Source: Pseudomonadota bacterium
GTDB lineage: Bacteria; Pseudomonadota; Gammaproteobacteria; Xanthomonadales; Ahniellaceae
DNA: 64,000 bases
Direction: 5' to 3'
NCBI GenBank assembly: GCA_022843465.1
Contig: JALHNO010000004.1
Location: forward strand, 1-64,000
Positions 1 through 64,000 of this stretch are shown one piece after another (position 1 is the first letter of the stretch; every line of letters begins with the position of its first letter). Both the position numbers and the translations under genes were made by a program. Under the pieces are notes generated by a model. The model searched no databases and was not told the DNA's origin. It saw only the letters and a list, made by a program, of their open reading frames with translations.

Positions 1-125
1 ATCGCAGCAGCGCACCGAGTTCTTCCACCTCAATGGCACCCTGGTCGCAGAACGCACGCGTCCCCTCACCACCGAGACCGCCGCAGTCAGCTACCTGCAC
101 AGCGACCACCGCGGCACACTCAACG
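1..125 (+). pseudogene. RHS-repeat protein, C-terminal remnant (cut by window edge)
   Basis: Frame 2 of the plus strand translates to residues resembling the core of RHS/YD-repeat proteins: FFHLNGTLVAE followed about 20 residues later by YLHSDHRGT, matching the family pattern 'YxxNGxLIAE...YLHTDHLGT'. The resemblance stops near base 120. The expected conserved RHS core does not follow; the frame drifts open to base 451 with no family-like sequence and overlaps the next gene. I read this as the broken end of a polymorphic-toxin or cell-surface RHS protein whose C-terminus has been lost. The part outside the window could change this reading. Confidence 0.5.
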
Positions 126-221
126 TCAGGAACGACAGGCCGGGTCGCGATTGGGAACAAGGGATCGGTTGCGCGGGCGCTGAGGGGTACGGCAGGGCGG
201 AGGTTCAGCTAATATGGGCGG

Positions 222-1409
222 ATGAGAAACATGCCCGCTGTTGGCGACCTGCCACCCCAGGTCCGCCTGAAGATCGAACGTCGCTCGAATCATCCCTGGA
301 TTTTCCAGAAGATGGTCGAGAAGCCCGAGCCCAAGCCGCGTCCCGGCAGCATCGTCGAGATCATCGATCGCGATGGCACCTGGTGTGGCCGCGGTTTCTA
401 CAATGGCCATTCGCGCATTGCCTTGAGGGTGCTGACTGCCGACCCCGATGAGGCACTGGATGCGGATTTTTTCCGCCGCAAGATTGCCGCGGCGATCGCA
501 TTGCGGCGCGAACTGCTGAATCTCGACGCCGTGACCGATGCCTATCGGCTGGTGCACTCCGAAGGCGATGGCCTGTCGGGCCTGGTGGTCGACCGCTTCG
601 CCGGCACCCTGGTGGTCGAGTTTTTTTCGGCCGGCATGTTCCGCCTGCGCGAACTGATCCGTGAAGTATTGCTGGAACAGTTTCCCGACAGCCAGTACTA
701 CTGGTTTGCCGATGAGCACGTCGGCAAGCAGGAGAGTTTCGACTGCCATCCACCGGCGCCGCCCGAGCCCGGCGTGATCAGTGAGCACGGTCTGCGCTTC
801 CGGGTCGAGCCCGGTCGTGGGCACAAGACCGGCTTCTTCGCCGATCAGCGCGACAACCGCAAGCGGCTCTCCGAGTTCTGCCAGGGCAAGTCGGTGCTCG
901 ATCTCTGCTGCAATACCGGCGGCTTTGCGGTCTATGCCAAGGCGCTGGGTGGTGCCGATGAAGTGACCGGCATCGATATGGACGAAGAGGTCATCGAAGT
1001 CGCCAAGACCAATGCCCAGTTGAACAAGGCGCGCGTGCGCTTCGTGCAGTCGGACATCTTTCCGTGGCTGCGCGATGCCGGCAATCGCGGCGATGAATTC
1101 GATGTGGTGATCCTCGATCCGGCCAAGATGACACGCGATCGCGAGCAGGTCATTCCTGCCCTGAAGAAATACCTCGACATGAACAAGCTGGCGATGAGCG
1201 TGGTCAAGCCCGGCGGCATCCTGCTGACCTGTTCCTGTACCGGGCTGGTCAAGGAGGAGGAGTTCCTCGACATGATCCGGCGCGCTGCCTACTACGCCAA
1301 CCGCACCGTGCAGATTCTCGAAATCCGCGGCGCCGGCGGCGATCATCCGTGGATGGCGCATGTGCAGGAATCGCGCTATCTCAAGGCGGTGTTCTGTCGT
1401 GTCGACTGA
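222..1409 (+). CDS. Class I SAM-dependent rRNA methyltransferase, RlmI/PUA type
   Basis: 395 residues, the usual length for the RlmI (YccW) group of 23S rRNA cytosine-C5 methyltransferases. The N-terminal ~75 residues match the PUA RNA-binding domain (HPWIF near the start). Middle hallmark KTGFFADQRDNR is followed by the SAM-binding motif LDLCCNTGG at about residues 226-234, an LDPAK motif near 298 where RlmI itself has DPPKF, and the catalytic-type TCSC motif near 336. The DPAK variant suggests a sister subfamily, so the exact target base is uncertain. ATG 222 and ATG 231 are both possible starts; neither has a clear ribosome site. The gene stands between the RHS remnant and a repeat element. 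Confidence 0.85.
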   Translation: MRNMPAVGDLPPQVRLKIERRSNHPWIFQKMVEKPEPKPRPGSIVEIIDRDGTWCGRGFYNGHSRIALRVLTADPDEALDADFFRRKIAAAIALRRELLNLDAVTDAYRLVHSEGDGLSGLVVDRFAGTLVVEFFSAGMFRLRELIREVLLEQFPDSQYYWFADEHVGKQESFDCHPPAPPEPGVISEHGLRFRVEPGRGHKTGFFADQRDNRKRLSEFCQGKSVLDLCCNTGGFAVYAKALGGADEVTGIDMDEEVIEVAKTNAQLNKARVRFVQSDIFPWLRDAGNRGDEFDVVILDPAKMTRDREQVIPALKKYLDMNKLAMSVVKPGGILLTCSCTGLVKEEEFLDMIRRAAYYANRTVQILEIRGAGGDHPWMAHVQESRYLKAVFCRVD

Positions 1410-1414
1410 TCAGA

Positions 1415-1603
1415 GAACCTCTAGAAGCCTCCTGAGCGAATCGAATGCTGCGTTGCGCGGTGCTCGGTCGCTTTCGGCTTCCTGCCTCCCGCGTCATTGG
1501 CACATCCCTGTGCGGCAGAATCCTCATGTACCAGTACGTACACTGCGGTTCCTGCGCTCCGTGCGCCTTGCACTCGATCCGCTCAGGAGGCTTCTAGAGG
1601 TTC
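1415..1603. repeat. Inverted-repeat element (MITE/REP-like) between rRNA methyltransferase and lgt
   Basis: Bases 1415-1438 and 1580-1603 are perfect 24-bp inverted repeats (CTAGAAGCCTCCTGAGCG core). Pairing continues inward with two mismatches, giving 34-bp arms at 1415-1448 and 1570-1603. Inside are two smaller hairpins: GCACA-TCCC-TGTGC at 1500-1513 and TGTAC-CAGTAC-GTACA at 1527-1542. The element begins 5 bp after the upstream stop codon and ends about 60 bp before the lgt ribosome site. It carries no credible gene. I take it for a non-autonomous mobile or structured repeat; it could also act as an attenuator or RNA stabiliser for its neighbours. Confidence 0.8.
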
Positions 1604-1678
1604 CCATCAGTACCGGCGTGCAGCTGACTGCTGCTGCGGAGATCGAACTGGATTTTCAAGCCCGGACAGGAGTACTTG

Positions 1679-2551
1679 ATGGCGTATTTTCATGACATCG
1701 ACCCGGTGCTGCTCGATATCGGGCCGCTCGCCATTCACTGGTACGGGGTCATGTACCTCTGCGGTTTTGCCGCTGCGTACTGGCTGGGCATGCGCCGGCT
1801 GCGTGCGGGTCGCTTCGGCATCACGCCGGAGCAGTTTTCGGATCTGTTGTTTGGTTCCATGCTCGGCGTGATTCTCGGCGGTCGCATCGGCTACATGTTG
1901 ATCTATGCCTTCGACGAATTGCTGGCCAATCCGCTCAGCATCGTGCGGCTCTGGGATGGCGGCATGAGTTTCCATGGCGGCTTTCTGGGCGTGATCGTTG
2001 CCGGCGCCTGGTGGAGCTGGCGGCGCCGGATCAATACGGTCGATCTCTCCGATTTCCTGGTGCCCCTGGTGCCGCTCGGTCTGGGATTCGGCCGGCTCGG
2101 CAACTACATCGGCGGCGAGCTCTGGGGCCGGCATACCGATGTTGCCTGGGGCGTGATTTTCCCAAAGTCACTCGATCATCTGGGCCTTGGCATCGAGACG
2201 CTGCGCCAGCAGGCGCAGGCGGGTCTGCTGGACGCCCAGGCGCGGCATCCCTCGCAGCTTTATCAGGCCTTCCTCGAGGGACTGTTGCTGTTTCTGATCC
2301 TGTGGATCTATTCGGCGCGGCCGCGCCCGCGCTATGCCGTGTCCGGGATGTTCGCGCTGTTCTATGGTCTGTTCCGCTTTGCCGTGGAGTTCGTTCGCGA
2401 GCCCGACAGCCAGATGGGCTTCATTGCCTTCGGCTGGATGACCACCGGCCAATTGCTGTCGATTCCGCTGATCGTGCTCGGACTGGTCTTCCTGTGGCTG
2501 TCGCGGCGGGCACCGACGCTGACGCCGACGGCTGCAGCAACAACGGGCTGA
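1679..2551 (+). CDS. lgt: Prolipoprotein diacylglyceryl transferase
   Basis: 290-residue polytopic inner-membrane enzyme that moves a diacylglyceryl group from phosphatidylglycerol to the lipobox cysteine of prolipoproteins, the first step of lipoprotein maturation. The Lgt signature is present as [13 protein letters not shown] (GRLGN at residues 138-142), where many homologues have an Asn two residues before the Glu. Several hydrophobic segments fit the seven-helix family. ATG 1679 was chosen because CAGGAGT lies about 6 bp upstream; an in-frame TTG at 1676 is less likely. thyA follows after 4 bp, the classic lgt-thyA pair. Several lipoprotein genes in this window would depend on it. Confidence 0.96.
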
Positions 2552-2555
2552 CGTC

Positions 2556-3350
2556 ATGCGTGCCTATCTGGATCTGCTGCAGCACATTCTCGATCACGGC
2601 ATCGACAAGTCGGATCGCACCGGTACCGGCACGCGCAGTGTGTTCGGTTATCAGATGCGCTTCGATCTTGCCCAGGGTTTTCCACTGACGACGACCAAGA
2701 AGCTGCATCTGCGCTCGATCATCCACGAACTGCTGTGGTTTCTCGCGGGTGATACCAATGTCGGCTACCTGCGTGCGCACAAGGTCAGCATCTGGGATGA
2801 ATGGGCCAATGCCGACGGTGAGCTCGGCCCGGTCTATGGCAGGCAGTGGCGCAGTTGGCAGACCCGTGATGGCCGCAGCATCGACCAGATCAGCGACGTG
2901 ATCGAGCGCATTCGCCGCGACCCCGATTCACGTCGGTTGATTGTCAGCGCCTGGAACGTGGGCGATCTCGCCGAGATGGCCTTGTCACCCTGCCATGCCT
3001 TGTTCCAGTTCTACGTCGGCAATGGTCGCCTCAGCTGCCAGCTGTATCAGCGCAGTGCCGATGTGTTTCTGGGCGTGCCGTTCAACATCGCGTCCTATGC
3101 CCTGCTGACGCATATGGTGGCCCAGGTCTGCGGACTGGAAGTGGGTGAGTTCGTGCATACCTTTGGCGACGCGCATCTGTATTCGAACCATTTCGAGCAG
3201 GCGCGGGAACAGCTTGCGCGTAAGCCAAAGCCGCTTCCGAAGCTCTGGCTGAATCCTGCTGTGGACGATATTTTCAAATTCGGATTCGACGATATCCGGA
3301 TCGACGACTACGTCGCCGACCCGGCCATCAAGGCGCCGATCGCGGTCTGA
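2556..3350 (+). CDS. thyA: Thymidylate synthase
   Basis: 264 residues, the same length as the E. coli enzyme. It methylates dUMP to dTMP using methylene-tetrahydrofolate in the cytoplasm. The catalytic cysteine is C146 in SPCHALFQF, followed by the nucleotide-binding stretch [17 protein letters not shown]; the N-terminal [12 protein letters not shown] loop is also present. It starts 4 bp after lgt and is presumably co-transcribed. folD, which supplies its folate pool, is at the other end of the window and not linked. The stop codon is part of a small palindrome shared with the convergent gene. Confidence 0.98.
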
Positions 3351-3364
3351 AGGACTCAGTCCTT
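3350..3364. other. Small palindrome bridging two convergent stop codons
   Basis: AAGGAC-TCA-GTCCTT is a perfect 6-bp stem with a 3-base loop. The first A is the last base of the thyA stop, and the loop TCA is the reverse complement of the stop of the minus-strand gene. There is no U-tract, so it is at best a weak terminator, but only 5 bp separate the two genes and no other termination signal is visible. Confidence 0.4.
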
Positions 3365-3802
3365 GCCGGTTGACCTGCCGGCAGCACCTGGCTGGATCGC
3401 ACCGATGGCGAAGGCGACCAGCAGGGCAAGGCAGATCATCGCCACGTCCGCAAGACTCCAGCGTGCCCAGGCGATCGCTGCGCTGAACTCGGCACCGATC
3501 CTGGTGAGCGCGCTGGTGAATCCGACGCCGATTTCGCGGGCTACCACGCTGGCAGCAATCAGCCATTGCGCATAGGCGATGCCGAGCGCGCACAAGCCGG
3601 TACAAAGCAGGGCCCTCAGCCAGCGCGGCGCATGCGCGAAATGGCGCCGTGCCGGCCAGGTGGCAGCGGCGCAGAGCAGGGCCAGCGCCGGAAACGCAGC
3701 ACCGTAACGGAAGGACAGTACCGCCCACATTGCGCCTATCGCCAATGGCATGAAAATCGAGGCGATCAGTGCCGCCAGTTGATGAAACATTCGTGCGAGC
3801 AT
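3356..3802 (-). CDS. Small integral membrane protein, unknown function
   Basis: 148 residues that are almost entirely hydrophobic, with about four predicted membrane helices: near residues 8-28, 35-48, 62-90 and 115-138. Short basic loops (PARRHFAHAPRW) lie between helices 2 and 3, and the C-terminal tail is short and polar. I recognise no family. It lies 195 bp downstream of cysA on the same strand and could be transcribed with the sulfate operon, but nothing in the sequence ties it to sulfate transport. Convergent with thyA. Confidence 0.65.
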   Translation of the reverse strand: MLARMFHQLAALIASIFMPLAIGAMWAVLSFRYGAAFPALALLCAAATWPARRHFAHAPRWLRALLCTGLCALGIAYAQWLIAASVVAREIGVGFTSALTRIGAEFSAAIAWARWSLADVAMICLALLVAFAIGAIQPGAAGRSTGKD

Positions 3803-3997
3803 CCGCCATTGTGCCCACGAGCGGGCGCAATGGCGAGACTTGCAATCCGGGCAGTTCTGTACAAGTCATCGCAAGGTCTTCGACAAACGGCCGGATCGAT
3901 TGCCAAACCCTGCGTTCAACGACAGAGCTGGTCAAGACTTGCGGCTTCGTCCGCTGACTCGGCAGCTACAAGGGTTCCGGACCTGCCCAGAGGTACC

Positions 3998-5062
3998 TCA
4001 ACCTGCGCGCGCGAATACGGCGTAACGCGCCGGTTGCAGATGGACGACATCGCCCGCCTGCAGCTCACGAGGCGGCATCTGCGTGCGCGACCACTCGGCG
4101 GTGACATAGGGAACGCCCGCCAGCGCCGGATCGAGTTCGACACGGTAGCGGCCGCCGAGCCAGCGGGCATCGGTCACCGTGGCCGGGAAGCTGGAGGGAC
4201 CCGCCCGCTCGGTCCAGTGCAGGTCATAGGGACGCACACAGAGATCCACTGCCCCGGACTTCACCTCGCTGCCCGCAGGCAGCGGCCAGTGACTGTCGCC
4301 CAACGAAATGCGTTCTTCCGCGAGCGAAGCCGGCAGCTGGTTGATCTCGCCGAGAAAACGACCGACAAAACTGCTCGCCGGCCGATCCTGCAACTGCTGG
4401 GCATTGCCGATCTGTTCGATGCGGCCATGGTTGAGCAGCACGATGCGATCGGCGACATCCAGTGCCTCGTCCTGGTCGTGGGTCACAAACACGCTGGTGA
4501 CGTGCAGTTCGTCGTGCAGCCTGCGCAACCAGCGCCTGAGTTGCCGGCGCACCTGGGCATCGAGTGCACCGAAGGGTTCGTCGAGCAGCAGGACATTGGG
4601 CTCGATGATCAGGGCGCGCGCCAGTGCCACCCGCTGCCGCTGACCGCCGGAAAGCTGATCCGGAAAGCGCTGCGCCATCCCGCCCAACTGGACCAGATCG
4701 ATGACGCGTTCGACCTTCTGGCGCAGTTCGGGCTCGCGCGGTCGCGTGGCGCGTGGCCGAACCCGCAGGCCGAACGCGATATTCTCGAACACATTCATGT
4801 GTCGGAACAGCGCATAGTGCTGGAACACGAAACCGACGCCGCGATGGCGTGCGCCCAGTGCAGTGACATCACGCCCATGCAGATGGATGCTGCCGGCGTC
4901 GGCGGATTCGAGGCCGGCGATCAGCCGCAGCAGGGTCGTCTTGCCGCAACCGGACGGCCCCAGCAGCGCCATCAGTTCGCCGTCGTGGATATCGAGATCG
5001 ACGCCATGCAGGGCGGTGAAGCCGCCGAAGCGTTTGCGCAGATTGCGGATTTCGATGCTCAC
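3998..5062 (-). CDS. cysA: Sulfate/thiosulfate ABC transporter, ATP-binding protein
   Basis: 354-residue cytoplasmic ATPase that powers sulfate/thiosulfate import. Walker A GPSGCGKT is at residues 35-42, the ABC signature LSGGQRQR begins at 137, and Walker B VLLLDEP is near 157, followed by [14 protein letters not shown] as in CysA. The C-terminal ~115 residues fit the CysA regulatory/TOBE-like region. Its start overlaps the end of cysW by 4 bp, giving translational coupling. It is last in the order sbp-cysT-cysW-cysA. Confidence 0.96.
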
Positions 5063-5919
5063 GGGAGCTCCTCGTCAGGTTGCACGATGGGATCAGGATG
5101 GCGATCACGGTGCGCGCGCGCCTCGACCCAGGTCTTGGCGACCAGGGTCAGCAGCGCCAGCAGGACCAGCAGCGATGCCACGGCAAAAGCAGCCGTGTGC
5201 TGGTACTCGTTGTAGAGAATTTCAACGTGCAGGGGCAGGGTATTGGTCTTGCCGCGGATATGCCCGGAGACCACCGAGACCGCACCGAACTCACCCATCG
5301 CGCGCGCGTTGCAGAGGATCACCCCGTACAGCAGACCCCACTTGATGTTCGGCAGGGTGACCCGCCAGAACGTCTGCCAACCGCTGGCGCCGAGCGACAG
5401 TGCGGCTTCTTCATGATCGCGGCCCTGGGCCTGCATGACCGGGATGAGCTCGCGGGCAACGAAGGGGAACGTCACGAAAATTGTTGCCAGCACGATGCCG
5501 GGCACCGCGAATATGACGCGGAATCCGGCCTCGCCCAGCCAGGGACCGAGGAGACCCTGGGCGCCAAACAGCAGTACGTAGATCAGCCCGGAGATCACCG
5601 GCGATACCGCCAGCGGCAAATCGATCAGCGTGATCAGGGCGCTGCGGCCGGGAAACTCGAATTTGGCTATGCACCAGGCAGCGACAACGCCGAACACCAG
5701 ATTCAGCGGCACCGCGATGGCGGTGACCGTCAGGGTCAGTCGCAACGCCGCCAGCGCGTCGGGCTCGCTGATCGAGGCCAGATACAGGGACCAGCCCTTG
5801 GCGATCGCCCCCGACAGCACGATCAGCAGGGGCAGCACCAGGAACAGACCGGCAACGCTCAATGCGCCGAGAATCAGCGCGCTGCGGGCGATCCGGTAGC
5901 GGCGATCCGGCCCGATCAT
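5059..5919 (-). CDS. cysW: Sulfate ABC transporter permease CysW
   Basis: 286-residue inner-membrane permease with six or so hydrophobic segments. The binding-protein-dependent transport (EAA) loop appears as [21 protein letters not shown], the site that docks on CysA. The downstream [20 protein letters not shown] stretch is characteristic of CysW. It overlaps cysT upstream and cysA downstream by 4 bp each. Its first 20 residues are polar and basic, as in other CysW proteins. Confidence 0.95.
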
Positions 5920-6770
5920 CGGCGACCTCGATGGGCCAGCCAGGCCTGCAGGGAATTGATCAGCAGCAGCAGCGCGAACGAACCCAGCAGCATCACCAGG
6001 GCGAGGGCGGTGGCACCCGCATAGTCGTACTGCTCGAGCTGGGTGACGATGAGCAGCGGCGTGATTTCCGAAATCATCGGCATATTGCCGGCGATGAAGA
6101 TCACCGAGCCGTACTCGCCGACACCGCGCGCAAACGCCAACGCAAATCCGGTCAGCAAGGCCGGTGCAATGGTCGGCAGACTGACGCGGACAAAGGTCTG
6201 AAGCGGCGTGGCACCCAGGCTCTCGGCAGCCTCTTCCTGCTCATGCTCGATGTCCTGCAGCACCGGCTGTACCGTGCGCACGACGAAGGGCAGGCCGACG
6301 AATACCAGGGCAATCACGATGCCCGCGGGGGTGAACGCCAGTTCGATGCCGAGCGGTGCCAGCCACTGTCCGAGCCAGCCATTGCGCGCGTAGAGTGCGG
6401 TCAGCGCGATGCCGGCAACCGCGGTCGGCAGTGCAATCGGCAAGTCGATCAGCGCATCCACCAGACGCCGGCCCGGAAACGGATAGCGCGAGATCACCCA
6501 GGCGAGCAGCAGTCCGATCGGCATATTGATCGCCGCAGCAATCAGCGCACAGCCAAAGCTGATGCGCAGTGAGGCCAGCGCCCGCGGCGAACTGACCTTG
6601 GCGATGAAGGCGTCCAGGCCGAGTTCACTGGCGCGCAACAGGATCATCGCCAGCGGAATCAGCACGATCAGGCTCAGATAGAGCAGGGTGTAACCCAGGC
6701 TGGGGCCGAATCCAGGCAGCGAGCCGGACACGCGCCAGCGCGAAATCGAGTTTGTGGCCGTGGCTGTCAT
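5916..6770 (-). CDS. cysT: Sulfate ABC transporter permease CysT (CysU)
   Basis: 284-residue permease that pairs with CysW to form the sulfate channel. It shows six hydrophobic helices. The EAA loop reads [21 protein letters not shown], followed by [19 protein letters not shown], the CysT form of the conserved segment. The PALPTAVAG-type motif appears as [15 protein letters not shown]. The gene starts 31 bp after the binding-protein gene and overlaps cysW by 4 bp. Confidence 0.95.
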
Positions 6771-6801
6771 CGCGCCAGCCTGCCCGCTTGCAGTGGAGGA
6801 T

Positions 6802-7836
6802 TCACTTCAGATAAATCCGGTCGAAACTGGCGCCGTCGGCAAAATGAGCGCGGTGCGCAGCCTCCCAGCCGCCGAGGTCGGCGATGCTGACCAGTTGCAG
6901 TTCGGGAAACTGGCCGGCGTGGCGCGCCGCCACCTGCGGATCACGCGGCCGGTAGTGATGCCTGGCAATGATTTCCTGGGCGGCCGGGGTGTACAGAAAT
7001 TCCAGATACTGGCGTGCCATCGCCTCGGTGCCATGGCGTGCGCTGACCCGGTCGACCACGGCCACGGTCGGTTCAGCGAGGATGCTCAACGACGGCATGA
7101 CGATATCGAAGGCGCCTGCGCCCAGTTCGTCCCGCGCCAGCAGCGCCTCGCTTTCCCAGGCGAGCAGTACGTCTCCGATACCGCGTTCGACGAAGGTGGT
7201 GGTGGCCCCGCGGGCACCCGAATCGAGCACCCGGACATTGGCAAACAGGGCGGCGACAAAGGCCAGCGCCCGGGTCTCGTCTGCCCCGGGTTGGCGCATC
7301 GCATACGACCAGGCGGCGAGGTAATTCCAGCGTGCGCCCCCCGAGGTTTTGGGGTTCGGGGTGACCACGCCTACGCCGGCGCGGACCAGATCGGGCCAGT
7401 CCTGAATCCGCTGTGGGTTGCCCTTGCGCACCAGGAAAACGACGGTCGAGGTGTATGGCGCGCTGTTGTGCGGCAGCCGCGTCTGCCAGTCCGCTGCGAG
7501 CAACTGGTTGGCCGCCAGTGCATCGATGTCGTGGCCCAGCGCCAGGGTCACCACATCGGCTTCCAGGCCATCGAGCACCGAACGCGCCTGCTTGGCCGAA
7601 CCGCCGTGCGACTGACTGATTACCACTTCGACGCCGCTGCGGCTGCGGATGTCGGCGGCGAATGCCTGGTTGATGTCCTCGTAGAGGGCGCGGGTTGGAT
7701 CGTAGGACACGTTGAGCAGTTCGACCTGTCCCGCAACCGGTGTCGACGGCGCGCACGAGGACACCGCGATCGCAGCCAGCAGCGGCCACAGAACCAGCAG
7801 GACGGGCGTTCTGGATGTGAACTCTGGTCTTGGCAT
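6802..7836 (-). CDS. sbp: Sulfate-binding protein, lipoprotein form
   Basis: 344 residues when begun at ATG 7836. An upstream extension of the frame to 8070 has no signal-peptide character and is rejected. The N-terminus is a lipoprotein signal ([17 protein letters not shown], Cys28), so the receptor is probably tethered to the membrane rather than free in the periplasm as in E. coli. Family hallmarks: [42 protein letters not shown], and [12 protein letters not shown] plus [16 protein letters not shown], which line the sulfate pocket. It heads the transport operon. Confidence 0.93.
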
Positions 7837-8259
7837 GTCGATCCGCGGCGTGACCGCCCGGCTTCCCTGGTGAGCGTGATTGCAGTCGTGGGGCATCGCC
7901 GCCTTGCTCATGCGCAGAAGCGGCGCACGCGGCTGGGACGGCATGGATTCTGAATTCGCGGATTGGGCGCAACTTGCCGGGGAACGATCCCGCACACAGC
8001 CGGGGCTCCAATCGCCGGGCAGGATAGCGTTGCCGATCCGCCCCCAGTGCTGGACTCTGCGCTGTGCCACCTGCTGCGGCGCCAGTTTCCGAATCCCCTG
8101 AAGTTGGACGCTAGGCTATCGGAATCCGCCGAGCTCGGGAAAGATGGCGCAGGAATGTCGATATACCGACTTGCTTGCGTTTTGTCGCGATCACCCCAAT
8201 CTTGCACGGTAACGGGTACAACACCGCTACAATGGGCGGTCCCCAGAAGTGCAGCGAGC
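7837..8259. other. Divergent intergenic region between sbp and sufT
   Basis: 423 bp with no gene I can support. It should hold the sulfate-operon promoter on the minus strand, though no CysB-type site could be recognised by eye. On the plus side, TACAAT at 8228-8233 is a good -10 for sufT (see the separate entry). Confidence 0.5.
8202..8233 (+). promoter_or_regulatory. Candidate sufT promoter
   Basis: TACAAT at 8228-8233 is one base from the sigma-70 -10 consensus and would start transcription about 20 bases before the sufT ATG. A TTGCAC box lies at 8202-8207, but the 20-bp spacing is longer than the optimum, so the -35 assignment is doubtful. Confidence 0.35.
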
Positions 8260-8817
8260 ATGAGCCGATTCAGTCAGAGTTCCGAACCGATCCGCTTCGA
8301 GCGCGATTGCGAAGCGGTGATGGTGCCGTCGGGCGATCTGGTCAATATGCCGGCCGGTCAGGTTGGCTATATCACCCAGGCCCTGGGCGGCAGCTTTACG
8401 GTCTTCGTCGAAGGCAATCTGTTCAGGATCCGCAATCAGGATGCCGATGCGCTGGGCAAGGAGCCGATGGAGCTGCCCCAGATCGCAGAAAGCGCCAGCG
8501 ACGACGAGGTCGAGGCGGCAGTCTGGGAGCAGATGCGCACCTGTTTCGATCCCGAGATTCCGGTCAACATCGTGGAGCTCGGTCTGATCTATTCCTGCGA
8601 TATCGAGCGGCTGGCCGACGGCAGCCGCAAGGTCAATGTCACCATGACGCTGACGGCACCCGGCTGCGGCATGGGCGAAATTCTTGTCTCCGACGTGCGT
8701 GAGAAAATCGAGATGCTGCCGACCGTCGAGGAGGCCGATGTCGATCTGGTCTTCGACCCGCCGTGGAACCGCAGCATGATGTCGGAAGCCGCCCAGCTGG
8801 AAACCGGCATGATGTAG
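8260..8817 (+). CDS. sufT: Putative Fe-S cluster assembly protein SufT
   Basis: 185 residues. The N-terminal ~70 residues contain the SufT-specific segment VPSGDLVNMPAGQVGYITQALGG split from the MIP18/DUF59 domain (about residues 85-175). In the latter, DPEIPVNIVELGLIY, the cysteine-bearing APGCGMG and the DPPW motif are all visible. SufT is thought to help mature Fe-S proteins. No other suf or isc gene is in the window, so here it stands alone. ATG 8260 gives the family length; the longer open frame upstream is not protein-like. Confidence 0.92.
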   Translation: MSRFSQSSEPIRFERDCEAVMVPSGDLVNMPAGQVGYITQALGGSFTVFVEGNLFRIRNQDADALGKEPMELPQIAESASDDEVEAAVWEQMRTCFDPEIPVNIVELGLIYSCDIERLADGSRKVNVTMTLTAPGCGMGEILVSDVREKIEMLPTVEEADVDLVFDPPWNRSMMSEAAQLETGMM

Positions 8818-8863
8818 ACGCCAGCGCCGCGGCGCTCGGCTGGCAGCGCATCGGGCATTGCAG

Positions 8864-9721
8864 TCAGCGACTGTGTGCGCGCACGAAGTCGACCAGCAGC
8901 CGGCGACTCGGGACCGCATCTGCATCCATGTCGGCGAGCGCCGTCAGGATGCCGCTGTGACTGACGCCGGGCAGGATCACCAGTTCCACCGCCCTCTGCT
9001 GCGCGCGCAGGCGCTCGGCCAGATGTTCGCTGTTGCGCGGCCACACCCGGCGATCATCGCTGCCGTGCAGCAGCAGCATCGGCGGCTCATCGCCGTCGAC
9101 GAAATGGATCGGCTGGGTGCCGGCCTCGTTGGCGCGATCGGGAAAAATCGCGCGCAATGAAGCGGCCGTGATCGGTGCGAAGTCGTAGGGACCGGCCAGG
9201 CCGATGAAGCCTGCGAGCGCGCCCGGCGTCATCGAATGGCGCCTGAGGTAATGGGCATCGGTGGCCAGCAGGCCGGCAATATGGGCGCCGGCCGAATGCC
9301 CGGCGATGAACAGTCGATCCGGATTGCCACCCCAGTCGGCGGCATGCGCCCTGGCGTAGTGCACGGCCTGGGCCGCGTCTTCGACAAAGGCGGGAAACTG
9401 GACCTCCGGATACTTCCGGTACTCCGGAACCACCACGATCATGCCCTCGGCGGCCAGGGCTTCGCCGACAAATCGATACCAGGCGATTTCTCCCGTGCGC
9501 CAGGAACCGCCATGGAAAAAGACCAGCACGGCCGCATCGGTGGGGGCGCTCGAACTCCGGTAGACATCCATGCCCAGCGAATGGCGGCTGTCGTATTCGA
9601 AGTGCTGCCGCGTCAGGTCAGGCCGAGCGTGGGCGGCATTGAGAACCCCGAAGTAGGCGGCCTGGCAGCCGGTCAGCAGGATCAGTGGCAGCGCCAGCAG
9701 GATGCGCAGTGAAATGGGCAC
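8864..9721 (-). CDS. Secreted alpha/beta-hydrolase (esterase-like) lipoprotein
   Basis: About 285 residues. From GTG 9721 the protein begins with a compact lipoprotein signal ending LILLTGC; a TTG start at 9754 would add 11 residues and is the alternative. The fold is the carboxylesterase/hormone-sensitive-lipase type: FFHGGSW forms the oxyanion hole, GHSAG holds the nucleophilic serine, GSDD supplies the acid and GVSHSG the histidine. The closest families in my memory are BD-FAE-type feruloyl/carboxyl esterases and kynurenine-formamidase-like hydrolases; the substrate cannot be told. It is convergent with sufT (46 bp) and divergent from the PycTM-like gene. Confidence 0.82.
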   Translation of the reverse strand: MPISLRILLALPLILLTGCQAAYFGVLNAAHARPDLTRQHFEYDSRHSLGMDVYRSSSAPTDAAVLVFFHGGSWRTGEIAWYRFVGEALAAEGMIVVVPEYRKYPEVQFPAFVEDAAQAVHYARAHAADWGGNPDRLFIAGHSAGAHIAGLLATDAHYLRRHSMTPGALAGFIGLAGPYDFAPITAASLRAIFPDRANEAGTQPIHFVDGDEPPMLLLHGSDDRRVWPRNSEHLAERLRAQQRAVELVILPGVSHSGILTALADMDADAVPSRRLLVDFVRAHSR

Positions 9722-9856
9722 GGCAGGGAGATTCCAGAGGCTGACCGTCGACAATAGCCACGCCGCCGTGAGGGCATCGTCAAGCCGGGTGCGCAGCCGA
9801 GCTTCCCAGTGTGCACGCAGGTGGCTAATCTGCGGACGCAGTCAGCCCGAGCGCCC

Positions 9857-10414
9857 ATGAATCCGACCGAGACGCCGTCCAGTACACCGTTTGCCAAGGT
9901 GCCGGAGCGCAATACCGGTGACAACCTGTTGCGCACGGCGCAACAGCACCATGTCCAGCTGAGCTTTCTCGCCGATACCAAGTGCAACATCATCATCACG
10001 GTGTCGTCGATCGTGCTGACCATGGCCCTGGGTCGCCTTGGCGATGTCAGCCTGCGCGCGAGCGCCATCATCCTGATCGTGTTCTCGCTGCTGGCCCTGC
10101 TGACCGCCATCCTTGCAGTGCTGCCGAAGTTCAAGCCGCAGAAGCTTCGCGACGGCAGCCTGCCGGCCGGTTTCAATCTGCTGTTTTTCGCGCACTTCTC
10201 GGCACTGGATCTGGATCGCTTCCGCGCCGAACTGGCGCGCCAGATGCAGAACGATGGCTCGGCCTATGATGCCATGGCGCGCGATCTGTACTCGCTTGGC
10301 TGCTACCTGGCGAATCACAAATATCCCTATCTGCGGTTGAGTTATCTGTTCTTTCTGAGCGGGTTCGTGATTGCAGCGCTGGTGCAGGCGGTGATGTTCG
10401 CCATCCATCTCTGA
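9857..10414 (+). CDS. Pycsar effector (PycTM/DUF5706)-like membrane protein, orphan
   Basis: 185 residues. A soluble N-terminal helix runs into HHVQLSFLADTKCNIIITVSS, the pattern that opens the PycTM/DUF5706 domain ('LADxKAxxll'). Membrane segments lie near residues 44-58, 67-90 and 161-183, with a soluble stretch (FFAHFSALDLDRFRAELARQM) between the second and third. In Pycsar anti-phage systems such proteins respond to cCMP or cUMP from a linked pyrimidine cyclase and disrupt the membrane. No cyclase gene flanks it here, so a housekeeping role is also possible. The next gene follows in the same direction after 64 bp. Confidence 0.72.
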   Translation: MNPTETPSSTPFAKVPERNTGDNLLRTAQQHHVQLSFLADTKCNIIITVSSIVLTMALGRLGDVSLRASAIILIVFSLLALLTAILAVLPKFKPQKLRDGSLPAGFNLLFFAHFSALDLDRFRAELARQMQNDGSAYDAMARDLYSLGCYLANHKYPYLRLSYLFFLSGFVIAALVQAVMFAIHL

Positions 10415-10478
10415 TCAGATCGCGCAACCCCGTCGCTGTTCTGATGCGTTGAACCGTTGCACCCTGATGGAGATTTCC

Positions 10479-13400
10479 ATGCGTCGAATGCAGCAATGCC
10501 TTGCCGTTCTGCTCGCTGTTCTGATCAGCCCCGTGCTGCTGGCCCAGCCCTCTGCGCAGTTGCCGGAAGCACTGCGCGACTGGCAGGACTGGGTGCGCCA
10601 TGAACAGGACTTCCGTGCCTGTCCGCTGATGGCCGGCGCCGAGGGCGACGATGAAGACTCCTACTTCTGCGCCTGGCCCGACGTGCTCGATCTGCAGGTC
10701 GGCGCGCTCGATGCGAAGTTCAGTCAGAGCTGGCAGCTCTACGCAGAATCGGCCGTGCCCCTGCCGGGCAGTGATGAGCTTTGGCCGCAGTCGGTACAGG
10801 TCAATGGCCAATCGCACCCGGTCGTTGCGGGAGATTCCGGCGAGCCCGTGGTCTGGTTGCAGGCCGGCAACTACCGGATCAGCGGCAGCCTGCAATGGAG
10901 CGAGCGACCGGAATCGATCAATATCGATGGTCGCCTTGCGCGGATCGCATTGAGTGTCGATGGCGCGCGGGTGTTTCCCTTGCAGCGTGACGACGATGCC
11001 CTGTGGTTGGGTCGTGCCGAGTCTGCCGAGCAGGAGGCCGATAGCCTGGATCTGCAGGTATTCCGCCGGCTGTCCGATGAAGTGCCGCAGCGGCTGGAAA
11101 CCCTGCTGCGTCTGCGGGTTTCGGGCAAGGGCAGGGAGGAATCGCTGGCCGATGTCCTGCCTGCCGGATTTACTCCGGTGGCGCTGAGCGGCGCCCTGGT
11201 GTCGCGACTGGAAGCCGATGGCAGTCTGCATGTGCAGGTGCGCCCGGGAACCCACGAGATCAATCTGCAGGCGCGTGCCAATGCGCCGATGAACAGTTTT
11301 TCCGTGGGCGCAAAGGCAGCGCCTTGGCCTGCCGAGGAGATCTGGAGTTACCAGGCGCAGACCCAGTTGCGGGTTACCGATGCCAGCGGCCCGACCCAGA
11401 TCGATCCGGTGATGGCGGAGGTGCCCGAACCCTGGCGCAGTCTGCCGGCGTTCGCGATGAGCGAGGCGTCGGCCTTGTCCATCCAGGAGCGTTCCCGCGG
11501 ATTGTCGGATCAGGACAGCAACCGGCTCAATCTGAGTCGTGAACTCTGGCTCGATTTTTCCGGCGCCGGCTGGACCAGCAAGGACCGCATCAATGGCAGT
11601 GTGCTGCGCGACTGGCGGCTCGATCTGGCGCCACCGTATGCGCTGACCCGTGCCGATGAAAATGGCTTCGCCCTGTTGATCACCGCCGGTCCCAGGCCCG
11701 GCTGGACCGGCGTCGAGATTCGCGAGCGCCAACTCGCGCTGACCGCCAGCACACGGCTCAGCGCGGTCTCTGGCGAACTGCCGGTCAGCGGCTGGCAAGC
11801 ACCGTTCGAATCGGTCTGGACCCGGCTGAATTTTCCGCCGGGTTATGAGCTGATCGCCGCGCCCGGTGCCGACCGCGTAGCCGATGCCTGGCTGGATCGC
11901 TGGGATCTGCTCGATGTGTTTCTGGCGGCGCTGATCGTGTTTCTGTCGGTGATCGCGTTCGGTCGGCTGGCGGCCTTGATTCCGCTCGGCTATCTGCTGC
12001 TGGCCTGGCATCTGCCGGATGCGCCGCGAACCAGCCTGATGGTGGCGCTGGGCGCCCTGTTGCTGGCCGCTGCCGTCAACCAGGGTGGTCGCCTGCCGGT
12101 CTGGTTGCGGCGCATGGCGCAGTTTGCCGCCGTCGTGCTGGTGCTGGTTGCGGTGCCGTTCGCTGCGGCACAGATTCGCCAGGCCCTGCATCCGCAGCTG
12201 GAACAGGGCCAGTACGCCGCGCAGGGTTACCGGTATCGCGCGAGCCAGTCCAACGAACTTTACGCCGACGTGGCGGCGGCATCCGAAGAGCCGTCGCAGG
12301 ACTATGCCAACGTGGCAGCACCCGCCGCGCCGGTGCCCCAGGTGCAGGAGATGGAACGGATGCAGGTCACCGGATCGCGCGCTGGCTTCGCAGGCAAAAT
12401 TGCCCAGGAACCCCAGCGCATAAAACAACAGCTCAAGCGCTATGAGAGCAATGTCATCGTGCAGGCTGGTGGTGGCGAGCCAACCTGGGCCTGGCGCAGC
12501 TACGACATCGAGATCGCCGGACCCGTGCAGCCGGAGCAGAGCGTGCGCCTGCTGATTTCGCCGCCCTGGCTGACGCGCCTCGCCAGGGTGCTGATTGCGC
12601 TGCTGCTCGCTGCCTCGATCCTGCTGGTGCTGAAGGCCGCGTTCAAACCGATCGTGAAGACATCGCCCAAGCTCGGTACGGCCTTGCTGATCTTCCTGCT
12701 CGGCGCTGGCACCGTCCAGGCCAGCGAAGTGCCAACACCGGAACTGCTGGCGGAACTCGGTGAGCGCGTGCTGGCCCTGCCCGACTGCGCGCCGGCATGT
12801 GGCCGAATCGCGCGCGCTGAAGTCAGCGCAGCAGGGACCACCGTGGGCGTCGTGCTGGAACTGCATGCCGTCGTGCCGCTGGCCTTGCCGCTGCCGGGCA
12901 ATGAGCAACTGCTGGAGCTGCAATCCCTGCGTCTGGATGGAGTGCCGGCCGCGGGCAGCGTCCGCGATGATGAGGGAACCGTCTGGCTGCTGGTGCCACG
13001 CGGCGTGCATCGGGCGAGTCTTGAATGGCGCGCTGCCAATGCCGACAGCATCAGTCTGCGGTTTGTGCAGCCGCCGGGTCTGGTCGAGTTCCGCGGCCAG
13101 GACTGGCAGGCCAGTGGTATCGACAATGGTCAGCTGGCCACTGGCAGCCTCGAGTTGACGCGACTGGCGGGTGGGGATGATCTCGGCAGTCGTGCCGGCG
13201 TCGCCCAGCGATTTGCGCCGTTCGTCGCGGTGACCCGCGAGCTGCGTTTCGATCTCGACTGGTCGTTGACCACGGTGGTTTCGAGGGTTTCCCCCGAGAA
13301 CGCGGCGTTCTCGACCACGGTGCCCCTGCTGGAAGGCGAGCGCGTGATGAGCACCGGCTTCCAGATCGACAAGGGTATCGTCACGGTGCCGTTTGCCGAT

Positions 13401-14630
13401 GGTCAGGAAGCGGTTTCCTGGGAATCACGGCTCGATCCGGTGGACGCGCTGAGCCTGACTGCGCCCGATCAGGGCAGTCGTGCCGAAGTCTGGCGCCTCA
13501 ATGTCAGCCCGACCTGGAATGTGCTTCCGAGCGGCGTGCCCGGTGTCCATCCGCAGGCCGGCATGTACCAGTTCCATCCCTTGCCGGGCGAGGTGCTGGA
13601 ACTGAAAATCTCGCGTCCGCAGGGGATCAGTGGCAATACCATCGCGATCGACTCGGCCGCGATCGAGAGCCGGGTCGGCAAGCGCAGCAGTGACCATGAG
13701 TTGGCCTTCAGCCTGCGCGCGACCCAGGGTGGCCAGCACAGCATCGGCCTGCCCGCCGATGCCGAGGTGATGGATCTGCGCATCAATGATCGGATCACCA
13801 ATATCCGGCCGCAGGCCGGCAAGCTGAGCCTGCCGCTGACACCCGGTGAAAACCGGATCGTGGTCAAGTGGCGTGATGCCGAGGGTGCGGCGATGCGGAT
13901 GCAGACGCCGGTAGTGGCGCTCGATGCCGATGCCTCCAATCTGAAGCTCAGCCTGTACCTGCCGGATCAACGCTGGGTAGTCGCGACTTCGGGGCCGCGG
14001 ATCGGTCCCGCCGTGCTGTATTGGGGCGAACTGCTGGTGATGGCCGTGCTGGCCTGGGCATTGGCAAGGACACGACGGACACCGCTGCGGCTGGTCGACT
14101 GGTTGCTGCTCGGTATCGGATTTTCCACGGTGGCATGGAGTGCCCTGGTGGTCTTTGCGCTCTGGCTGTTTGCGCTCGACTGGCGTGGCCGTCTGCAGCC
14201 CGATGCGCTGCGCTGGAAGTTCAACTTCGTCCAGATCGGCATCGTCATCCTGACCATCGCTGCCGGCATCGCCCTGTTCTCGGCCATCCGCACCGGCCTG
14301 CTCGGGGCCCCCGACCTGCACGTCACCGGCAATGGCTCGCATGCCCATGGCCTGCAATGGTTCCATGATCAGACCGCCTCGGCGATGCCGGTCGGCGTTG
14401 CCTACACACTGCCGATGTGGCTGTATCGCGCGTTGATGCTGGCCTGGGCATTCTGGATGGCCTGGGCGCTGATCCGCTGGATGCGCTGGGCGGCACAGTG
14501 CTTTGTCCACGAGGGTGCCTGGCGCGCCTGGTTCAAGCGCAAGCCGGCGCCGCCGTCTGCGGACAACGCCGGCGTGGCCGCGGCGGTTACGCCAGATGTC
14601 GGCCAACCCGAGCCGGGCAAGGTCGAATGA
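10479..14630 (+). CDS. Very large multi-pass membrane protein, unrecognised, two beta-rich ectodomains
   Basis: 1383 residues from ATG 10479, which has GGAG 6 bp upstream; TTG 10449 and ATG 10467 are less likely. It begins with a signal peptide (LAVLLAVLISPVLLAQ). Next comes a ~450-residue Asp/Trp-rich, beta-like domain, a hydrophobic cluster near residues 478-575, and a low-complexity stretch containing MERMQVTGSRAG (~624-634). Further helices lie near 697-722 and 731-748, the latter ending like a second signal sequence. A second beta-rich domain (~750-1170) and a final helix cluster (1174-1337) complete it. The sequence looks like two signal + ectodomain + membrane modules in tandem. I do not recognise the family. 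It ends 13 bp before prmC. Confidence 0.8.
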   Translation: MRRMQQCLAVLLAVLISPVLLAQPSAQLPEALRDWQDWVRHEQDFRACPLMAGAEGDDEDSYFCAWPDVLDLQVGALDAKFSQSWQLYAESAVPLPGSDELWPQSVQVNGQSHPVVAGDSGEPVVWLQAGNYRISGSLQWSERPESINIDGRLARIALSVDGARVFPLQRDDDALWLGRAESAEQEADSLDLQVFRRLSDEVPQRLETLLRLRVSGKGREESLADVLPAGFTPVALSGALVSRLEADGSLHVQVRPGTHEINLQARANAPMNSFSVGAKAAPWPAEEIWSYQAQTQLRVTDASGPTQIDPVMAEVPEPWRSLPAFAMSEASALSIQERSRGLSDQDSNRLNLSRELWLDFSGAGWTSKDRINGSVLRDWRLDLAPPYALTRADENGFALLITAGPRPGWTGVEIRERQLALTASTRLSAVSGELPVSGWQAPFESVWTRLNFPPGYELIAAPGADRVADAWLDRWDLLDVFLAALIVFLSVIAFGRLAALIPLGYLLLAWHLPDAPRTSLMVALGALLLAAAVNQGGRLPVWLRRMAQFAAVVLVLVAVPFAAAQIRQALHPQLEQGQYAAQGYRYRASQSNELYADVAAASEEPSQDYANVAAPAAPVPQVQEMERMQVTGSRAGFAGKIAQEPQRIKQQLKRYESNVIVQAGGGEPTWAWRSYDIEIAGPVQPEQSVRLLISPPWLTRLARVLIALLLAASILLVLKAAFKPIVKTSPKLGTALLIFLLGAGTVQASEVPTPELLAELGERVLALPDCAPACGRIARAEVSAAGTTVGVVLELHAVVPLALPLPGNEQLLELQSLRLDGVPAAGSVRDDEGTVWLLVPRGVHRASLEWRAANADSISLRFVQPPGLVEFRGQDWQASGIDNGQLATGSLELTRLAGGDDLGSRAGVAQRFAPFVAVTRELRFDLDWSLTTVVSRVSPENAAFSTTVPLLEGERVMSTGFQIDKGIVTVPFADGQEAVSWESRLDPVDALSLTAPDQGSRAEVWRLNVSPTWNVLPSGVPGVHPQAGMYQFHPLPGEVLELKISRPQGISGNTIAIDSAAIESRVGKRSSDHELAFSLRATQGGQHSIGLPADAEVMDLRINDRITNIRPQAGKLSLPLTPGENRIVVKWRDAEGAAMRMQTPVVALDADASNLKLSLYLPDQRWVVATSGPRIGPAVLYWGELLVMAVLAWALARTRRTPLRLVDWLLLGIGFSTVAWSALVVFALWLFALDWRGRLQPDALRWKFNFVQIGIVILTIAAGIALFSAIRTGLLGAPDLHVTGNGSHAHGLQWFHDQTASAMPVGVAYTLPMWLYRALMLAWAFWMAWALIRWMRWAAQCFVHEGAWRAWFKRKPAPPSADNAGVAAAVTPDVGQPEPGKVE

Positions 14631-14643
14631 GCGGGGCGCAACG

Positions 14644-15495
14644 GTGATCCATGAGGACCAGACCCTCGGCGACGCCGTCCGCGCGGCCGCGCGCCTGCTG
14701 GCGGATGAGCAGGCGCGGGGTGATGCCGAGATCCTGATCGCGCATGCGATGGGACTCAGCCGCGCAGGTCTGTTTGCGCATGCCGATCACCTGCTGACGG
14801 AAGCCGAAGCCGCACGCTGCCTGGAACTGATCGAAGCGCGCGAGCGCGGCGAGCCGGTCGCCTATCTGCTTGGCGAACGCGAGTTCTGGAGTCTGCGTCT
14901 GCAGGTGACGCCCGATGTCCTGATCCCGCGCCACGAGACCGAATTGCTGGTCGAGCAGGCGCTGGCCTGTCTGCCGCTCCCTGCGCTCGGGTTGCGGATC
15001 GCCGATCTCGGTACTGGCAGCGGAGCCGTAGCGCTGGCGATCGCCAGCGAACGCCCCGGCAGTGAAGTCTGGGCACTGGATGCCTCGCGTCCGGCGCTGA
15101 AAGTCGCCGAGTCCAATGCCCAGCGACTGGCGATCGGCAATGTGCGCTTTCTGCACAGCGACTGGTTCGCCGCGTTGCCCGAGGGCATCCGCTTCGATGC
15201 GGTCGTGTCCAATCCGCCCTACGTCGCCGAAGACGATGCCCATCTCGAACGCGGCGATCTGCGCTTCGAGCCGCGGATGGCATTGACTCCGGGGGGCGAT
15301 GGACTGGATTCGATCCGGCGGATCATCCATGCCGCGCCCGACTACCTCAAGCCTGGTGCGTTTCTGCTGTTCGAGCATGGCTTCGACCAGGGCGATGCCG
15401 TGCGCGAACTGCTGGCAACCGAAGGCTTTATCGATGTGGAAACGCGCCAGGATGACGAAGATCGGGATCGTGTCAGCCTGGGACGCTGGCGCTAG
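14644..15495 (+). CDS. prmC: Peptide chain release factor N(5)-glutamine methyltransferase
   Basis: 283 residues from GTG 14644, which follows a purine-rich stretch (GAGCGGGGCG). It methylates the GGQ glutamine of release factors RF1 and RF2. The N-terminal helical domain includes the conserved RGEPVAYLLGEREFWSL. The SAM site is IADLGTGSGAVALA and the catalytic NPPY is at residues 190-193 (SNPPYVAEDD). FEPRMALTPGGDGL is the usual closing motif. prfA is not adjacent. Confidence 0.95.
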   Translation: MIHEDQTLGDAVRAAARLLADEQARGDAEILIAHAMGLSRAGLFAHADHLLTEAEAARCLELIEARERGEPVAYLLGEREFWSLRLQVTPDVLIPRHETELLVEQALACLPLPALGLRIADLGTGSGAVALAIASERPGSEVWALDASRPALKVAESNAQRLAIGNVRFLHSDWFAALPEGIRFDAVVSNPPYVAEDDAHLERGDLRFEPRMALTPGGDGLDSIRRIIHAAPDYLKPGAFLLFEHGFDQGDAVRELLATEGFIDVETRQDDEDRDRVSLGRWR

Positions 15496-15600
15496 CGACG
15501 GCAGCCCTGCTGGCGCTTGTTGCCGGTCGTACCCGACCCGGATAGGGCGGCTGCAGGAGCCGAACGGCAGAATGAAGCTACGGTTGCCGCAGACGCGCCC

Positions 15601-15606
15601 TATACT
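15601..15606 (+). promoter_or_regulatory. Possible -10 element ahead of rsfS
   Basis: TATACT at 15601-15606 lies about 45 bp before the preferred rsfS start. The nearest TTGCCG is only 11 bp upstream, too close for a normal -35, so the call rests on the -10 alone. Confidence 0.25.
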
Positions 15607-15648
15607 GTGCCTGCGGCAGCTTCGCCGTTGCGACCCAGTGCCCCGACC

Positions 15649-16326
15649 TTGAAGACCAAAGAAAAATCGACGCCCAAGCGAACACCAGTTGCCGCCAGTC
15701 CCCGCAAGGCCGCCGCCAAGGCGCCTGCAAAGTCCGCGCCGAAGTCAGCGGCAAAGACTTCAGCAAAATCTGCCGCGACCAGCAGCCGGGCGAAATCCGC
15801 GAGTGCGGCCAGCCGACCGAAGTCGGCGGCACCACGCAAGGCGGCTGCCAAATCGGCTGCGCGCAAGCCGGCCGCCAAGGGCGCTGCCAAGCGTGTGCAG
15901 ACGACGGCGGCCAAGCCAGTGCGCACCCGCACGCCAGCTGCGGCCGCTGCGCTGGATCCCGGACAGGGCAAGCTGGCACCGATCGTTGCAAAGCTGCGCC
16001 AGAGTGTGATTTCGGCGCTGGAAGAGATGAAGGCCAAGGAGATCAAGGAGATCGATATCCGTGGTCGCGCCTCGTTTGCCGATTTGCTGGTCATCGCCAG
16101 TGGCACCTCGACGCGGCACGTGAAATCACTCGCCGACGAAGTCGTCAAGTTCGTCAAGAAGGCCGGCATGATGCCGCTGGGCATCGAGGGACAGAAGGAG
16201 GCCGAGTGGGTGCTGGTCGACCTTGGCGACATCGTCTGCCATCTGATGCTGCCGCGCATTCGCGAGTTCTATGCCCTTGAACGATTGTGGAGTGTCGGCG
16301 GTGATGCCGAGGCATCCAACGACTGA
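15649..16326 (+). CDS. rsfS: Ribosome silencing factor RsfS with basic N-terminal extension
   Basis: The C-terminal ~110 residues are a standard RsfS/Iojap domain (EIDIRGRASFADLLVIASGTSTRH; EGQKEAEWVLVDLGDIVCHLML). RsfS binds ribosomal protein L14 and blocks subunit joining in starvation. The domain is preceded by about 100 residues made mostly of Lys, Ala, Pro and Ser with repeated AAAK/SAAK units, like histone-H1-type tails; ordinary RsfS starts almost at the domain. TTG 15649 (product MKTKEKSTPK) is the likeliest start; GTG 15607 is possible. No strong ribosome site is seen for either. rlmH follows, the usual rsfS-rlmH partnership. Confidence 0.9.
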   Translation: MKTKEKSTPKRTPVAASPRKAAAKAPAKSAPKSAAKTSAKSAATSSRAKSASAASRPKSAAPRKAAAKSAARKPAAKGAAKRVQTTAAKPVRTRTPAAAAALDPGQGKLAPIVAKLRQSVISALEEMKAKEIKEIDIRGRASFADLLVIASGTSTRHVKSLADEVVKFVKKAGMMPLGIEGQKEAEWVLVDLGDIVCHLMLPRIREFYALERLWSVGGDAEASND

Positions 16327-16386
16327 GACCTGGCGGTGGTGATCGGATCGAAACTGCACGTCACTTCCGCTGCTGGCTGAGTCGTC

Positions 16387-16851
16387 ATGCGCATCCGTAT
16401 CCTGACCATCAGCGAGCGACAGCCCGACTGGGTGACCCAGGGCTGCAACGAGTATCTGCGCCGGTTGCCACGGCACCTGGCGACCGAAGTGGTGGAACTG
16501 GCGCTCGCCAAACGCCGCGAAGATCCGCTTCGGGCCAAGGCCGACGAGGGTGAACGATTGCTGGCTGCGGTGCCCAAGGGCGCCCTGATCGTCGCGCTGG
16601 ATGAGCACGGCAGTCCTTGGACCAGTGTGCAACTCGCGCAGCAGCTGGAACGCTGGCAGCGGTCCGGCCGCGATCTGGCGCTGCTGATCGGCGGTCCGGA
16701 TGGTCTGTCTGCGGCGGCGCTCGCGGCGTGCCAGCAGCGCTGGTCGCTGTCCGCGCTGACGCTTCCGCATGGCATGGCCCGCATGCTGGTCGCAGAGCAG
16801 CTCTACCGCGCCCAGTCGATCATCGAAGGGCATCCCTACCACCGACCCTGA
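16387..16851 (+). CDS. rlmH: 23S rRNA pseudouridine(1915) N3-methyltransferase
   Basis: 154 residues, the normal SPOUT-family size. RlmH methylates pseudouridine 1915 in helix 69 of 23S rRNA on assembled 70S ribosomes. Visible hallmarks are ALDEHGSPWTS (the D-x-x-G loop), the knot-forming LLIGGPDGL, and the C-terminal ARMLVAEQLYRAQSIIEGHPYH, which includes the conserved HPYH. Next to rsfS as in most proteobacteria. Confidence 0.97.
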   Translation: MRIRILTISERQPDWVTQGCNEYLRRLPRHLATEVVELALAKRREDPLRAKADEGERLLAAVPKGALIVALDEHGSPWTSVQLAQQLERWQRSGRDLALLIGGPDGLSAAALAACQQRWSLSALTLPHGMARMLVAEQLYRAQSIIEGHPYHRP

Positions 16852-16911
16852 GCCCGCGCAGCGCCAGGCGTGCCGCAGTTCAGTCGCTTCGTTTCACCGA
16901 GGAAGATCGCC

Positions 16912-17487
16912 ATGACCAGCCCGACGCTTTTTCTTGCTTCGCAATCGCCGCGTCGCCGTGAACTGCTCGAACAGATGGCTGTGCGCTACGAACTGGTCGA
17001 AGTGGACGTGCACGAGCAGGCACTGCCCGGTGAACCCGCGCTGGACTATGTGCGCCGGGTGGCCCGCGAGAAGGCGGGGGCGGGGCTGATGCAGGTGGCA
17101 TCGATCGCCCAGGCCCTGGTGCTCGGTGCCGATACTGAAGTGGTGCTCGCCGACCGCATTTTCGGCAAACCCGCGGATGCGCTCGAGGCCAGCGCGATGC
17201 TGCGTGCGCTGTCCGGTTGTCGGCACAAGGTGCTCTCTGCTGTTGCCTTGCTCAGCGCCAGCCGCGAGGAGGAGATCGTCTGCATCACGGATGTGCAGTT
17301 CGCCACGTTGACCGAGGCCGATATCAGCGACTATCTGGCCACCGGAGAATGGCGTGGCAAGGCCGGCGCCTATGCCATCCAGGGGTGCGCGGCCCGCTTC
17401 ATCGAGCGTATCGAGGGTAGTTACAGTGGTGTGATGGGGCTGCCGCTGTTCGAGACGGCGCAGCTGCTGCGGCGCTTCGGCTGCTGA
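16912..17487 (+). CDS. Maf-family nucleoside triphosphate pyrophosphatase
   Basis: 191 residues from ATG 16912, chosen because GAGGAAG lies about 7 bp upstream; a GTG at 16870 is in frame but unsupported. Maf proteins hydrolyse non-canonical or dTTP/UTP nucleotides to monophosphates. Motifs: LASQSPRRRELLEQM, GADTEVVL with the catalytic Asp, GKP, and GEWRGKAGAYAIQGCAARFIERIEGSYSGVMGLPL, the last typical of the YhdE (dTTP/UTP) subgroup. It precedes rng and yhdP exactly as in enterobacteria. Confidence 0.94.
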   Translation: MTSPTLFLASQSPRRRELLEQMAVRYELVEVDVHEQALPGEPALDYVRRVAREKAGAGLMQVASIAQALVLGADTEVVLADRIFGKPADALEASAMLRALSGCRHKVLSAVALLSASREEEIVCITDVQFATLTEADISDYLATGEWRGKAGAYAIQGCAARFIERIEGSYSGVMGLPLFETAQLLRRFGC

Positions 17488-17640
17488 AGGCGCTGACACA
17501 ATCCGTCACGTCTGGCGAGACTGGTCCGATTCACCCCGGAGCGGCTATAAGGTGGGGCAGAGTCCGAAATTTCGAGTATTGGCAATGACTGAGCAGAGCG
17601 GCAGGACAACGTGGCCCGGTGCCGCGTCCGGGTGTGCCCG

Positions 17641-19116
17641 ATGAGCGAGGAGCTGCTGATCAATGTCACCCCACGCGAGACCCGCGTCGCCGTGGTGGAA
17701 AATGGCATGCTGCAGGAAGTCTCGATCGAGCGCGCCTCGCGCCGCGGTTACTTCGGCAATATCTACAAGGGACGTGTCCAACGCGTGATGCCCGGCATGC
17801 AGGCCGCATTCGTCGAGATCGGCCTCGCGCGCGCGGCCTTTCTGCATGCCTCCGACATCGTCCGCACGCCGGCCATCGAGGTGGTCGATCCGGATGCCCC
17901 GGTCCCGCCGATGCCGCCGATCAACGAACTGGTGCATGAGGGCCAGGAGATCGTCGTGCAGATCGTCAAGGACCCGATTGGCAGCAAGGGCGCGCGCCTG
18001 ACCACACACCTGTCCCTGCCTTCGCGTTATCTGGTGCTGCTGACCACCAGTCGCACGATCGGGGTGTCGGCGCGCATTGAAGACGAATTGGAGCGGACGC
18101 GACTGCGCGACGCGGTTGCCGAACTGACGCCGGAGCGCGAGTTCGGCTACATCGTCCGCACCAATGCCGAGAGTCTGCCCAGCGAACTGCTGCAGGAAGA
18201 CATCGCCTACCTGGCCAAGGTCTGGCGTGCCGTCAGTGCCCGCTTCGGCAATGCCAAGCCCGGCGATTGCGTCTATGAGGATCTCTCGCTGCCGCTTCGT
18301 TCGGTGCGCGATCTGATGCGCGCGAATGTCGAGAAGGTGCGCATCGATTCGCGCGAGAGCTACGAGCGCACGCTGAAGTTCGCCAACCAGTTCATGCCGG
18401 CTCTGGCCGAGCGTATCGAGCACTACCCGGGCGAGCGTCCGATCTTCGATCTCTACGGTGTTGAAGATGAGATTCAGCGCGCGCTGAAAAAGGAAGTGCC
18501 GCTGAAGTCTGGGGGCTACCTGGTGATCGACCAGACCGAGGCAATGACCACCATCGATGTCAATACCGGTGGTTTCCTGGGTACCCGCAACCTCGAGGAG
18601 ACCGTCTATCGCACCAATCTGGAGGCGGCGCAGTCTGCTGCGCGCCAACTGCGGCTGCGCAATCTGGGCGGCATCATCATCATCGATTTCATCGACATGG
18701 TCGATGAGGAACACCAGCGGCAGGTGATCAGGCAGCTGGAGAAGTCGCTGAGCCGGGATCATGCCAAGACCACGGTCTATGAGATGTCCCCGCTCGGACT
18801 GGTCGAGATGACGCGCAAGCGCACTGCCGACAGCCTCGAACGTCAGCTCTGCGAGCCCTGTCCAGCCTGCAGCGGGCGCGGTGCCCTGAAGACCGCGGAA
18901 ACGGTCTGTTACGAAATCTTCAGAGAGATCACGCGCGCGGTTCGCCAGTTCGATGCCGAGAAGATGCTGGTGCTGGCGGCACCCAAGGTGGTCTCCCGCA
19001 TCGAGGATGAGGAGTCTGCAGCGGTCGCTGAACTGGAGGAATTCATCGGCAAGAACATCCGCTTCCAGCCGGAAGACCAGTACTCGCAAGAGCAGTTCGA
19101 CGTCATCCTGCTGTGA
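17641..19116 (+). CDS. rng: Ribonuclease G
   Basis: 491 residues from ATG 17641. RNase G is an endonuclease for 16S rRNA 5' maturation and mRNA decay. The start SEELLINVTPRETRVAVVENG and the interrupted S1 domain (GNIYKGRVQRVMPGMQAAFVEIG) are diagnostic. Metal-binding acidic residues lie in TTIDVNTGGFLG and IIIIDFIDMV, and the zinc-link cysteines in CPACSGRG. The long C-terminal scaffold of RNase E is absent, which separates it from Rne. The stop overlaps the start of yhdP by 4 bp. Confidence 0.96.
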   Translation: MSEELLINVTPRETRVAVVENGMLQEVSIERASRRGYFGNIYKGRVQRVMPGMQAAFVEIGLARAAFLHASDIVRTPAIEVVDPDAPVPPMPPINELVHEGQEIVVQIVKDPIGSKGARLTTHLSLPSRYLVLLTTSRTIGVSARIEDELERTRLRDAVAELTPEREFGYIVRTNAESLPSELLQEDIAYLAKVWRAVSARFGNAKPGDCVYEDLSLPLRSVRDLMRANVEKVRIDSRESYERTLKFANQFMPALAERIEHYPGERPIFDLYGVEDEIQRALKKEVPLKSGGYLVIDQTEAMTTIDVNTGGFLGTRNLEETVYRTNLEAAQSAARQLRLRNLGGIIIIDFIDMVDEEHQRQVIRQLEKSLSRDHAKTTVYEMSPLGLVEMTRKRTADSLERQLCEPCPACSGRGALKTAETVCYEIFREITRAVRQFDAEKMLVLAAPKVVSRIEDEESAAVAELEEFIGKNIRFQPEDQYSQEQFDVILL

Positions 19117-22100
19117 AGACCAAGGTGGCAAAGCCGCGCCGCTGGCGACTCTGGATCATGGGGTCCATTGCCCTTGCCCTGATCGTGATGGCCACCGTCG
19201 TCGGCAGCGCCAGCCTGATGTTTCCCTGGCTGCTCAGCCATCCCGAGCGGGTCGAGGAGTTTCTTTCCGAGCGGTTGCAGCGGCCGGTGCGTTTCGACTC
19301 GATCAGTGGCGAGTGGCGCGCCAGTGGGCCGCGTTTTGCGCTGAGCGGCCTGCGCATCGGCGATGCCGGCAGCGATGCCGAGCTGGGCATTGAACGTGCC
19401 GAGCTCGCGGTCGATTTCTACGCGTTTCTGCATCGTGGGCGTTCGTGGCATGAACTGAGCATCGTTGCCCCCGAGATCGACCTGCAGCGCCTGGCCGATG
19501 GCCGCTGGCAGGTGCGCCAGTGGCAGGGCGCCCGCAGCGGTGGCCGCCAGTTCGATCTCTCGGCCTTGCGCAGTCTCGGTGCCGTCGGATTGCGTGGAGC
19601 CCGGGTCCGGCTGACCGATATGGAGCAAGGCCGCCATCTGCAGCTGGTCGACGTCGAATTGCGGATCAGTCCGCGCACCAGCGGTCGCGAAGTTCATGCC
19701 AGTTTTCGCACCGATGCGGGATCGGTGCCCCTGCAGCTCGCCTGCCATCTCGCTGGCGATTTCGCCGATGGCCGCTGCTATCTGCGCGGCCGGCAACTGC
19801 AGGCAGCTGATTGGTCGAGCACCTGGCCGATCCACGGCGTATCGGCGCTGCAGGGCCGGCTTGATCTGGATGTCTGGATAGACCTGGCGGAGTTTCTGCC
19901 GCAACGGGCACGTGTTGAACTGGTCGCCAGCGAAACCGTCTGGCGCGGTGGGCGGCCGGTCCAGTTGGACTCCGGCCAGACGGTGGAGCCGCGCTTTGGT
20001 CCGGAGCGGATGGAGCTGGCCCTGCAATGGCAACGACTGGCGGACAGTGGCTGGAAGCTGGATATCCTCGAAGCAGACTCGCTGGCCGCGGAACGCGCAC
20101 TGCAGGCGCCGACGCGACTGTCGCTGCGATCCACTGGTGTGCATCCCGAGCGCAAGCTGGAAGTCCAGATCGCGAGTCTGCGACTTGAACGCGTACTGCC
20201 GTGGCTGACACTCAGCGACGCGTTGTCGCCGATCATCGCCGGTACCTTGTACGAATCCGCGCCGACTGGCGAACTCAAGGGACTGTCGCTGGTCCAGCAC
20301 GATGATGGTCGGCGTGCATTGCAGGGCAGCCTGCGGGACGTCGGCTGGAATGCAACGCGACGTCTGCCGCGGCTGAGTGGGCTGGGCGGTGAGCTGCAGG
20401 GCGATCAGGGTGCCACCGTTCTGCGGCTGGATCGTATCGACACCGAGCTGGCCTTTCCGGGCACACTGCGCGCCCCGGTCGCGCTGAAGATTGCGCCGAT
20501 GGTGCTCTCGCTGACGCCTACCGATGAAGGCGCGGTCGTTGCGGTGGAGGATCTGGATCTGCGCGGCGAAGGATTTGGCATCAAGGGTCAGCTGGCCCTT
20601 GCCTTCGAGCGTGGCGGCGGACGTCCGCATCTGCAGGCGGTGATCGATGTGCTTCCGGGTGAGGTAACCGCTGCCAAGGCGGTCTGGCCGATCAATGTGA
20701 TGCCGGCCGTCACGGTGCGCTGGCTCGACCGCGCCTTGCTCGCCGGCCAGATTGATCACGGCAGAGCAGTCATTCGCGGCGATCTCGACGACTGGCCGTT
20801 CGCCGGCAAGGAGGGCGTACTCGATGCCGTCGCCTGGGTCAGCGATACTGCGGTGAAGTTCAATCCGCAGTGGCCAGAGGCCCATCTGGAATCGGCACGT
20901 GTGCAGTTTCTCGACAACAGCATGCAGATCGACCTGCCGGCAGCGAGTGTGGCGGGCAATCCGGTGCGGGCGGCGGTGGCGCACATAGCCAATATGCGGG
21001 CGCCGGTACTGGTCATCGAGGCCTTGAGCAGGAGTCACGGCCGCGACCTGATCGAATTGATCCGCAGCAGTCCTCTGCAATCGAAGTTCGGTGCCGAACT
21101 GCTCGGTGTCAGTGTCGACGGCGAAGCCGATGTCGATATCCGCATGCAGCTTCCACTTGGTCGCCAAGGTGACGAGCGCGTGGTCGAAGGTCGCGTGACC
21201 TTGCGTGACGCCGATCTGCGTGATCTGAAATGGAATCTGCGCTTTGACAAGGCCAGCGGGCAGATTCGTTTCAATGGCGAGGGCTTCAGCGCTGATGCGC
21301 TCAATGTTCGGATGGGCGAACACGTCGCCGAATTGAGCATTGCGGTCGGCGACTTCGTGGGTGATGAGACGCACCAGCTCGAGGCGAGCCTGCGCGGAGA
21401 ATTGCCATTTGCCGCAGTCGCTGCCGGTATCTCGGCGCTGGATGGTTACCACGAGCGCTTTCCCGGAGCAGCCCAGTGGGATATTGCCCTGTTGGCAGAT
21501 CGGTCCAGCGACGGAGCGCCAGGGCGCAAGCGCCTGCAACTGAGCTCGGACCTGCGCGGGATGGCAATCGACCTGCCGGCGCCGATGCGCAAGGATGCCG
21601 GTACGCCGATGCCGCTGCAGGTGGATCTGCAACTGCCGCTCGAGTCCGGCGAGATCGAGCTGAAGCTCGGACAATTGGCGCGCTTTCGTGGCATGGCGGA
21701 AGGCGCCGAACGCGATTTCGCCGGACATCTCGCGCTCGGTGGCGGGCTCGCCGACAGCGCTCCGGAGCAGGGCCTCAAGATCAGCGGTGAGGTCGCCGCG
21801 ATCGATCTGGGTGGCTGGGCAGCGCTCGGGCATGGCGGTGATGGCAGTCTGGCACTGGATGTCGACCTGCGTGCCGAAGAGGTCGATGTGCTGGGACGCG
21901 CCTTCAGCGATACCACGGTGCAGATTGTCCGCAGCGCTGCGGGTTCGCGCATCAATCTGGTCGGCGAGGGCATTGACGGCGGCTTCGATCTTTCGCCGGC
22001 GCAGCGCGAACTGCCGGGGATCACCGCTCGCTTCAAGACCCTGCATTGGCCCGAGGCCGATCCGCGCGCGCCGTCCAAGCCGATGAATCCGACCCTGATT

Positions 22101-22961
22101 CCGCCTCTGCATATCTGGGTAGGTGATCTCAGGTTGGGTGCATCCGGATTCGGCGAGGCGCGCATCGAGACCCGCCCGACGGCGACGGGGATGATGATCG
22201 AGGAGCTGAATACTCGCTCGGCCACCTTGACGATGCGCGCATCGGGCAGTTGGGAACTGGGCGCCAATGGAGAATTCAGTGCGCTCGATATCAATTTCAG
22301 CGCCGAAGACATCGGCCTGATGCTGCAGGGACTTGGCTATGGCAGCTTCATCGAAGGTGGCCAGACGGTTGCGCGCCTGCAGGGGCGTTGGGCGGGTTCG
22401 CCGGCGCAGTTTGGACTGGCGCGGGTGGTCGGTACGCTCGAAGGGGAAGTCGGCGAGGGCCGCATTCTCGAGGTGGAACCCGGCGCGGGTCGACTGTTCG
22501 GGCTGGTCAATTTCGGCGCCATTCCGCGCCGGCTGTCACTGGATTTCAGCGACTTCTTCAAATCCGGCATGGCCTTCGATTCGATCAAGGGCAGCTTCCG
22601 GCTGGATGCCGGCCAGGCTTACACCGACGACCTCAAGGTCAAGGCGCCCTCCGCTGAAATCGATATTCGCGGTCGCGCTGGCCTGATTGCGCGCGACTAC
22701 GACCAGGAAATGGAAGTGGTTCCGCGCGTCCGCAGTGCGCTGCCGCTGGTCGGTGCGGTTGCTGCCGGTCCGGTGGGCGCGGTGGTCGGCGTACTCGCCC
22801 AGGACATGCTGCGCAAGCCGCTGGATGGCATTGTGACCGCGCGCTACCGGGTGCAGGGCAGTTGGGACAAGCCCGAAGTGATCCTGATCAGCAAGGAGAA
22901 GCGCAAGCCTGCCGAGGAAGATATCCCGGCAGGGGCAGACGCTGAGGCCCCATCCGGATAG
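19113..22961 (+). CDS. yhdP: YhdP-family AsmA-like envelope protein
   Basis: 1282 residues from GTG 19113, overlapping the rng stop. One N-terminal membrane helix (~residues 14-36) anchors a very long periplasmic beta-rich body. The opening RVEEFLSERLQRPVRFDSISGEWRASGPRF and the C-terminal SAEDIGLMLQGLGYGSFIEGG followed by a phospho-lipid-transfer AsmA_2-type region match the YhdP (DUF3971) family, which carries phospholipid between inner and outer membranes with TamB and YdbH. tldD, the usual next gene, is missing here. Confidence 0.93.
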   Translation: MKTKVAKPRRWRLWIMGSIALALIVMATVVGSASLMFPWLLSHPERVEEFLSERLQRPVRFDSISGEWRASGPRFALSGLRIGDAGSDAELGIERAELAVDFYAFLHRGRSWHELSIVAPEIDLQRLADGRWQVRQWQGARSGGRQFDLSALRSLGAVGLRGARVRLTDMEQGRHLQLVDVELRISPRTSGREVHASFRTDAGSVPLQLACHLAGDFADGRCYLRGRQLQAADWSSTWPIHGVSALQGRLDLDVWIDLAEFLPQRARVELVASETVWRGGRPVQLDSGQTVEPRFGPERMELALQWQRLADSGWKLDILEADSLAAERALQAPTRLSLRSTGVHPERKLEVQIASLRLERVLPWLTLSDALSPIIAGTLYESAPTGELKGLSLVQHDDGRRALQGSLRDVGWNATRRLPRLSGLGGELQGDQGATVLRLDRIDTELAFPGTLRAPVALKIAPMVLSLTPTDEGAVVAVEDLDLRGEGFGIKGQLALAFERGGGRPHLQAVIDVLPGEVTAAKAVWPINVMPAVTVRWLDRALLAGQIDHGRAVIRGDLDDWPFAGKEGVLDAVAWVSDTAVKFNPQWPEAHLESARVQFLDNSMQIDLPAASVAGNPVRAAVAHIANMRAPVLVIEALSRSHGRDLIELIRSSPLQSKFGAELLGVSVDGEADVDIRMQLPLGRQGDERVVEGRVTLRDADLRDLKWNLRFDKASGQIRFNGEGFSADALNVRMGEHVAELSIAVGDFVGDETHQLEASLRGELPFAAVAAGISALDGYHERFPGAAQWDIALLADRSSDGAPGRKRLQLSSDLRGMAIDLPAPMRKDAGTPMPLQVDLQLPLESGEIELKLGQLARFRGMAEGAERDFAGHLALGGGLADSAPEQGLKISGEVAAIDLGGWAALGHGGDGSLALDVDLRAEEVDVLGRAFSDTTVQIVRSAAGSRINLVGEGIDGGFDLSPAQRELPGITARFKTLHWPEADPRAPSKPMNPTLIPPLHIWVGDLRLGASGFGEARIETRPTATGMMIEELNTRSATLTMRASGSWELGANGEFSALDINFSAEDIGLMLQGLGYGSFIEGGQTVARLQGRWAGSPAQFGLARVVGTLEGEVGEGRILEVEPGAGRLFGLVNFGAIPRRLSLDFSDFFKSGMAFDSIKGSFRLDAGQAYTDDLKVKAPSAEIDIRGRAGLIARDYDQEMEVVPRVRSALPLVGAVAAGPVGAVVGVLAQDMLRKPLDGIVTARYRVQGSWDKPEVILISKEKRKPAEEDIPAGADAEAPSG

Positions 22962-23152
22962 CTCCTGAACGGTCATGGCCTGGCGCCCGCGGCTCAGACG
23001 CCGCGGTTTCGCTGCCGGTTTGGCAAGCCGCTGGCTGGCCAGCGAAGCCTTCGCGACGGCTTGCTGCTGACGGCTCCGGGCCCGGCGGCGACCATCCTGC
23101 GGAGAGTGCACACCGGCATCGGCACGTCAATAGCTGCATGCGCCTGCCCCTG

Positions 23153-23161
23153 TGGCATAAT
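23153..23161 (+). promoter_or_regulatory. Candidate extended -10 promoter for yajC-secD-secF
   Basis: TGGCATAAT (TG at 23153, CATAAT at 23156-23161) fits an extended -10 promoter; no good -35 is seen 17 bp upstream. It is 57 bp before the yajC start, in the 256-bp gap that separates the Sec operon from yhdP. Confidence 0.45.
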
Positions 23162-23217
23162 CCGCGCCCTTTAAGTCGCCCCGCCCCCTGGCGCGGCCCC
23201 AATAGCGAAGCGAGCCC

Positions 23218-23544
23218 ATGAATTTTTTTGTTTCTGACGCCCATGCGCAGGCAGCGGGTGGCGATCCCGGTGGTTTTGCCACTCTCTTGCCCCTGATTTT
23301 CATCTTCGCCCTGATGTATTTCATGGTGATCCGTCCGCAGATGAAGAAGGCCAAGGAGCATCGCGCGATGGTCGAGGCGCTGGCCAAGGGTGACGAAGTG
23401 ATCACCAGTGGCGGCATCGCCGGTCGCATCACCGAACTTGGCGATGTCTTCGCCACGGTTGAAATTGCGCCGAACACCCAAATCAAACTGCAGCGCAGCG
23501 CCATATCGGCGGTGTTGCCGAAGGGAACGTTGAAGTCGGTCTGA
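23218..23544 (+). CDS. yajC: Preprotein translocase subunit YajC
   Basis: 108 residues. One membrane helix (LLPLIFIFALMYFMVIRP, ~residues 22-40) is followed by the cytoplasmic YajC domain (RPQMKKAKEHRAMVEALAKGDEVITSGGIAGRI). YajC binds SecDF and stimulates export. queA and tgt, usually just upstream, are absent; the operon appears to start here. Confidence 0.97.
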   Translation: MNFFVSDAHAQAAGGDPGGFATLLPLIFIFALMYFMVIRPQMKKAKEHRAMVEALAKGDEVITSGGIAGRITELGDVFATVEIAPNTQIKLQRSAISAVLPKGTLKSV

Positions 23545-23594
23545 CCTAGAGCACCGCTGTGCCGCCGTGTGCGGGCTGCGGAGAGGGATGAGCA

Positions 23595-25457
23595 ATGCTG
23601 GATACACCACGCTACACGAAAATTATCATCATCCTGGTGATGGCGCTGTCGCTGCTCTACGCGATTCCGAATCTGTTTCCGCAGGATCCGGCTGTACAGA
23701 TCGCCAGCACCACCGCGGTAGCCGCAGACGCGGTGCTGAAGGAGCGCGTCCAGGGCGTGCTGGAGAAGCAGAAGATCGCGTTCTCCGATGTGCGCATCGA
23801 GAAGAAGCGTTTGCTGGTCCGGCTGCCCGATGATGTGGCCCAGGCCAAGGCCCGCGAGGCGATTGGCGCGGCACTCAACCCGGATCCCGACCAGCCCGCC
23901 TACACGGTGGCGCTGAGCAAGGCATCCACCGTCCCTGGCTGGCTGCGTGCGATCGGTGCCAAGCCGATGGCGCTCGGACTCGATCTGCAGGGTGGTGTCC
24001 ACTTCCTGATGGAAGTTTCCGAATCGGACATCAAGGCGCAACACGAGACGCGACTGGTCGAGGAGATCGGTGCCGTGCTCAAGAGCGAGAAGCTGCGTGG
24101 TACCTCCACCCGCGGCCCCGAGGGTCCGGTGGTCACGCTGCGCAGCAGCGAGGACCGCGACCGCATGGCCGGTCTGTTGGCCGGGCGCTATCCGGGGCTG
24201 AAGTTCAGCCTCGGTGTGCCGACCAGCGCTACCGCCTTCCCCCTGGTCGGTTCGATCCAGCCGGAAGAGTATGCCAATGCCATCAGCGCCGCGATCGATT
24301 CCAACCTGACCACCCTGCGTGAACGCCTGAACAGCCTCGGTATTTCCGAGCCGCTGACGCAGCGTCAGGGTATCTCGCGCATCGCGGTCGATCTTGCCGG
24401 CGTGCAGGATACCGCCCAGGCCATCGAGATCATGGGTTCGACCGCGACGCTGGAATATCACGCCGTCGACGAACCGGCCCGGATGACCGGCAAGCCGTCG
24501 GCAGGTTCGCGCGTTTACTACCACCGTGATGGCACGCCAATCGTGCTGGTCCGCCGCGTGATCGCTTCCGGTGACCAGCTGATCAATGCCTCGTCGCTCA
24601 TTGATCCGGAATCCGGTACACCGGCGGTGTCGGTAACGCTCAATTCTGCCGCCGCGCGCAAGATGCTGGATTTCACCCAGGACAATGTCGGCAATGGCAT
24701 GGCGGTGGTGCTGATCAACAAGGTACCGAAAACCCGCACGGTGGATGGCAAGTCGGTGCGTACCTTCGAGACCAAGGAAGAAGTCATCAGCGTCGCCAAT
24801 ATCAAGGGCGTGTTCGGCGCCCAGTTTCAGACTACGGGCCTGGGATCGATGGAAGAGGCCAGCAAGCTGGCGCTGTCGCTGAAGTCGGGTTCGCTGTCGG
24901 CGCCCCTCAGCATTGTCGAGGAGCGCATCATCGGACCCAGCCTCGGTGCCGCCAATATCAAGGCGGGTCTGACCGCGGTGCTGTTTTCGTTCGTCTTCGT
25001 GCTGCTGTTCTTCCTGGTCTATTACCGCATGTTCGGTCTGATCACCTGCATCGCACTGCTGCTCAATCTGCTGATGGTGTTTGCCATCATGTCGGCACTG
25101 GGCGCAACCGTGACCTTGCCAGGTCTCGCCGGTATCGCCTTGACCGTCGGCATGTCGGTCGACGCCAACGTACTGATCAATGAGCGTATTCGCGAGGAAC
25201 TGCGCGGTGGCAATTCGCCATTGTCCAGTATCGTGGCCGGCTACGAGAAGGCGTCCGGCACCATCTTCGACGCCAACGTCACCGCACTGCTTGCAGGTGT
25301 GGCCATGTTCGCCTTCGGCTCCGGCCCGATCCGCGGTTTCGCGGTCTCGCTGTCGGTCGGCATCCTGACGTCGCTGTACACCGCGGTCTCGGTGTCGCGT
25401 GGCATTTCTTCCATGATCTACGGCGGCAAGCAGAAGCTTGCTCGCCTGTCGATCTGA
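23595..25457 (+). CDS. secD: Protein translocase subunit SecD
   Basis: 620 residues. The first membrane helix (IIIILVMALSLLYAIPNLFP) is followed by a large periplasmic P1/head domain beginning with the SecD signature GLDLQGGVHFLMEV. The C-terminal five-helix bundle (from ~residue 450) carries the proton-path segment LTVGMSVDANVLINERIREE. SecD works with SecF and YajC to pull substrates through SecYEG using the proton gradient. The spacing to secF is 15 bp. Confidence 0.98.
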   Translation: MLDTPRYTKIIIILVMALSLLYAIPNLFPQDPAVQIASTTAVAADAVLKERVQGVLEKQKIAFSDVRIEKKRLLVRLPDDVAQAKAREAIGAALNPDPDQPAYTVALSKASTVPGWLRAIGAKPMALGLDLQGGVHFLMEVSESDIKAQHETRLVEEIGAVLKSEKLRGTSTRGPEGPVVTLRSSEDRDRMAGLLAGRYPGLKFSLGVPTSATAFPLVGSIQPEEYANAISAAIDSNLTTLRERLNSLGISEPLTQRQGISRIAVDLAGVQDTAQAIEIMGSTATLEYHAVDEPARMTGKPSAGSRVYYHRDGTPIVLVRRVIASGDQLINASSLIDPESGTPAVSVTLNSAAARKMLDFTQDNVGNGMAVVLINKVPKTRTVDGKSVRTFETKEEVISVANIKGVFGAQFQTTGLGSMEEASKLALSLKSGSLSAPLSIVEERIIGPSLGAANIKAGLTAVLFSFVFVLLFFLVYYRMFGLITCIALLLNLLMVFAIMSALGATVTLPGLAGIALTVGMSVDANVLINERIREELRGGNSPLSSIVAGYEKASGTIFDANVTALLAGVAMFAFGSGPIRGFAVSLSVGILTSLYTAVSVSRGISSMIYGGKQKLARLSI

Positions 25458-25472
25458 TCCGGAGTCCGTACC

Positions 25473-26414
25473 GTGGAACTGTTTCCTTCCAACAGCAAAG
25501 TAGATTTCATGAAATGGCGCAAGCCATCGATGGTCATCATGGGCCTGCTGCTCCTGATCTCGATGATTGCGTTTCCGATGAAGGGGTTGAACTTCGCCCT
25601 GGATTTCACCGGCGGCGCCCTGGTCGAACTCAAATTCGAGAAGCCAGCCGACATCGAGCAGGTGCGCAAGACCATCGAAGAGGCCGGCTTTGTCGATGCC
25701 ACCGTGCAGAGCATCGGTGCCGACAATACCGAGGTGGTGATCCGGCTGCGCGTCGACAAGGCAGGCGGCAACACCGAGATGATGGGTTCGGCCGTGCTGG
25801 CTACCCTGCAGTCAGCGGAGAATCCGGTCAGCGTGATGCGCAGCGACTTTGTCGGTCCGCAGGTCGGCAAGGAGCTGGCCCAGCAGGGCATTCTGGCGGT
25901 GCTGTTTGTCGGCGTCGGGTTCCTTGCTTACATCACACTGCGCTTCGAGGTGAAGTTCGCCATCGCCGCCATCATCACGACCATGCACGATGTCATCGTG
26001 ACGACCGGATTCTTCTCGATCACCCAGCACGAGTTCGATCTCAATGTGCTGGCCGGTGTGCTCTCGGTGATGGGTTTCTCGATCAATGACACCATCGTGG
26101 TATTCGATCGCGTGCGTGAGAATTTCCGTTCGGTGCACAACATCACGCCTTACGATCTGCTCAATCGCTCGATCAACCAGACGCTGTCGCGTACCGTGAT
26201 CACTTCCTTCGTCGCCTTCCTGACGGTGCTGGCGCTGTATCTATTCGGTGGTGGCCCGCTCGAGAACATGGCGCTGTCGCTGATGATCGGTATCGTGATC
26301 GGTACGGTGTCGTCGATCTTCATCGCCTGCCCGTTGCTGCTCTGGCTGGGTGCTTCGCGCACCGACCTGCTGCCGCGCGCACGCGATACCAGCGATCTCG
26401 AACGTCGCCCCTGA
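25473..26414 (+). CDS. secF: Protein translocase subunit SecF
   Basis: 313 residues with six predicted helices. LNFALDFTGGALVELKF is the SecF form of the SecD/SecF N-terminal motif; VMGFSINDTIVVFDRVREN in helix 4 is the conserved proton-relay segment, and LNRSINQTLSRTVITS follows. It starts 15 bp after secD at GTG/ATG near 25473 and closes the Sec operon. Its tail is short and basic/acidic (DLLPRARDTSDLERR). Confidence 0.98.
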   Translation: MELFPSNSKVDFMKWRKPSMVIMGLLLLISMIAFPMKGLNFALDFTGGALVELKFEKPADIEQVRKTIEEAGFVDATVQSIGADNTEVVIRLRVDKAGGNTEMMGSAVLATLQSAENPVSVMRSDFVGPQVGKELAQQGILAVLFVGVGFLAYITLRFEVKFAIAAIITTMHDVIVTTGFFSITQHEFDLNVLAGVLSVMGFSINDTIVVFDRVRENFRSVHNITPYDLLNRSINQTLSRTVITSFVAFLTVLALYLFGGGPLENMALSLMIGIVIGTVSSIFIACPLLLWLGASRTDLLPRARDTSDLERRP

Positions 26415-26481
26415 TGCCCATGGCCGGGCTTGCCAGCGCGCTGGCCCGGCTTGATGCGACCTGGTCGGCGTACGTTTAGCC

Positions 26482-26979
26482 ATGGCACTCGAAATTGAAC
26501 GCAAGTTTCTGGTGCGCGGCGACGCCTGGCGAGATGCAGTCGAGCGGTCCCTGCCGATGGCGCAGGGGTATCTGGGCGGAGATCTGGCTTCGGTGCGGGT
26601 CCGCCTGGAGGGTGACCAGGCGATGTTGAATATCAAGTCGCGTCAAGGCGGAATCAGCCGCCTGGAATTCGAGTATCCGATTCCACCAGACGAGGCCCGC
26701 GAGATGCTCGCGCGACTCGCTGGTGATCAGGTATCCAAGACCAGGCACTTCGTGCGCCATCAGGGTTCGCTCTGGGAAATTGACGAGTTCAATGGTCTCA
26801 ACGGCGGTCTGATCGTTGCCGAGATCGAACTCGATCACGGCGATCAGGCCTTCGCTGCTCCCCCCTGGCTTGGCCGCGAAGTCAGCTACGACGAACGCTT
26901 CTACAACGCTCGACTTGCCCAGCTGCCGTTCGGCGCGTGGCCGGATCGGGATTCCATCATCAAGGAACTGGCATGCTGA
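26482..26979 (+). CDS. CYTH-domain protein (inorganic triphosphatase-like)
   Basis: 165 residues comprising one CYTH (triphosphate tunnel) domain. The ExExK motif is at the N-terminus (EIERKFLV), with later strand pairs VRVRLEG, LNIKSR, LEFEYPIP and VAEIEL giving the alternating acidic/basic tunnel. Stand-alone bacterial CYTH proteins usually hydrolyse tripolyphosphate; class IV adenylate cyclases are the other option. There is no CHAD domain. Its stop overlaps the nagZ start by 7 bp, so the two are translationally coupled. Confidence 0.9.
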   Translation: MALEIERKFLVRGDAWRDAVERSLPMAQGYLGGDLASVRVRLEGDQAMLNIKSRQGGISRLEFEYPIPPDEAREMLARLAGDQVSKTRHFVRHQGSLWEIDEFNGLNGGLIVAEIELDHGDQAFAAPPWLGREVSYDERFYNARLAQLPFGAWPDRDSIIKELAC

Positions 26980-27977
26980 TCATCGGGCTTGCGGGCCTGG
27001 ATTTGACGAGCGCAGAGCGCGACTGGATAACGGCCGAGTCGGTGTGCGGCGTCATTCTGTTCGCGCGCAATTTCCAGTCGCGCGAGCAGGTTCAGCGCCT
27101 GGTGACCGAAATCCGTGCGCTGCGGCCGGGGCCCTTCGTACTCTGCGTGGACCAGGAAGGCGGTCCTGTGCAACGTTTCCGTGAAGGCTTCAGTCGGCTG
27201 CCCGCCTTGCTGCGCCTGGGCGAACGCTACGCGATCGATCCCGCTCAAGCGCTGGCTCTCGCCGAACAGCATGCCTGGTTGATGGCCAGCGAGATTCTGG
27301 CACTGGGTATCGATCTGAGCTTCGCGCCAGTGGCCGATCTCGGTCGCGGCAATCGCGCGATCGGGGAGCGCGCCTTCCACGATGATCCGGCCGTCGTTGC
27401 AGGCTTCACCGCGGCCTATGTGCGCGGCATGCGACGCGCCGGCATGGCAGCCACACTCAAGCACTTTCCAGGTCATGGCTCGGTGCTTGAGGATACCCAT
27501 TTCGATGCGGCTGTCGACCCGCGTGCCTGGGAACTGATCGAGCGCGAGGATCTCTACCCGTTTCGTGCCGGCCAGGCAGCCGGTGCCGAGGCGGTGATGA
27601 TGGCCCATGTCAGCTACCCGCAAGTCGCTGCCGAGCCCGCCGGTTATTCACCGCGCTGGATCCGCGAAATCCTGCAATCGACGATGGGCTTCGGCGGCGT
27701 CGTCTTCAGTGACGACATCGGGATGGCGGCAGCGGAGTCCGCCGGCGGCGTCAAAGCGCGCATCGATGCCCACCTGGATGCCGGTTGCGACATCGTGCTG
27801 GTGTGCGCCCCTGCGCTGGTCGTCGAGTCGATCCGGGCTGTTGCCGGTCGCGCGCCGATCAGCAATGAGCGGCTCGCCCTGCTGCTGGCCAAGCCCGCCA
27901 TGCGGTGGGAAACTTTGATCGCGAGCGCTGACTGGAACGCGGCCAGCGCCGCCATCGATCCACTGAACAGTGCCTGA
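26973..27977 (+). CDS. nagZ: Beta-N-acetylhexosaminidase NagZ
   Basis: 334 residues from ATG 26973 (product MLIIGLAGLDL). A glycoside hydrolase family 3 enzyme that removes GlcNAc from anhydro-muropeptides in the cytoplasm for peptidoglycan recycling. The flexible-loop motif is KHFPGHGSVLEDTHFD, with the general acid His, and the nucleophile lies in FSDDIGM. The VDQEGGPVQRF segment is also typical. Its products feed amino-sugar salvage and can induce AmpC in species that carry it. The 3' neighbour begins 8 bp later. Confidence 0.96.
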   Translation: MLIIGLAGLDLTSAERDWITAESVCGVILFARNFQSREQVQRLVTEIRALRPGPFVLCVDQEGGPVQRFREGFSRLPALLRLGERYAIDPAQALALAEQHAWLMASEILALGIDLSFAPVADLGRGNRAIGERAFHDDPAVVAGFTAAYVRGMRRAGMAATLKHFPGHGSVLEDTHFDAAVDPRAWELIEREDLYPFRAGQAAGAEAVMMAHVSYPQVAAEPAGYSPRWIREILQSTMGFGGVVFSDDIGMAAAESAGGVKARIDAHLDAGCDIVLVCAPALVVESIRAVAGRAPISNERLALLLAKPAMRWETLIASADWNAASAAIDPLNSA

Positions 27978-27984
27978 GAGTCCG

Positions 27985-28536
27985 ATGACCAAACGATCGC
28001 TAGCCGAAGCTCTGAACCATTCCGATCTGCTGTATCCGCGCGTCGAACTCGATGCCGCCATACTGCGGATGGCCGGCGAGATCGATGCCAGCTATGCCGG
28101 TGTCGAGACACCGTTGTTCATCACCGTGATGAATGGCGGACTGATGCTGGCAGGCGAGTTGTCGCTGCGTTGCCGTACCGGATTCCAGTTCGACTATGTG
28201 CATGCCACCCGCTACCGCGGTGCCACCGAGGGTCGTGGTCTGGAATGGGTGGCGCGGCCGCGCACGCCCCTGAAGGATCGTGATGTGTTGCTGGTGGACG
28301 ATATCCTCGACGAGGGCCGCACCCTGACCCCGGTCAAGCAGTGGTGTCTTGAACAGGGTGCTGCGCGCGTACAGATTGCGGTGCTCTGCGAGAAGCGACA
28401 TGACCGACGGGTGCCGGGGATTGCGGCCGAGTTCATCGGAGTCAGCGTGCCGGATCGCTACGTCTACGGTTTTGGCATGGACTATTACGAGCTCGGTCGC
28501 AATCTCGATGGCATCTACGCCCTCCGCGATGCCTGA
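27985..28536 (+). CDS. hpt: Hypoxanthine-guanine phosphoribosyltransferase
   Basis: 183 residues from ATG 27985 (GAGAG just upstream). The PRPP-binding motif is VLLVDDILDEGRT and the purine-site segment VPDRYVYGFGMDY has the invariant aromatic/Asp pattern of HGPRTases. It converts hypoxanthine or guanine to IMP or GMP. In this operon it can take hypoxanthine released by the following phosphorylase, so the two genes make a coherent salvage unit. Confidence 0.93.
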   Translation: MTKRSLAEALNHSDLLYPRVELDAAILRMAGEIDASYAGVETPLFITVMNGGLMLAGELSLRCRTGFQFDYVHATRYRGATEGRGLEWVARPRTPLKDRDVLLVDDILDEGRTLTPVKQWCLEQGAARVQIAVLCEKRHDRRVPGIAAEFIGVSVPDRYVYGFGMDYYELGRNLDGIYALRDA

Positions 28537-28566
28537 GCATAACGGCGGCAGACCGAGGTATCCGGC

Positions 28567-29310
28567 ATGAGTGTGGATCTGGCGATCATCGGTGGCAGCG
28601 GCCTCTATCAGTTCGAAGGCATGCGCGAACTGGAGCGGCATGTGCTCGATACCCCGTATGGGAAAGCGTCGGGCGCAATCGTCATCGGCGAACTTGACGG
28701 TCATCGTCTGGCGTTTCTCGCCCGCCATGGCGAATCGCATACCATTCCACCGCATCGGGTGAACTACCGGGCCAATCTGCATGCCCTGCACGCGATCGGC
28801 GCGCGTCGGGTCATCGGGGTCAACGCGGTCGGCGGCATCCGCTCGGACATGGGGCCGCGTGCGCTGGTGGTGCCCGATCAGATCATCGACTACACGCACG
28901 GACGCTACAGCAGTTTCTGCGATGTCGAGGGCGCCAAGGTCGAGCACGTCGATTTTTCCTTTCCTTACACGGCATCACTGCGTGCTGCACTGCTGAACGC
29001 GGGCGAGGCGAGCGGAATCGCCCTGGTCGACGGAGGCTGCTACGCCGCAACCCAGGGGCCACGGCTGGAAACCAATGCCGAGGTCGCGCGCCTGCGCCGC
29101 GACGGCTGCGATCTGATCGGGATGACCGGGATGCCCGAGGCTGTGCTCGCCCGCGAATTGGGCTGTGAATATGCCTGCCTTGCGATGGTCGCCAACTGGG
29201 CCGCTGGCTGTGGCGATCAGGTCGAGATCAGCATCGACGAAATCTTCGCGATCCTGCGCGAGTGCACCGCCCAGGTTCCCACCCTGATCCGCGCCCTGCT
29301 CAGTCGCTGA
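28567..29310 (+). CDS. S-methyl-5'-thioinosine phosphorylase (MTAP/PNP family)
   Basis: 247 residues of the trimeric PNP/MTAP family: IIGGSGLYQF at the start, phosphate/ribose segments ARHGESHTIPPHRVNYRANLHAL, then GCYAATQGPRLETNAEV and DLIGMTGMPEAVLARELG. The position next to nagZ and hpt matches the Pseudomonas PA3004 gene, whose product splits methylthioinosine to hypoxanthine and methylthioribose phosphate. Assignment as MTI rather than methylthioadenosine phosphorylase is an inference from that context and from length. Confidence 0.85.
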   Translation: MSVDLAIIGGSGLYQFEGMRELERHVLDTPYGKASGAIVIGELDGHRLAFLARHGESHTIPPHRVNYRANLHALHAIGARRVIGVNAVGGIRSDMGPRALVVPDQIIDYTHGRYSSFCDVEGAKVEHVDFSFPYTASLRAALLNAGEASGIALVDGGCYAATQGPRLETNAEVARLRRDGCDLIGMTGMPEAVLARELGCEYACLAMVANWAAGCGDQVEISIDEIFAILRECTAQVPTLIRALLSR

Positions 29311-29558
29311 CCGAGACCACCCAGAGAGTCCGCGCAACCACGCGCTGTTCGAACCGCGTCGACGCACATTTCGAGTTCAATCACGGCGCCATCAGGCACC
29401 CGCGATGGCGACGCACACTGCCGTTGATCTCGCCATTGATTCTGTCCCCGACGGGGTTGACCAGCTCCGCTGTTGAGCGCCATGGAGCGGGGCTGGCCCC
29501 ATAGGCCTTAACCTATTCGGCTGGTTCCTGAATTTTGGCACGGCACACCCTCGACTTG

Positions 29559-29646
29559 CGCCCCGAAGGGGCACATCAATTCAGCCCAGGGCAACGCCCT
29601 GGGTATGGTCGCGCGTCACCCGAAGCCCTGAAAGGGCGAGTCAATT
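29559..29646. repeat. Left tripartite REP end
   Basis: Hairpins at 29560-29572 (GCCCCGAAGGGGC), 29585-29603 (CCCAGGGCAACGCCCTGGG) and 29622-29638 (GAAGCCCTGAAAGGGCG), each separated by about 12-18 bp. The reverse complement matches the right end almost base for base in the hairpins; the linkers differ more. Confidence 0.8.
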
Positions 29647-29648
29647 CG

Positions 29649-30095
29649 ATGTCTCTATCGCTGGCGCGTTTGCGTGCGCATGGTATTCAGCACGAGGAAC
29701 GGTGGATCTTGGATGCAGGGAGGGTACGTGTACCGGTGAACGCGTATCTCGCTGCGGTATTGAAATACCTCGGTCGTCCGGCAGTGCCGATCAACCCGGT
29801 GGCCGATTACGTTCAGCCCCTTGCGCTCGGGCGTACCGTGGCACTGAGCACAGCGGTGGAACAGCTGAAGCAGGCTTGGTCGAAATGGATCAAGACGCAA
29901 GGACCGGATTTTGCTGGCTTCGCGTGGCAGGCCGGCTATGGCACCTCTTCAGTGTCCGCATCAAACCTGACACCGGTGCGTCGCTACATTGCGAGGCAGC
30001 CTGCGCATCATCGCGTCAGGACGTTCGAGGACGAAATCCGTGCACTTCTTGAACGGCATGGCGTCGCGTGTGACGAACGCTACGTGTGCGACTGA
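29649..30095 (+). pseudogene. REP-associated Y1 transposase, catalytically dead
   Basis: 148 residues from ATG 29649, about full length for the short TnpA_REP (IS200-like) family. The C-terminal part is clearly homologous: WIKTQGPDFAGFAWQAGYG, then RRYIARQPAHHRVRTF, RALLERHGVACDERYV. Where active members read VADHVHLL (the metal-binding HUH motif), this one reads VADYVQPL, so both histidines are gone. The GYGAFSVS segment has become GYGTSSVS. The tyrosine region is kept. The frame is intact but the nuclease should be inactive, so I class it as a pseudogene. Codon use is ordinary for the window. Confidence 0.8.
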
Positions 30096-30096
30096 A

Positions 30097-30178
30097 TCGC
30101 CCTTTCAGGGCTTCGGGATGATCTGCCCGCCTACCCAGGGCGTTGCCCTGGGCTCAATTGTTGTGCCCCTTCGGGGCG
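30097..30178. repeat. Right tripartite REP end
   Basis: Inverted partner of the left end: CGCCCTTTCAGGGCTTC at 30098-30114, CCCAGGGCGTTGCCCTGGG at 30134-30152 and GCCCCTTCGGGGC at 30165-30177. It begins 1 bp after the transposase stop. Confidence 0.8.
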
Positions 30179-30344
30179 AGCGCACACCAAGGCCGGATGA
30201 TAGACAGCTGCGCGTTGGACAGGGCAATCATTCGCCAGCAAAAACAGGCTGACGCCTATGGGGCAAGCCCTGCTGCTGTTGATCTCGCGAGCCCGAGCTT
30301 TCCCTGTCTTGTTGAATCGGCCTGAGGGTGTGTCGACTGCCTGC

Positions 30345-30716
30345 TGCAATCTGTTTCCGTCGCCGAAATGCGTCGGCCTCATTGAAGCTGCCACGTGTCG
30401 ATATCGCGCGGCGTCACCGCGCGGGTCTTCCGACGCAGAACTGTGCCGGCTTCAGTGCGGCGACGCGCTTTGGAATTGTCTGCGGCTCGTCCAGTGACGT
30501 TTCGGGATGCTGGGCCTTGCGAGCCGTTCAACATATTCGCAATCGCAATGCGCGATCCAGCGTTTGCCCTCATCCGCCTTCGGCACCTTCTCCCGCTTGG
30601 CGGGAGAAGGGTTCGCGCCGCCGAAATGTGCGCGTACGCCGGGTAGTCATAGCCAGGGAGCGGCATTTGTCGGGCAATCTGTTTCCGAGGCAGAACTGCG
30701 TTGGCCTGATTGAAGT
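30345..30716 (+). repeat. Three degenerate direct repeats of about 40 bp
   Basis: Copies at 30345-30388, 30425-30460 and 30674-30716 share the pattern TTCCG..GC.GAACTGCG..GGC.T.ATTGAAG. Copies 1 and 3 both start GCAATCTGTTTCCG and end ATTGAAG; copy 2 is weaker (TTCCGACGCAGAACTG). Spacing is irregular (80 and 249 bp) and no flanking gene suggests a CRISPR locus. The region 30179-30815 otherwise has no gene I can support. Confidence 0.55.
30586..30610. repeat. Palindromic intergenic repeat
   Basis: CCTTCTCCCG-cttgg-CGGGAGAAGG, a perfect 10-bp stem preceded by CCCTCATCCGCCTTCGGCA. This phrase is a widespread proteobacterial intergenic repeat type. It lies among the degenerate direct repeats. 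Confidence 0.7.
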
Positions 30717-30815
30717 GATCCCGATGAAGTGGGTCTGGCAGATGATGCAAGGGCAGCGGGCCGAGCCCCGCTACAAAATACCTCCGGGGCGAAGGTCACC
30801 GGCCAGGGCCGCGGG

Positions 30816-32582
30816 CTAGGCGACGAACTGCAGACGCGCGAGGTCGGCGTAGAGTCCGCCTTCGGCAACCAGTTGCTCGTGGGTGCCGATGGCGACGATG
30901 CGGCCGTTGTCCATGACGACGATGCGGTTGGCTTTCTGCACGGTGGCGAGTCGGTGTGCGATCACCAGGGTCGTGCGTCCCTGCATCACCTGTTCGAGTG
31001 CTTTCTGGATGACTGCTTCGCTCTGGGCATCGAGCGCGGAAGTTGCCTCGTCGAGCAGCAGGATCGGCGCGTTGCGCAGCATGGCGCGGGCGATGGCGAT
31101 GCGCTGTTGCTGACCGCCGGACAACTTGACACCGCGTTCGCCGAGATCGGTGGCATAGCCTTCGGGCTGCCGCTCGATGAAGGCGTGGGCCTCGGCGGCG
31201 CGCGCTGCGTCAATCACTTCGGCATCGCTGGCCTCGCTGCGGCCGATGCGGATGTTCTCCATGGCATTGGCGGCGAAGATGATGTTGTCCTGCGGGACCA
31301 GGGCGATATTGTTGCGCAGGGTCTGCAGGGCCAAGGCCTGGATCGGATGCCCGTCCAGACTGATCGCGCCCGACTGCGCCTCGTGGAAGCGCAGCAGCAA
31401 CTGGAAGACCGTGCTCTTGCCGGCACCGCTGGGCCCGACCAGGGCGATGGTTTCACCGGCAGCAATGTCCAGTGAGAAGTCCACCAGGGCCGGATGATCG
31501 GGCCGGGAAGGATAGTGAAAGCTGATGCCATCAAAGCGCAACCGGCCCGACAGCGGGGCGGTGAGTTGCACGGCGGATTCAAGATCGGCAATCGCGGGTT
31601 CGGTAGCCAGTACATCACTGATCCGCTCCATGGCGCCGGCGGCGCGCTGGACATCGCCCCAGACCTCGGTGAGCGCGCCGACCGAGCCGGCTGCGGTTAC
31701 CGCGTAGAGGACGAACTGGCTCAGCATGCCGGCGGTCATCACGTTGGCGATCACGTCCTTGGCACCGACCCAGAGCACCGCCGTCACCGCGCCGAACACG
31801 AGCAGGATGACCGATAGCGTGAGCAGGGAGCGGGTGCCGATCCGGCGGCGCGCGGTTGCCAGACTGCGGGCGATCGCGCCGTCAAAGCGCGTACGCTCGG
31901 CGCGCTCGCGGGTGTTGGCCTGCAGCGTCTGGATCGCGCCCAGCGACTCGGCCGCCTGTGCACTGGCGTCGCCCAGGCGTTCCTGTGATTCGCGTGACAG
32001 TCCGCGCAGGCGACGGCCGAACAGCACGATCGGCAGGATCGCCATCGGGATCACCAATGCCGCAAGTCCGGCAAGTTTCGGGCTGGTCAGCACCAGCAGG
32101 GTGCCGGCACCCAGCAGGGTGACCACACTGCGCAGGGCTACCGATGCACCGGAGCCGACCACGGTCTGGATCAGCTCGGCGTCGGCGGTCAGCCGCGACA
32201 GCAACTCGCCGCTGCGGCTGCGTTCGAAGAAGGCCGCATCAAGCCGCAGCAGATGGGCATAGACCGCGCGTCGCAGATCGGCGACCACGCTTTCTCCCAG
32301 CAGACTGATGTAGAAGAAGCGCATCGAGCTGCCCACTGCCAGCACCACGGCGACGCCCAGCAGGCCGAGGAAGTAGCGATCGATGGTCGCCGCATCCGCC
32401 GCCGAGAAGCCATGGTCGATCATCTGGCGGACGGCGTAAGGCAGGGTAAGGGTTGCCGTCGAGGAGATCATCAGGAACAGCAGCCAGCCCAGCACCAGAC
32501 GCCAGTAGGGCCGCACATACGGCAGGACCTGACGCAGTGTGGTCAGCGAGCGTGTCTTCTCGGGTGCTTCTGGTGTACTCAT
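30816..32582 (-). CDS. ABC exporter, fused permease/ATPase (MsbA-related)
   Basis: 588 residues from ATG 32582. The N-terminal ~320 residues form a six-helix ABCB-type membrane domain (the first two helices near 28-48 and 65-85). The C-terminal ATPase carries Walker A GPSGAGKS, signature LSGGQQQR and Walker B ILLLDEATSALD with the H-loop IAHRL. The SMRFFYISLLGESVVADLRRAVYAHLL segment is typical of the MsbA-related group of lipid or drug exporters. The true MsbA usually sits beside lpxK, absent here, so the substrate is unknown. It is the last gene of the sigma/anti-sigma/yigZ cluster. Confidence 0.9.
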   Translation of the reverse strand: MSTPEAPEKTRSLTTLRQVLPYVRPYWRLVLGWLLFLMISSTATLTLPYAVRQMIDHGFSAADAATIDRYFLGLLGVAVVLAVGSSMRFFYISLLGESVVADLRRAVYAHLLRLDAAFFERSRSGELLSRLTADAELIQTVVGSGASVALRSVVTLLGAGTLLVLTSPKLAGLAALVIPMAILPIVLFGRRLRGLSRESQERLGDASAQAAESLGAIQTLQANTRERAERTRFDGAIARSLATARRRIGTRSLLTLSVILLVFGAVTAVLWVGAKDVIANVMTAGMLSQFVLYAVTAAGSVGALTEVWGDVQRAAGAMERISDVLATEPAIADLESAVQLTAPLSGRLRFDGISFHYPSRPDHPALVDFSLDIAAGETIALVGPSGAGKSTVFQLLLRFHEAQSGAISLDGHPIQALALQTLRNNIALVPQDNIIFAANAMENIRIGRSEASDAEVIDAARAAEAHAFIERQPEGYATDLGERGVKLSGGQQQRIAIARAMLRNAPILLLDEATSALDAQSEAVIQKALEQVMQGRTTLVIAHRLATVQKANRIVVMDNGRIVAIGTHEQLVAEGGLYADLARLQFVA

Positions 32583-32667
32583 TCGGGACGGGTCGACTTT
32601 GCAATCGCACAAAGTAGCAGAGCTTGGCGCCCAGTTGCGATTCGCGGCGCGCTGCGCACGGCGCCGT

Positions 32668-33249
32668 TCATTCGATGCGCTGGATGGCACCGCGGGTGGC
32701 GTCGAGCAGATGGCGCCAGAAGTGCTCGGATTGATCGGCGGCGATTTCGATGTCGAGTTCTGCGCCATCAGCGTCGAATCGCTCGGCACATTTGCGGGCA
32801 TCGAACTGCTGCAGGCCGGCATGCAGCGTGCCGAGTGCATCGAAGTCGATCCGCAGTCGCAGACGGCTGTACTCGATGATCTCGACGCGTTCGGCCAGAC
32901 GCAGGCATTCCGCCGCGCTGCCGCCATAGGCGCGGATCAGACCACCAGCGCCGAGCTTGATGCCGCCGAACCAGCGGGCGACGACCACGACCACCCGATC
33001 CAGCCCCTGGCCATCGATGGCGGCGAGTATCGGCCGGCCGGCGGTACCCGCAGGTTCATCGGCGTCGGCGGAGCGGTACTCCTGGCCAATCCGGTAGGCC
33101 CAGCAATGATGGCGCGCATCATCGCCACTCTGTGCCTGCACGTAGGCAAGGGCTTCGGCACTGTCACTCACCGGAGACGCGGTGGCAACAAACCGGCTCT
33201 TGCGGATTTCCTGCTCGAAGCGGCAGGGCGCGGCCAGGGTCCAGGCCAC
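32668..33249 (-). CDS. YigZ/IMPACT family protein
   Basis: 193 residues. The N-terminal UPF0029 (Impact) domain is clear: EIRKSRFVATASPV, HHCWAYRIG, DADEPAGTAGRPIL and VVVARWFGGIKLGAGGLIRAYGG. A smaller C-terminal domain (DUF1949-like) follows. The family is linked to translation control in eukaryotes; the bacterial role is unsettled. It starts 2 bp after the anti-sigma gene stop, so it is almost certainly in that operon. Confidence 0.92.
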   Translation of the reverse strand: MAWTLAAPCRFEQEIRKSRFVATASPVSDSAEALAYVQAQSGDDARHHCWAYRIGQEYRSADADEPAGTAGRPILAAIDGQGLDRVVVVVARWFGGIKLGAGGLIRAYGGSAAECLRLAERVEIIEYSRLRLRIDFDALGTLHAGLQQFDARKCAERFDADGAELDIEIAADQSEHFWRHLLDATRGAIQRIE

Positions 33250-33251
33250 GA

Positions 33252-34175
33252 TCAGCGATCGTAGCGACGCAGGTCGGGCGGCAACCGGTAGCTGGGATAG
33301 GCGGCGCGGAAGCGGGCGATCTCGCTGCGCGCATCCTGCAGACGGCGCGCGCTGACCAGATCGCGGATCTGCTCGATCCAGTCCGCGGGCGCATAAACGG
33401 GCAGATCATCGGCGATCTCAGCCGGTTCGGCGTAGCGCGCACGCTCATCGCCGGCCGCGCGCTTGGCACGGACTTCGCGCTCGCCGCGTGATTGCAGACG
33501 CCCCAGCGATTGCTCCGACTCGCTATCGGCTTCGGCCGCAGCGGCAGCCGGTGGCGGTGCTGCCGGTGCCAGCGCGCCCGACGCGGCATTGCCGGCGTAG
33601 CCGCTGCCATAGGGGTCGGAAATCGGTTGGCGCTGTTCCGGCGCCCGGCCCGGTACTGCGTGATCGGTGCGCGTATGCGGTTCGTCGACGATGATGCCAG
33701 AGTCGCGCGCCGGGCCCTGGATGATCTCGCTCAGGCTGGGGCGCGGCTCCGCGACCACCGGTGCGGATTTTTCCAGAGGAGCCGAGTCGGCCTTGGCCTC
33801 TTTCGATGCCGATTGCGGCGGCATCGAAGCGGCGTCCATGTCGCGCTGGCGATCGCTGCTCTGCAGATCGATCTCGAACACCTCGTACTTGGCTTCCGGG
33901 CCGGCTGCGGCCTGTTGTTCCTGCTGCTGCGTGGTCAGCACTTTCCAGCCGATGCCGGCGGCCGCCACGATCGAGGCTGCACTGGCGACCGGCACCAGCC
34001 AGCGCGCGCGCACCGACTGGCGGCGCACGGCATTGCCGGCACGCCCGAGAATGGCGGAATCGAGATGCTTGCCGGGTTCGCTCTGCGGCAGCGCCCGATA
34101 GCGGCGCAGCAGTTCGCTGTCTTCGGAGAGCAGGGCTTCCAACTCGTCGTCGCCGGGGATCAGGGGCGTATTCAT
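33252..34175 (-). CDS. Probable membrane-anchored anti-sigma factor
   Basis: 307 residues. A ~55-residue N-terminal cytoplasmic part (ELEALLSEDSELLRRYRALPQSEPGKHLDSAIL) is followed by one membrane helix (~57-80). Then comes a long periplasmic region rich in Ala, Pro, Gln and charged residues, ending in a helical domain with APADWIEQIRDLVSARRLQDARSEIARFRAAYP. No zinc-binding ZAS motif is visible. The role is inferred from topology and from the ATGA overlap with the sigma-factor gene. The conserved C-terminal helical part may sense an envelope signal. Confidence 0.75.
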   Translation of the reverse strand: MNTPLIPGDDELEALLSEDSELLRRYRALPQSEPGKHLDSAILGRAGNAVRRQSVRARWLVPVASAASIVAAAGIGWKVLTTQQQEQQAAAGPEAKYEVFEIDLQSSDRQRDMDAASMPPQSASKEAKADSAPLEKSAPVVAEPRPSLSEIIQGPARDSGIIVDEPHTRTDHAVPGRAPEQRQPISDPYGSGYAGNAASGALAPAAPPPAAAAAEADSESEQSLGRLQSRGEREVRAKRAAGDERARYAEPAEIADDLPVYAPADWIEQIRDLVSARRLQDARSEIARFRAAYPSYRLPPDLRRYDR

Positions 34176-34720
34176 CAGGCCAGCGCCTCGCGCGGTTTTT
34201 CCAGCGCATAGCGCAGCCTGGATTTCGCGGTCTCGCGACCGACATGGGTCACTTCGGCGATTTCCTCGATGGACAGGCCACTCTCCACGCGCAGCAGGAA
34301 GGCCGTGCGCTGGTCATCCGGCAGTTCCGCCAGGGCCTTCTGCAATTGCCGGGCCTGCTCGAATTCGCCGAGCACGCGCTCGGGCCGTTCGGCGTCGTCG
34401 CCCTCGGCGAACTGCAGGGCGAGCTCGGCCTGCTCGCCGGTTTCCTCGGGGCGCAGCCGGCGGAAGCCATCGATCAGCAGATTGTGCGCGATCTGCAGCA
34501 GCCAGGTGGTGAAGCGGGCATCGGGTCGATAGCGGTCACGCGCGCTGATCACCCGGCTCCAGGTGTCCTGGAACAGTTCATCGGCGAGATCGCGGCGCGC
34601 GACGCTGCGCAGCAGGAACCGGTACACGGTGCCGCGGTGTCGCGTGTACAGCGCCTCGAAGGCGCGCGTCTCGCCGCCGGCATAGGCCTGCATGAGTTCC
34701 TCATCACTACGATCCAGCAT
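34175..34720 (-). CDS. ECF-type RNA polymerase sigma factor
   Basis: 181 residues from ATG 34720; an extended frame to 34804 is unlikely. Region 2 (~22-90) reads ADELFQDTWSRVISARDRY and FTTWLLQIAHNLLIDGFRR. Region 4 (~126-175) reads LPDDQRTAFLLRVESGLSIEEIAEVTHVGRETAKSRLRYA, a helix-turn-helix for the -35 element. There is no region 3, as expected for the extracytoplasmic-function class. The stop overlaps the anti-sigma start by one base (ATGA). No promoter of its own could be picked out in the 195-bp gap to pbpC. Confidence 0.92.
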   Translation of the reverse strand: MLDRSDEELMQAYAGGETRAFEALYTRHRGTVYRFLLRSVARRDLADELFQDTWSRVISARDRYRPDARFTTWLLQIAHNLLIDGFRRLRPEETGEQAELALQFAEGDDAERPERVLGEFEQARQLQKALAELPDDQRTAFLLRVESGLSIEEIAEVTHVGRETAKSRLRYALEKPREALA

Positions 34721-34915
34721 GGGGCGAGAGGGTAGTGCATGCGCTGGCCTCGGCATAGTCGCCGGGCTGAACCAGGGGCTATCAAGGGCAAGGGCGTGGG
34801 ACACGGGGGCGCGCTTCTGGAGTCATGGGGCATGCAACGCAGCGTCGTCGGTGTCGGGGTTGCGCGCTGTGTTCAACTTCAGCCTGCGCTCAGCCCGGCT
34901 GGTGGACAGGCGCAC

Positions 34916-37297
34916 TCATTGCTGCACACGCAGGGTGACGCTGTCGTAGGCGCCATGGCGATCGACCGCGACCAGTGCCTGCGCGCCGATGCGCTCGAAG
35001 CGATGGTCGATGCTGGCATCGTCATTGGACTGCGCGATCAGCCGGCCATCAAGCAACCAGTCGACCCGGCCGCGCGCGCCGAGCGCCCGAACCCTGACCG
35101 TGGGCAGACTGCTGGTCCCCGGTGGCGTGCGCAGAATGGCGCCGCGCAATACGCCATCGATACGCAGGCCTGCGACCACTTCGTTGGGCGCGAACGCGGC
35201 GCAGGCCGGCACCAGGGCGGGCAGGGCGCTGGCACGACGTTCGCTGGCGCTGAGCCAGGGGCCTGCCAGCAACGGCCATTGCGCACTCTCGGCCACGCTG
35301 GCCTCGGCGCTGGCGCAGCCCGGCAGCATGCGCAAACCCGATACCGGATCACGCAGCCAGCTTTGTCGATAGCGCAGCGTGCTCGAACTGTCGCGTGCCG
35401 CCAGCGTTGGTGGTATCACGCCATCGATGATCCAGGCGCTGCGACGTCGATGGCAGAGTCCGGGGCGTTCCGGGTCGGGCGGTTCTCCGAGTGGCCAGCA
35501 GATATCCTGCTGCTGGACGCTGGCCGGCATCGTGCTCGCCACAGTGCCTGCCTGTCGCGGCAGCCGATCGACCAGTGCCAGCATCAGCGGCAGCGCGGTG
35601 GCAGCACCGTACTGGCCCGGGCTTGGCGTGCCATCCGGTCGACCCACCCAGACGCCAACGGTGTAGCCGGGCGTGACCCCGATCGCCCAGGCATCGCGAA
35701 AGCCATAGCTGGTGCCGGTCTTCCAGGCGACGCGGGTACGCCGGCGGTTGTCGATCATCGCTTCGGGATCGCCGGGTCGGCCGTGATCTTCGAGCACAGT
35801 GCGCACGATCCAGGCCGCGCCCTCGCTCATCAGCCGGCGCTGCTCGCTGGCTGCGTCCGGGCGATAGCGCACGCTGCCGGCAACACCGCCGCGCGCGAAC
35901 GCGGCGTAGGCGCCAACCAGCTGGTCCATGCGCGCCGATGTGCCGCCAAGGATCATCGTCAGGTTGGGTTTGGCGCCGCGTGGCAGACCAAGTTGCACAC
36001 CGCTGTTGCGCAGGCGCGCGACGAAGCGGTTGGGCGTGATGCGCTCGATCAGGTCGACCGCCGGCACATTCAGCGACAGCCGCAATGCATCCGCCGCACT
36101 GACCGGGCCATTGAAGCTGTCACCAAAATTCGCCGGTCGATAGCCGGCGAAGTCCTGTGGCACATCGAGCAGCAGGCTCTCGGAGTGGATCAGCCCCTCG
36201 TCGATCGCCAGTCCGTACAGGAAGGGTTTCAGCGTCGAGCCCGGCGAGCGCTCGGCGGCGATCATGTCGACATGGCCAAGCCGATCGACATCGCCGAAGC
36301 TTGCCGATCCGACATAGGCACGGGCTTCCAGCGTCGCGTTGTCTACGATCAATGCGGCCGCCGAGGTGCGCTCGGGCAGGCGTTCGACCCAGAGCCGGAT
36401 GCGCTCCTCGACGGCCATCTGCAGGTTCACATCAATGCCGCTCCGGATTACCCGCGCATCCGGCTGCTCGCGACGCAGACGCTCGGCCAGCAGGGCCGCG
36501 ATCATCGGCTGGCGCAGATGTCGCGCGACCACGTTCTCGTCACTGGCTTCGGCGATCACGGCCGCCGGCCAATCGCCAAATTCGGCGAGCCGCGCCAGCA
36601 CCTTGTCGCGCGCGCGGCGCGCCCGTTCCGGGTGGCGATCCGGCCGCAGGCGACTGGGCGCCTGTGGCAGCACCGCCAGCAGGGCGGCCTCTGAATGACT
36701 GAGTCGCAGCGCCGGCTTGCCGAGATAGGCATAGCTCGCCGCCTGCACACCCTCGATGCCGCCGCCGAACGGGGCCAGGTTCAGATACAGATTCAGAATC
36801 TCGTCCTTGTCCAGACGGATCTCCAATTGCAGCGCACGCACAATCTGGCGCAGCTTGCCCAGCCCGCTGTGCGGAATCGGCTCGATCAGGCGGGCGACCT
36901 GCATGGTCAGCGTGGAGCCGCCGGAGACGATTTCGCGATGCCACAGCGCCTGCAGGCTGGCGCGAACAAAGGCAAACGGATTGATGCCCGGGTGCCAGCG
37001 GAACCAGCGGTCTTCGTAGCCGAGCAGGGCTTCGAGATACAGCGGCGATACCTGGTCGACGCTGACCGGGTAACGCCAGACGCCGCGCGAATTGGCAAAT
37101 GCGCGCAGCGGCGTGCCATCGCTGGCCAGCACCACGGTGGCGCCATCACTCTGGATATCAGGAATTGGCGGCGGCAGCAGACGATCGAGTACCGCCAGCG
37201 CCAACACAAGCAGCACCAGAATCGACCAGCGCGGATGCCGACGCAGAGCCGCACACGTTCTTGTCCGCGCGTCAGTGAAGAAATTCGGTCGGCTCAT
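34916..37297 (-). CDS. pbpC: Penicillin-binding protein 1C
   Basis: 793-residue bifunctional class A PBP. One N-terminal helix (ILVLLVLALAVLDRLL) leads to a glycosyltransferase domain with the catalytic-type LLGYEDRWFRWHPGINP and SGGSTLTMQVARL. The transpeptidase domain has the nucleophile S354 and K357 in SPGSTLKPF, SLN (RLSLNVPAVD) and WKTGTS. A PBP1C C-terminal domain follows (~from residue 700). It lies just downstream of the alpha-2-macroglobulin gene (138-bp gap), the usual pairing, in which PBP1C is thought to repair peptidoglycan when A2M traps invading proteases. Confidence 0.96.
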   Translation of the reverse strand: MSRPNFFTDARTRTCAALRRHPRWSILVLLVLALAVLDRLLPPPIPDIQSDGATVVLASDGTPLRAFANSRGVWRYPVSVDQVSPLYLEALLGYEDRWFRWHPGINPFAFVRASLQALWHREIVSGGSTLTMQVARLIEPIPHSGLGKLRQIVRALQLEIRLDKDEILNLYLNLAPFGGGIEGVQAASYAYLGKPALRLSHSEAALLAVLPQAPSRLRPDRHPERARRARDKVLARLAEFGDWPAAVIAEASDENVVARHLRQPMIAALLAERLRREQPDARVIRSGIDVNLQMAVEERIRLWVERLPERTSAAALIVDNATLEARAYVGSASFGDVDRLGHVDMIAAERSPGSTLKPFLYGLAIDEGLIHSESLLLDVPQDFAGYRPANFGDSFNGPVSAADALRLSLNVPAVDLIERITPNRFVARLRNSGVQLGLPRGAKPNLTMILGGTSARMDQLVGAYAAFARGGVAGSVRYRPDAASEQRRLMSEGAAWIVRTVLEDHGRPGDPEAMIDNRRRTRVAWKTGTSYGFRDAWAIGVTPGYTVGVWVGRPDGTPSPGQYGAATALPLMLALVDRLPRQAGTVASTMPASVQQQDICWPLGEPPDPERPGLCHRRRSAWIIDGVIPPTLAARDSSSTLRYRQSWLRDPVSGLRMLPGCASAEASVAESAQWPLLAGPWLSASERRASALPALVPACAAFAPNEVVAGLRIDGVLRGAILRTPPGTSSLPTVRVRALGARGRVDWLLDGRLIAQSNDDASIDHRFERIGAQALVAVDRHGAYDSVTLRVQQ

Positions 37298-37435
37298 GGC
37301 AAGGCAACACGGCTCCGGATCTTGGCGTCATGCCGCGGCAGAATCCGCGGGCATGACGGCCGCGGACGGTTCCCTGTGCGCGGGACGCGCCTGTGCCCGA
37401 TGCGCCGGGCCATGCGCGTCCCACCGCTGCCGCCG

Positions 37436-40400
37436 TCATTGCGGCTCGCGCACCTCGATACTCGCGGGCACTGCCGCCCCAATGCCGCGCATCATCGGCC
37501 GGTACATGTCCTCGATCATCGGCGTCGGAACCTTGTAGGTGCCTGGACTCACTGCCCGTACGATGTAGAACAGCTTCGAGCTCTGGCCGGCATAGAGCTG
37601 GACCGCGGCGACATAGCGATCATCGCGATACTCCTCGTAGCGGATGTCGGCCTGGCCGCTGCGATCGTTCATCGCCACACCATCGATGGTGACGCCTTCC
37701 CAGATCGTCTGATCGCCGAGGTTGAGGTTCTCCAGTTCCAGTCCGCCCGGCAGCAGGTCGACAATCAGGGCATCGCGCATTTCTTCCTTCGCGGTGACAT
37801 CGAGTACTGCGATCAGGGTCTCGCCGGTGGTCAGCGCCGAACCATCGTAGGCGGTGCCATCGGGACGGTAGAGATTGCGGCGGATCGCCACGTGCTGATC
37901 GACCACGGCAGGCGCAGTAGCCGGATAGCCGACGACATCCTCCACGACAAAGATCGGCCCCGGCCCGCGCGGGCCGAGGTTGATGCCGGCGTCGATATCC
38001 TCGATGGTGAAACTGCGCGATACCTGCGAGGTCGCTGCAAACGGTTCGCTGTGCGCGCCGATCCGCACATCGCCCTCGATCTTGCGCGACAGATCGCCCA
38101 TCAGGGCGCGGCCGAGACGGAAAATGCCGATCTGCTCCTGGGTGCTGAAGTAGCTGTAGCCCCAGCCGCGGTCGCCACTGCGGCCTTGCAGTTCACGTGC
38201 CAGCTCGTAGACGCGCGCGTCATATTCCGGCTTGCTCAGGCCTGCCTCATTGGCGATCGCGACCATCAGGGTCAGATCGCGCAGGGGTGAGCCGTAGTCG
38301 CCGATCCAGCGCGGACGATCCCACTTCTTCGAAAACGCTTCGGCGATCGCAGCTTCGCCGCGGGTGCGATCGCCCTGCATGGCGAGTGCGGCACCGAGGT
38401 GAACCAGGGGCAGTGGTCCGACCAGTTTGCTGCGCTCGTTGTCGTAGATTGCGCGCAGGGTTCCGAGTGGTGCCCGTTTGAGCTTGGCCAGCACATAGCC
38501 CGCGTGCGCCTGCTCGGCGATGCGCAGGTGATCACTGAACTCGTATTCGTAGTGCGGCGATCCACCGGACAGCAGGTCATCGTTCAAGCGCTTCAGTGTC
38601 TTCTCGAGCATCGCTTCGCCCGGGCTGAAGCCGGCTTCGCGCGCCGTCACCAGCATCTCGGCGACATAGGGCGTCATCTGCGTCACCACATGGGAGTCAC
38701 CGGGCCAGTAGCTGAAATGGCCATTCTCGGTTTGCATCGAGGCCAGTCGGGCGAAGGCGACATTCAGCATTTCGGTACGGGCTTCAGGCTTCAGCGGGGT
38801 CGCACCAAAGCGGCGCGCGGTATCGTCATCGAGGAACACCAGCGGGAATGCCTTGCTGGTGGTCTGCTCGACGCAGCCATAGGGATAGGCGATCAGATCC
38901 TTGACCACCGATGCAAACGGCAGCGGTGGCAGGGTGCCCATGGTCATCCGCGAGATCACCGAATCCGGTACCAGTCCGGCGCGCAGGGCGGCTTCGGGCC
39001 GGATGTCGCGACCCTCGTCCAGCACGATGGCGCGACTGCGGTGCTCGGCGGGATAGGCCGGTCGCATCGCAAATTCGACACGGCGTTCAACCTTGGCCTC
39101 GCCGCCGGTAACGCGGGCGACCACCGCAGCCACGCCATACTTCTGGCGCGCAGTGACCTTGAAGGTCTGCGTGCTGCGGCCCTTGTCGGCCAGCTTCAGC
39201 TTGCGGCTGGGCTCGACGATGCTGAGCATGTCGCCGCCATCCAGCGTGATGCTGTAGTCGCCCGGGCCGCCACTGAGATTTTCAAGATCGAGGGCGATCT
39301 CGGCGCGATCACCTGACGCCATCGCACGCGGTGCACTGATCTCGACGACCAGGGGCGCCTGGATAATGGTTTCCTGGCTCGCGGTGCCGTAGCTCTGCTC
39401 GCCGAACACGACCGCGCCGAGGCGAACCGTGCCATTGAAGTCCGGCAGATCGAGTTCGAACTCCGCCTTGCCCTCGGCATCGAGCACCACCGGTGCTTCG
39501 TACATGTCGACGGTCAGCACCTTCACATTGGGACGCCGGGCCTGCGGCAGGGCGAGCATCGCGGCATCACCACCGTAGCGGAGCTTGGCCTTGCTGCCAT
39601 CGAGCGCCTCGATGATGCGGCCAAACACATCGTAGGCCTGACTGAGATAGCGGCGTGGCTCGAAGAACCAGGCAGCCGGATCGGGCATCGGAAACTGGGT
39701 GAGATTGAGAATGCCGACATCGACCGCGTGCAGGGCAACCCGGGCCGGTTTGCCTGCGAGCGCCGGCACCTGCACCTGGACCCTGAATTTCTGACCCGGC
39801 CGCGTGAGCTTGTCGGCTTCCAGCGTGACGGCGAGCTTGCGCGCGCTGCGGTCGAGGGCAATGTGCTGCACGCCGACGGCGCGCGATGGCGTGATCTTCT
39901 CGGCGGAATTGCCCGGCCGGAACACCAGCACCGTGGCATACAGATCGTGCCGGCTCCAGGACTTGTCGAGCGGAATTTCTACCTTGGTCTCGCCTTTCAC
40001 CGGGACCAGTTTCTGCCAGAGCAGGCCTTCGCCTTCGAGCAACACCATGGCATTGCCGGGGTGCGGTGGCTTGATCGTCAATTGCACGGTTTCGCCTTCG
40101 CGATAACTCGGTTTGTCGAGCGCCAGCTTGACCTTGTCGGGCCGGCTGCCGGCGTCCTGGCCCTGGCTGTACCAGTTCCATCCCGCCTGGAATGGAAACT
40201 TCATCGTGAGCGCGGTGGCCGGGTCGAATACTTCAAGACGATAGCCGCCCCACTGCACCGGAAAGCTCAGCCTGGCGCGCTCGCCCGCCTTGATGTCGAG
40301 CTCCTGCTCGCTCTCGGTGTTCCAGGTCGACAGGAAATCCGATTGCCAGCCCGAGCCATCGGCCCAGCGCCAGTTGTAGTTGCGGTGCTCGCGCAGCAAT

Positions 40401-42316
40401 TTGACCTTCAGCTTGCTGGCGCCGAGCAGGTCGCCCCCGGCATTGGCGCGGACCAATTCGAATCCCGCTTCGCCATCCGGAGTGGCGCCTTCCGAGGTAT
40501 CGAACAGCGGTCGGGCTCCGACAATTTCGGCGGCCGGCCATAGGCTGCGCTTGATCACCCGGGTTACCGCGCGTCCGCCAGATTCGAACAGGCTTCCCGA
40601 CACGATCACGGCAACAGTGCCGCTCGCTGCCTTGACTTCTTCAAGCGCGATCTCGCTCTCCAGTTTGCCTTCCTCGTCGAGCACATCGTCGATGACATCC
40701 TTGGGTTGCTTGGGCAGTTCGACCAGTGGATCGCCGAAGTGAAAATCCTTCAGCGTGGCAACCGGATGCGCATCCGGCTGCAGGCTGAGACGCGCGGTAA
40801 AGCGCTTGCCCGCTGCCGGCGATCCATACAGCCAGGCGCCTTCCACTTTCAGCGGCAGGGCATCACCCGGGCTCAGGGCTTCGGGCGCGTCGAGGGTGAG
40901 CTTCAGTCGCTCCGGCAGAAATTCCTCGACCCGGAAGCTGAGCGTTGTCGGATGCTTCATGGTCGGGTCGGTGCTCAGATCCAGCGACCATTTTCCGGTC
41001 GGCGCATCGGCCGGAATCACCCGCTCGTAGCGCAGGTAGTTGAGCTCGCCGGGATCAAGCTGCTGGGTCGCGAGGGCGCGACCATCGGGCTGCTTGAGCG
41101 TCACATAGATCGCCTGCGGCGGCACCAGCTTGCCATCGAAATCACGAAGCAGGGCGGATACGCCGAGCGTCTCGCCGGGACGATAGAGATCGCGGCCGGT
41201 CCACGGAAAGATCTCTAAATCGGTCTGGGCGCGGCCACCGAGCGAGAATTCCGAGAGATCCAGCGCGGGCTGGTTGAAGGGCAACAGCGAGACATCGTTG
41301 CCGAAGCGCGCGCTCAGCAGGTGCTGGCTGTTCGGCTTGTATTCGACCAGGGCGAGGCCCTTGTCGTCGGTGTTGACCTGAAAGAGGGCAAGGCCCTTTT
41401 CGTCCTGGATCGTCAATGCGACATTGGCCTTGGGTTCGCCGCTCTTCAGTGAAGTACTGAGGACCAGCAGCCGGTCCTTGTAAGCCCGCACATGCAGGCC
41501 GATGTCGCTGACGAAAAACATCGCCGTTTCCTGCTGGTACCCGAACGAGCCGGCGCGATTCATCACCGCGAAGTAGAGTCCGGGAAGCCTGAGTTCCTCG
41601 ATGTCGCGGATCGGGATGTAGCTGACGCTGCGCTCGTTGGAAGCGGCCTGCAGAGCGAAACGGTTCTTGTAGACCGAGGAGGCCATCCGCGCGAGTTGCT
41701 CCAGCGACCAGTAGCTGCGCTGGCCGTTGCGCAGGTATTCGCGCAGAAACTGGCCGGTATGACTCTCGGAGACACGCAGGAACTCGATATCCACTTCGGA
41801 CACGTTGAGCGCGATGATCGGCAAGCCGCGCGATTCGTGCGCAGGCAGGATGCTGCCCTGGCTGGCAAAACCCACAATCGGTTCCTGATTGCCGCTGTAG
41901 ACTTCCTGCGTCAGCGCTGCGCCGATGGTGCTGCCATCCGCTGCGGCCAGACCGCCGGCGATGCTGACCACATAGGTCTTGTCGGCTTCGAGATACGGAA
42001 AGCGCAGTTGCCGGCTGTCGCCATCCAGAATCCAGCTGCCATCGGGCGCGGCGCCGTCCTTGAGCTTGATGCTGAGCAACTGGTCGAAGGCCTGCTGACC
42101 CACCAGCTGCCTCGAGAACTTCAACACGATCGACGGACGACCGTCGTAGGACTCGCCACCGCCACTGACCAGGCCGAAGGCCAGCGCTTCGACACCCTGG
42201 CTGGTCTCCGCGGCACGAGTCAATTCAGGCGGCGTACCATCCTCTTTTTTTCCGCAGCCGGCCAGCAATATCAGGGTCAAGGCGATCAGGCCAATCGAAC
42301 GCATCCAACGATTCAT
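37436..42316 (-). CDS. Bacterial alpha-2-macroglobulin (YfhM type)
   Basis: 1626 residues. The N-terminus is a lipoprotein signal with lipobox LLAGC (Cys21), so the protein is anchored in the periplasm. Macroglobulin-like domains follow: for example DLYRPGETLGVSALLRD near residue 380, and the MG7-10 region VPADAPTGKWSLDLS onwards. The thioester motif CVEQ is at residues 1148-1151 in YPYGCVEQTTSKAFP, with CLEQ in the E. coli protein. The protein is believed to trap host or phage proteases covalently. It forms a minus-strand operon with pbpC. Confidence 0.95.
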   Translation of the reverse strand: MNRWMRSIGLIALTLILLAGCGKKEDGTPPELTRAAETSQGVEALAFGLVSGGGESYDGRPSIVLKFSRQLVGQQAFDQLLSIKLKDGAAPDGSWILDGDSRQLRFPYLEADKTYVVSIAGGLAAADGSTIGAALTQEVYSGNQEPIVGFASQGSILPAHESRGLPIIALNVSEVDIEFLRVSESHTGQFLREYLRNGQRSYWSLEQLARMASSVYKNRFALQAASNERSVSYIPIRDIEELRLPGLYFAVMNRAGSFGYQQETAMFFVSDIGLHVRAYKDRLLVLSTSLKSGEPKANVALTIQDEKGLALFQVNTDDKGLALVEYKPNSQHLLSARFGNDVSLLPFNQPALDLSEFSLGGRAQTDLEIFPWTGRDLYRPGETLGVSALLRDFDGKLVPPQAIYVTLKQPDGRALATQQLDPGELNYLRYERVIPADAPTGKWSLDLSTDPTMKHPTTLSFRVEEFLPERLKLTLDAPEALSPGDALPLKVEGAWLYGSPAAGKRFTARLSLQPDAHPVATLKDFHFGDPLVELPKQPKDVIDDVLDEEGKLESEIALEEVKAASGTVAVIVSGSLFESGGRAVTRVIKRSLWPAAEIVGARPLFDTSEGATPDGEAGFELVRANAGGDLLGASKLKVKLLREHRNYNWRWADGSGWQSDFLSTWNTESEQELDIKAGERARLSFPVQWGGYRLEVFDPATALTMKFPFQAGWNWYSQGQDAGSRPDKVKLALDKPSYREGETVQLTIKPPHPGNAMVLLEGEGLLWQKLVPVKGETKVEIPLDKSWSRHDLYATVLVFRPGNSAEKITPSRAVGVQHIALDRSARKLAVTLEADKLTRPGQKFRVQVQVPALAGKPARVALHAVDVGILNLTQFPMPDPAAWFFEPRRYLSQAYDVFGRIIEALDGSKAKLRYGGDAAMLALPQARRPNVKVLTVDMYEAPVVLDAEGKAEFELDLPDFNGTVRLGAVVFGEQSYGTASQETIIQAPLVVEISAPRAMASGDRAEIALDLENLSGGPGDYSITLDGGDMLSIVEPSRKLKLADKGRSTQTFKVTARQKYGVAAVVARVTGGEAKVERRVEFAMRPAYPAEHRSRAIVLDEGRDIRPEAALRAGLVPDSVISRMTMGTLPPLPFASVVKDLIAYPYGCVEQTTSKAFPLVFLDDDTARRFGATPLKPEARTEMLNVAFARLASMQTENGHFSYWPGDSHVVTQMTPYVAEMLVTAREAGFSPGEAMLEKTLKRLNDDLLSGGSPHYEYEFSDHLRIAEQAHAGYVLAKLKRAPLGTLRAIYDNERSKLVGPLPLVHLGAALAMQGDRTRGEAAIAEAFSKKWDRPRWIGDYGSPLRDLTLMVAIANEAGLSKPEYDARVYELARELQGRSGDRGWGYSYFSTQEQIGIFRLGRALMGDLSRKIEGDVRIGAHSEPFAATSQVSRSFTIEDIDAGINLGPRGPGPIFVVEDVVGYPATAPAVVDQHVAIRRNLYRPDGTAYDGSALTTGETLIAVLDVTAKEEMRDALIVDLLPGGLELENLNLGDQTIWEGVTIDGVAMNDRSGQADIRYEEYRDDRYVAAVQLYAGQSSKLFYIVRAVSPGTYKVPTPMIEDMYRPMMRGIGAAVPASIEVREPQ

Positions 42317-42495
42317 TGCGGTGAACTCCGGCGTGCTGTGGTGGTGTGGAGTATGGCCGGATCGCCGTGCAGCGTGTAGCAGGATGTAGCCGAACGCGGC
42401 CCGATCAGCGCTGGATCGGGCGCAATCGCGGGCACCATTGACACCGCCAACACGCGGGTCGCGTCAGGCTGCCGGCATTGCATTGGAGACGCACG

Positions 42496-43242
42496 ATGAA
42501 AGATTGCTACATCCTGATCGCTGGTGCCCGCGGCGGCGTGGGCTCGGCGCTTGCCCATCGGCTGCGCGCCGAGGGCGCGCGGCTGGCACTGGTAAGTCGC
42601 ACCTGGGTCGTTCGGGATGCCGCAGCGGACGATGTATTCATCGAGGCTGATGTGTCCAGCGTGGCAGGAGCCCGGCTTGCGCTCGAGCAGGCGGCGCAGG
42701 CTGCCGGTCGACCTCCCGATGGTATGGTCAATGCCTGCGGCAGTATTCTGATTGCCGGTTTGCCGCGCACCAGCGAGGCGCAGTATCGCGATACTCTGGC
42801 GGCAAATCTCGACACTTCGGTTTTCCTGTGCCAGGCCTACCTGGCGAGTCTGGCCGCCGCAAAGCAGGGAGGGGCGATCGTCTTGTTCTCCTCGGTCGCC
42901 GCGCGCATCGGCGTGGCCAATCACGCCGCCATCGCCGTGGCCAAGGCGGGTGTCGAAGCCCTGGTGCGATCGGTCGCCGCCGACGCATCCGCCAACGCTG
43001 TCCGCATCAATGCCATCGCGCCCGGCCTGCTCGACACCGCGCTAGGCGCGCGCTTTCTCAGCAATGAACCGGCGCGCCGGCAGATGGCTGCCCAGTATCC
43101 ACTTGGCCGCGTCGGCGATGCCGAAGCAGCGGCCGCGCTGGCCCGGTTCCTGCTCTGGCCGGAAAGCCAATGGATCACCGGCCAGGTGCTCGGGCTGGAC
43201 GGTGGCTTCACCGCGGTCCGGCCGCCGGTCCGGGTGGCGTGA
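42496..43242 (+). CDS. SDR-family oxidoreductase lacking the catalytic tyrosine
   Basis: 248 residues from ATG 42496 (GGAGA 7 bp upstream). The Rossmann motif GARGGVG (residues 10-16), the NACG near 79-82, and the closing ITGQVLGLDGG mark a short-chain dehydrogenase/reductase. At the active site the usual YxxxK is IAVAK (I146 to K150), so the catalytic Tyr is Ile; the Ser pair at 132-133 is kept. Such Tyr-less SDRs occur in a recognisable subgroup and may not reduce a carbonyl in the standard way. The stop overlaps the photolyase start (TGATG). Confidence 0.9.
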   Translation: MKDCYILIAGARGGVGSALAHRLRAEGARLALVSRTWVVRDAAADDVFIEADVSSVAGARLALEQAAQAAGRPPDGMVNACGSILIAGLPRTSEAQYRDTLAANLDTSVFLCQAYLASLAAAKQGGAIVLFSSVAARIGVANHAAIAVAKAGVEALVRSVAADASANAVRINAIAPGLLDTALGARFLSNEPARRQMAAQYPLGRVGDAEAAAALARFLLWPESQWITGQVLGLDGGFTAVRPPVRVA

Positions 43243-44702
43243 TGAGGACCGCCCTGGTCTGGTTGCGCCGCGATCTGCGGCTGGCCGACAACCCGGCCTT
43301 GCATGCGGCCGCCAGTGCCGACCGCGTCATCACCCTTTACATTGACGACCCGGATCGCGCGGCCAACTGGGCGCCGGGGGCGGCGTCGCGCTGGTGGCTG
43401 CATCATGCGCTCGCCGCCCTCGATCCGGACCTGCGCGCTCGTGGCGGTGCGCTGCTACTCCGTCGCGGCGATCCGCTCAATTGTCTGCGCGAGATCATTT
43501 CCGAATTCGGCATTGATGCGGTCTACTGGAACCGCTGCTACGAGCCCGCTGCGCGTGCGCGCGATCGCCTGATCAAGGCCACTCTGCGCGAGGAGGGTGT
43601 CGAGGTTCAGAGCTTCAACGGCAATCTGCTGGTCGAGCCGGCGGACATCAAGACCCTGCAGGGAGAACCCTATCGGGTGTTCACGCCGTTCTGGCGCAAT
43701 GCCGCGCAGTCCGCGCGCAGCAGTCGGCCGCTGCCGGCCCCTCAACGGCTGGGCAACTCCGCCGACGTTGCCGCCCTGAGCGCGTCCTCGACATTGCCGC
43801 TCGGCGCACTGGAACTGCTGCCGCGGATCGCATGGGACAGTGAATTCTCCGACCACTGGCAGCCCGGTGAGCGTGGCGCGCAGCAGGCGCTGCGGCTTTT
43901 TCTGGATGCGCCGGTGGAGCGCTACAAGGCCGATCGCGACCGACCGGATCGCGCCGGCACTTCGAGCCTGTCGCCCTACCTGGCCTGGGGCAATATTTCT
44001 CCGCGCCAGATTCTGGCGGCGATCGACGCGCGTGCTGGCCGGCATCCGCCGGATGGCGAGGGTGCCGACTGGTTTGTCCGTGAACTCGGCTGGCGCGAGT
44101 TTTCTTACCATCTGCTCTATCACTTTCCACACACCGCCGAGCGCAATATGAATCCGCGTTTCGCGGAGTTTCCGTGGGCGGAGCCGGATCCGGTCCTGCT
44201 GCAGGCCTGGCAGAGCGGTCGGACCGGAATACCTCTGGTCGATGCCGGCATGCGTCAACTCTGGCGTACCGGCTGGATGCACAATCGCGTGCGCATGGTG
44301 GTGGCAAGTGTGCTGTGCAAGAACCTGCGCTATCACTGGAGTCATGGTGCGCGCTGGTTCTGGGACACCCTGCTCGATGCCGACCTTGCCAACAATACCC
44401 AGGGCTGGCAGTGGAGTGCAGGCACCGGGGCCGATGCTGCGCCGTATTTTCGCGTGTTCAATCCGGTTACCCAGGGTGAGCGTTTTGATCCCGATGGCGC
44501 CTATGTGCGGCGTTATCTGCCGGAACTCGAGCGCGTTCCGGCCCGCTGGTTGCAGCAGCCCTGGAAACTGCCTGCTGCGGAGCGAGCCGCCGCCGGTATC
44601 GCCGGCACGGTCTATGCGGCACCGCTGATCGATCTGGCGCAGTCACGCGCGCAGGCGTTGACCGCCTATCACGCCAGCCGACCGGAACCTGCGGGCGACT
44701 GA
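43242..44702 (+). CDS. phr: Deoxyribodipyrimidine photolyase (class I)
   Basis: 486 residues from ATG 43242, sharing one base with the SDR stop. It reverses cyclobutane pyrimidine dimers using blue light, with FAD and an antenna cofactor. Features: the N-terminal photolyase Rossmann domain (ALVWLRRDLRLADNPAL) and the FAD domain with TSSLSPYLAWGNISPRQ, FVRELGWREFSYHLLYHFPH, MHNRVRMVVASVLCKNL and ANNTQGWQWSAGTGADAAPYFRVFNP. The DNA-binding and electron-transfer Trp residues lie in these segments. Length and motifs fit CPD photolyases rather than cryptochrome-DASH. Confidence 0.96.
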   Translation: MRTALVWLRRDLRLADNPALHAAASADRVITLYIDDPDRAANWAPGAASRWWLHHALAALDPDLRARGGALLLRRGDPLNCLREIISEFGIDAVYWNRCYEPAARARDRLIKATLREEGVEVQSFNGNLLVEPADIKTLQGEPYRVFTPFWRNAAQSARSSRPLPAPQRLGNSADVAALSASSTLPLGALELLPRIAWDSEFSDHWQPGERGAQQALRLFLDAPVERYKADRDRPDRAGTSSLSPYLAWGNISPRQILAAIDARAGRHPPDGEGADWFVRELGWREFSYHLLYHFPHTAERNMNPRFAEFPWAEPDPVLLQAWQSGRTGIPLVDAGMRQLWRTGWMHNRVRMVVASVLCKNLRYHWSHGARWFWDTLLDADLANNTQGWQWSAGTGADAAPYFRVFNPVTQGERFDPDGAYVRRYLPELERVPARWLQQPWKLPAAERAAAGIAGTVYAAPLIDLAQSRAQALTAYHASRPEPAGD

Positions 44703-44714
44703 GATGCGGCAGCG

Positions 44715-45233
44715 TCAGCGTGCGCTGCAACTGCCGTAGCTGTCGTCGAACAGCGCGTTGCGAACGGCGGCGGCTGGCGTCATGCCGAGCCGGCGCAGGT
44801 CGCCATAGCGATCCAGGCAGAACGGTGGACAACAACTGCTTGAGCGGGTGCCGCCACAGCGCGGCAGGGCGGCGACGCAGCGGTCCATGCGGGGCGCGTT
44901 GGCTTCGGCACACTTGAAGAACTGCGCGGAGCAGGCAGCCAGCCGCTGCTCATCGGCAGGGCCGAGCGGCTTCCAGTCGAGCGTGCGCGGCAGCATGTTC
45001 AGTGCCGGCTCGGACTTGCGCGGCGCCGGTTCGCTGCGCTCGAGGCGGGCGAGGGATTCGCGCAGACGGCGCAGATCGGCCTGTGGCGAATCCGACTTGC
45101 TGCCCACCAGTACGCTCTTGCCCGCCTTGCAGGGCTTGTCATGAAAGCCGACGTTGCCATCGGCGCCGACGCAACGGTATATCTCTCCCTTGGCGGACAG
45201 GGCGAACGCGACCAGCAAGGCAGCGGAAATCAT
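44715..45233 (-). CDS. Secreted DUF4124-domain protein
   Basis: About 172 residues from ATG 45233; an upstream ATG at 45287 is possible. An N-terminal signal peptide (ISAALLVAFALSAKG) precedes a DUF4124 domain: EIYRCVGADGNVGFHDKPC. The C-terminal half has many cysteines (CSAQFFKCAEANAPRMDRCVAALPRCGG...CCPPFC) that suggest disulfide-bonded structure. Function unknown; members are common envelope proteins in Xanthomonadales. Convergent with the photolyase gene, 12 bp away. Confidence 0.75.
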   Translation of the reverse strand: MISAALLVAFALSAKGEIYRCVGADGNVGFHDKPCKAGKSVLVGSKSDSPQADLRRLRESLARLERSEPAPRKSEPALNMLPRTLDWKPLGPADEQRLAACSAQFFKCAEANAPRMDRCVAALPRCGGTRSSSCCPPFCLDRYGDLRRLGMTPAAAVRNALFDDSYGSCSAR

Positions 45234-45394
45234 CGAAGCGAATTGGCCATGGACATGCCGCCATTGTGCCCGTACCGGCTTGATCATGCACTGCGAAGGC
45301 GTGTGTGCCAGGCAAATGATCGTCAATCGGCGCAGGCGTTGACGATCAACGGTGACACCGGTACACAGGAGTCCAAGCAGCGAGTATCAGTCCC

Positions 45395-47053
45395 ATGCCC
45401 ATGAGCGGAGCGCATCCCGGCAGTCGCGAGCCGATGTCCAAGGTCGATACCGCCTGGTTGCGGATGGAACGGCCGACCAATCTGATGATGATCACCGGCG
45501 TGATGATGCTGGCCGATCAGCTGGATATTGCGCGCTTCAAGCGCATGCTCAATGAACGCTTTCTGGCGTTCCGTCGCTTCCGGCAGAAGGCGGTGGACGG
45601 TCCGGCGGGTGCTTACTGGGAGATCGACGAGGATTTCGATCTCGAGTGGCATGTGCGGGTTACCGCGCTGCCCGGAAAATCCGGGCAGACCGAACTGCAG
45701 CGGCTGTGCTCGCAGCTGGCGTCGACGCCGCTGGATTATTCCAAGCCACGTTGGCAGTTTCATATCGTCGAGCGCTATGACGGCGGCAGCGCCCTGATCA
45801 CCCGCATCCATCATTGCTACGCCGATGGCGTGGCACTGATCCAGGTGCTGTTGTCGCTGACCGATGTCAAACCTACCGCCGAGGATCGCGCCGCACTGGC
45901 CAAGGTCTGGTTCAAGGAAGATCGCGGCGGCGTCGTGGAGCGACTGGTCGCGCCGGCGCGCAAGGGTCTGTCGCAGGCGATGCATGTCGGCGAGGTGCTG
46001 ATCGACAAGGGTCGCGAGATGCTGAGTGATCCCGAAGCGCTGACCCGGGTCGCCCACGAGGGCAGCGAGATCATCCGTGAACTCGCCCATGCGCTCAGTC
46101 TGTCGGACGATCCGGCCACGCCATTTCGTGGCCAGTTGGGCGTGAGCAAGCGCTGCGCCTGGGCCGAGCCGATGCCGATCGACGAGGTCAAGATCGTTGG
46201 TCGCGCGCTTGGCTGCACCGTCAACGATGTATTGATGGCCTGCGCCGCGGGTGCCTTGCGCGGCTATCTGATCGAGGCCGGCGTCGATCCCGAGGGTCGT
46301 GACATTCGCGCTACCGTGCCAGTCAATCTGCGGCCGCTGGAACACGCGCGCAAGCTGGGCAATCATTTCGGTCTGGTCTTTCTGACCCTGCCGATTGCCG
46401 AGGCCAATCCGTTACGGCGGCTGGAACGGGTGGCCGAGGAAATGCGCGCGCTCAAGGATTCACGTCAGGCGATCGTGGCATTCGGATTGCTCGCCGCACT
46501 CGGCATGAGCCCGGCGGCCCTGCAGAAATCGGCGCTGGAGATGTTCAGCCGCAAGGCAACTGCGGTGGCGACCAATGTGCCGGGGCCACAGATGCCGCTG
46601 TATTTCGCAGGAAGCCGGATTGTCGACCAGATGTTCTGGGTGCCGCAGACCGGGTCAATCGGCATGGGCATCAGCATCCTCAGCTACAACGGTCGTGTGC
46701 ATTTCGGCCTGATCACCGATGCCCGCCTGGTGCCGGAACCCGAGCGCATCATTCGGCGCTTTGCCGGTGAGTTCGAAAAACTGGTGCTGGCTACCCTGAT
46801 GGAGGACTGGGACGATACGATCAGCAGCGCTGGCGCCGCAGCGACGATGATGCGATTTGCCGGCATGGTTGCCGACCCCGCCTCGAAGGCGGTCGCACCG
46901 AAGGCGGCTGTACCGAAGTCGGCTTCCGCGAAGAAGTCGACCGTGTCCAAGCCGGACGCGAAGCCCGGCAAGAAGCCCTTGGCCGCGCAATCAAGGCAGA
47001 CGCGCGCCGAGCGCCTGAAGGCGCGCCGCGCGCGTCTGCATGAACTGGCATGA
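45395..47053 (+). CDS. Wax ester synthase/diacylglycerol acyltransferase
   Basis: 552 residues with the acyltransferase motif HHCYADG at residues 139-145, HHxxxDG being the WS/DGAT active site. The C-terminal domain (DUF1298) shows ATNVPGPQMPLYFAG and FGLITDARLVPEPERI. It joins fatty acyl-CoA to fatty alcohols or diacylglycerol, giving neutral storage lipids. The N-terminus REPMSKVDTAWLRMERPTNLMMI is a common form in related bacteria, which supports a start before it (ATG 45395). The last ~60 residues are Lys/Ala/Pro-rich (KAAVPKSASAKKSTVSK), an unusual extension. Confidence 0.93.
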   Translation: MPMSGAHPGSREPMSKVDTAWLRMERPTNLMMITGVMMLADQLDIARFKRMLNERFLAFRRFRQKAVDGPAGAYWEIDEDFDLEWHVRVTALPGKSGQTELQRLCSQLASTPLDYSKPRWQFHIVERYDGGSALITRIHHCYADGVALIQVLLSLTDVKPTAEDRAALAKVWFKEDRGGVVERLVAPARKGLSQAMHVGEVLIDKGREMLSDPEALTRVAHEGSEIIRELAHALSLSDDPATPFRGQLGVSKRCAWAEPMPIDEVKIVGRALGCTVNDVLMACAAGALRGYLIEAGVDPEGRDIRATVPVNLRPLEHARKLGNHFGLVFLTLPIAEANPLRRLERVAEEMRALKDSRQAIVAFGLLAALGMSPAALQKSALEMFSRKATAVATNVPGPQMPLYFAGSRIVDQMFWVPQTGSIGMGISILSYNGRVHFGLITDARLVPEPERIIRRFAGEFEKLVLATLMEDWDDTISSAGAAATMMRFAGMVADPASKAVAPKAAVPKSASAKKSTVSKPDAKPGKKPLAAQSRQTRAERLKARRARLHELA

Positions 47054-47104
47054 GGGCCTGCACCACAGCCACCGGAATGGCAGGCTGCGATGGGTTCTTG
47101 TCGA

Positions 47105-47917
47105 TCAGGGCAGCAGGCGCGCCACGCTGGTGGAAATCTGGTTGGCAGTCGCCGGTTCGTTGTTGCTGATCTCGACGCCGCTGCCGCTGTAGATGCCCTT
47201 GCCGATATTGAGGACGGCCGCGATCGCACGTTCACTGGTCTGAGGCTCGGCGGTGTTCTGATTGATCTGGACCCGACGCAGCTGAAGGTCGCCGTAATTC
47301 AGCACAGCCGATGCCGCATACAGGGAGTCGTAACGGCGACTGATCCAGTTGCCGGCAATCTCGGTGCCGTCGATCGCGAGAAGGCCGTAATTGATCACGG
47401 TTCCGGCATCGCGCTCGGCGCCGTCGAGCTGGTTGTAGCTGATTTCGCCGCCGATGATGCGCAACTCGCCATAGTTCTCCACGATGGCGGACTGATGGCG
47501 GGCCTGGTTGTCGATGATCTTGACGCGGTGCAGTTCGACCACACCGTGGTTGAGCAGGGCGCCCTCCGAACCCTCGGCGAGGGTCAGGTCGCTGATCCGC
47601 AGCTTGCCGGTGCCCGCAACCGCGAGCAGGGTGAACTCGGAACGGGCATAGCGGCGAATCTCGGCCTGATTGCCGGCGATCACCACATGCGCGCGCACCA
47701 CTGGCAAACCAAAGCCCGGGCTGCCGGCAGCGACATCGGTAAGCGTGTAGAGGCCGTGGCGGGCCAGATGGATCGTGGTGCTCTGCTTGCTGCGATTGGC
47801 GCGTTCGATCGCCTGGACGAGGCCGGCACTGTCACGATCCCGAACCTTGATGTCCGCACTCTGTGCGGCCGGTACGAGCAGCGAACAGAACATGACTGCG
47901 AGTGTGATCCGGTGCAT
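47105..47917 (-). CDS. Secreted right-handed beta-helix-like protein
   Basis: 270 residues from ATG 47917 (TGAGGA about 7 bp upstream). A signal peptide (LAVMFCSLLVPAAQSA) leads to a body of short strand-turn repeats with Asn/Gly ladders: DLTLAEGSEGALLNHGVVELHRVKIIDN, NYGELRIIGGEISYN, NYGLLAIDGTEIAGN and NYGDLQLRRVQINQN. The N-Y-G-x-L-x-I unit recurs about every 30-35 residues, the spacing of a right-handed parallel beta helix (pectate-lyase-like or CSLREA-type repeats). Substrate unknown; no catalytic motif seen. It is convergent with the wax synthase gene. Confidence 0.75.
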   Translation of the reverse strand: MHRITLAVMFCSLLVPAAQSADIKVRDRDSAGLVQAIERANRSKQSTTIHLARHGLYTLTDVAAGSPGFGLPVVRAHVVIAGNQAEIRRYARSEFTLLAVAGTGKLRISDLTLAEGSEGALLNHGVVELHRVKIIDNQARHQSAIVENYGELRIIGGEISYNQLDGAERDAGTVINYGLLAIDGTEIAGNWISRRYDSLYAASAVLNYGDLQLRRVQINQNTAEPQTSERAIAAVLNIGKGIYSGSGVEISNNEPATANQISTSVARLLP

Positions 47918-48352
47918 GTGGGGGTCCTCAGGGATGCTGGAGTGGATGGTCTTCGAGTTTGGTCGCAAGTCCAGGACCAAGAGCGGCAGTCCAGACGCAG
48001 TCAGACGATGCTGCAGCGCACTAGAGTTGTCCTTCTATATCGCTCCCCAGCCGGCTGGGCGGAGTGCTTTGGCCGGCGAGCGAGAGCTTCCCACTCTCCG
48101 GGTGTCCGGAATGTGCGCTCCGACACGTTTTCATCCCATTGCCAGGTGTAGCTGGCGAACAGGAACCGGATTCGGGATTGGTTGGCGTGTTGATGGCGAA
48201 GCCTATGCTCTGGCGGCGGGGCTCGCACCTCGATCATCTAGCCCGGCAACGCTCGATGTTTCCCAAGTTCCGGGTTGCGGTACTAGAATCGAAGTGAGCC
48301 CGGCTTGACCGGTACGCGATTTCAGAACAGCGCGAAGGCGCGAGGAGAGGAG
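47918..48352. other. Intergenic region, divergent promoters
   Basis: 435 bp between two divergent secreted-protein genes. I see no protein-coding region. TAGAAT at 48284-48289 is a possible -10 for the CsgG-like gene; no convincing -35 is found. Ribosome site AGGAGAGG at 48343-48350 belongs to the next gene. Confidence 0.4.
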
Positions 48353-49069
48353 ATGAAGAAGCTGATTTGGGCAGTCGCCGTTGCAGCCGGCATGGTCGCC
48401 AGCTCGGCGGTCGTGGCCAAGAACAACGGCCCGAGCGTGGCGGTCATCGAGTTCAAGAATGAGTCGGGCGCGGGTTGGTGGCGGGGCGGGGTCGGCTGGG
48501 AGCTGTCCGGCATGCTCTCCAACGAGCTCTCGGGTCTGGGCTCCTTCCGCGTGCTGGAGCGCAGCAAGATCGAAGCGGTCCTGAGCGAACAGAACATGGG
48601 CGCATCCGGACGTGTCGCTGGCGGTACCGCGGCAAAGATCGGCAAGATCACCGGTGCCCAGTACTTGATCGCCGGCACCGTGACTTCCTACGAGGAAGAT
48701 ACTGCCAGCACGGGTGGTGGCGTCAGCTTCAAGGGTATTTCGCTCGGCGGCAAATCGTCGAAGGCGTATATCGCGGTCGATGTCCGCGTGATCAACGCGA
48801 CCACCGGCGAGATCGACTACTCGCGCACCGTCGAGGGCCTGGCCAAGAGCGGTGGCATGAGCGTCGGCGTATCGCGCGGTGGTTTCGGCGGCGCGCTGTC
48901 GAACGAGAAGAACACGCCCGCCGGCAAGGCCATCCGCGCCGTGCTGGTGGAGATCACCGATTATCTCGATTGCGTGATGGTGGCCCAGGATGGTTGCGAG
49001 GCTGAATACGGCGCCAAAGAGCGTGCCCGCCGCGACAAGACGCGTTCGGCCATCAAGCTTGACGACTAG
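48353..49069 (+). CDS. CsgG/HfaB-family secreted protein
   Basis: 238 residues from ATG 48353 with AGGAGAGG ideally placed. The signal peptide ends near VVAKNN. VAVIEFKNESG, the GWELSGMLSNELSGLGSFRVLERSKIEAVLSEQN region and AAKIGKITGAQYLIAGTVTSYEED match the CsgG domain of curli secretion-pore proteins and HfaB. Real CsgG is a lipoprotein, but no lipobox Cys follows this signal. The Gly-rich stretch MSVGVSRGGFGG is like other CsgG-like proteins that may oligomerise at the outer membrane. No csg cluster is nearby. Confidence 0.82.
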   Translation: MKKLIWAVAVAAGMVASSAVVAKNNGPSVAVIEFKNESGAGWWRGGVGWELSGMLSNELSGLGSFRVLERSKIEAVLSEQNMGASGRVAGGTAAKIGKITGAQYLIAGTVTSYEEDTASTGGGVSFKGISLGGKSSKAYIAVDVRVINATTGEIDYSRTVEGLAKSGGMSVGVSRGGFGGALSNEKNTPAGKAIRAVLVEITDYLDCVMVAQDGCEAEYGAKERARRDKTRSAIKLDD

Positions 49070-49126
49070 TCGGGAAGGCGTTCTGACCGGGCGGCATCGA
49101 CCGGTCAGCTGCCAGCATTGAAAAAG

Positions 49127-49155
49127 AACGGCGGACCTGAGTCCGCCGTTTTTTT
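49127..49155. terminator. Bidirectional intrinsic terminator
   Basis: AACGGCGGAC-CTGA-GTCCGCCGTT, a perfect 10-bp stem with tetraloop, followed by a run of T on the plus strand and preceded by AAAAAG, which supplies the U-tract on the minus strand. It lies between the convergent CsgG-like and rluB genes and can stop both. A second hairpin (CTGACCGG...CCGGTCAG, 49083-49108) precedes it. Confidence 0.9.
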
Positions 49156-49166
49156 GTTTGCCCTGT

Positions 49167-50534
49167 TCAGCGCGGTCCGCGCGGTGGTCCGCGACGTCCA
49201 CGTGGCGGCGGTGGTGTCTGGTTGATGTAGTTGTTGGAGTCCATCGGGCCGGTGAAGGTGGCGGGTGCACGATTGCCGCGTGACTTGGCACCTGTTTTGC
49301 CCCCAGGCTTGCCGCCCGGTTTGCCCCCGGGGCGAGGTGCGCCGCTGCGATTGGGCGCATTGCCGGCAGGATGCGCACGATTCCCATCAACGCCTTCCTG
49401 GCCCGGGTAATAGGTCAGAAAACTGGAAACTTCGACGGCCTGACCCGGTGCCGGACCACGGCGGCCGCCTGCACGGCCACCCGGTTTTGCACCCGGTTTG
49501 CTGTAGCGCGGCTTGTTGCCGGGGCCACCCGGTCCGCCCGCGCGCTTGCGCTGACCGGGGCGTGCGTCATCGTCGCGGACACGGTCGAAGGCGCGCAATT
49601 CACGCGCCTCATCCGCCATTGCGCCACTCCAGCCGGCACCGCGCGGTTTGTCGGGGCGGTATTCGTTGGCTGCCTTGGTGGCACGACGGACACCGACCAC
49701 GGGCTGCAAGGTCAGCGTATCGGGAAGGTCGCCGAGACCGCAGTTCTCGCGCAGAATCTTGATCTGGGACTCTTCAAGCAGGCGATAGTGACCGCGACGC
49801 AGTTCGCGCGGCAGCTCGATCACGCCGTAGCGGATGCGCTTCAGGCGGGCCACCTGCATGCCGAGCGATTCCCACATCCGGCGCACTTCGCGGTTGCGGC
49901 CTTCCTTCAGAACGACGCGGAACCAGCTGTGGTTCTCGCCCATCGAGATCACATGGATTTCGTCGAAATGCGCCGGGCCGTCATCGAGCAGCACGCCCTT
50001 GCGCAATTGTTCGAGATGATCCTCGGTCACCTGGCCGTGGATGCGGCAGACGTACTCGCGCTCCAGTTCACGCGAGGGATGCATCATCGCGTGGGCGAGC
50101 TCGCCATCGGTGGTCAGCAGCAACAGGCCGGTGGTATTCATGTCGAGACGACCGATCGCGATCCAGCGCGCACCCTTGAGGCGCGGCAGGCGCTCGAATA
50201 CGGTGTGGCGGCCTTCAGGATCTTCGGTCGTGGTCAGCTCGCCCTCGGGCTTGTGATAGACCAGCGCCTGCACCTCGTCGGACGGAGTCGGCACCGCCAT
50301 GAACGCCTTGCCATCGAGTTCGACGCGGTCGCCATTGCGCAGGCTGGAACCGATCTCGGCGACATTGCCATTGACGCGGATCTCGCCGGCGATGATGCGT
50401 TCCTCGATGACCCGGCGTGAGCCGAGTCCGGCCTGGGCCAGCACCTTCTGCAATCTCTCCTCGACCACCGGGCCGACCTGCTTGGCCTCACGATTGAGGG
50501 AAAGTTTGCGACGGCCGGGTTGTTCAGTATTCAT
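49167..50534 (-). CDS. rluB: 23S rRNA pseudouridine(2605) synthase RluB
   Basis: 455 residues. The N-terminal S4 RNA-binding domain (~26-70) is followed by the RsuA/RluB-type synthase core with catalytic D131 in GRLDMNTTGLLLL, and VVLKEGRNREVRRMWESLGM plus RIRYGVIELP. Residues from ~285 to the end are a ~170-residue low-complexity tail rich in Gly, Pro, Arg and Lys (PGGKPGGKPGGK...), expected to be disordered and RNA-binding. RluB normally ends after the core, though such tails occur. The start overlaps the end of scpB by 4 bp. Confidence 0.95.
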   Translation of the reverse strand: MNTEQPGRRKLSLNREAKQVGPVVEERLQKVLAQAGLGSRRVIEERIIAGEIRVNGNVAEIGSSLRNGDRVELDGKAFMAVPTPSDEVQALVYHKPEGELTTTEDPEGRHTVFERLPRLKGARWIAIGRLDMNTTGLLLLTTDGELAHAMMHPSRELEREYVCRIHGQVTEDHLEQLRKGVLLDDGPAHFDEIHVISMGENHSWFRVVLKEGRNREVRRMWESLGMQVARLKRIRYGVIELPRELRRGHYRLLEESQIKILRENCGLGDLPDTLTLQPVVGVRRATKAANEYRPDKPRGAGWSGAMADEARELRAFDRVRDDDARPGQRKRAGGPGGPGNKPRYSKPGAKPGGRAGGRRGPAPGQAVEVSSFLTYYPGQEGVDGNRAHPAGNAPNRSGAPRPGGKPGGKPGGKTGAKSRGNRAPATFTGPMDSNNYINQTPPPPRGRRGPPRGPR

Positions 50535-51481
50535 GGGGTGTCCTTCGCAGAATCGGGCGCAGGGGCGCCGTCCTCGACGTTTGCTTCGATGGATTCGTGA
50601 GCGGGTTGGTCGGCGTCGATGACGGTCTCGACGCTGTCCAGCGTCACATCATCGGCATGGGAGGGCAGGGTGGATTCTTCTTCGTAGGGCTCGTCGCTGT
50701 CGAACTCGTCGCCGAGCTCTTCATCATCGGACTCGATCGGAAGTGATTCGAGTTCACTGTCGCCCGCGGCTGCTTCGTCCTGCCCGTCATCAGCATCAGC
50801 ATCGGCATCAGTATCAGTATCAGCCTCAGCCTCAGCCTCAGCGTCAGCGTCGTTTTCGGCATCAGAATCAGCAGCAAGACGGCCCGCCACAGCCACTGGT
50901 GCAATGCGATCAAGATCCAGTTGCGGCTCGAGTTCGGATAGATCGCGAAGCTCGGCCAGCGGCGGCAGCTGATCAAGACTCTTCAGGCCGAAGTAATCGA
51001 GGAACTGGCGGGTGGTGCCAAACAGAGCCGGTTTGCCGGGTACATCGCGATGGCCGAGGACACGGATCCACTCGCGCTCTTCGAGCGTACGGATGATGTT
51101 CGACGACACCGCCACGCCGCGGATCTGTTCGATCTCGGCGCGCGTCACCGGTTGCCGGTAAGCAATCAGGGCCAGGGTCTCGAGCAGGGCGCGGGTGTAT
51201 TTGGGCTGCCGCTCGGTCCACAGCCGCGATACCCAGACCTGCATCTCGGGGCGGACCTGGAAGCGCCAACCGCTGGCGACTTCGACCAGGGCGACGCCGC
51301 GGTCAGCGTAATCGGACTGCAGCAATTCGATGGCGGCGTGGATGCTGTCGACACCCGGAGGATTGTCGTCGCCGAACAGGTCGTTGAGCTGGACCAGGGT
51401 CTGCGGCGTATTGGCGGCCAGAATGGCGGCCTCGAGGATGCGCTTGAGTTCGGCTATTTCCATGGGGGCATGCTTGAACAT
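50531..51481 (-). CDS. scpB: Chromosome segregation/condensation protein ScpB
   Basis: 316 residues from ATG 51481 (alternative ATG 51463). The winged-helix core matches ScpB: ELKRILEAAILAANTPQTLVQLNDLFG, ALLETLALIAYRQPVTRAEIEQIRGV and VPGKPALFGTTRQFLDYFGL. ScpB dimers bind ScpA and regulate SMC-type condensin. From ~residue 190 the protein is a highly acidic Asp/Glu/Ala tail, partly encoded by a hexamer repeat (separate entry). It follows scpA by 7 bp and precedes rluB. Confidence 0.94.
   Translation of the reverse strand: MFKHAPMEIAELKRILEAAILAANTPQTLVQLNDLFGDDNPPGVDSIHAAIELLQSDYADRGVALVEVASGWRFQVRPEMQVWVSRLWTERQPKYTRALLETLALIAYRQPVTRAEIEQIRGVAVSSNIIRTLEEREWIRVLGHRDVPGKPALFGTTRQFLDYFGLKSLDQLPPLAELRDLSELEPQLDLDRIAPVAVAGRLAADSDAENDADAEAEAEADTDTDADADADDGQDEAAAGDSELESLPIESDDEELGDEFDSDEPYEEESTLPSHADDVTLDSVETVIDADQPAHESIEANVEDGAPAPDSAKDTP
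50788..50852 (-). repeat. Hexanucleotide microsatellite inside scpB
   Basis: About 11 tandem imperfect copies of CATCAG/CTCAGC-type hexamers on the plus strand, read in the gene as alternating Asp/Glu with Ala or Thr (DADAEAEAEADTDTDADADAD). Six-base steps keep the frame, so length change would lengthen or shorten the acidic tail without breaking the gene. Confidence 0.85.
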
Positions 51482-51488
51482 TGCGGGA

Positions 51489-52355
51489 TCAGGACTCGGC
51501 CGCGACGGCGCGGGTCTTGACATAGATCGGACCGAGGGCCTCGTTCTGCACGATCTCGATCAGGTTTTCCTTGGCGAGTTCAAGGATGGCCAGGAAGCTG
51601 ACGACGACGCCCAGCCGGCCTTCTTCGATGGTGAACAGGCTTTCGAAGCCGTGGAACTCGAGATCCTGCAGCAGGTTCAATACCTCGCTCATGCGCGCGC
51701 GCACCGAAAGCGTGTCGCGGCGGATATTGTGCTGGCCAAACAGTTCGGCGCGGGTAAACACATCCTTCAGGGCGACCAGCAGTTCGCGCAGATCGACCGC
51801 GGGCGGAATGCGCACCAGCTTGCGCTCGCCAGGATCCGCATGCGCGGTCACAAAATCACGATCCTGACGCTGCAGGCTGTCGATGTCCTCGGCGGCCTTC
51901 TTGTAGCGCTCGTACTCCTGCAGCCGTCGGATCAGATCGGCACGCGGGTCTTCCTCGATCTGCTCGGCGCCGGGCGGGCGCGGCAGCAGCAGGCGCGATT
52001 TGATCTCGGCGAGGATCGCGGCCATCACCAGATACTCGGCGGCCAGCTCCAGCTTCATGTTCTGCATCAGATCGATGTAGTCGATGTACTGGCGGGTGAT
52101 CTCGGCGATCGGGATATCCAGAATGTCGATGTTCTGTCGACGTATAAGATACAGCAGCAGGTCAAGTGGTCCTTCGAATGCCTCCAGGATGACCTCGAGC
52201 GCGTCCGGCGGGATGTACAGGTCCTGTGGCATCTGCAACATGGGCTGACCACGGACCAGCGCCAGCGGCATTTCCTGCTGCTGCGGCTGCACAGGAAACG
52301 GCACTACGTTGCTGGCCATGTCGGCACTGGGCGATACAGCGGGTTCGCTGGTCAT
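51489..52355 (-). CDS. scpA: Chromosome segregation/condensation protein ScpA
   Basis: 288 residues. The kleisin of the SMC-ScpAB condensin: the N-terminal SMC-neck-binding segment FEGPLDLLLYLIRRQNIDILDIPIAEITRQYIDY, then AAEYLVMAAILAEIKSRLLLPRP, and the C-terminal winged helix VVVSFLAILELAKENLIEIVQ. A ~45-residue polar N-terminal extension precedes the domain. With scpB and rluB it forms a minus-strand unit. Confidence 0.96.
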   Translation of the reverse strand: MTSEPAVSPSADMASNVVPFPVQPQQQEMPLALVRGQPMLQMPQDLYIPPDALEVILEAFEGPLDLLLYLIRRQNIDILDIPIAEITRQYIDYIDLMQNMKLELAAEYLVMAAILAEIKSRLLLPRPPGAEQIEEDPRADLIRRLQEYERYKKAAEDIDSLQRQDRDFVTAHADPGERKLVRIPPAVDLRELLVALKDVFTRAELFGQHNIRRDTLSVRARMSEVLNLLQDLEFHGFESLFTIEEGRLGVVVSFLAILELAKENLIEIVQNEALGPIYVKTRAVAAES

Positions 52356-52817
52356 CAGGAGCGATCAGTAGATTCTGTAGATTGCAGTGGACAAGTCGGG
52401 AAGTGCTCGCTCGTTCTGGTCATGTTGAACTGGCTCTCAGTCCGGCGCCCGTCGTGGGCTGGCGGCTCTACTGCAATGCGGCGTCCAACACGCCCAATCT
52501 TCCGCGATTCCGGCCCGCCTCATCCGATACGCGCCCGGAGCGAAGCAGACTCTTGCGGTGTCATCTGCAGATTGCGCAGACAACGGTCGACGGGTTGAAA
52601 CCCCCAACGCATCTCGGACAACACGAACTGCCGTTGCAGCAAGCGGATCGGCTTCGCCGGCGGGACCGGCGCTGCTGGATTGCGAAGGAAAGGTTACGCG
52701 GCTGCTCGCCGCGCCAGTCGCATCTAACCCCGGCGACTGTGTGTGACGGTGAGCTTACGCGCTGGCGCCGGGGCTGTCCAGCCGCAATTGCCCGCGCTGC
52801 CGGGATATCATGCCGCG
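52356..52817. other. Intergenic region between scpA and yciI
   Basis: 462 bp between divergent genes. ispZ, which commonly precedes yciI, is not there and none of the open frames has a protein-like composition. No clear promoter could be picked by eye. Confidence 0.4.
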
Positions 52818-53117
52818 ATGAACTATTTCATTCACGGTATCGACAGGGAAGGCAGCCTGGCCCAGCGTCTGGCCAGCCGTCCCGCCCATCTGGCCCGACT
52901 CGAAGCCCTGCGCGACCAGGGCCGCCTGCTGCTGGCCGGTCCCTTGCCCAGCATCGATGCCGAAGATCCCGGTCCGGCCGGTTTCAGCGGCAGCATCATC
53001 GTCGCCCAGTTCGATTCGCTGGACGACGCCAGAGCCTGGGCCGATGCCGATCCCTATCTCGCGGCAGGCGTCTACAGTGAAGTCGTGGTGCGGCCGTTCC
53101 GCAAGGTGCTGCCATGA
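52818..53117 (+). CDS. YciI-family protein
   Basis: 99 residues from ATG 52818. The YciI fold shows R-x-x-H ([28 protein letters not shown]) and the strand-helix [43 protein letters not shown]. The conserved His and Asp form the putative active site; function is unsettled. It overlaps bolA by 4 bp, a common gene pair. Confidence 0.93.
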
Positions 53118-53386
53118 CGCCGGCCGAACGCGCAACGATCATCGAGTCAAAGCTGCGTGCTGCCTTCGATCCGCAGGCACTGCGCGTGATCGACGAGAGT
53201 CATCGCCACGTCGGCCATGCCGGTGCCCGCGATGGCCGTGGTCACTTCGCCGTGGTCGTGGTTTCGGAATCCTTTCGCGGTCAGCCGCCTCTGGCGCGCC
53301 ATCGCGCCATCTACGCCGCGCTCGGCGAACTGATGCAGACCGATATCCACGCCCTGTCGATCGACGCCCGCGCGCCAGAGCTCTGA
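53114..53386 (+). CDS. bolA: BolA-family protein
   Basis: 90 residues of one BolA domain: [50 protein letters not shown], with the conserved H-x-x-H region that binds Fe-S clusters with monothiol glutaredoxins. C-terminal [11 protein letters not shown] is typical of the short BolA/IbaG-like forms. Overlaps yciI. Confidence 0.94.
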
Positions 53387-53478
53387 GCGGGCGCCGTCCA
53401 CGCCAGCCCACGCGCTGTGCTGATTCGCACCAATCCACATCAGTCGCTGCACGTCGACATCGGACGCTGAAAATGGAG

Positions 53479-53608
53479 GGCGTCGCTCCTGCGACGCCTG
53501 CCGGCTACCGACAGGCCATCCGAGCGCATCCATCGCGGGATTGATCAGAAGCGCGGGATCAGGGCGGCCGTGGGCCGGAAGCCAGAGCGGCCGCGCGGGA
53601 GCGCGGCC
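53479..53608. repeat. Two perfect tetraloop hairpins between bolA and trxB
   Basis: GGCGTCGC-TCCT-GCGACGCC at 53479-53498 and GGCCGCGC-GGGA-GCGCGGCC at 53589-53608. The first is preceded and the second followed by GAGGG/CCCTC-type bases. Repeats with such wording are scattered through Xanthomonadales genomes. They may help end the convergent bolA and trxB transcripts, but no U-run is seen. Confidence 0.6.
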
Positions 53609-53642
53609 CTCCGTGCGTCAGCCCCCCATGGAACGTGCGCCC

Positions 53643-54920
<1,278 letters not shown>

Positions 54921-55967
54921 ATGGACGAGTCGAAGCTGAACGATTTCATGGGAAAACTGGTTACCGATATGGGCGGTGCGGCCTTGATGGCCAATGTGCT
55001 CGTGGGTGCGGAACTGGGTCTCTACCGCGCGATGGCAGACGGCACGCCCACTACCTCCGAGGCGCTGGCAGCGAAGGCGGGCTGCAATCCACGCCTGATC
55101 CGGGAATGGCTGAACAATCAGGCGGCGGCGGGTTATGTTGAAGTAGACGACGGCAAGTTCCGTCTGCCTGAGGAGCAGGCGATGGCGCTGGCGGACGAGG
55201 ATTCGCCCGTCTACGTCGCCGGCGGTGCCTCGGTGCTGGCCAGCCTGTTCCTGGACAAGGACAAGGTCATTGCGGCGATGCGCGGCAACGGCGCGCTGTC
55301 CTGGGGCGAGCACCATCACTGCCTGTTCTCGGGTACCGAGCGGTTCTTCCGGCCGGGCTACCGCGCGCATCTGGTGGCCGAGTGGTTGCCCGCCCTGGAC
55401 GGCGTAGTGCCCAAACTCGAAGCGGGCGGCAAGGTCGCGGACGTCGGCTGCGGGCACGGTGCCTCGACGGTCATCATGGCCGAAGCGTTTCCGGCGTCGC
55501 GTTTCTTCGGATTCGATTTTCATGCGCCGTCGATCGCCACCGCACGGACGCGTGCTGCCGAGCGTGGCGTCGGCGACCGTGCGAATTTCGAGGTGGCCAG
55601 TGCCAAGGACTATGGCAACGGCGGCTACGATCTGATCTGCTTTTTCGACTGCCTGCACGACATGGGCGACCCGGTCGGTGCCGCCCGTCATGCCCTGCAG
55701 TCGCTGGCACCGGATGGCACCGTGTTGCTGGTCGAGCCGTTCGCCCATGATCGCCTCGAGGAAAACATGAATCCGGTCGGCCGCTTGTTCTATGCGGCGT
55801 CAACCTTCATTTGCACTCCGAATTCGCTGTCGCAGGAGGTTGGGCTTGGGCTTGGCGCCCAGGCCGGCGAAGCCCGTCTGCGCGCAGTGTTTGCCGAGGC
55901 TGGATTCAGTCGCTTTCGGCGGGCGACTGAAACCCCGTTCAACCTAATCCTGGAGGCGCGGCGCTAG
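54921..55967 (+). CDS. SAM-dependent methyltransferase with winged-helix N-domain
   Basis: 348 residues with an exemplary ribosome site (AGGAGG at 54909-54914). The N-terminal ~95 residues resemble the winged-helix dimerisation domain of O-methyltransferases (LGLYRAMADGTPTTSEALAAKAGCNPRLIREWLNNQAAAGYVEVDDGKFRL). Then come the SAM motif VADVGCGHGASTVIMAEAFP and the downstream FFDCLHDMGDPVGAARHAL. The substrate is unknown; the overall form is common among small-molecule O- or C-methyltransferases of uncharacterised type. Confidence 0.88.
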   Translation: MDESKLNDFMGKLVTDMGGAALMANVLVGAELGLYRAMADGTPTTSEALAAKAGCNPRLIREWLNNQAAAGYVEVDDGKFRLPEEQAMALADEDSPVYVAGGASVLASLFLDKDKVIAAMRGNGALSWGEHHHCLFSGTERFFRPGYRAHLVAEWLPALDGVVPKLEAGGKVADVGCGHGASTVIMAEAFPASRFFGFDFHAPSIATARTRAAERGVGDRANFEVASAKDYGNGGYDLICFFDCLHDMGDPVGAARHALQSLAPDGTVLLVEPFAHDRLEENMNPVGRLFYAASTFICTPNSLSQEVGLGLGAQAGEARLRAVFAEAGFSRFRRATETPFNLILEARR

Positions 55968-56297
55968 CAGGATGTCAGGAGGGTCGCGCTCGCCGTGCTT
56001 CTGTGGGCGGCGAGTGCTGAACCACAGGCTTCGGAAAGTAGACGTTGGCGCTGACGCAAGGAGCGCGGCCGCTCTGTTTCACGGCGCTCGGGCGCCGGGC
56101 TTCGGTCAGCGTACATGCCGCGCAGGGTCTGCGCGCTAGCGTGCGCTACCCTGGCGCCCGCATCAGAGGGAGCCGGTGCACTGCTGATTGCACGTGGGTG
56201 CGCAATCGACATCGCGCCAGTCTGCGCAGCCAACCCCGATTCGCGGCGCCCTATACTGCGGCCCCATCCGGCGACACGGGAGCGCCTTGGCCATTCC
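55968..56297. other. Intergenic region
   Basis: 330 bp with no supportable gene. TATACT at 56252-56257 could be a -10 for the next gene, about 40 bp upstream of its start; no good -35. Confidence 0.35.
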
Positions 56298-56798
56298 ATG
56301 GACATCAAGACGCATTGGCCCGAGATCCGGCGTGTGCTGCAGCGTGCACAGGTATCGACGATCCACTGTTCGCTCGCGAGCATCAGTCCGGATGGAATGC
56401 CCCATGTCACGCCGATCGGCACCGTGTTTCTGCGGGATGACTGCACGGGCTATTTTTTTGACCCGTATGCAACCGGCCTGGCCAGCAATCTTGATCGCAA
56501 TCCCAGCATCTGCCTGATGGCGGTCGATGCCGGGCGCATGTTCTGGTTGCGATCCCTGCTGCTCGGGCGATTCCCGCGTCCGCCCGGCGTGCGCCTGTAC
56601 GGCAGGGCAGGCGTCAGACGTGAGGCGACCGCGGATGAAATCGCCGCAGTCGCGGCACGGGTTCGGCCGACCCGCTGGTTGAAAGGCAATCGCATGCTGT
56701 GGTCCAACTTCAGCCACGTCAGAGACATCGATTTCACCGCGTTCCGACCGGTGCAGTACCCGGTCATGATGGCGGGTCTGTGGCGCGGTGACGCCTGA
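56298..56798 (+). CDS. Pyridoxamine 5'-phosphate oxidase-like protein
   Basis: 166 residues from ATG 56298. The split-barrel FMN-binding fold is suggested by VSTIHCSLASISPDGMPHVTPIGTVFLRDDCTGYFFDPYATGLASNLDRNPSICLMAVD, the standard opening of PNPOx-related proteins. The rest (RPTRWLKGNRMLWSNFSHVRDIDFTAFRPV) is not a known catalytic motif. The substrate is unknown; vitamin-B6 synthesis is not implied. Confidence 0.8.
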   Translation: MDIKTHWPEIRRVLQRAQVSTIHCSLASISPDGMPHVTPIGTVFLRDDCTGYFFDPYATGLASNLDRNPSICLMAVDAGRMFWLRSLLLGRFPRPPGVRLYGRAGVRREATADEIAAVAARVRPTRWLKGNRMLWSNFSHVRDIDFTAFRPVQYPVMMAGLWRGDA

Positions 56799-56951
56799 TT
56801 CGCAGTGGATGCAGAACATCCACCGCGAGCGGACCCGGCAACTGCGCGGCTGCCGGTCCCGCTACTTCAGACTGCTCGGCATCGTGGCCAGCAGCGGTCC
56901 GCCCGCATGGAATGCTGGTAGCCGGCAAGGCGGACGCAGTTAGTCGCCGCC

Positions 56952-57566
56952 TTGTCGGCACCGCTGAATGCGCGCATCATCGTCACGTCTGTTTCGCGCG
57001 GAGATCAGGTCATTCCTTCTCCCCCCACCGTGCCACCGCCGGCCCCGCTGCTGCTGGATCGTGTCTATCACGTCGTCCGCGCCTTGCCCGAGTCAGGCAG
57101 CGGAGCGGTCATCCCAGTGGGTACGCGACTACGACTGAGTGACTCGGTGATCGTCCCGCGTGATCTGGATCGTTATCTGGGCTTCCAGGATATGGGCAAC
57201 GCGCAAGCGGTCGCGCTGACCGAAGCGGATCCGCGCCTGCAGGCATTCTTTGAGCGACCCGCAGATTTCCTGCAGTTGTGCGAGTGTGCGCACGCCGAAC
57301 TGTCGCCTGAGTGTGCCGAGCGTCTGGCCGGGTTGGCTTGTGCGGTCATGGCAGAGGAATATCTGGTGACCTGGTGGCGCTGCTCCTGTGGCGCTCGGGT
57401 CGAAGAAATGCAGCGCGATTCGCTGACAGGATCCAGTCGCCGCGTATTTGAATTGTCGTTGCCTGAATTCGATCGGCGCGTTGCTCTGGCGCGAGACTGT
57501 CCTGAGCCGGCTGCTGCGAATTGCCGCTGTCCGGCCCATCAGGCACAACGCAGTGGCTTCGGATGA
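56952..57566 (+). CDS. Cys-rich protein of unknown function
   Basis: 204 residues from TTG 56952; a GTG at 57030 is the main alternative, and neither has a strong ribosome site. No family is recognised. Nine cysteines are clustered from residue 110 on: pairs C110/C112, C144/C146 (WWRCSCGA), C191/C193 (CRCP) and singles at 121, 130 and 183, suggestive of metal or Fe-S binding. The N-terminal ~30 residues are Pro-rich. The stop overlaps the start of the HEAT-repeat gene (ATGA), so the two form a coupled pair. Confidence 0.6.
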   Translation: MSAPLNARIIVTSVSRGDQVIPSPPTVPPPAPLLLDRVYHVVRALPESGSGAVIPVGTRLRLSDSVIVPRDLDRYLGFQDMGNAQAVALTEADPRLQAFFERPADFLQLCECAHAELSPECAERLAGLACAVMAEEYLVTWWRCSCGARVEEMQRDSLTGSSRRVFELSLPEFDRRVALARDCPEPAAANCRCPAHQAQRSGFG

Positions 57567-59011
57567 ATGGCCTGGATCAGGCCCGCGCCGCCTTGAGCGA
57601 TGATGATCCGCGCCGGCGCATCGAAGCGCTGCGCTTGCTTGCCGCGCACGGTGGACCGGCCTGCATTGCCGAGATTCTGGTGCTGCGCCATGACCCTGAT
57701 CCCTTCGTGCGCGGCACCGTGTGCCAGGCCCTGGGCATGCTGGGCGAAGGCGTCACGCCCGATATGCTCTTGCCCGCGTTGCATGACCCGGATGCACGAA
57801 CGCGTGGCCAGGCGACCTATGCGATCGAAGCCTGTGGTCTGCGCAGTGCGGCAGCGGTGCTGATTCCGATGCTGGCCGATCCCGAGCCGATGGTCAGGAT
57901 CCAGGTCGCGCAGGTGCTCGCGGTCTGGTCTCAGGCGGACGCATTGGCCGCAATCGAAGGGCGCATTGCGCTCGAGCGGCGGGCTGAAGTACGGGCGGCC
58001 CTGTTTCATGCGCGGCTTCGATTGCCCGATCCCCGGCATTACGCCCTGTTGTTGCGTGACGAGCGCTGGGAAACCCAGCATGGCGTATTGCGCAGCATCG
58101 CGCACAGCGGCTTGTCCGGCTGTGCCGACATGCTGGCGCATTTTCTGCGGAGCGCACATGCCGGCGTACGCCATGCGGCGGCTGCCGCCCTAGCGGATGG
58201 CGAATGTCCCGATTCTGGCCTGCTGCTTGCCTGTTGCGAGGCAGGTGAACCCGAGCTTGTGGCGGGTGTGCTCGCCGCGCTCGTTGATCATGCGCAACCA
58301 GATTTGCTTGCACTTGCGCGCAGGATGATGCTGCGGACCGACGCACGCGCACTGGTCGCGGCAGTCCGCTACATAGGTCGCCACGGTGACGACGCCGACA
58401 TCGGCTTGCTGAAGCGCTTCGCCCACGGCAAGCCGAGTGCTGTGCTCGATGCGGCAAGACTGGCCCTTGCCCAGTTGGAGGGCACTGCCGAGGTGCCTGA
58501 TGTCGAGCCTTTCCCATCGGGCCAAGCCGCAGTTGCGGTCATCCGGCAGCTTGCGGATTCGGGTGAGGCCGGGCAACGTTCCCGCGCCGGCATGATCGCG
58601 ATCGCCAATGGCTGGGTAGGCGCAGAGGAATCGCTGGCCATCCTCGATCGCGCGCGGGCACGCGGAGATGCGATCGCGGCCTGCGTTGTGCTCGCCTTGT
58701 CGCTGCAACCGGGCTCGGCGCTGGCCTCGGCAATGCGGCGGGCGCTCCACCCGGAGCCGATCAGCCGGTGGGAACATCTGGCTGATTTTGTCGGCAAGCT
58801 CGGCCTGGTCTGGACTGGGCCGATTCAAGGCCGTTTGACACAGCCGCTGCACAGCGGCGGTGAGGTCACTGCCCAGACGGTGTTGCTGAGATTGGCCGCC
58901 GCGACCGCGGCGCGGGCAATCTGCTGGCGTGCCGATGCGATCGGGGCTGCGCGGGTCTGGCAGGCTGTTGAGCAGGCACGGCTTCGATTGGCTGCGGGCG
59001 ATTTCCGGTAG
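57563..59011 (+). CDS. HEAT-repeat protein
   Basis: 482 residues from ATG 57563. Repeated ~30-residue helical units are clear: RIEALRLLAAHGGPACIAEILVLRHDPDPFVRGTVCQALGMLG, DARTRGQATYAIEACGLRSAAAVLIPMLADPEPMVRIQVAQVLAVW and HAGVRHAAAAALADG, typical HEAT/PBS-lyase-like repeats used as protein-binding scaffolds. No catalytic motif is seen. It overlaps the Cys-rich gene and lies upstream of ftsK. Confidence 0.82.
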   Translation: MNGLDQARAALSDDDPRRRIEALRLLAAHGGPACIAEILVLRHDPDPFVRGTVCQALGMLGEGVTPDMLLPALHDPDARTRGQATYAIEACGLRSAAAVLIPMLADPEPMVRIQVAQVLAVWSQADALAAIEGRIALERRAEVRAALFHARLRLPDPRHYALLLRDERWETQHGVLRSIAHSGLSGCADMLAHFLRSAHAGVRHAAAAALADGECPDSGLLLACCEAGEPELVAGVLAALVDHAQPDLLALARRMMLRTDARALVAAVRYIGRHGDDADIGLLKRFAHGKPSAVLDAARLALAQLEGTAEVPDVEPFPSGQAAVAVIRQLADSGEAGQRSRAGMIAIANGWVGAEESLAILDRARARGDAIAACVVLALSLQPGSALASAMRRALHPEPISRWEHLADFVGKLGLVWTGPIQGRLTQPLHSGGEVTAQTVLLRLAAATAARAICWRADAIGAARVWQAVEQARLRLAAGDFR

Positions 59012-59282
59012 CGCTTCGGCGCGTGGTGAGGTCGCACTGCTTCGGGTCTGGCCCGGGCGGGCGATCATGAGCCCGGATGGTGCTGCCTCCAGGCTTCGGC
59101 GCGGCAGTGGGTGCCAACATCGCATCGACGAATGGCGCGTGCCGTATTCTGGCGGCAGCGTGGCGTCTGCGGTCGGCCCATTTGGGCCTCCTACGATACC
59201 TGGGCCTGGCCGGTCGCTTGCTCGCTGCCGGATTGTCTACAGAACTCAGTAAGATGCGGACCTGAATCCGGAGAGTCGAGCC
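59012..59282. other. Intergenic region upstream of ftsK
   Basis: 271 bp without a gene. No good promoter: TTGTCT at 59233-59238 and TAAGAT at 59250-59255 are only 11 bp apart. Confidence 0.4.
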
Positions 59283-61607
59283 TTGACACGCAAGAATACT
59301 GAATCGCCTGCCAGTTCTGACGACAGTCTGTGGGATCGTCGCCTGCGCGAGGCCGCGGTGTTGTTGCTGCTGCCGATCCTGGTCTATCTGGCGATCTGTC
59401 TGTTTACCTACGATCCGGATGACTGGAGTTGGTCGCACGCCGGCGGCAACAACCCGGTGCACAATCTGGGTGGGGCGATCGGGGCCAAGGTGGCCGATTC
59501 GCTGCTGCAGTTGTTCGGTGGTGTCGCCTTCGTTTTCCCGCTGTTGCTGGCTGGCATCGCCTGGCGGCTGGTGCGCGATCTCAATCCCTTGCCGGGCACC
59601 ACGCGCGCCGATTCGGCCTGGCTGCTGCTCGGCTGTGTTCTGTTGCTGTTCACTGCCAGTGCGCTCGCGCATCTGCATCTGGACTTTGCTTCGTTGCGGC
59701 TGCCGGCGCAGTCGGGTGGGGTGCTCGGCGGATTGTTGGGCGATCTCACCCGCAGCGGCCTCGGCCATCTGGGCGCAACCCTGATCCTGTTCGGACTGAT
59801 GCTGATCTCGGTGACCCTGGTCACCGGCGTGTCCTGGTTCCGATTGATGGAACAGGTCGGCGACTGGACCTTGCGCCTGATCGCCAGTGCCCAGCGCCTC
59901 TGGCAGCAGCGCGCCGAGCAGCGCGAAACCCGTGCCGTGCAGGAAGAACGCGAAGAAGTCCGCAAGGTCGAGCGCGTCAAGCAGGCCAAGCGCGAACCGA
60001 TCCGCATCGAGCAGCCGCCACCGCCGGTTGAAAAAAGCGAGCGTGCCGCCCGCGAACTGCAGATTCCCTTGTTCGATGCCTTGCCTGCCGGTGAGTTGCC
60101 GCCGTTGTCGATCCTCGACGAGCCCAAGCAGCAGACCAAGGGCTATTCCAAGGAAACACTGGAGACCTTGTCGCGCCAGGTCGAGTTGAAGCTGAAAGAT
60201 TTCCGCATCGAGGCACAAGTGGTTGGTGCCTATCCGGGGCCGGTGATCACGCGCTTCGAACTGCAGCCGGCGCCAGGTGTCCGCGGCAGTCAGATCAGTG
60301 CCCTCGACAGCGATATCGCGCGGGGCCTTAGCCTGGTTTCGGTGCGCGTGGTCGATGTGATTCCCGGCAAATCGGTGATCGGTCTGGAAATCCCCAATAC
60401 CCATCGCGAAATCGTCTATCTCTCCGAGATGCTGCGCTCGAAGGAATACGACAAGCTCAACTCACCGCTGGCGCTGGCGCTCGGCAAGGACATCGCTGGC
60501 CGACCGACCGTGGTCGATCTGGCACGCATGCCGCATCTGCTGGTGGCTGGCACAACGGGATCGGGCAAGTCGGTGGCGGTCAATGCGATGGTGTTGTCCC
60601 TGCTGTACAAGGCGACCGCGTCGGAAGTGCGCATGCTGATGATCGATCCGAAGATGCTGGAACTGTCGGTCTACCAGGGCATTCCGCATCTGCTGGCGCC
60701 GGTCGTGACCGACATGAAGGAAGCCGGCAATGGTCTGCGCTGGTGCGTCGCCGAGATGGAGCGCCGCTACAAGTTGATGTCGGCGGTCGGCGTGCGCAAT
60801 CTCGGTGGCTTCAACAAGAAGGTCAAGGATGCCGCTGACAGCGGCCAGCCAATCCTCGATCCGCTGTTTGTTGCGCGCCCCGATATGCCCGAGCTGACCG
60901 CCGAGCCGCTTGAGCATCTGCCCTTCATCGTGGTCATCATCGACGAATTCGCCGACATGATGATGATCGTCGGCAAGAAGGTCGAGGAACTTATTGCGCG
61001 GCTGGCACAGAAGGCGCGTGCGGCCGGTATCCATCTGATTCTGGCAACGCAACGGCCGGATTCGGACGTGGTGACCGGTCTGATCAAGGCGAACATCCCG
61101 ACCCGGATCGCCTTCCAGGTTTCGACCAAGTTGAACTCCCGCATCATCCTCGACCAGGCCGGTGCCGAGGCGCTGCTCGGTCATGGCGACATGCTGTATC
61201 TGCCACCGGGCACCGGTGTGCCGGAGCGCGTGCACGGCGCCTTCGTCAGCGACGAGGAAGTGCATCGTGTGGTCTCGCACCTGAAATCGCACCAGGCGCG
61301 GCCGAGCTATATTCCGGGGGTGCTGGAGGAAGTGCAGAGCTTTGGCGATGGCATGGTGATCGGTCCGACCGGCTTGCCCGAGGCCGATGCCGACGCCAGT
61401 GGCGATATCGACCAGCTCTACGATCAGGCCGTCAAGATCGTCACCGAATCGCGGCGCGCCTCGATCTCGGGCGTGCAGCGCCGGCTGAAGATCGGCTACA
61501 ACCGCGCGGCCCGGCTGATCGAAGAGATGGAAGCGCAGGGCGTGGTGTCACCGCCCAGCCACAACGGCAACCGCGAAGTCCTGGCGCCGCCGCCACCGAA
61601 GGGCTGA
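59283..61607 (+). CDS. ftsK: DNA translocase FtsK
   Basis: 774 residues from TTG 59283 (GGAGAG just upstream). Four N-terminal membrane helices to ~residue 190, a short charged linker (the long Pro/Gln linker of E. coli is absent), then the motor: [12 protein letters not shown] (Walker A near 422-430), [12 protein letters not shown] (Walker B) and [31 protein letters not shown]. The C-terminal gamma winged helix ([43 protein letters not shown]) reads KOPS. It pumps DNA at the division septum and activates dif recombination. Length matches compact FtsK/SpoIIIE-type forms. Confidence 0.97.
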
Positions 61608-61618
61608 GCCCGCGAGCG

Positions 61619-61942
61619 CTATGGCTTTGGCGTCAGCGCATCCGCACCATGATGGGCAGCGAACGCGGCCTGCGCAGCCGGGCTCGCTTCGCCTTGATAG
61701 CGCGCCTTCCACTCCGCCACCGGCATGCCATAGATGTGCTCGCGTCCGGCATCCTTGCTGAGCGTGATGCCGGCCTCGGCTGCGGCTTCCCGGTACCAGT
61801 CACCGAGACAGTTGCGGCAGAACCCGGCAAGGTTCATCAGGTCGATATTTTGCACATCCGTGCGTTGCCGCAGGTGGGTGATCAGGCGCCGAAACGCGGC
61901 TGCCTCAAGCGCCTGCTGCTGAACCGCGTCGATGCTGGTCAT
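61619..61942 (-). CDS. DUF1244-family protein
   Basis: 107 residues from ATG 61942; a longer frame to 62659 is rejected. The family core is FRRLITHLRQRTDVQNIDLMNLAGFCRNCLGDWYREAA, with the conserved C-x-x-C, and HIYGMPVAEWKARYQ. Function unknown; the pair of cysteines suggests metal binding. Convergent with ftsK (11-bp gap) and divergent from folD. Confidence 0.85.
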   Translation of the reverse strand: MTSIDAVQQQALEAAAFRRLITHLRQRTDVQNIDLMNLAGFCRNCLGDWYREAAAEAGITLSKDAGREHIYGMPVAEWKARYQGEASPAAQAAFAAHHGADALTPKP

Positions 61943-62149
61943 CGGAATGCCCTCGCTGATCCGGAAGAATGGGTCCCGCATAAGCGATAATGAGCGCCGG
62001 AATCCGGGCTGCTCCTGGCCGGTTCCGATCACATCGCCGCAGGGGCTATGGTCTGCCAGCTTAGCGCTTTCGGGATTCGGCGAAAAACTGCGATGCTCCG
62101 TACCGATATCCGGCACGGTCGTGGGCCAGGACTGTTCAGAGGACGCACC

Positions 62150-63022
62150 GTGACGGCAAAGATGCTTGACGGCAAGAAGATCGCGGAGGAAGTGCTCGCG
62201 GGCGTCGAGTTGCGCGTGCGTGCCCGCGTCAAGGCCGGTCTGCGCGCGCCGGGCCTCGCCGTGGTCCTGGTCGGAAATGATCCGGCGTCCGCGGTCTATG
62301 TGCGCAACAAGCGTCGTGCCTGCCAGCGCGTGGGCTTTGTGACCCGTGATTTCGATCTGCCGTCGACGGTGGCCTCCGACGAATTGTTCGCGCTGATCGA
62401 GCGACTCAACAACGATCCGGAGATCCACGGCATCCTGGTGCAGTTGCCGCTGCCCGCACACGTCGATGCGATCAATCTGATCCAGCGCATCCGGCCCGAC
62501 AAGGACGTGGACGGATTTCATGCCGAGAACGTCGGGCGTCTGGCCCTGCGCCAGCCCGGGCTGCGGCCGTGCACACCCAAGGGCATCATGACCTTGCTGG
62601 CGCATACCGACAAACCGGTGCGCGGCCGTCATGCGGTGATTGTGGGCGTTTCCAATCATGTCGGCCGGCCGCTCGGACTGGAGCTGCTGCTGGCCGGTGC
62701 GACCGTTACTTCATGCCATCGCTTTACCCAGGATCTGCGCGGCCATGTCGGAGCCGCCGATCTGCTCTGCGTTGCCGTCGGCAAGCCCGGCTTGATACCC
62801 GGCGACTGGGTCAAGCCCGGTGCCGTGGTCATCGACGTCGGCATCAACCGCCTGGCGGATGGCAGCTTGACCGGAGACGTGCAATTCGGTGCGGCAGCTG
62901 AACGGGCGAGCTGGATCACCCCGGTTCCGGGGGGCGTCGGTCCGATGACTGTCGCAATGTTGATGCAGAATACGCTTGAAGCGTCGGAGCAAGGGCAGAC
63001 GGATGGCCGTACAGGGGTTTGA
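62150..63022 (+). CDS. folD: Methylene-tetrahydrofolate dehydrogenase/cyclohydrolase
   Basis: 290 residues from GTG 62150, which has AGAGGA 6 bp upstream; ATG 62162 would trim 4 residues. It interconverts methylene-, methenyl- and formyl-tetrahydrofolate. Motifs: [38 protein letters not shown] and [15 protein letters not shown] (NADP site), with [21 protein letters not shown] at the end. The stop is inside the next gene (20-bp overlap). Confidence 0.96.
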
Positions 63023-63902
63023 CTCGATCATCGTGTGCAAAGCAGGCCGCGGCCTGTTGCTGGCCCTGGTCGTGCTCGCCGCCGCCTTGATGGGCGGCTG
63101 CGCGAGCATCGCCAACAAGGCGGCCGATCGACTGGGCAGCAGCCTTACTGCCGGCATCGCCAATCATGATGATCCCGATACCGTGGCGGCCGGACTGCCG
63201 GCCTATCTGATCCTGATCGACGGCTTCATTGCCGAGGACCCGGAGAATGCCGGCCTGCTGCTGGCAGGTGCCAAGCTGTACAGCAGCTATTCGGGGGCAT
63301 TTGTGGCCGACAGTGCGCGCCGACGCCGGTTGGCCGATCGCGGCTTCGACTATGCGCGGCGCGGCGTCTGCGCGCGTGACCCGGAGTTCTGTGCGGTGCT
63401 CGCCGATGGCGATTTCGCGCGCTTCGAGCGATTTGTCGGTGACCGCAGGCAGGACGAGATCGAAACGCTGTACGTGCTTGCGTCCAGCTGGGCGAGCTGG
63501 CTGCAGGCCGACACCGGCGACTGGGCCCGGATTGCCGATCTGCCGCGCATCGAGCACGCGCTGGACCGCGTCTGGCGCAGCGACCCGCACTACGATCATG
63601 GCAATGTGCTGGCCTATCTTGGTGTGCTCGACTGTCTGCGCCCGGAAAGCCTGGGTGGCAAGCCCGAACGTGGCCGCGACCGCCTGGAGCAGGCCTATGA
63701 GGACAGCAAGCAGCAGAATCTGATGCCCAAGGTATTGCAGGCCGAGTTCTGCGCGCGTCTGCTGTTCGATCAGCCCCTGCATGATGCTGCAATACAGGTC
63801 GTGCTGAAGGCACCGGCGAACTCGCCTGGCCTGACGCTGTCCAATGTCATTGCCAAGCGCCGTGCCGCTGAATTGATGGAATCCGGAAAGGACTATTTCT
63901 GA
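63003..63902 (+). CDS. TRAP-transporter-associated TatT-family lipoprotein
   Basis: 299 residues from ATG 63003, overlapping folD. The signal ends in lipobox LMGGC (Cys33). The mature part is helical: [39 protein letters not shown], then [55 protein letters not shown]. This fits TatT, which trimerises and works beside TRAP receptors. It overlaps the next gene by one base. Confidence 0.85.
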
Positions 63903-64000
63903 TGAAACTGCACAATGCCCTGTTCGCCCTGCTGCTGGCCTGCTCGGCTCCAGCGATGGCGGTCACCATCAAGATTGCCACGCTGGCGCCAGAGGGCACC
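63902..64000 (+). CDS. TRAP-type solute-binding protein (DctP family), 5' end only
   Basis: Only 33 codons are in the window. The start overlaps the TatT gene (ATG at 63902). The signal peptide ends at PAMA, and the mature protein begins VTIKIATLAPEGT, the beginning common to DctP-type receptors. The remaining operon (small and large permease subunits) would lie outside. Confidence 0.8.
   Translation, partial: MKLHNALFALLLACSAPAMAVTIKIATLAPEGT

Follow-up and report, generated by a model that had tools for sequence, protein, structure and literature searches.

Gene arrangement between trxB and ftsK

The window, that is, the whole stretch of 64,000 nucleotides that was analysed, appears by eye to be mostly housekeeping DNA. 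Between trxB and ftsK it carries a block of four genes, with the following layout.

53643-54596, minus strand: trxB, left border of the block
54597-59282, no strand assigned: trxB-ftsK block, 4.7 kb, four genes
54921-55967, plus strand: methyltransferase with a winged helix like that of Rv2258c, part of the insertion that also holds P0001 and P0002
56298-56798, plus strand: pyridoxamine-phosphate-oxidase-like (PPOX) protein, PF01243 with E 2.7e-14
56952-57566, plus strand: P0001, ORF of 204 residues with a TTG start, nine cysteines and three CxC pairs, without a family
57563-59011, plus strand: P0002, HEAT-repeat protein of 482 residues with an ATG start, Pfam repeats in its first half
59283-61607, plus strand: ftsK, right border of the block

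The start codon of P0002 overlaps the stop codon of P0001 as ATGA at 57563-57566, and the two overlapping genes form an orphan pair. The coordinates, the ATGA overlap, the length of 482 residues and the nine cysteines given in the original prediction were all correct on rechecking. The start of the PPOX gene (ATG 56298) was set by hand; the query that matched PF01243 began at 56301, and the ORF list begins this frame at 56115.

The trxB-ftsK junction could be read in eight of the nine other members of the family, and P0001 and P0002 were missing from all eight. In four of them (G002, G006, G008 and G009; loci L041, L042, L047 and L039) trxB and ftsK are direct neighbours, their aligned parts being some 140-235 bases apart. 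In the other four (G003, G004, G005 and G007; loci L043, L044, L045 and L046) the spacer is about 1.3-1.4 kb, and an ORF of 354-399 residues was called in three of these spacers. The ninth member, G001, is the only one of them from the same genus; its contig begins near ftsK, so that it is left out of the junction count, and its draft genome gave no match to P0001 or P0002 anywhere. No repeats marking a mobile element stood out. The codon scores of P0001 and P0002 are low (0.041 and 0.107), which, together with the empty junction in the relatives, fits acquisition of the pair. In the favoured reading the pair is lineage-specific and was probably acquired by insertion between trxB and ftsK.

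The methyltransferase has no full-length orthologue in the nine other family members; the PPOX gene was compared within the junction stretches of the relatives. The PADLOC profile mad2 matches residues 150-278 of the methyltransferase with E 1.2e-15, which probably reflects a shared domain only. All four genes are on the same strand, and P0001, P0002 and the methyltransferase are all without orthologues at the junction of the relatives. They might therefore be considered one small pathway, composed of the methyltransferase, the PPOX enzyme, P0001 and a HEAT carrier protein. However, gaps of 330 bases before the PPOX gene (from ATG 56298) and 153 bases before P0001 separate them, and the codon score of the methyltransferase is normal (0.264), in contrast to those of P0001 and P0002. 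A scan for promoters and terminators found nothing above shuffled sequence, so that the promoters gave no support either way. Such a pathway seems improbable.

The HEAT-repeat protein P0002

P0002 is certainly a genuine HEAT gene. The HEAT_2 profile (PF13646) matches four stretches with 88.4 bits against a cut-off of 27.7 (E 3.9e-25), and the HEAT profile (PF02985) gives E 3.6e-11. The description of the partner as a HEAT-repeat protein is therefore firm for the first half of P0002. For the last 153 residues Pfam gave no match even up to E 10. With a codon score of about 0.095-0.107, P0002 ranks lowest among the 47 called genes, whose scores run from 0.095 to 0.476.

The AlphaFold model of P0002 is all helical; the first 90 residues lie in a block with pLDDT of 70-90, and 274 of the 482 residues are below 50. 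Foldseek matched the model to alphaRep, armadillo and HEAT folds in the PDB, with TM values of 0.13-0.28 of the query among the 50 matches listed. These model-based matches only restate the solenoid fold. Sequence matches to alphaRep were also found, and the first half of P0002 thus shares both the repeat sequence and the all-helical fold with the HEAT_2/HEAT proteins (PF13646, PF02985) and the alphaRep designs. P0002 differs from them in that no full-length relative was found in the searches made and in its last 153 residues. The PADLOC profile HEAT-ARM_XIII matches the repeats, its best stretch covering 68 residues with E 2.3e-9; this profile has 1972 positions against the 482 residues of P0002, which indicates a shared repeat only. 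Identification as the phycobilisome degradation protein NblB was rejected, since NF045915 scored 27.3 bits against a cut-off of 300. HEAT enzymes of the deoxyhypusine hydroxylase type bind metal through His-Glu motifs within the repeats. P0002 contains no HE dipeptide, and assignment to this type was rejected as well.

Generic HEAT matches to P0002 were found in six other genomes of the 101 relatives and in 17 other genomes of the 369 of the class (at 1e-6); within the family there was one match, at E 0.004, in one other genome of 10. All of these genome matches were confined to residues 5-215. Scanning of short exact P0002 peptides in genome and viral contigs, which reaches close relatives only, found no relative, and tblastn against plasmids at 1e-5 found none. 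It should be mentioned that two adjoining HEAT-containing ORFs occur on contig C19 of G000 at about 77000-79100 (L049, 6983-9099). They lie downstream of two genes which, by eye, we take to encode an RNA polymerase sigma factor and an anti-sigma factor.

Coding status and relatives of P0001

The nine cysteines of P0001 are at positions 110, 112, 121, 130, 144, 146, 183, 191 and 193, all in the second half of the protein. The CxC pairs begin at 110, 144 and 191, and no CxxC is present. The cysteines had been described as occurring in C-x-C pairs, which holds for six of the nine; the other three are single. They make up 4.4% of the residues, compared with 0.83% for the called genes of the window taken together. 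The significance of these features was examined with 5000 dinucleotide shuffles and, for CxC, also by residue permutation. The shuffles contained 11.36 cysteines on average, with P = 0.835 for at least nine, so that as DNA the number is unremarkable, while for a protein of the window it is high. At least three CxC pairs occurred with P = 0.029 in the shuffles and 0.003 in the permutations. The frame was free of stops with P = 0.004, and its GC bias by codon position had P = 0.0006.

The absence of stops, the codon-position GC and the excess of CxC favour a coding frame, and P0001 also has the best codon score among the six frames of its stretch. The score of 0.041 per codon, however, is below that of all 47 called genes (0.095 to 0.476), and the total of 8.3 did not reach the threshold of 15 used by the caller, which did not call P0001 as a gene. 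Among 89 uncalled ORFs of at least 150 residues, some of which may be genuine genes, such as the PPOX ORF, 23 match or exceed the codon score of P0001. This low score is also compatible with a non-coding or newly arisen P0001. Of the possible in-frame starts (ATG, GTG or TTG), TTG 56952 comes first and GTG 57030 second, and no ATG occurs before 57192.

The frame of P0001 might be fortuitous or of recent origin, with the HEAT gene behind it standing alone; it would then be non-functional or at most a leader for coupled translation. This would be in line with its codon score, with a cysteine number equal to that of shuffled DNA, with the TTG start preceded by no ribosome site obvious by eye, and with the failure to find a homologue, described below. 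On the other hand, a chance frame would not readily be expected to be free of stops, to show phase-specific GC or to overlap exactly, as ATGA, with the real gene P0002, and without P0001 the 764 bases upstream of the HEAT gene would be non-coding. A chance frame is a serious but minority possibility, and P0001 is probably coding, though not certainly.

No family was recognised for P0001, in agreement with the original prediction. Pfam gave no match even at E up to 10, NCBIfam and PADLOC gave none, and the best match in PHROGs, at E 0.33, was insignificant. The genome sets overlap and were searched at different thresholds. At E ≤ 0.001, the only match among the 101 genomes of relatives, and likewise among the 369 of the class, was P0001 itself. 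Matches at E ≤ 1 occurred in 84 of 398 genomes of the order including its own, the best other at E 1.2e-4, and those at E ≤ 0.01 in 11 of 398 genomes of the phylum, again including its own, the best other (3.7e-4) having stops inside. Among the matches in the order, the best (G319) and that in its genus sibling (G284) were inspected. Both are antisense to long ORFs, presumably ImuB/DnaE2, and were rejected as chance. Scanning of short exact P0001 peptides in genome and viral contigs, which detects close relatives only and may omit the window's own genome, found no relative, and tblastn against plasmids and phages found no match. None of the collections searched, whether of genomes, viruses, phages or plasmids, yielded a believable homologue of P0001.

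The region 57042-57305 (residues 31-118 of P0001) shows a weak but recurring single-sequence likeness to RsmI, a 16S rRNA methyltransferase, with phmmer E values of 0.03 (PDB) and 0.043. In the search of the phylum, three genomes of one genus (loci L069, L070 and L072) match residues 31-115 with E values of 6e-4 to 3e-3, and the matched genes are RsmI (284-296 bits). An RsmI profile was built from 18 of 20 loci of the order, two with an internal stop being dropped; seven of the 20 are on the minus strand. With this profile P0001 scored -1.9 bits, a value reached or exceeded by 928 of 5000 shuffles, and homology as an RsmI fragment was rejected. That a single family is pointed to repeatedly is nevertheless odd.

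The arrangement of a small gene first and an overlapping solenoid gene second is also reminiscent of polymorphic toxin systems, in which P0001 would be a small toxin and P0002 its immunity partner. The Imm-HEAT class of immunity proteins has been described and is listed beside the toxin domain Ntox34 (PMC3482391), and the likeness lies in the position of the HEAT gene right after a small gene. P0001, in contrast, carries no known toxin domain, having no match in Pfam at E up to 10 or in PADLOC. No RHS, VgrG or secretion gene was recognised by eye, without a profile test, among the window ORFs of at least 250 residues, or of at least 80 near the pair. In addition, immunity proteins are usually shorter than 482 residues. 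A toxin-immunity pair, suggested by analogy, is unlikely.

Possible partnership and metal binding

HEAT repeats form superhelices, and the concave face is important in binding proteins (PMC11514114). Given this property and the translational coupling, binding of P0001 by P0002 is the most economical reading. The pair would have been inserted between trxB and ftsK along with the methyltransferase and the PPOX gene. P0001 would be a small soluble protein, translated just ahead of P0002 through the coupled ATGA overlap. The HEAT α-solenoid of P0002 would most likely serve as a protein-binding platform, and the protein bound there would most likely be P0001. A structural metal, e.g. zinc, could be held by the CxC pairs of the C-terminal half of P0001. 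We put the probability of the reading as a whole, an acquired lineage-specific pair in which the P0002 solenoid binds its coupled neighbour, at roughly 0.35. A working partnership of the two proteins is possible.

The ATGA overlap is the sole link between P0001 and P0002. The readings as a "new two-component complex" and as a "metal-binding" protein were proposed from just the adjacency of the genes and the three CxC pairs, and are to be taken as suggestions from sequence. The AlphaFold model of P0001, made with no alignment, has a mean pLDDT of 37; this model and that of P0002 seem too poor to decide between the readings. No second genome with the pair was found in the genome sets searched, and no conservation therefore stands behind the partnership. 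Absence of linkage in other genomes, which the original prediction named as a ground for refuting it, was indeed the outcome; as neither gene has an orthologue in the genomes searched, however, this does not contradict a linkage. At eight hand-chosen HEAT loci (L049, L050, L007, L051, L011, L016, L060 and L066) no ORF bearing CxC was called, with a codon model trained on the window that makes few or no calls at lower GC. At L050, an ORF about 2 kb from the HEAT ORF has 12 cysteines in 332 residues and no CxC. The titles and abstracts of the papers listed showed no such pair, which is not proof that none is in print.

Positions 57212-57240 of P0001 are 76% identical over 29 bases to 57589-57617, in the first HEAT repeat of P0002. 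The two segments are in the same phase and read ALTEADPR and ALSDDDPR. This likeness may be due to chance or to a shared origin of the sequences.

It is very doubtful that P0001 founds a new metal-binding family with a HEAT scaffold of its own, one that insertions have spread and that has so far been sampled once, and a single occurrence makes generalisation premature. If the partnership is real, P0001 would be a further case of an orphan protein that has a solenoid as its partner and lies in a strain-specific insertion.
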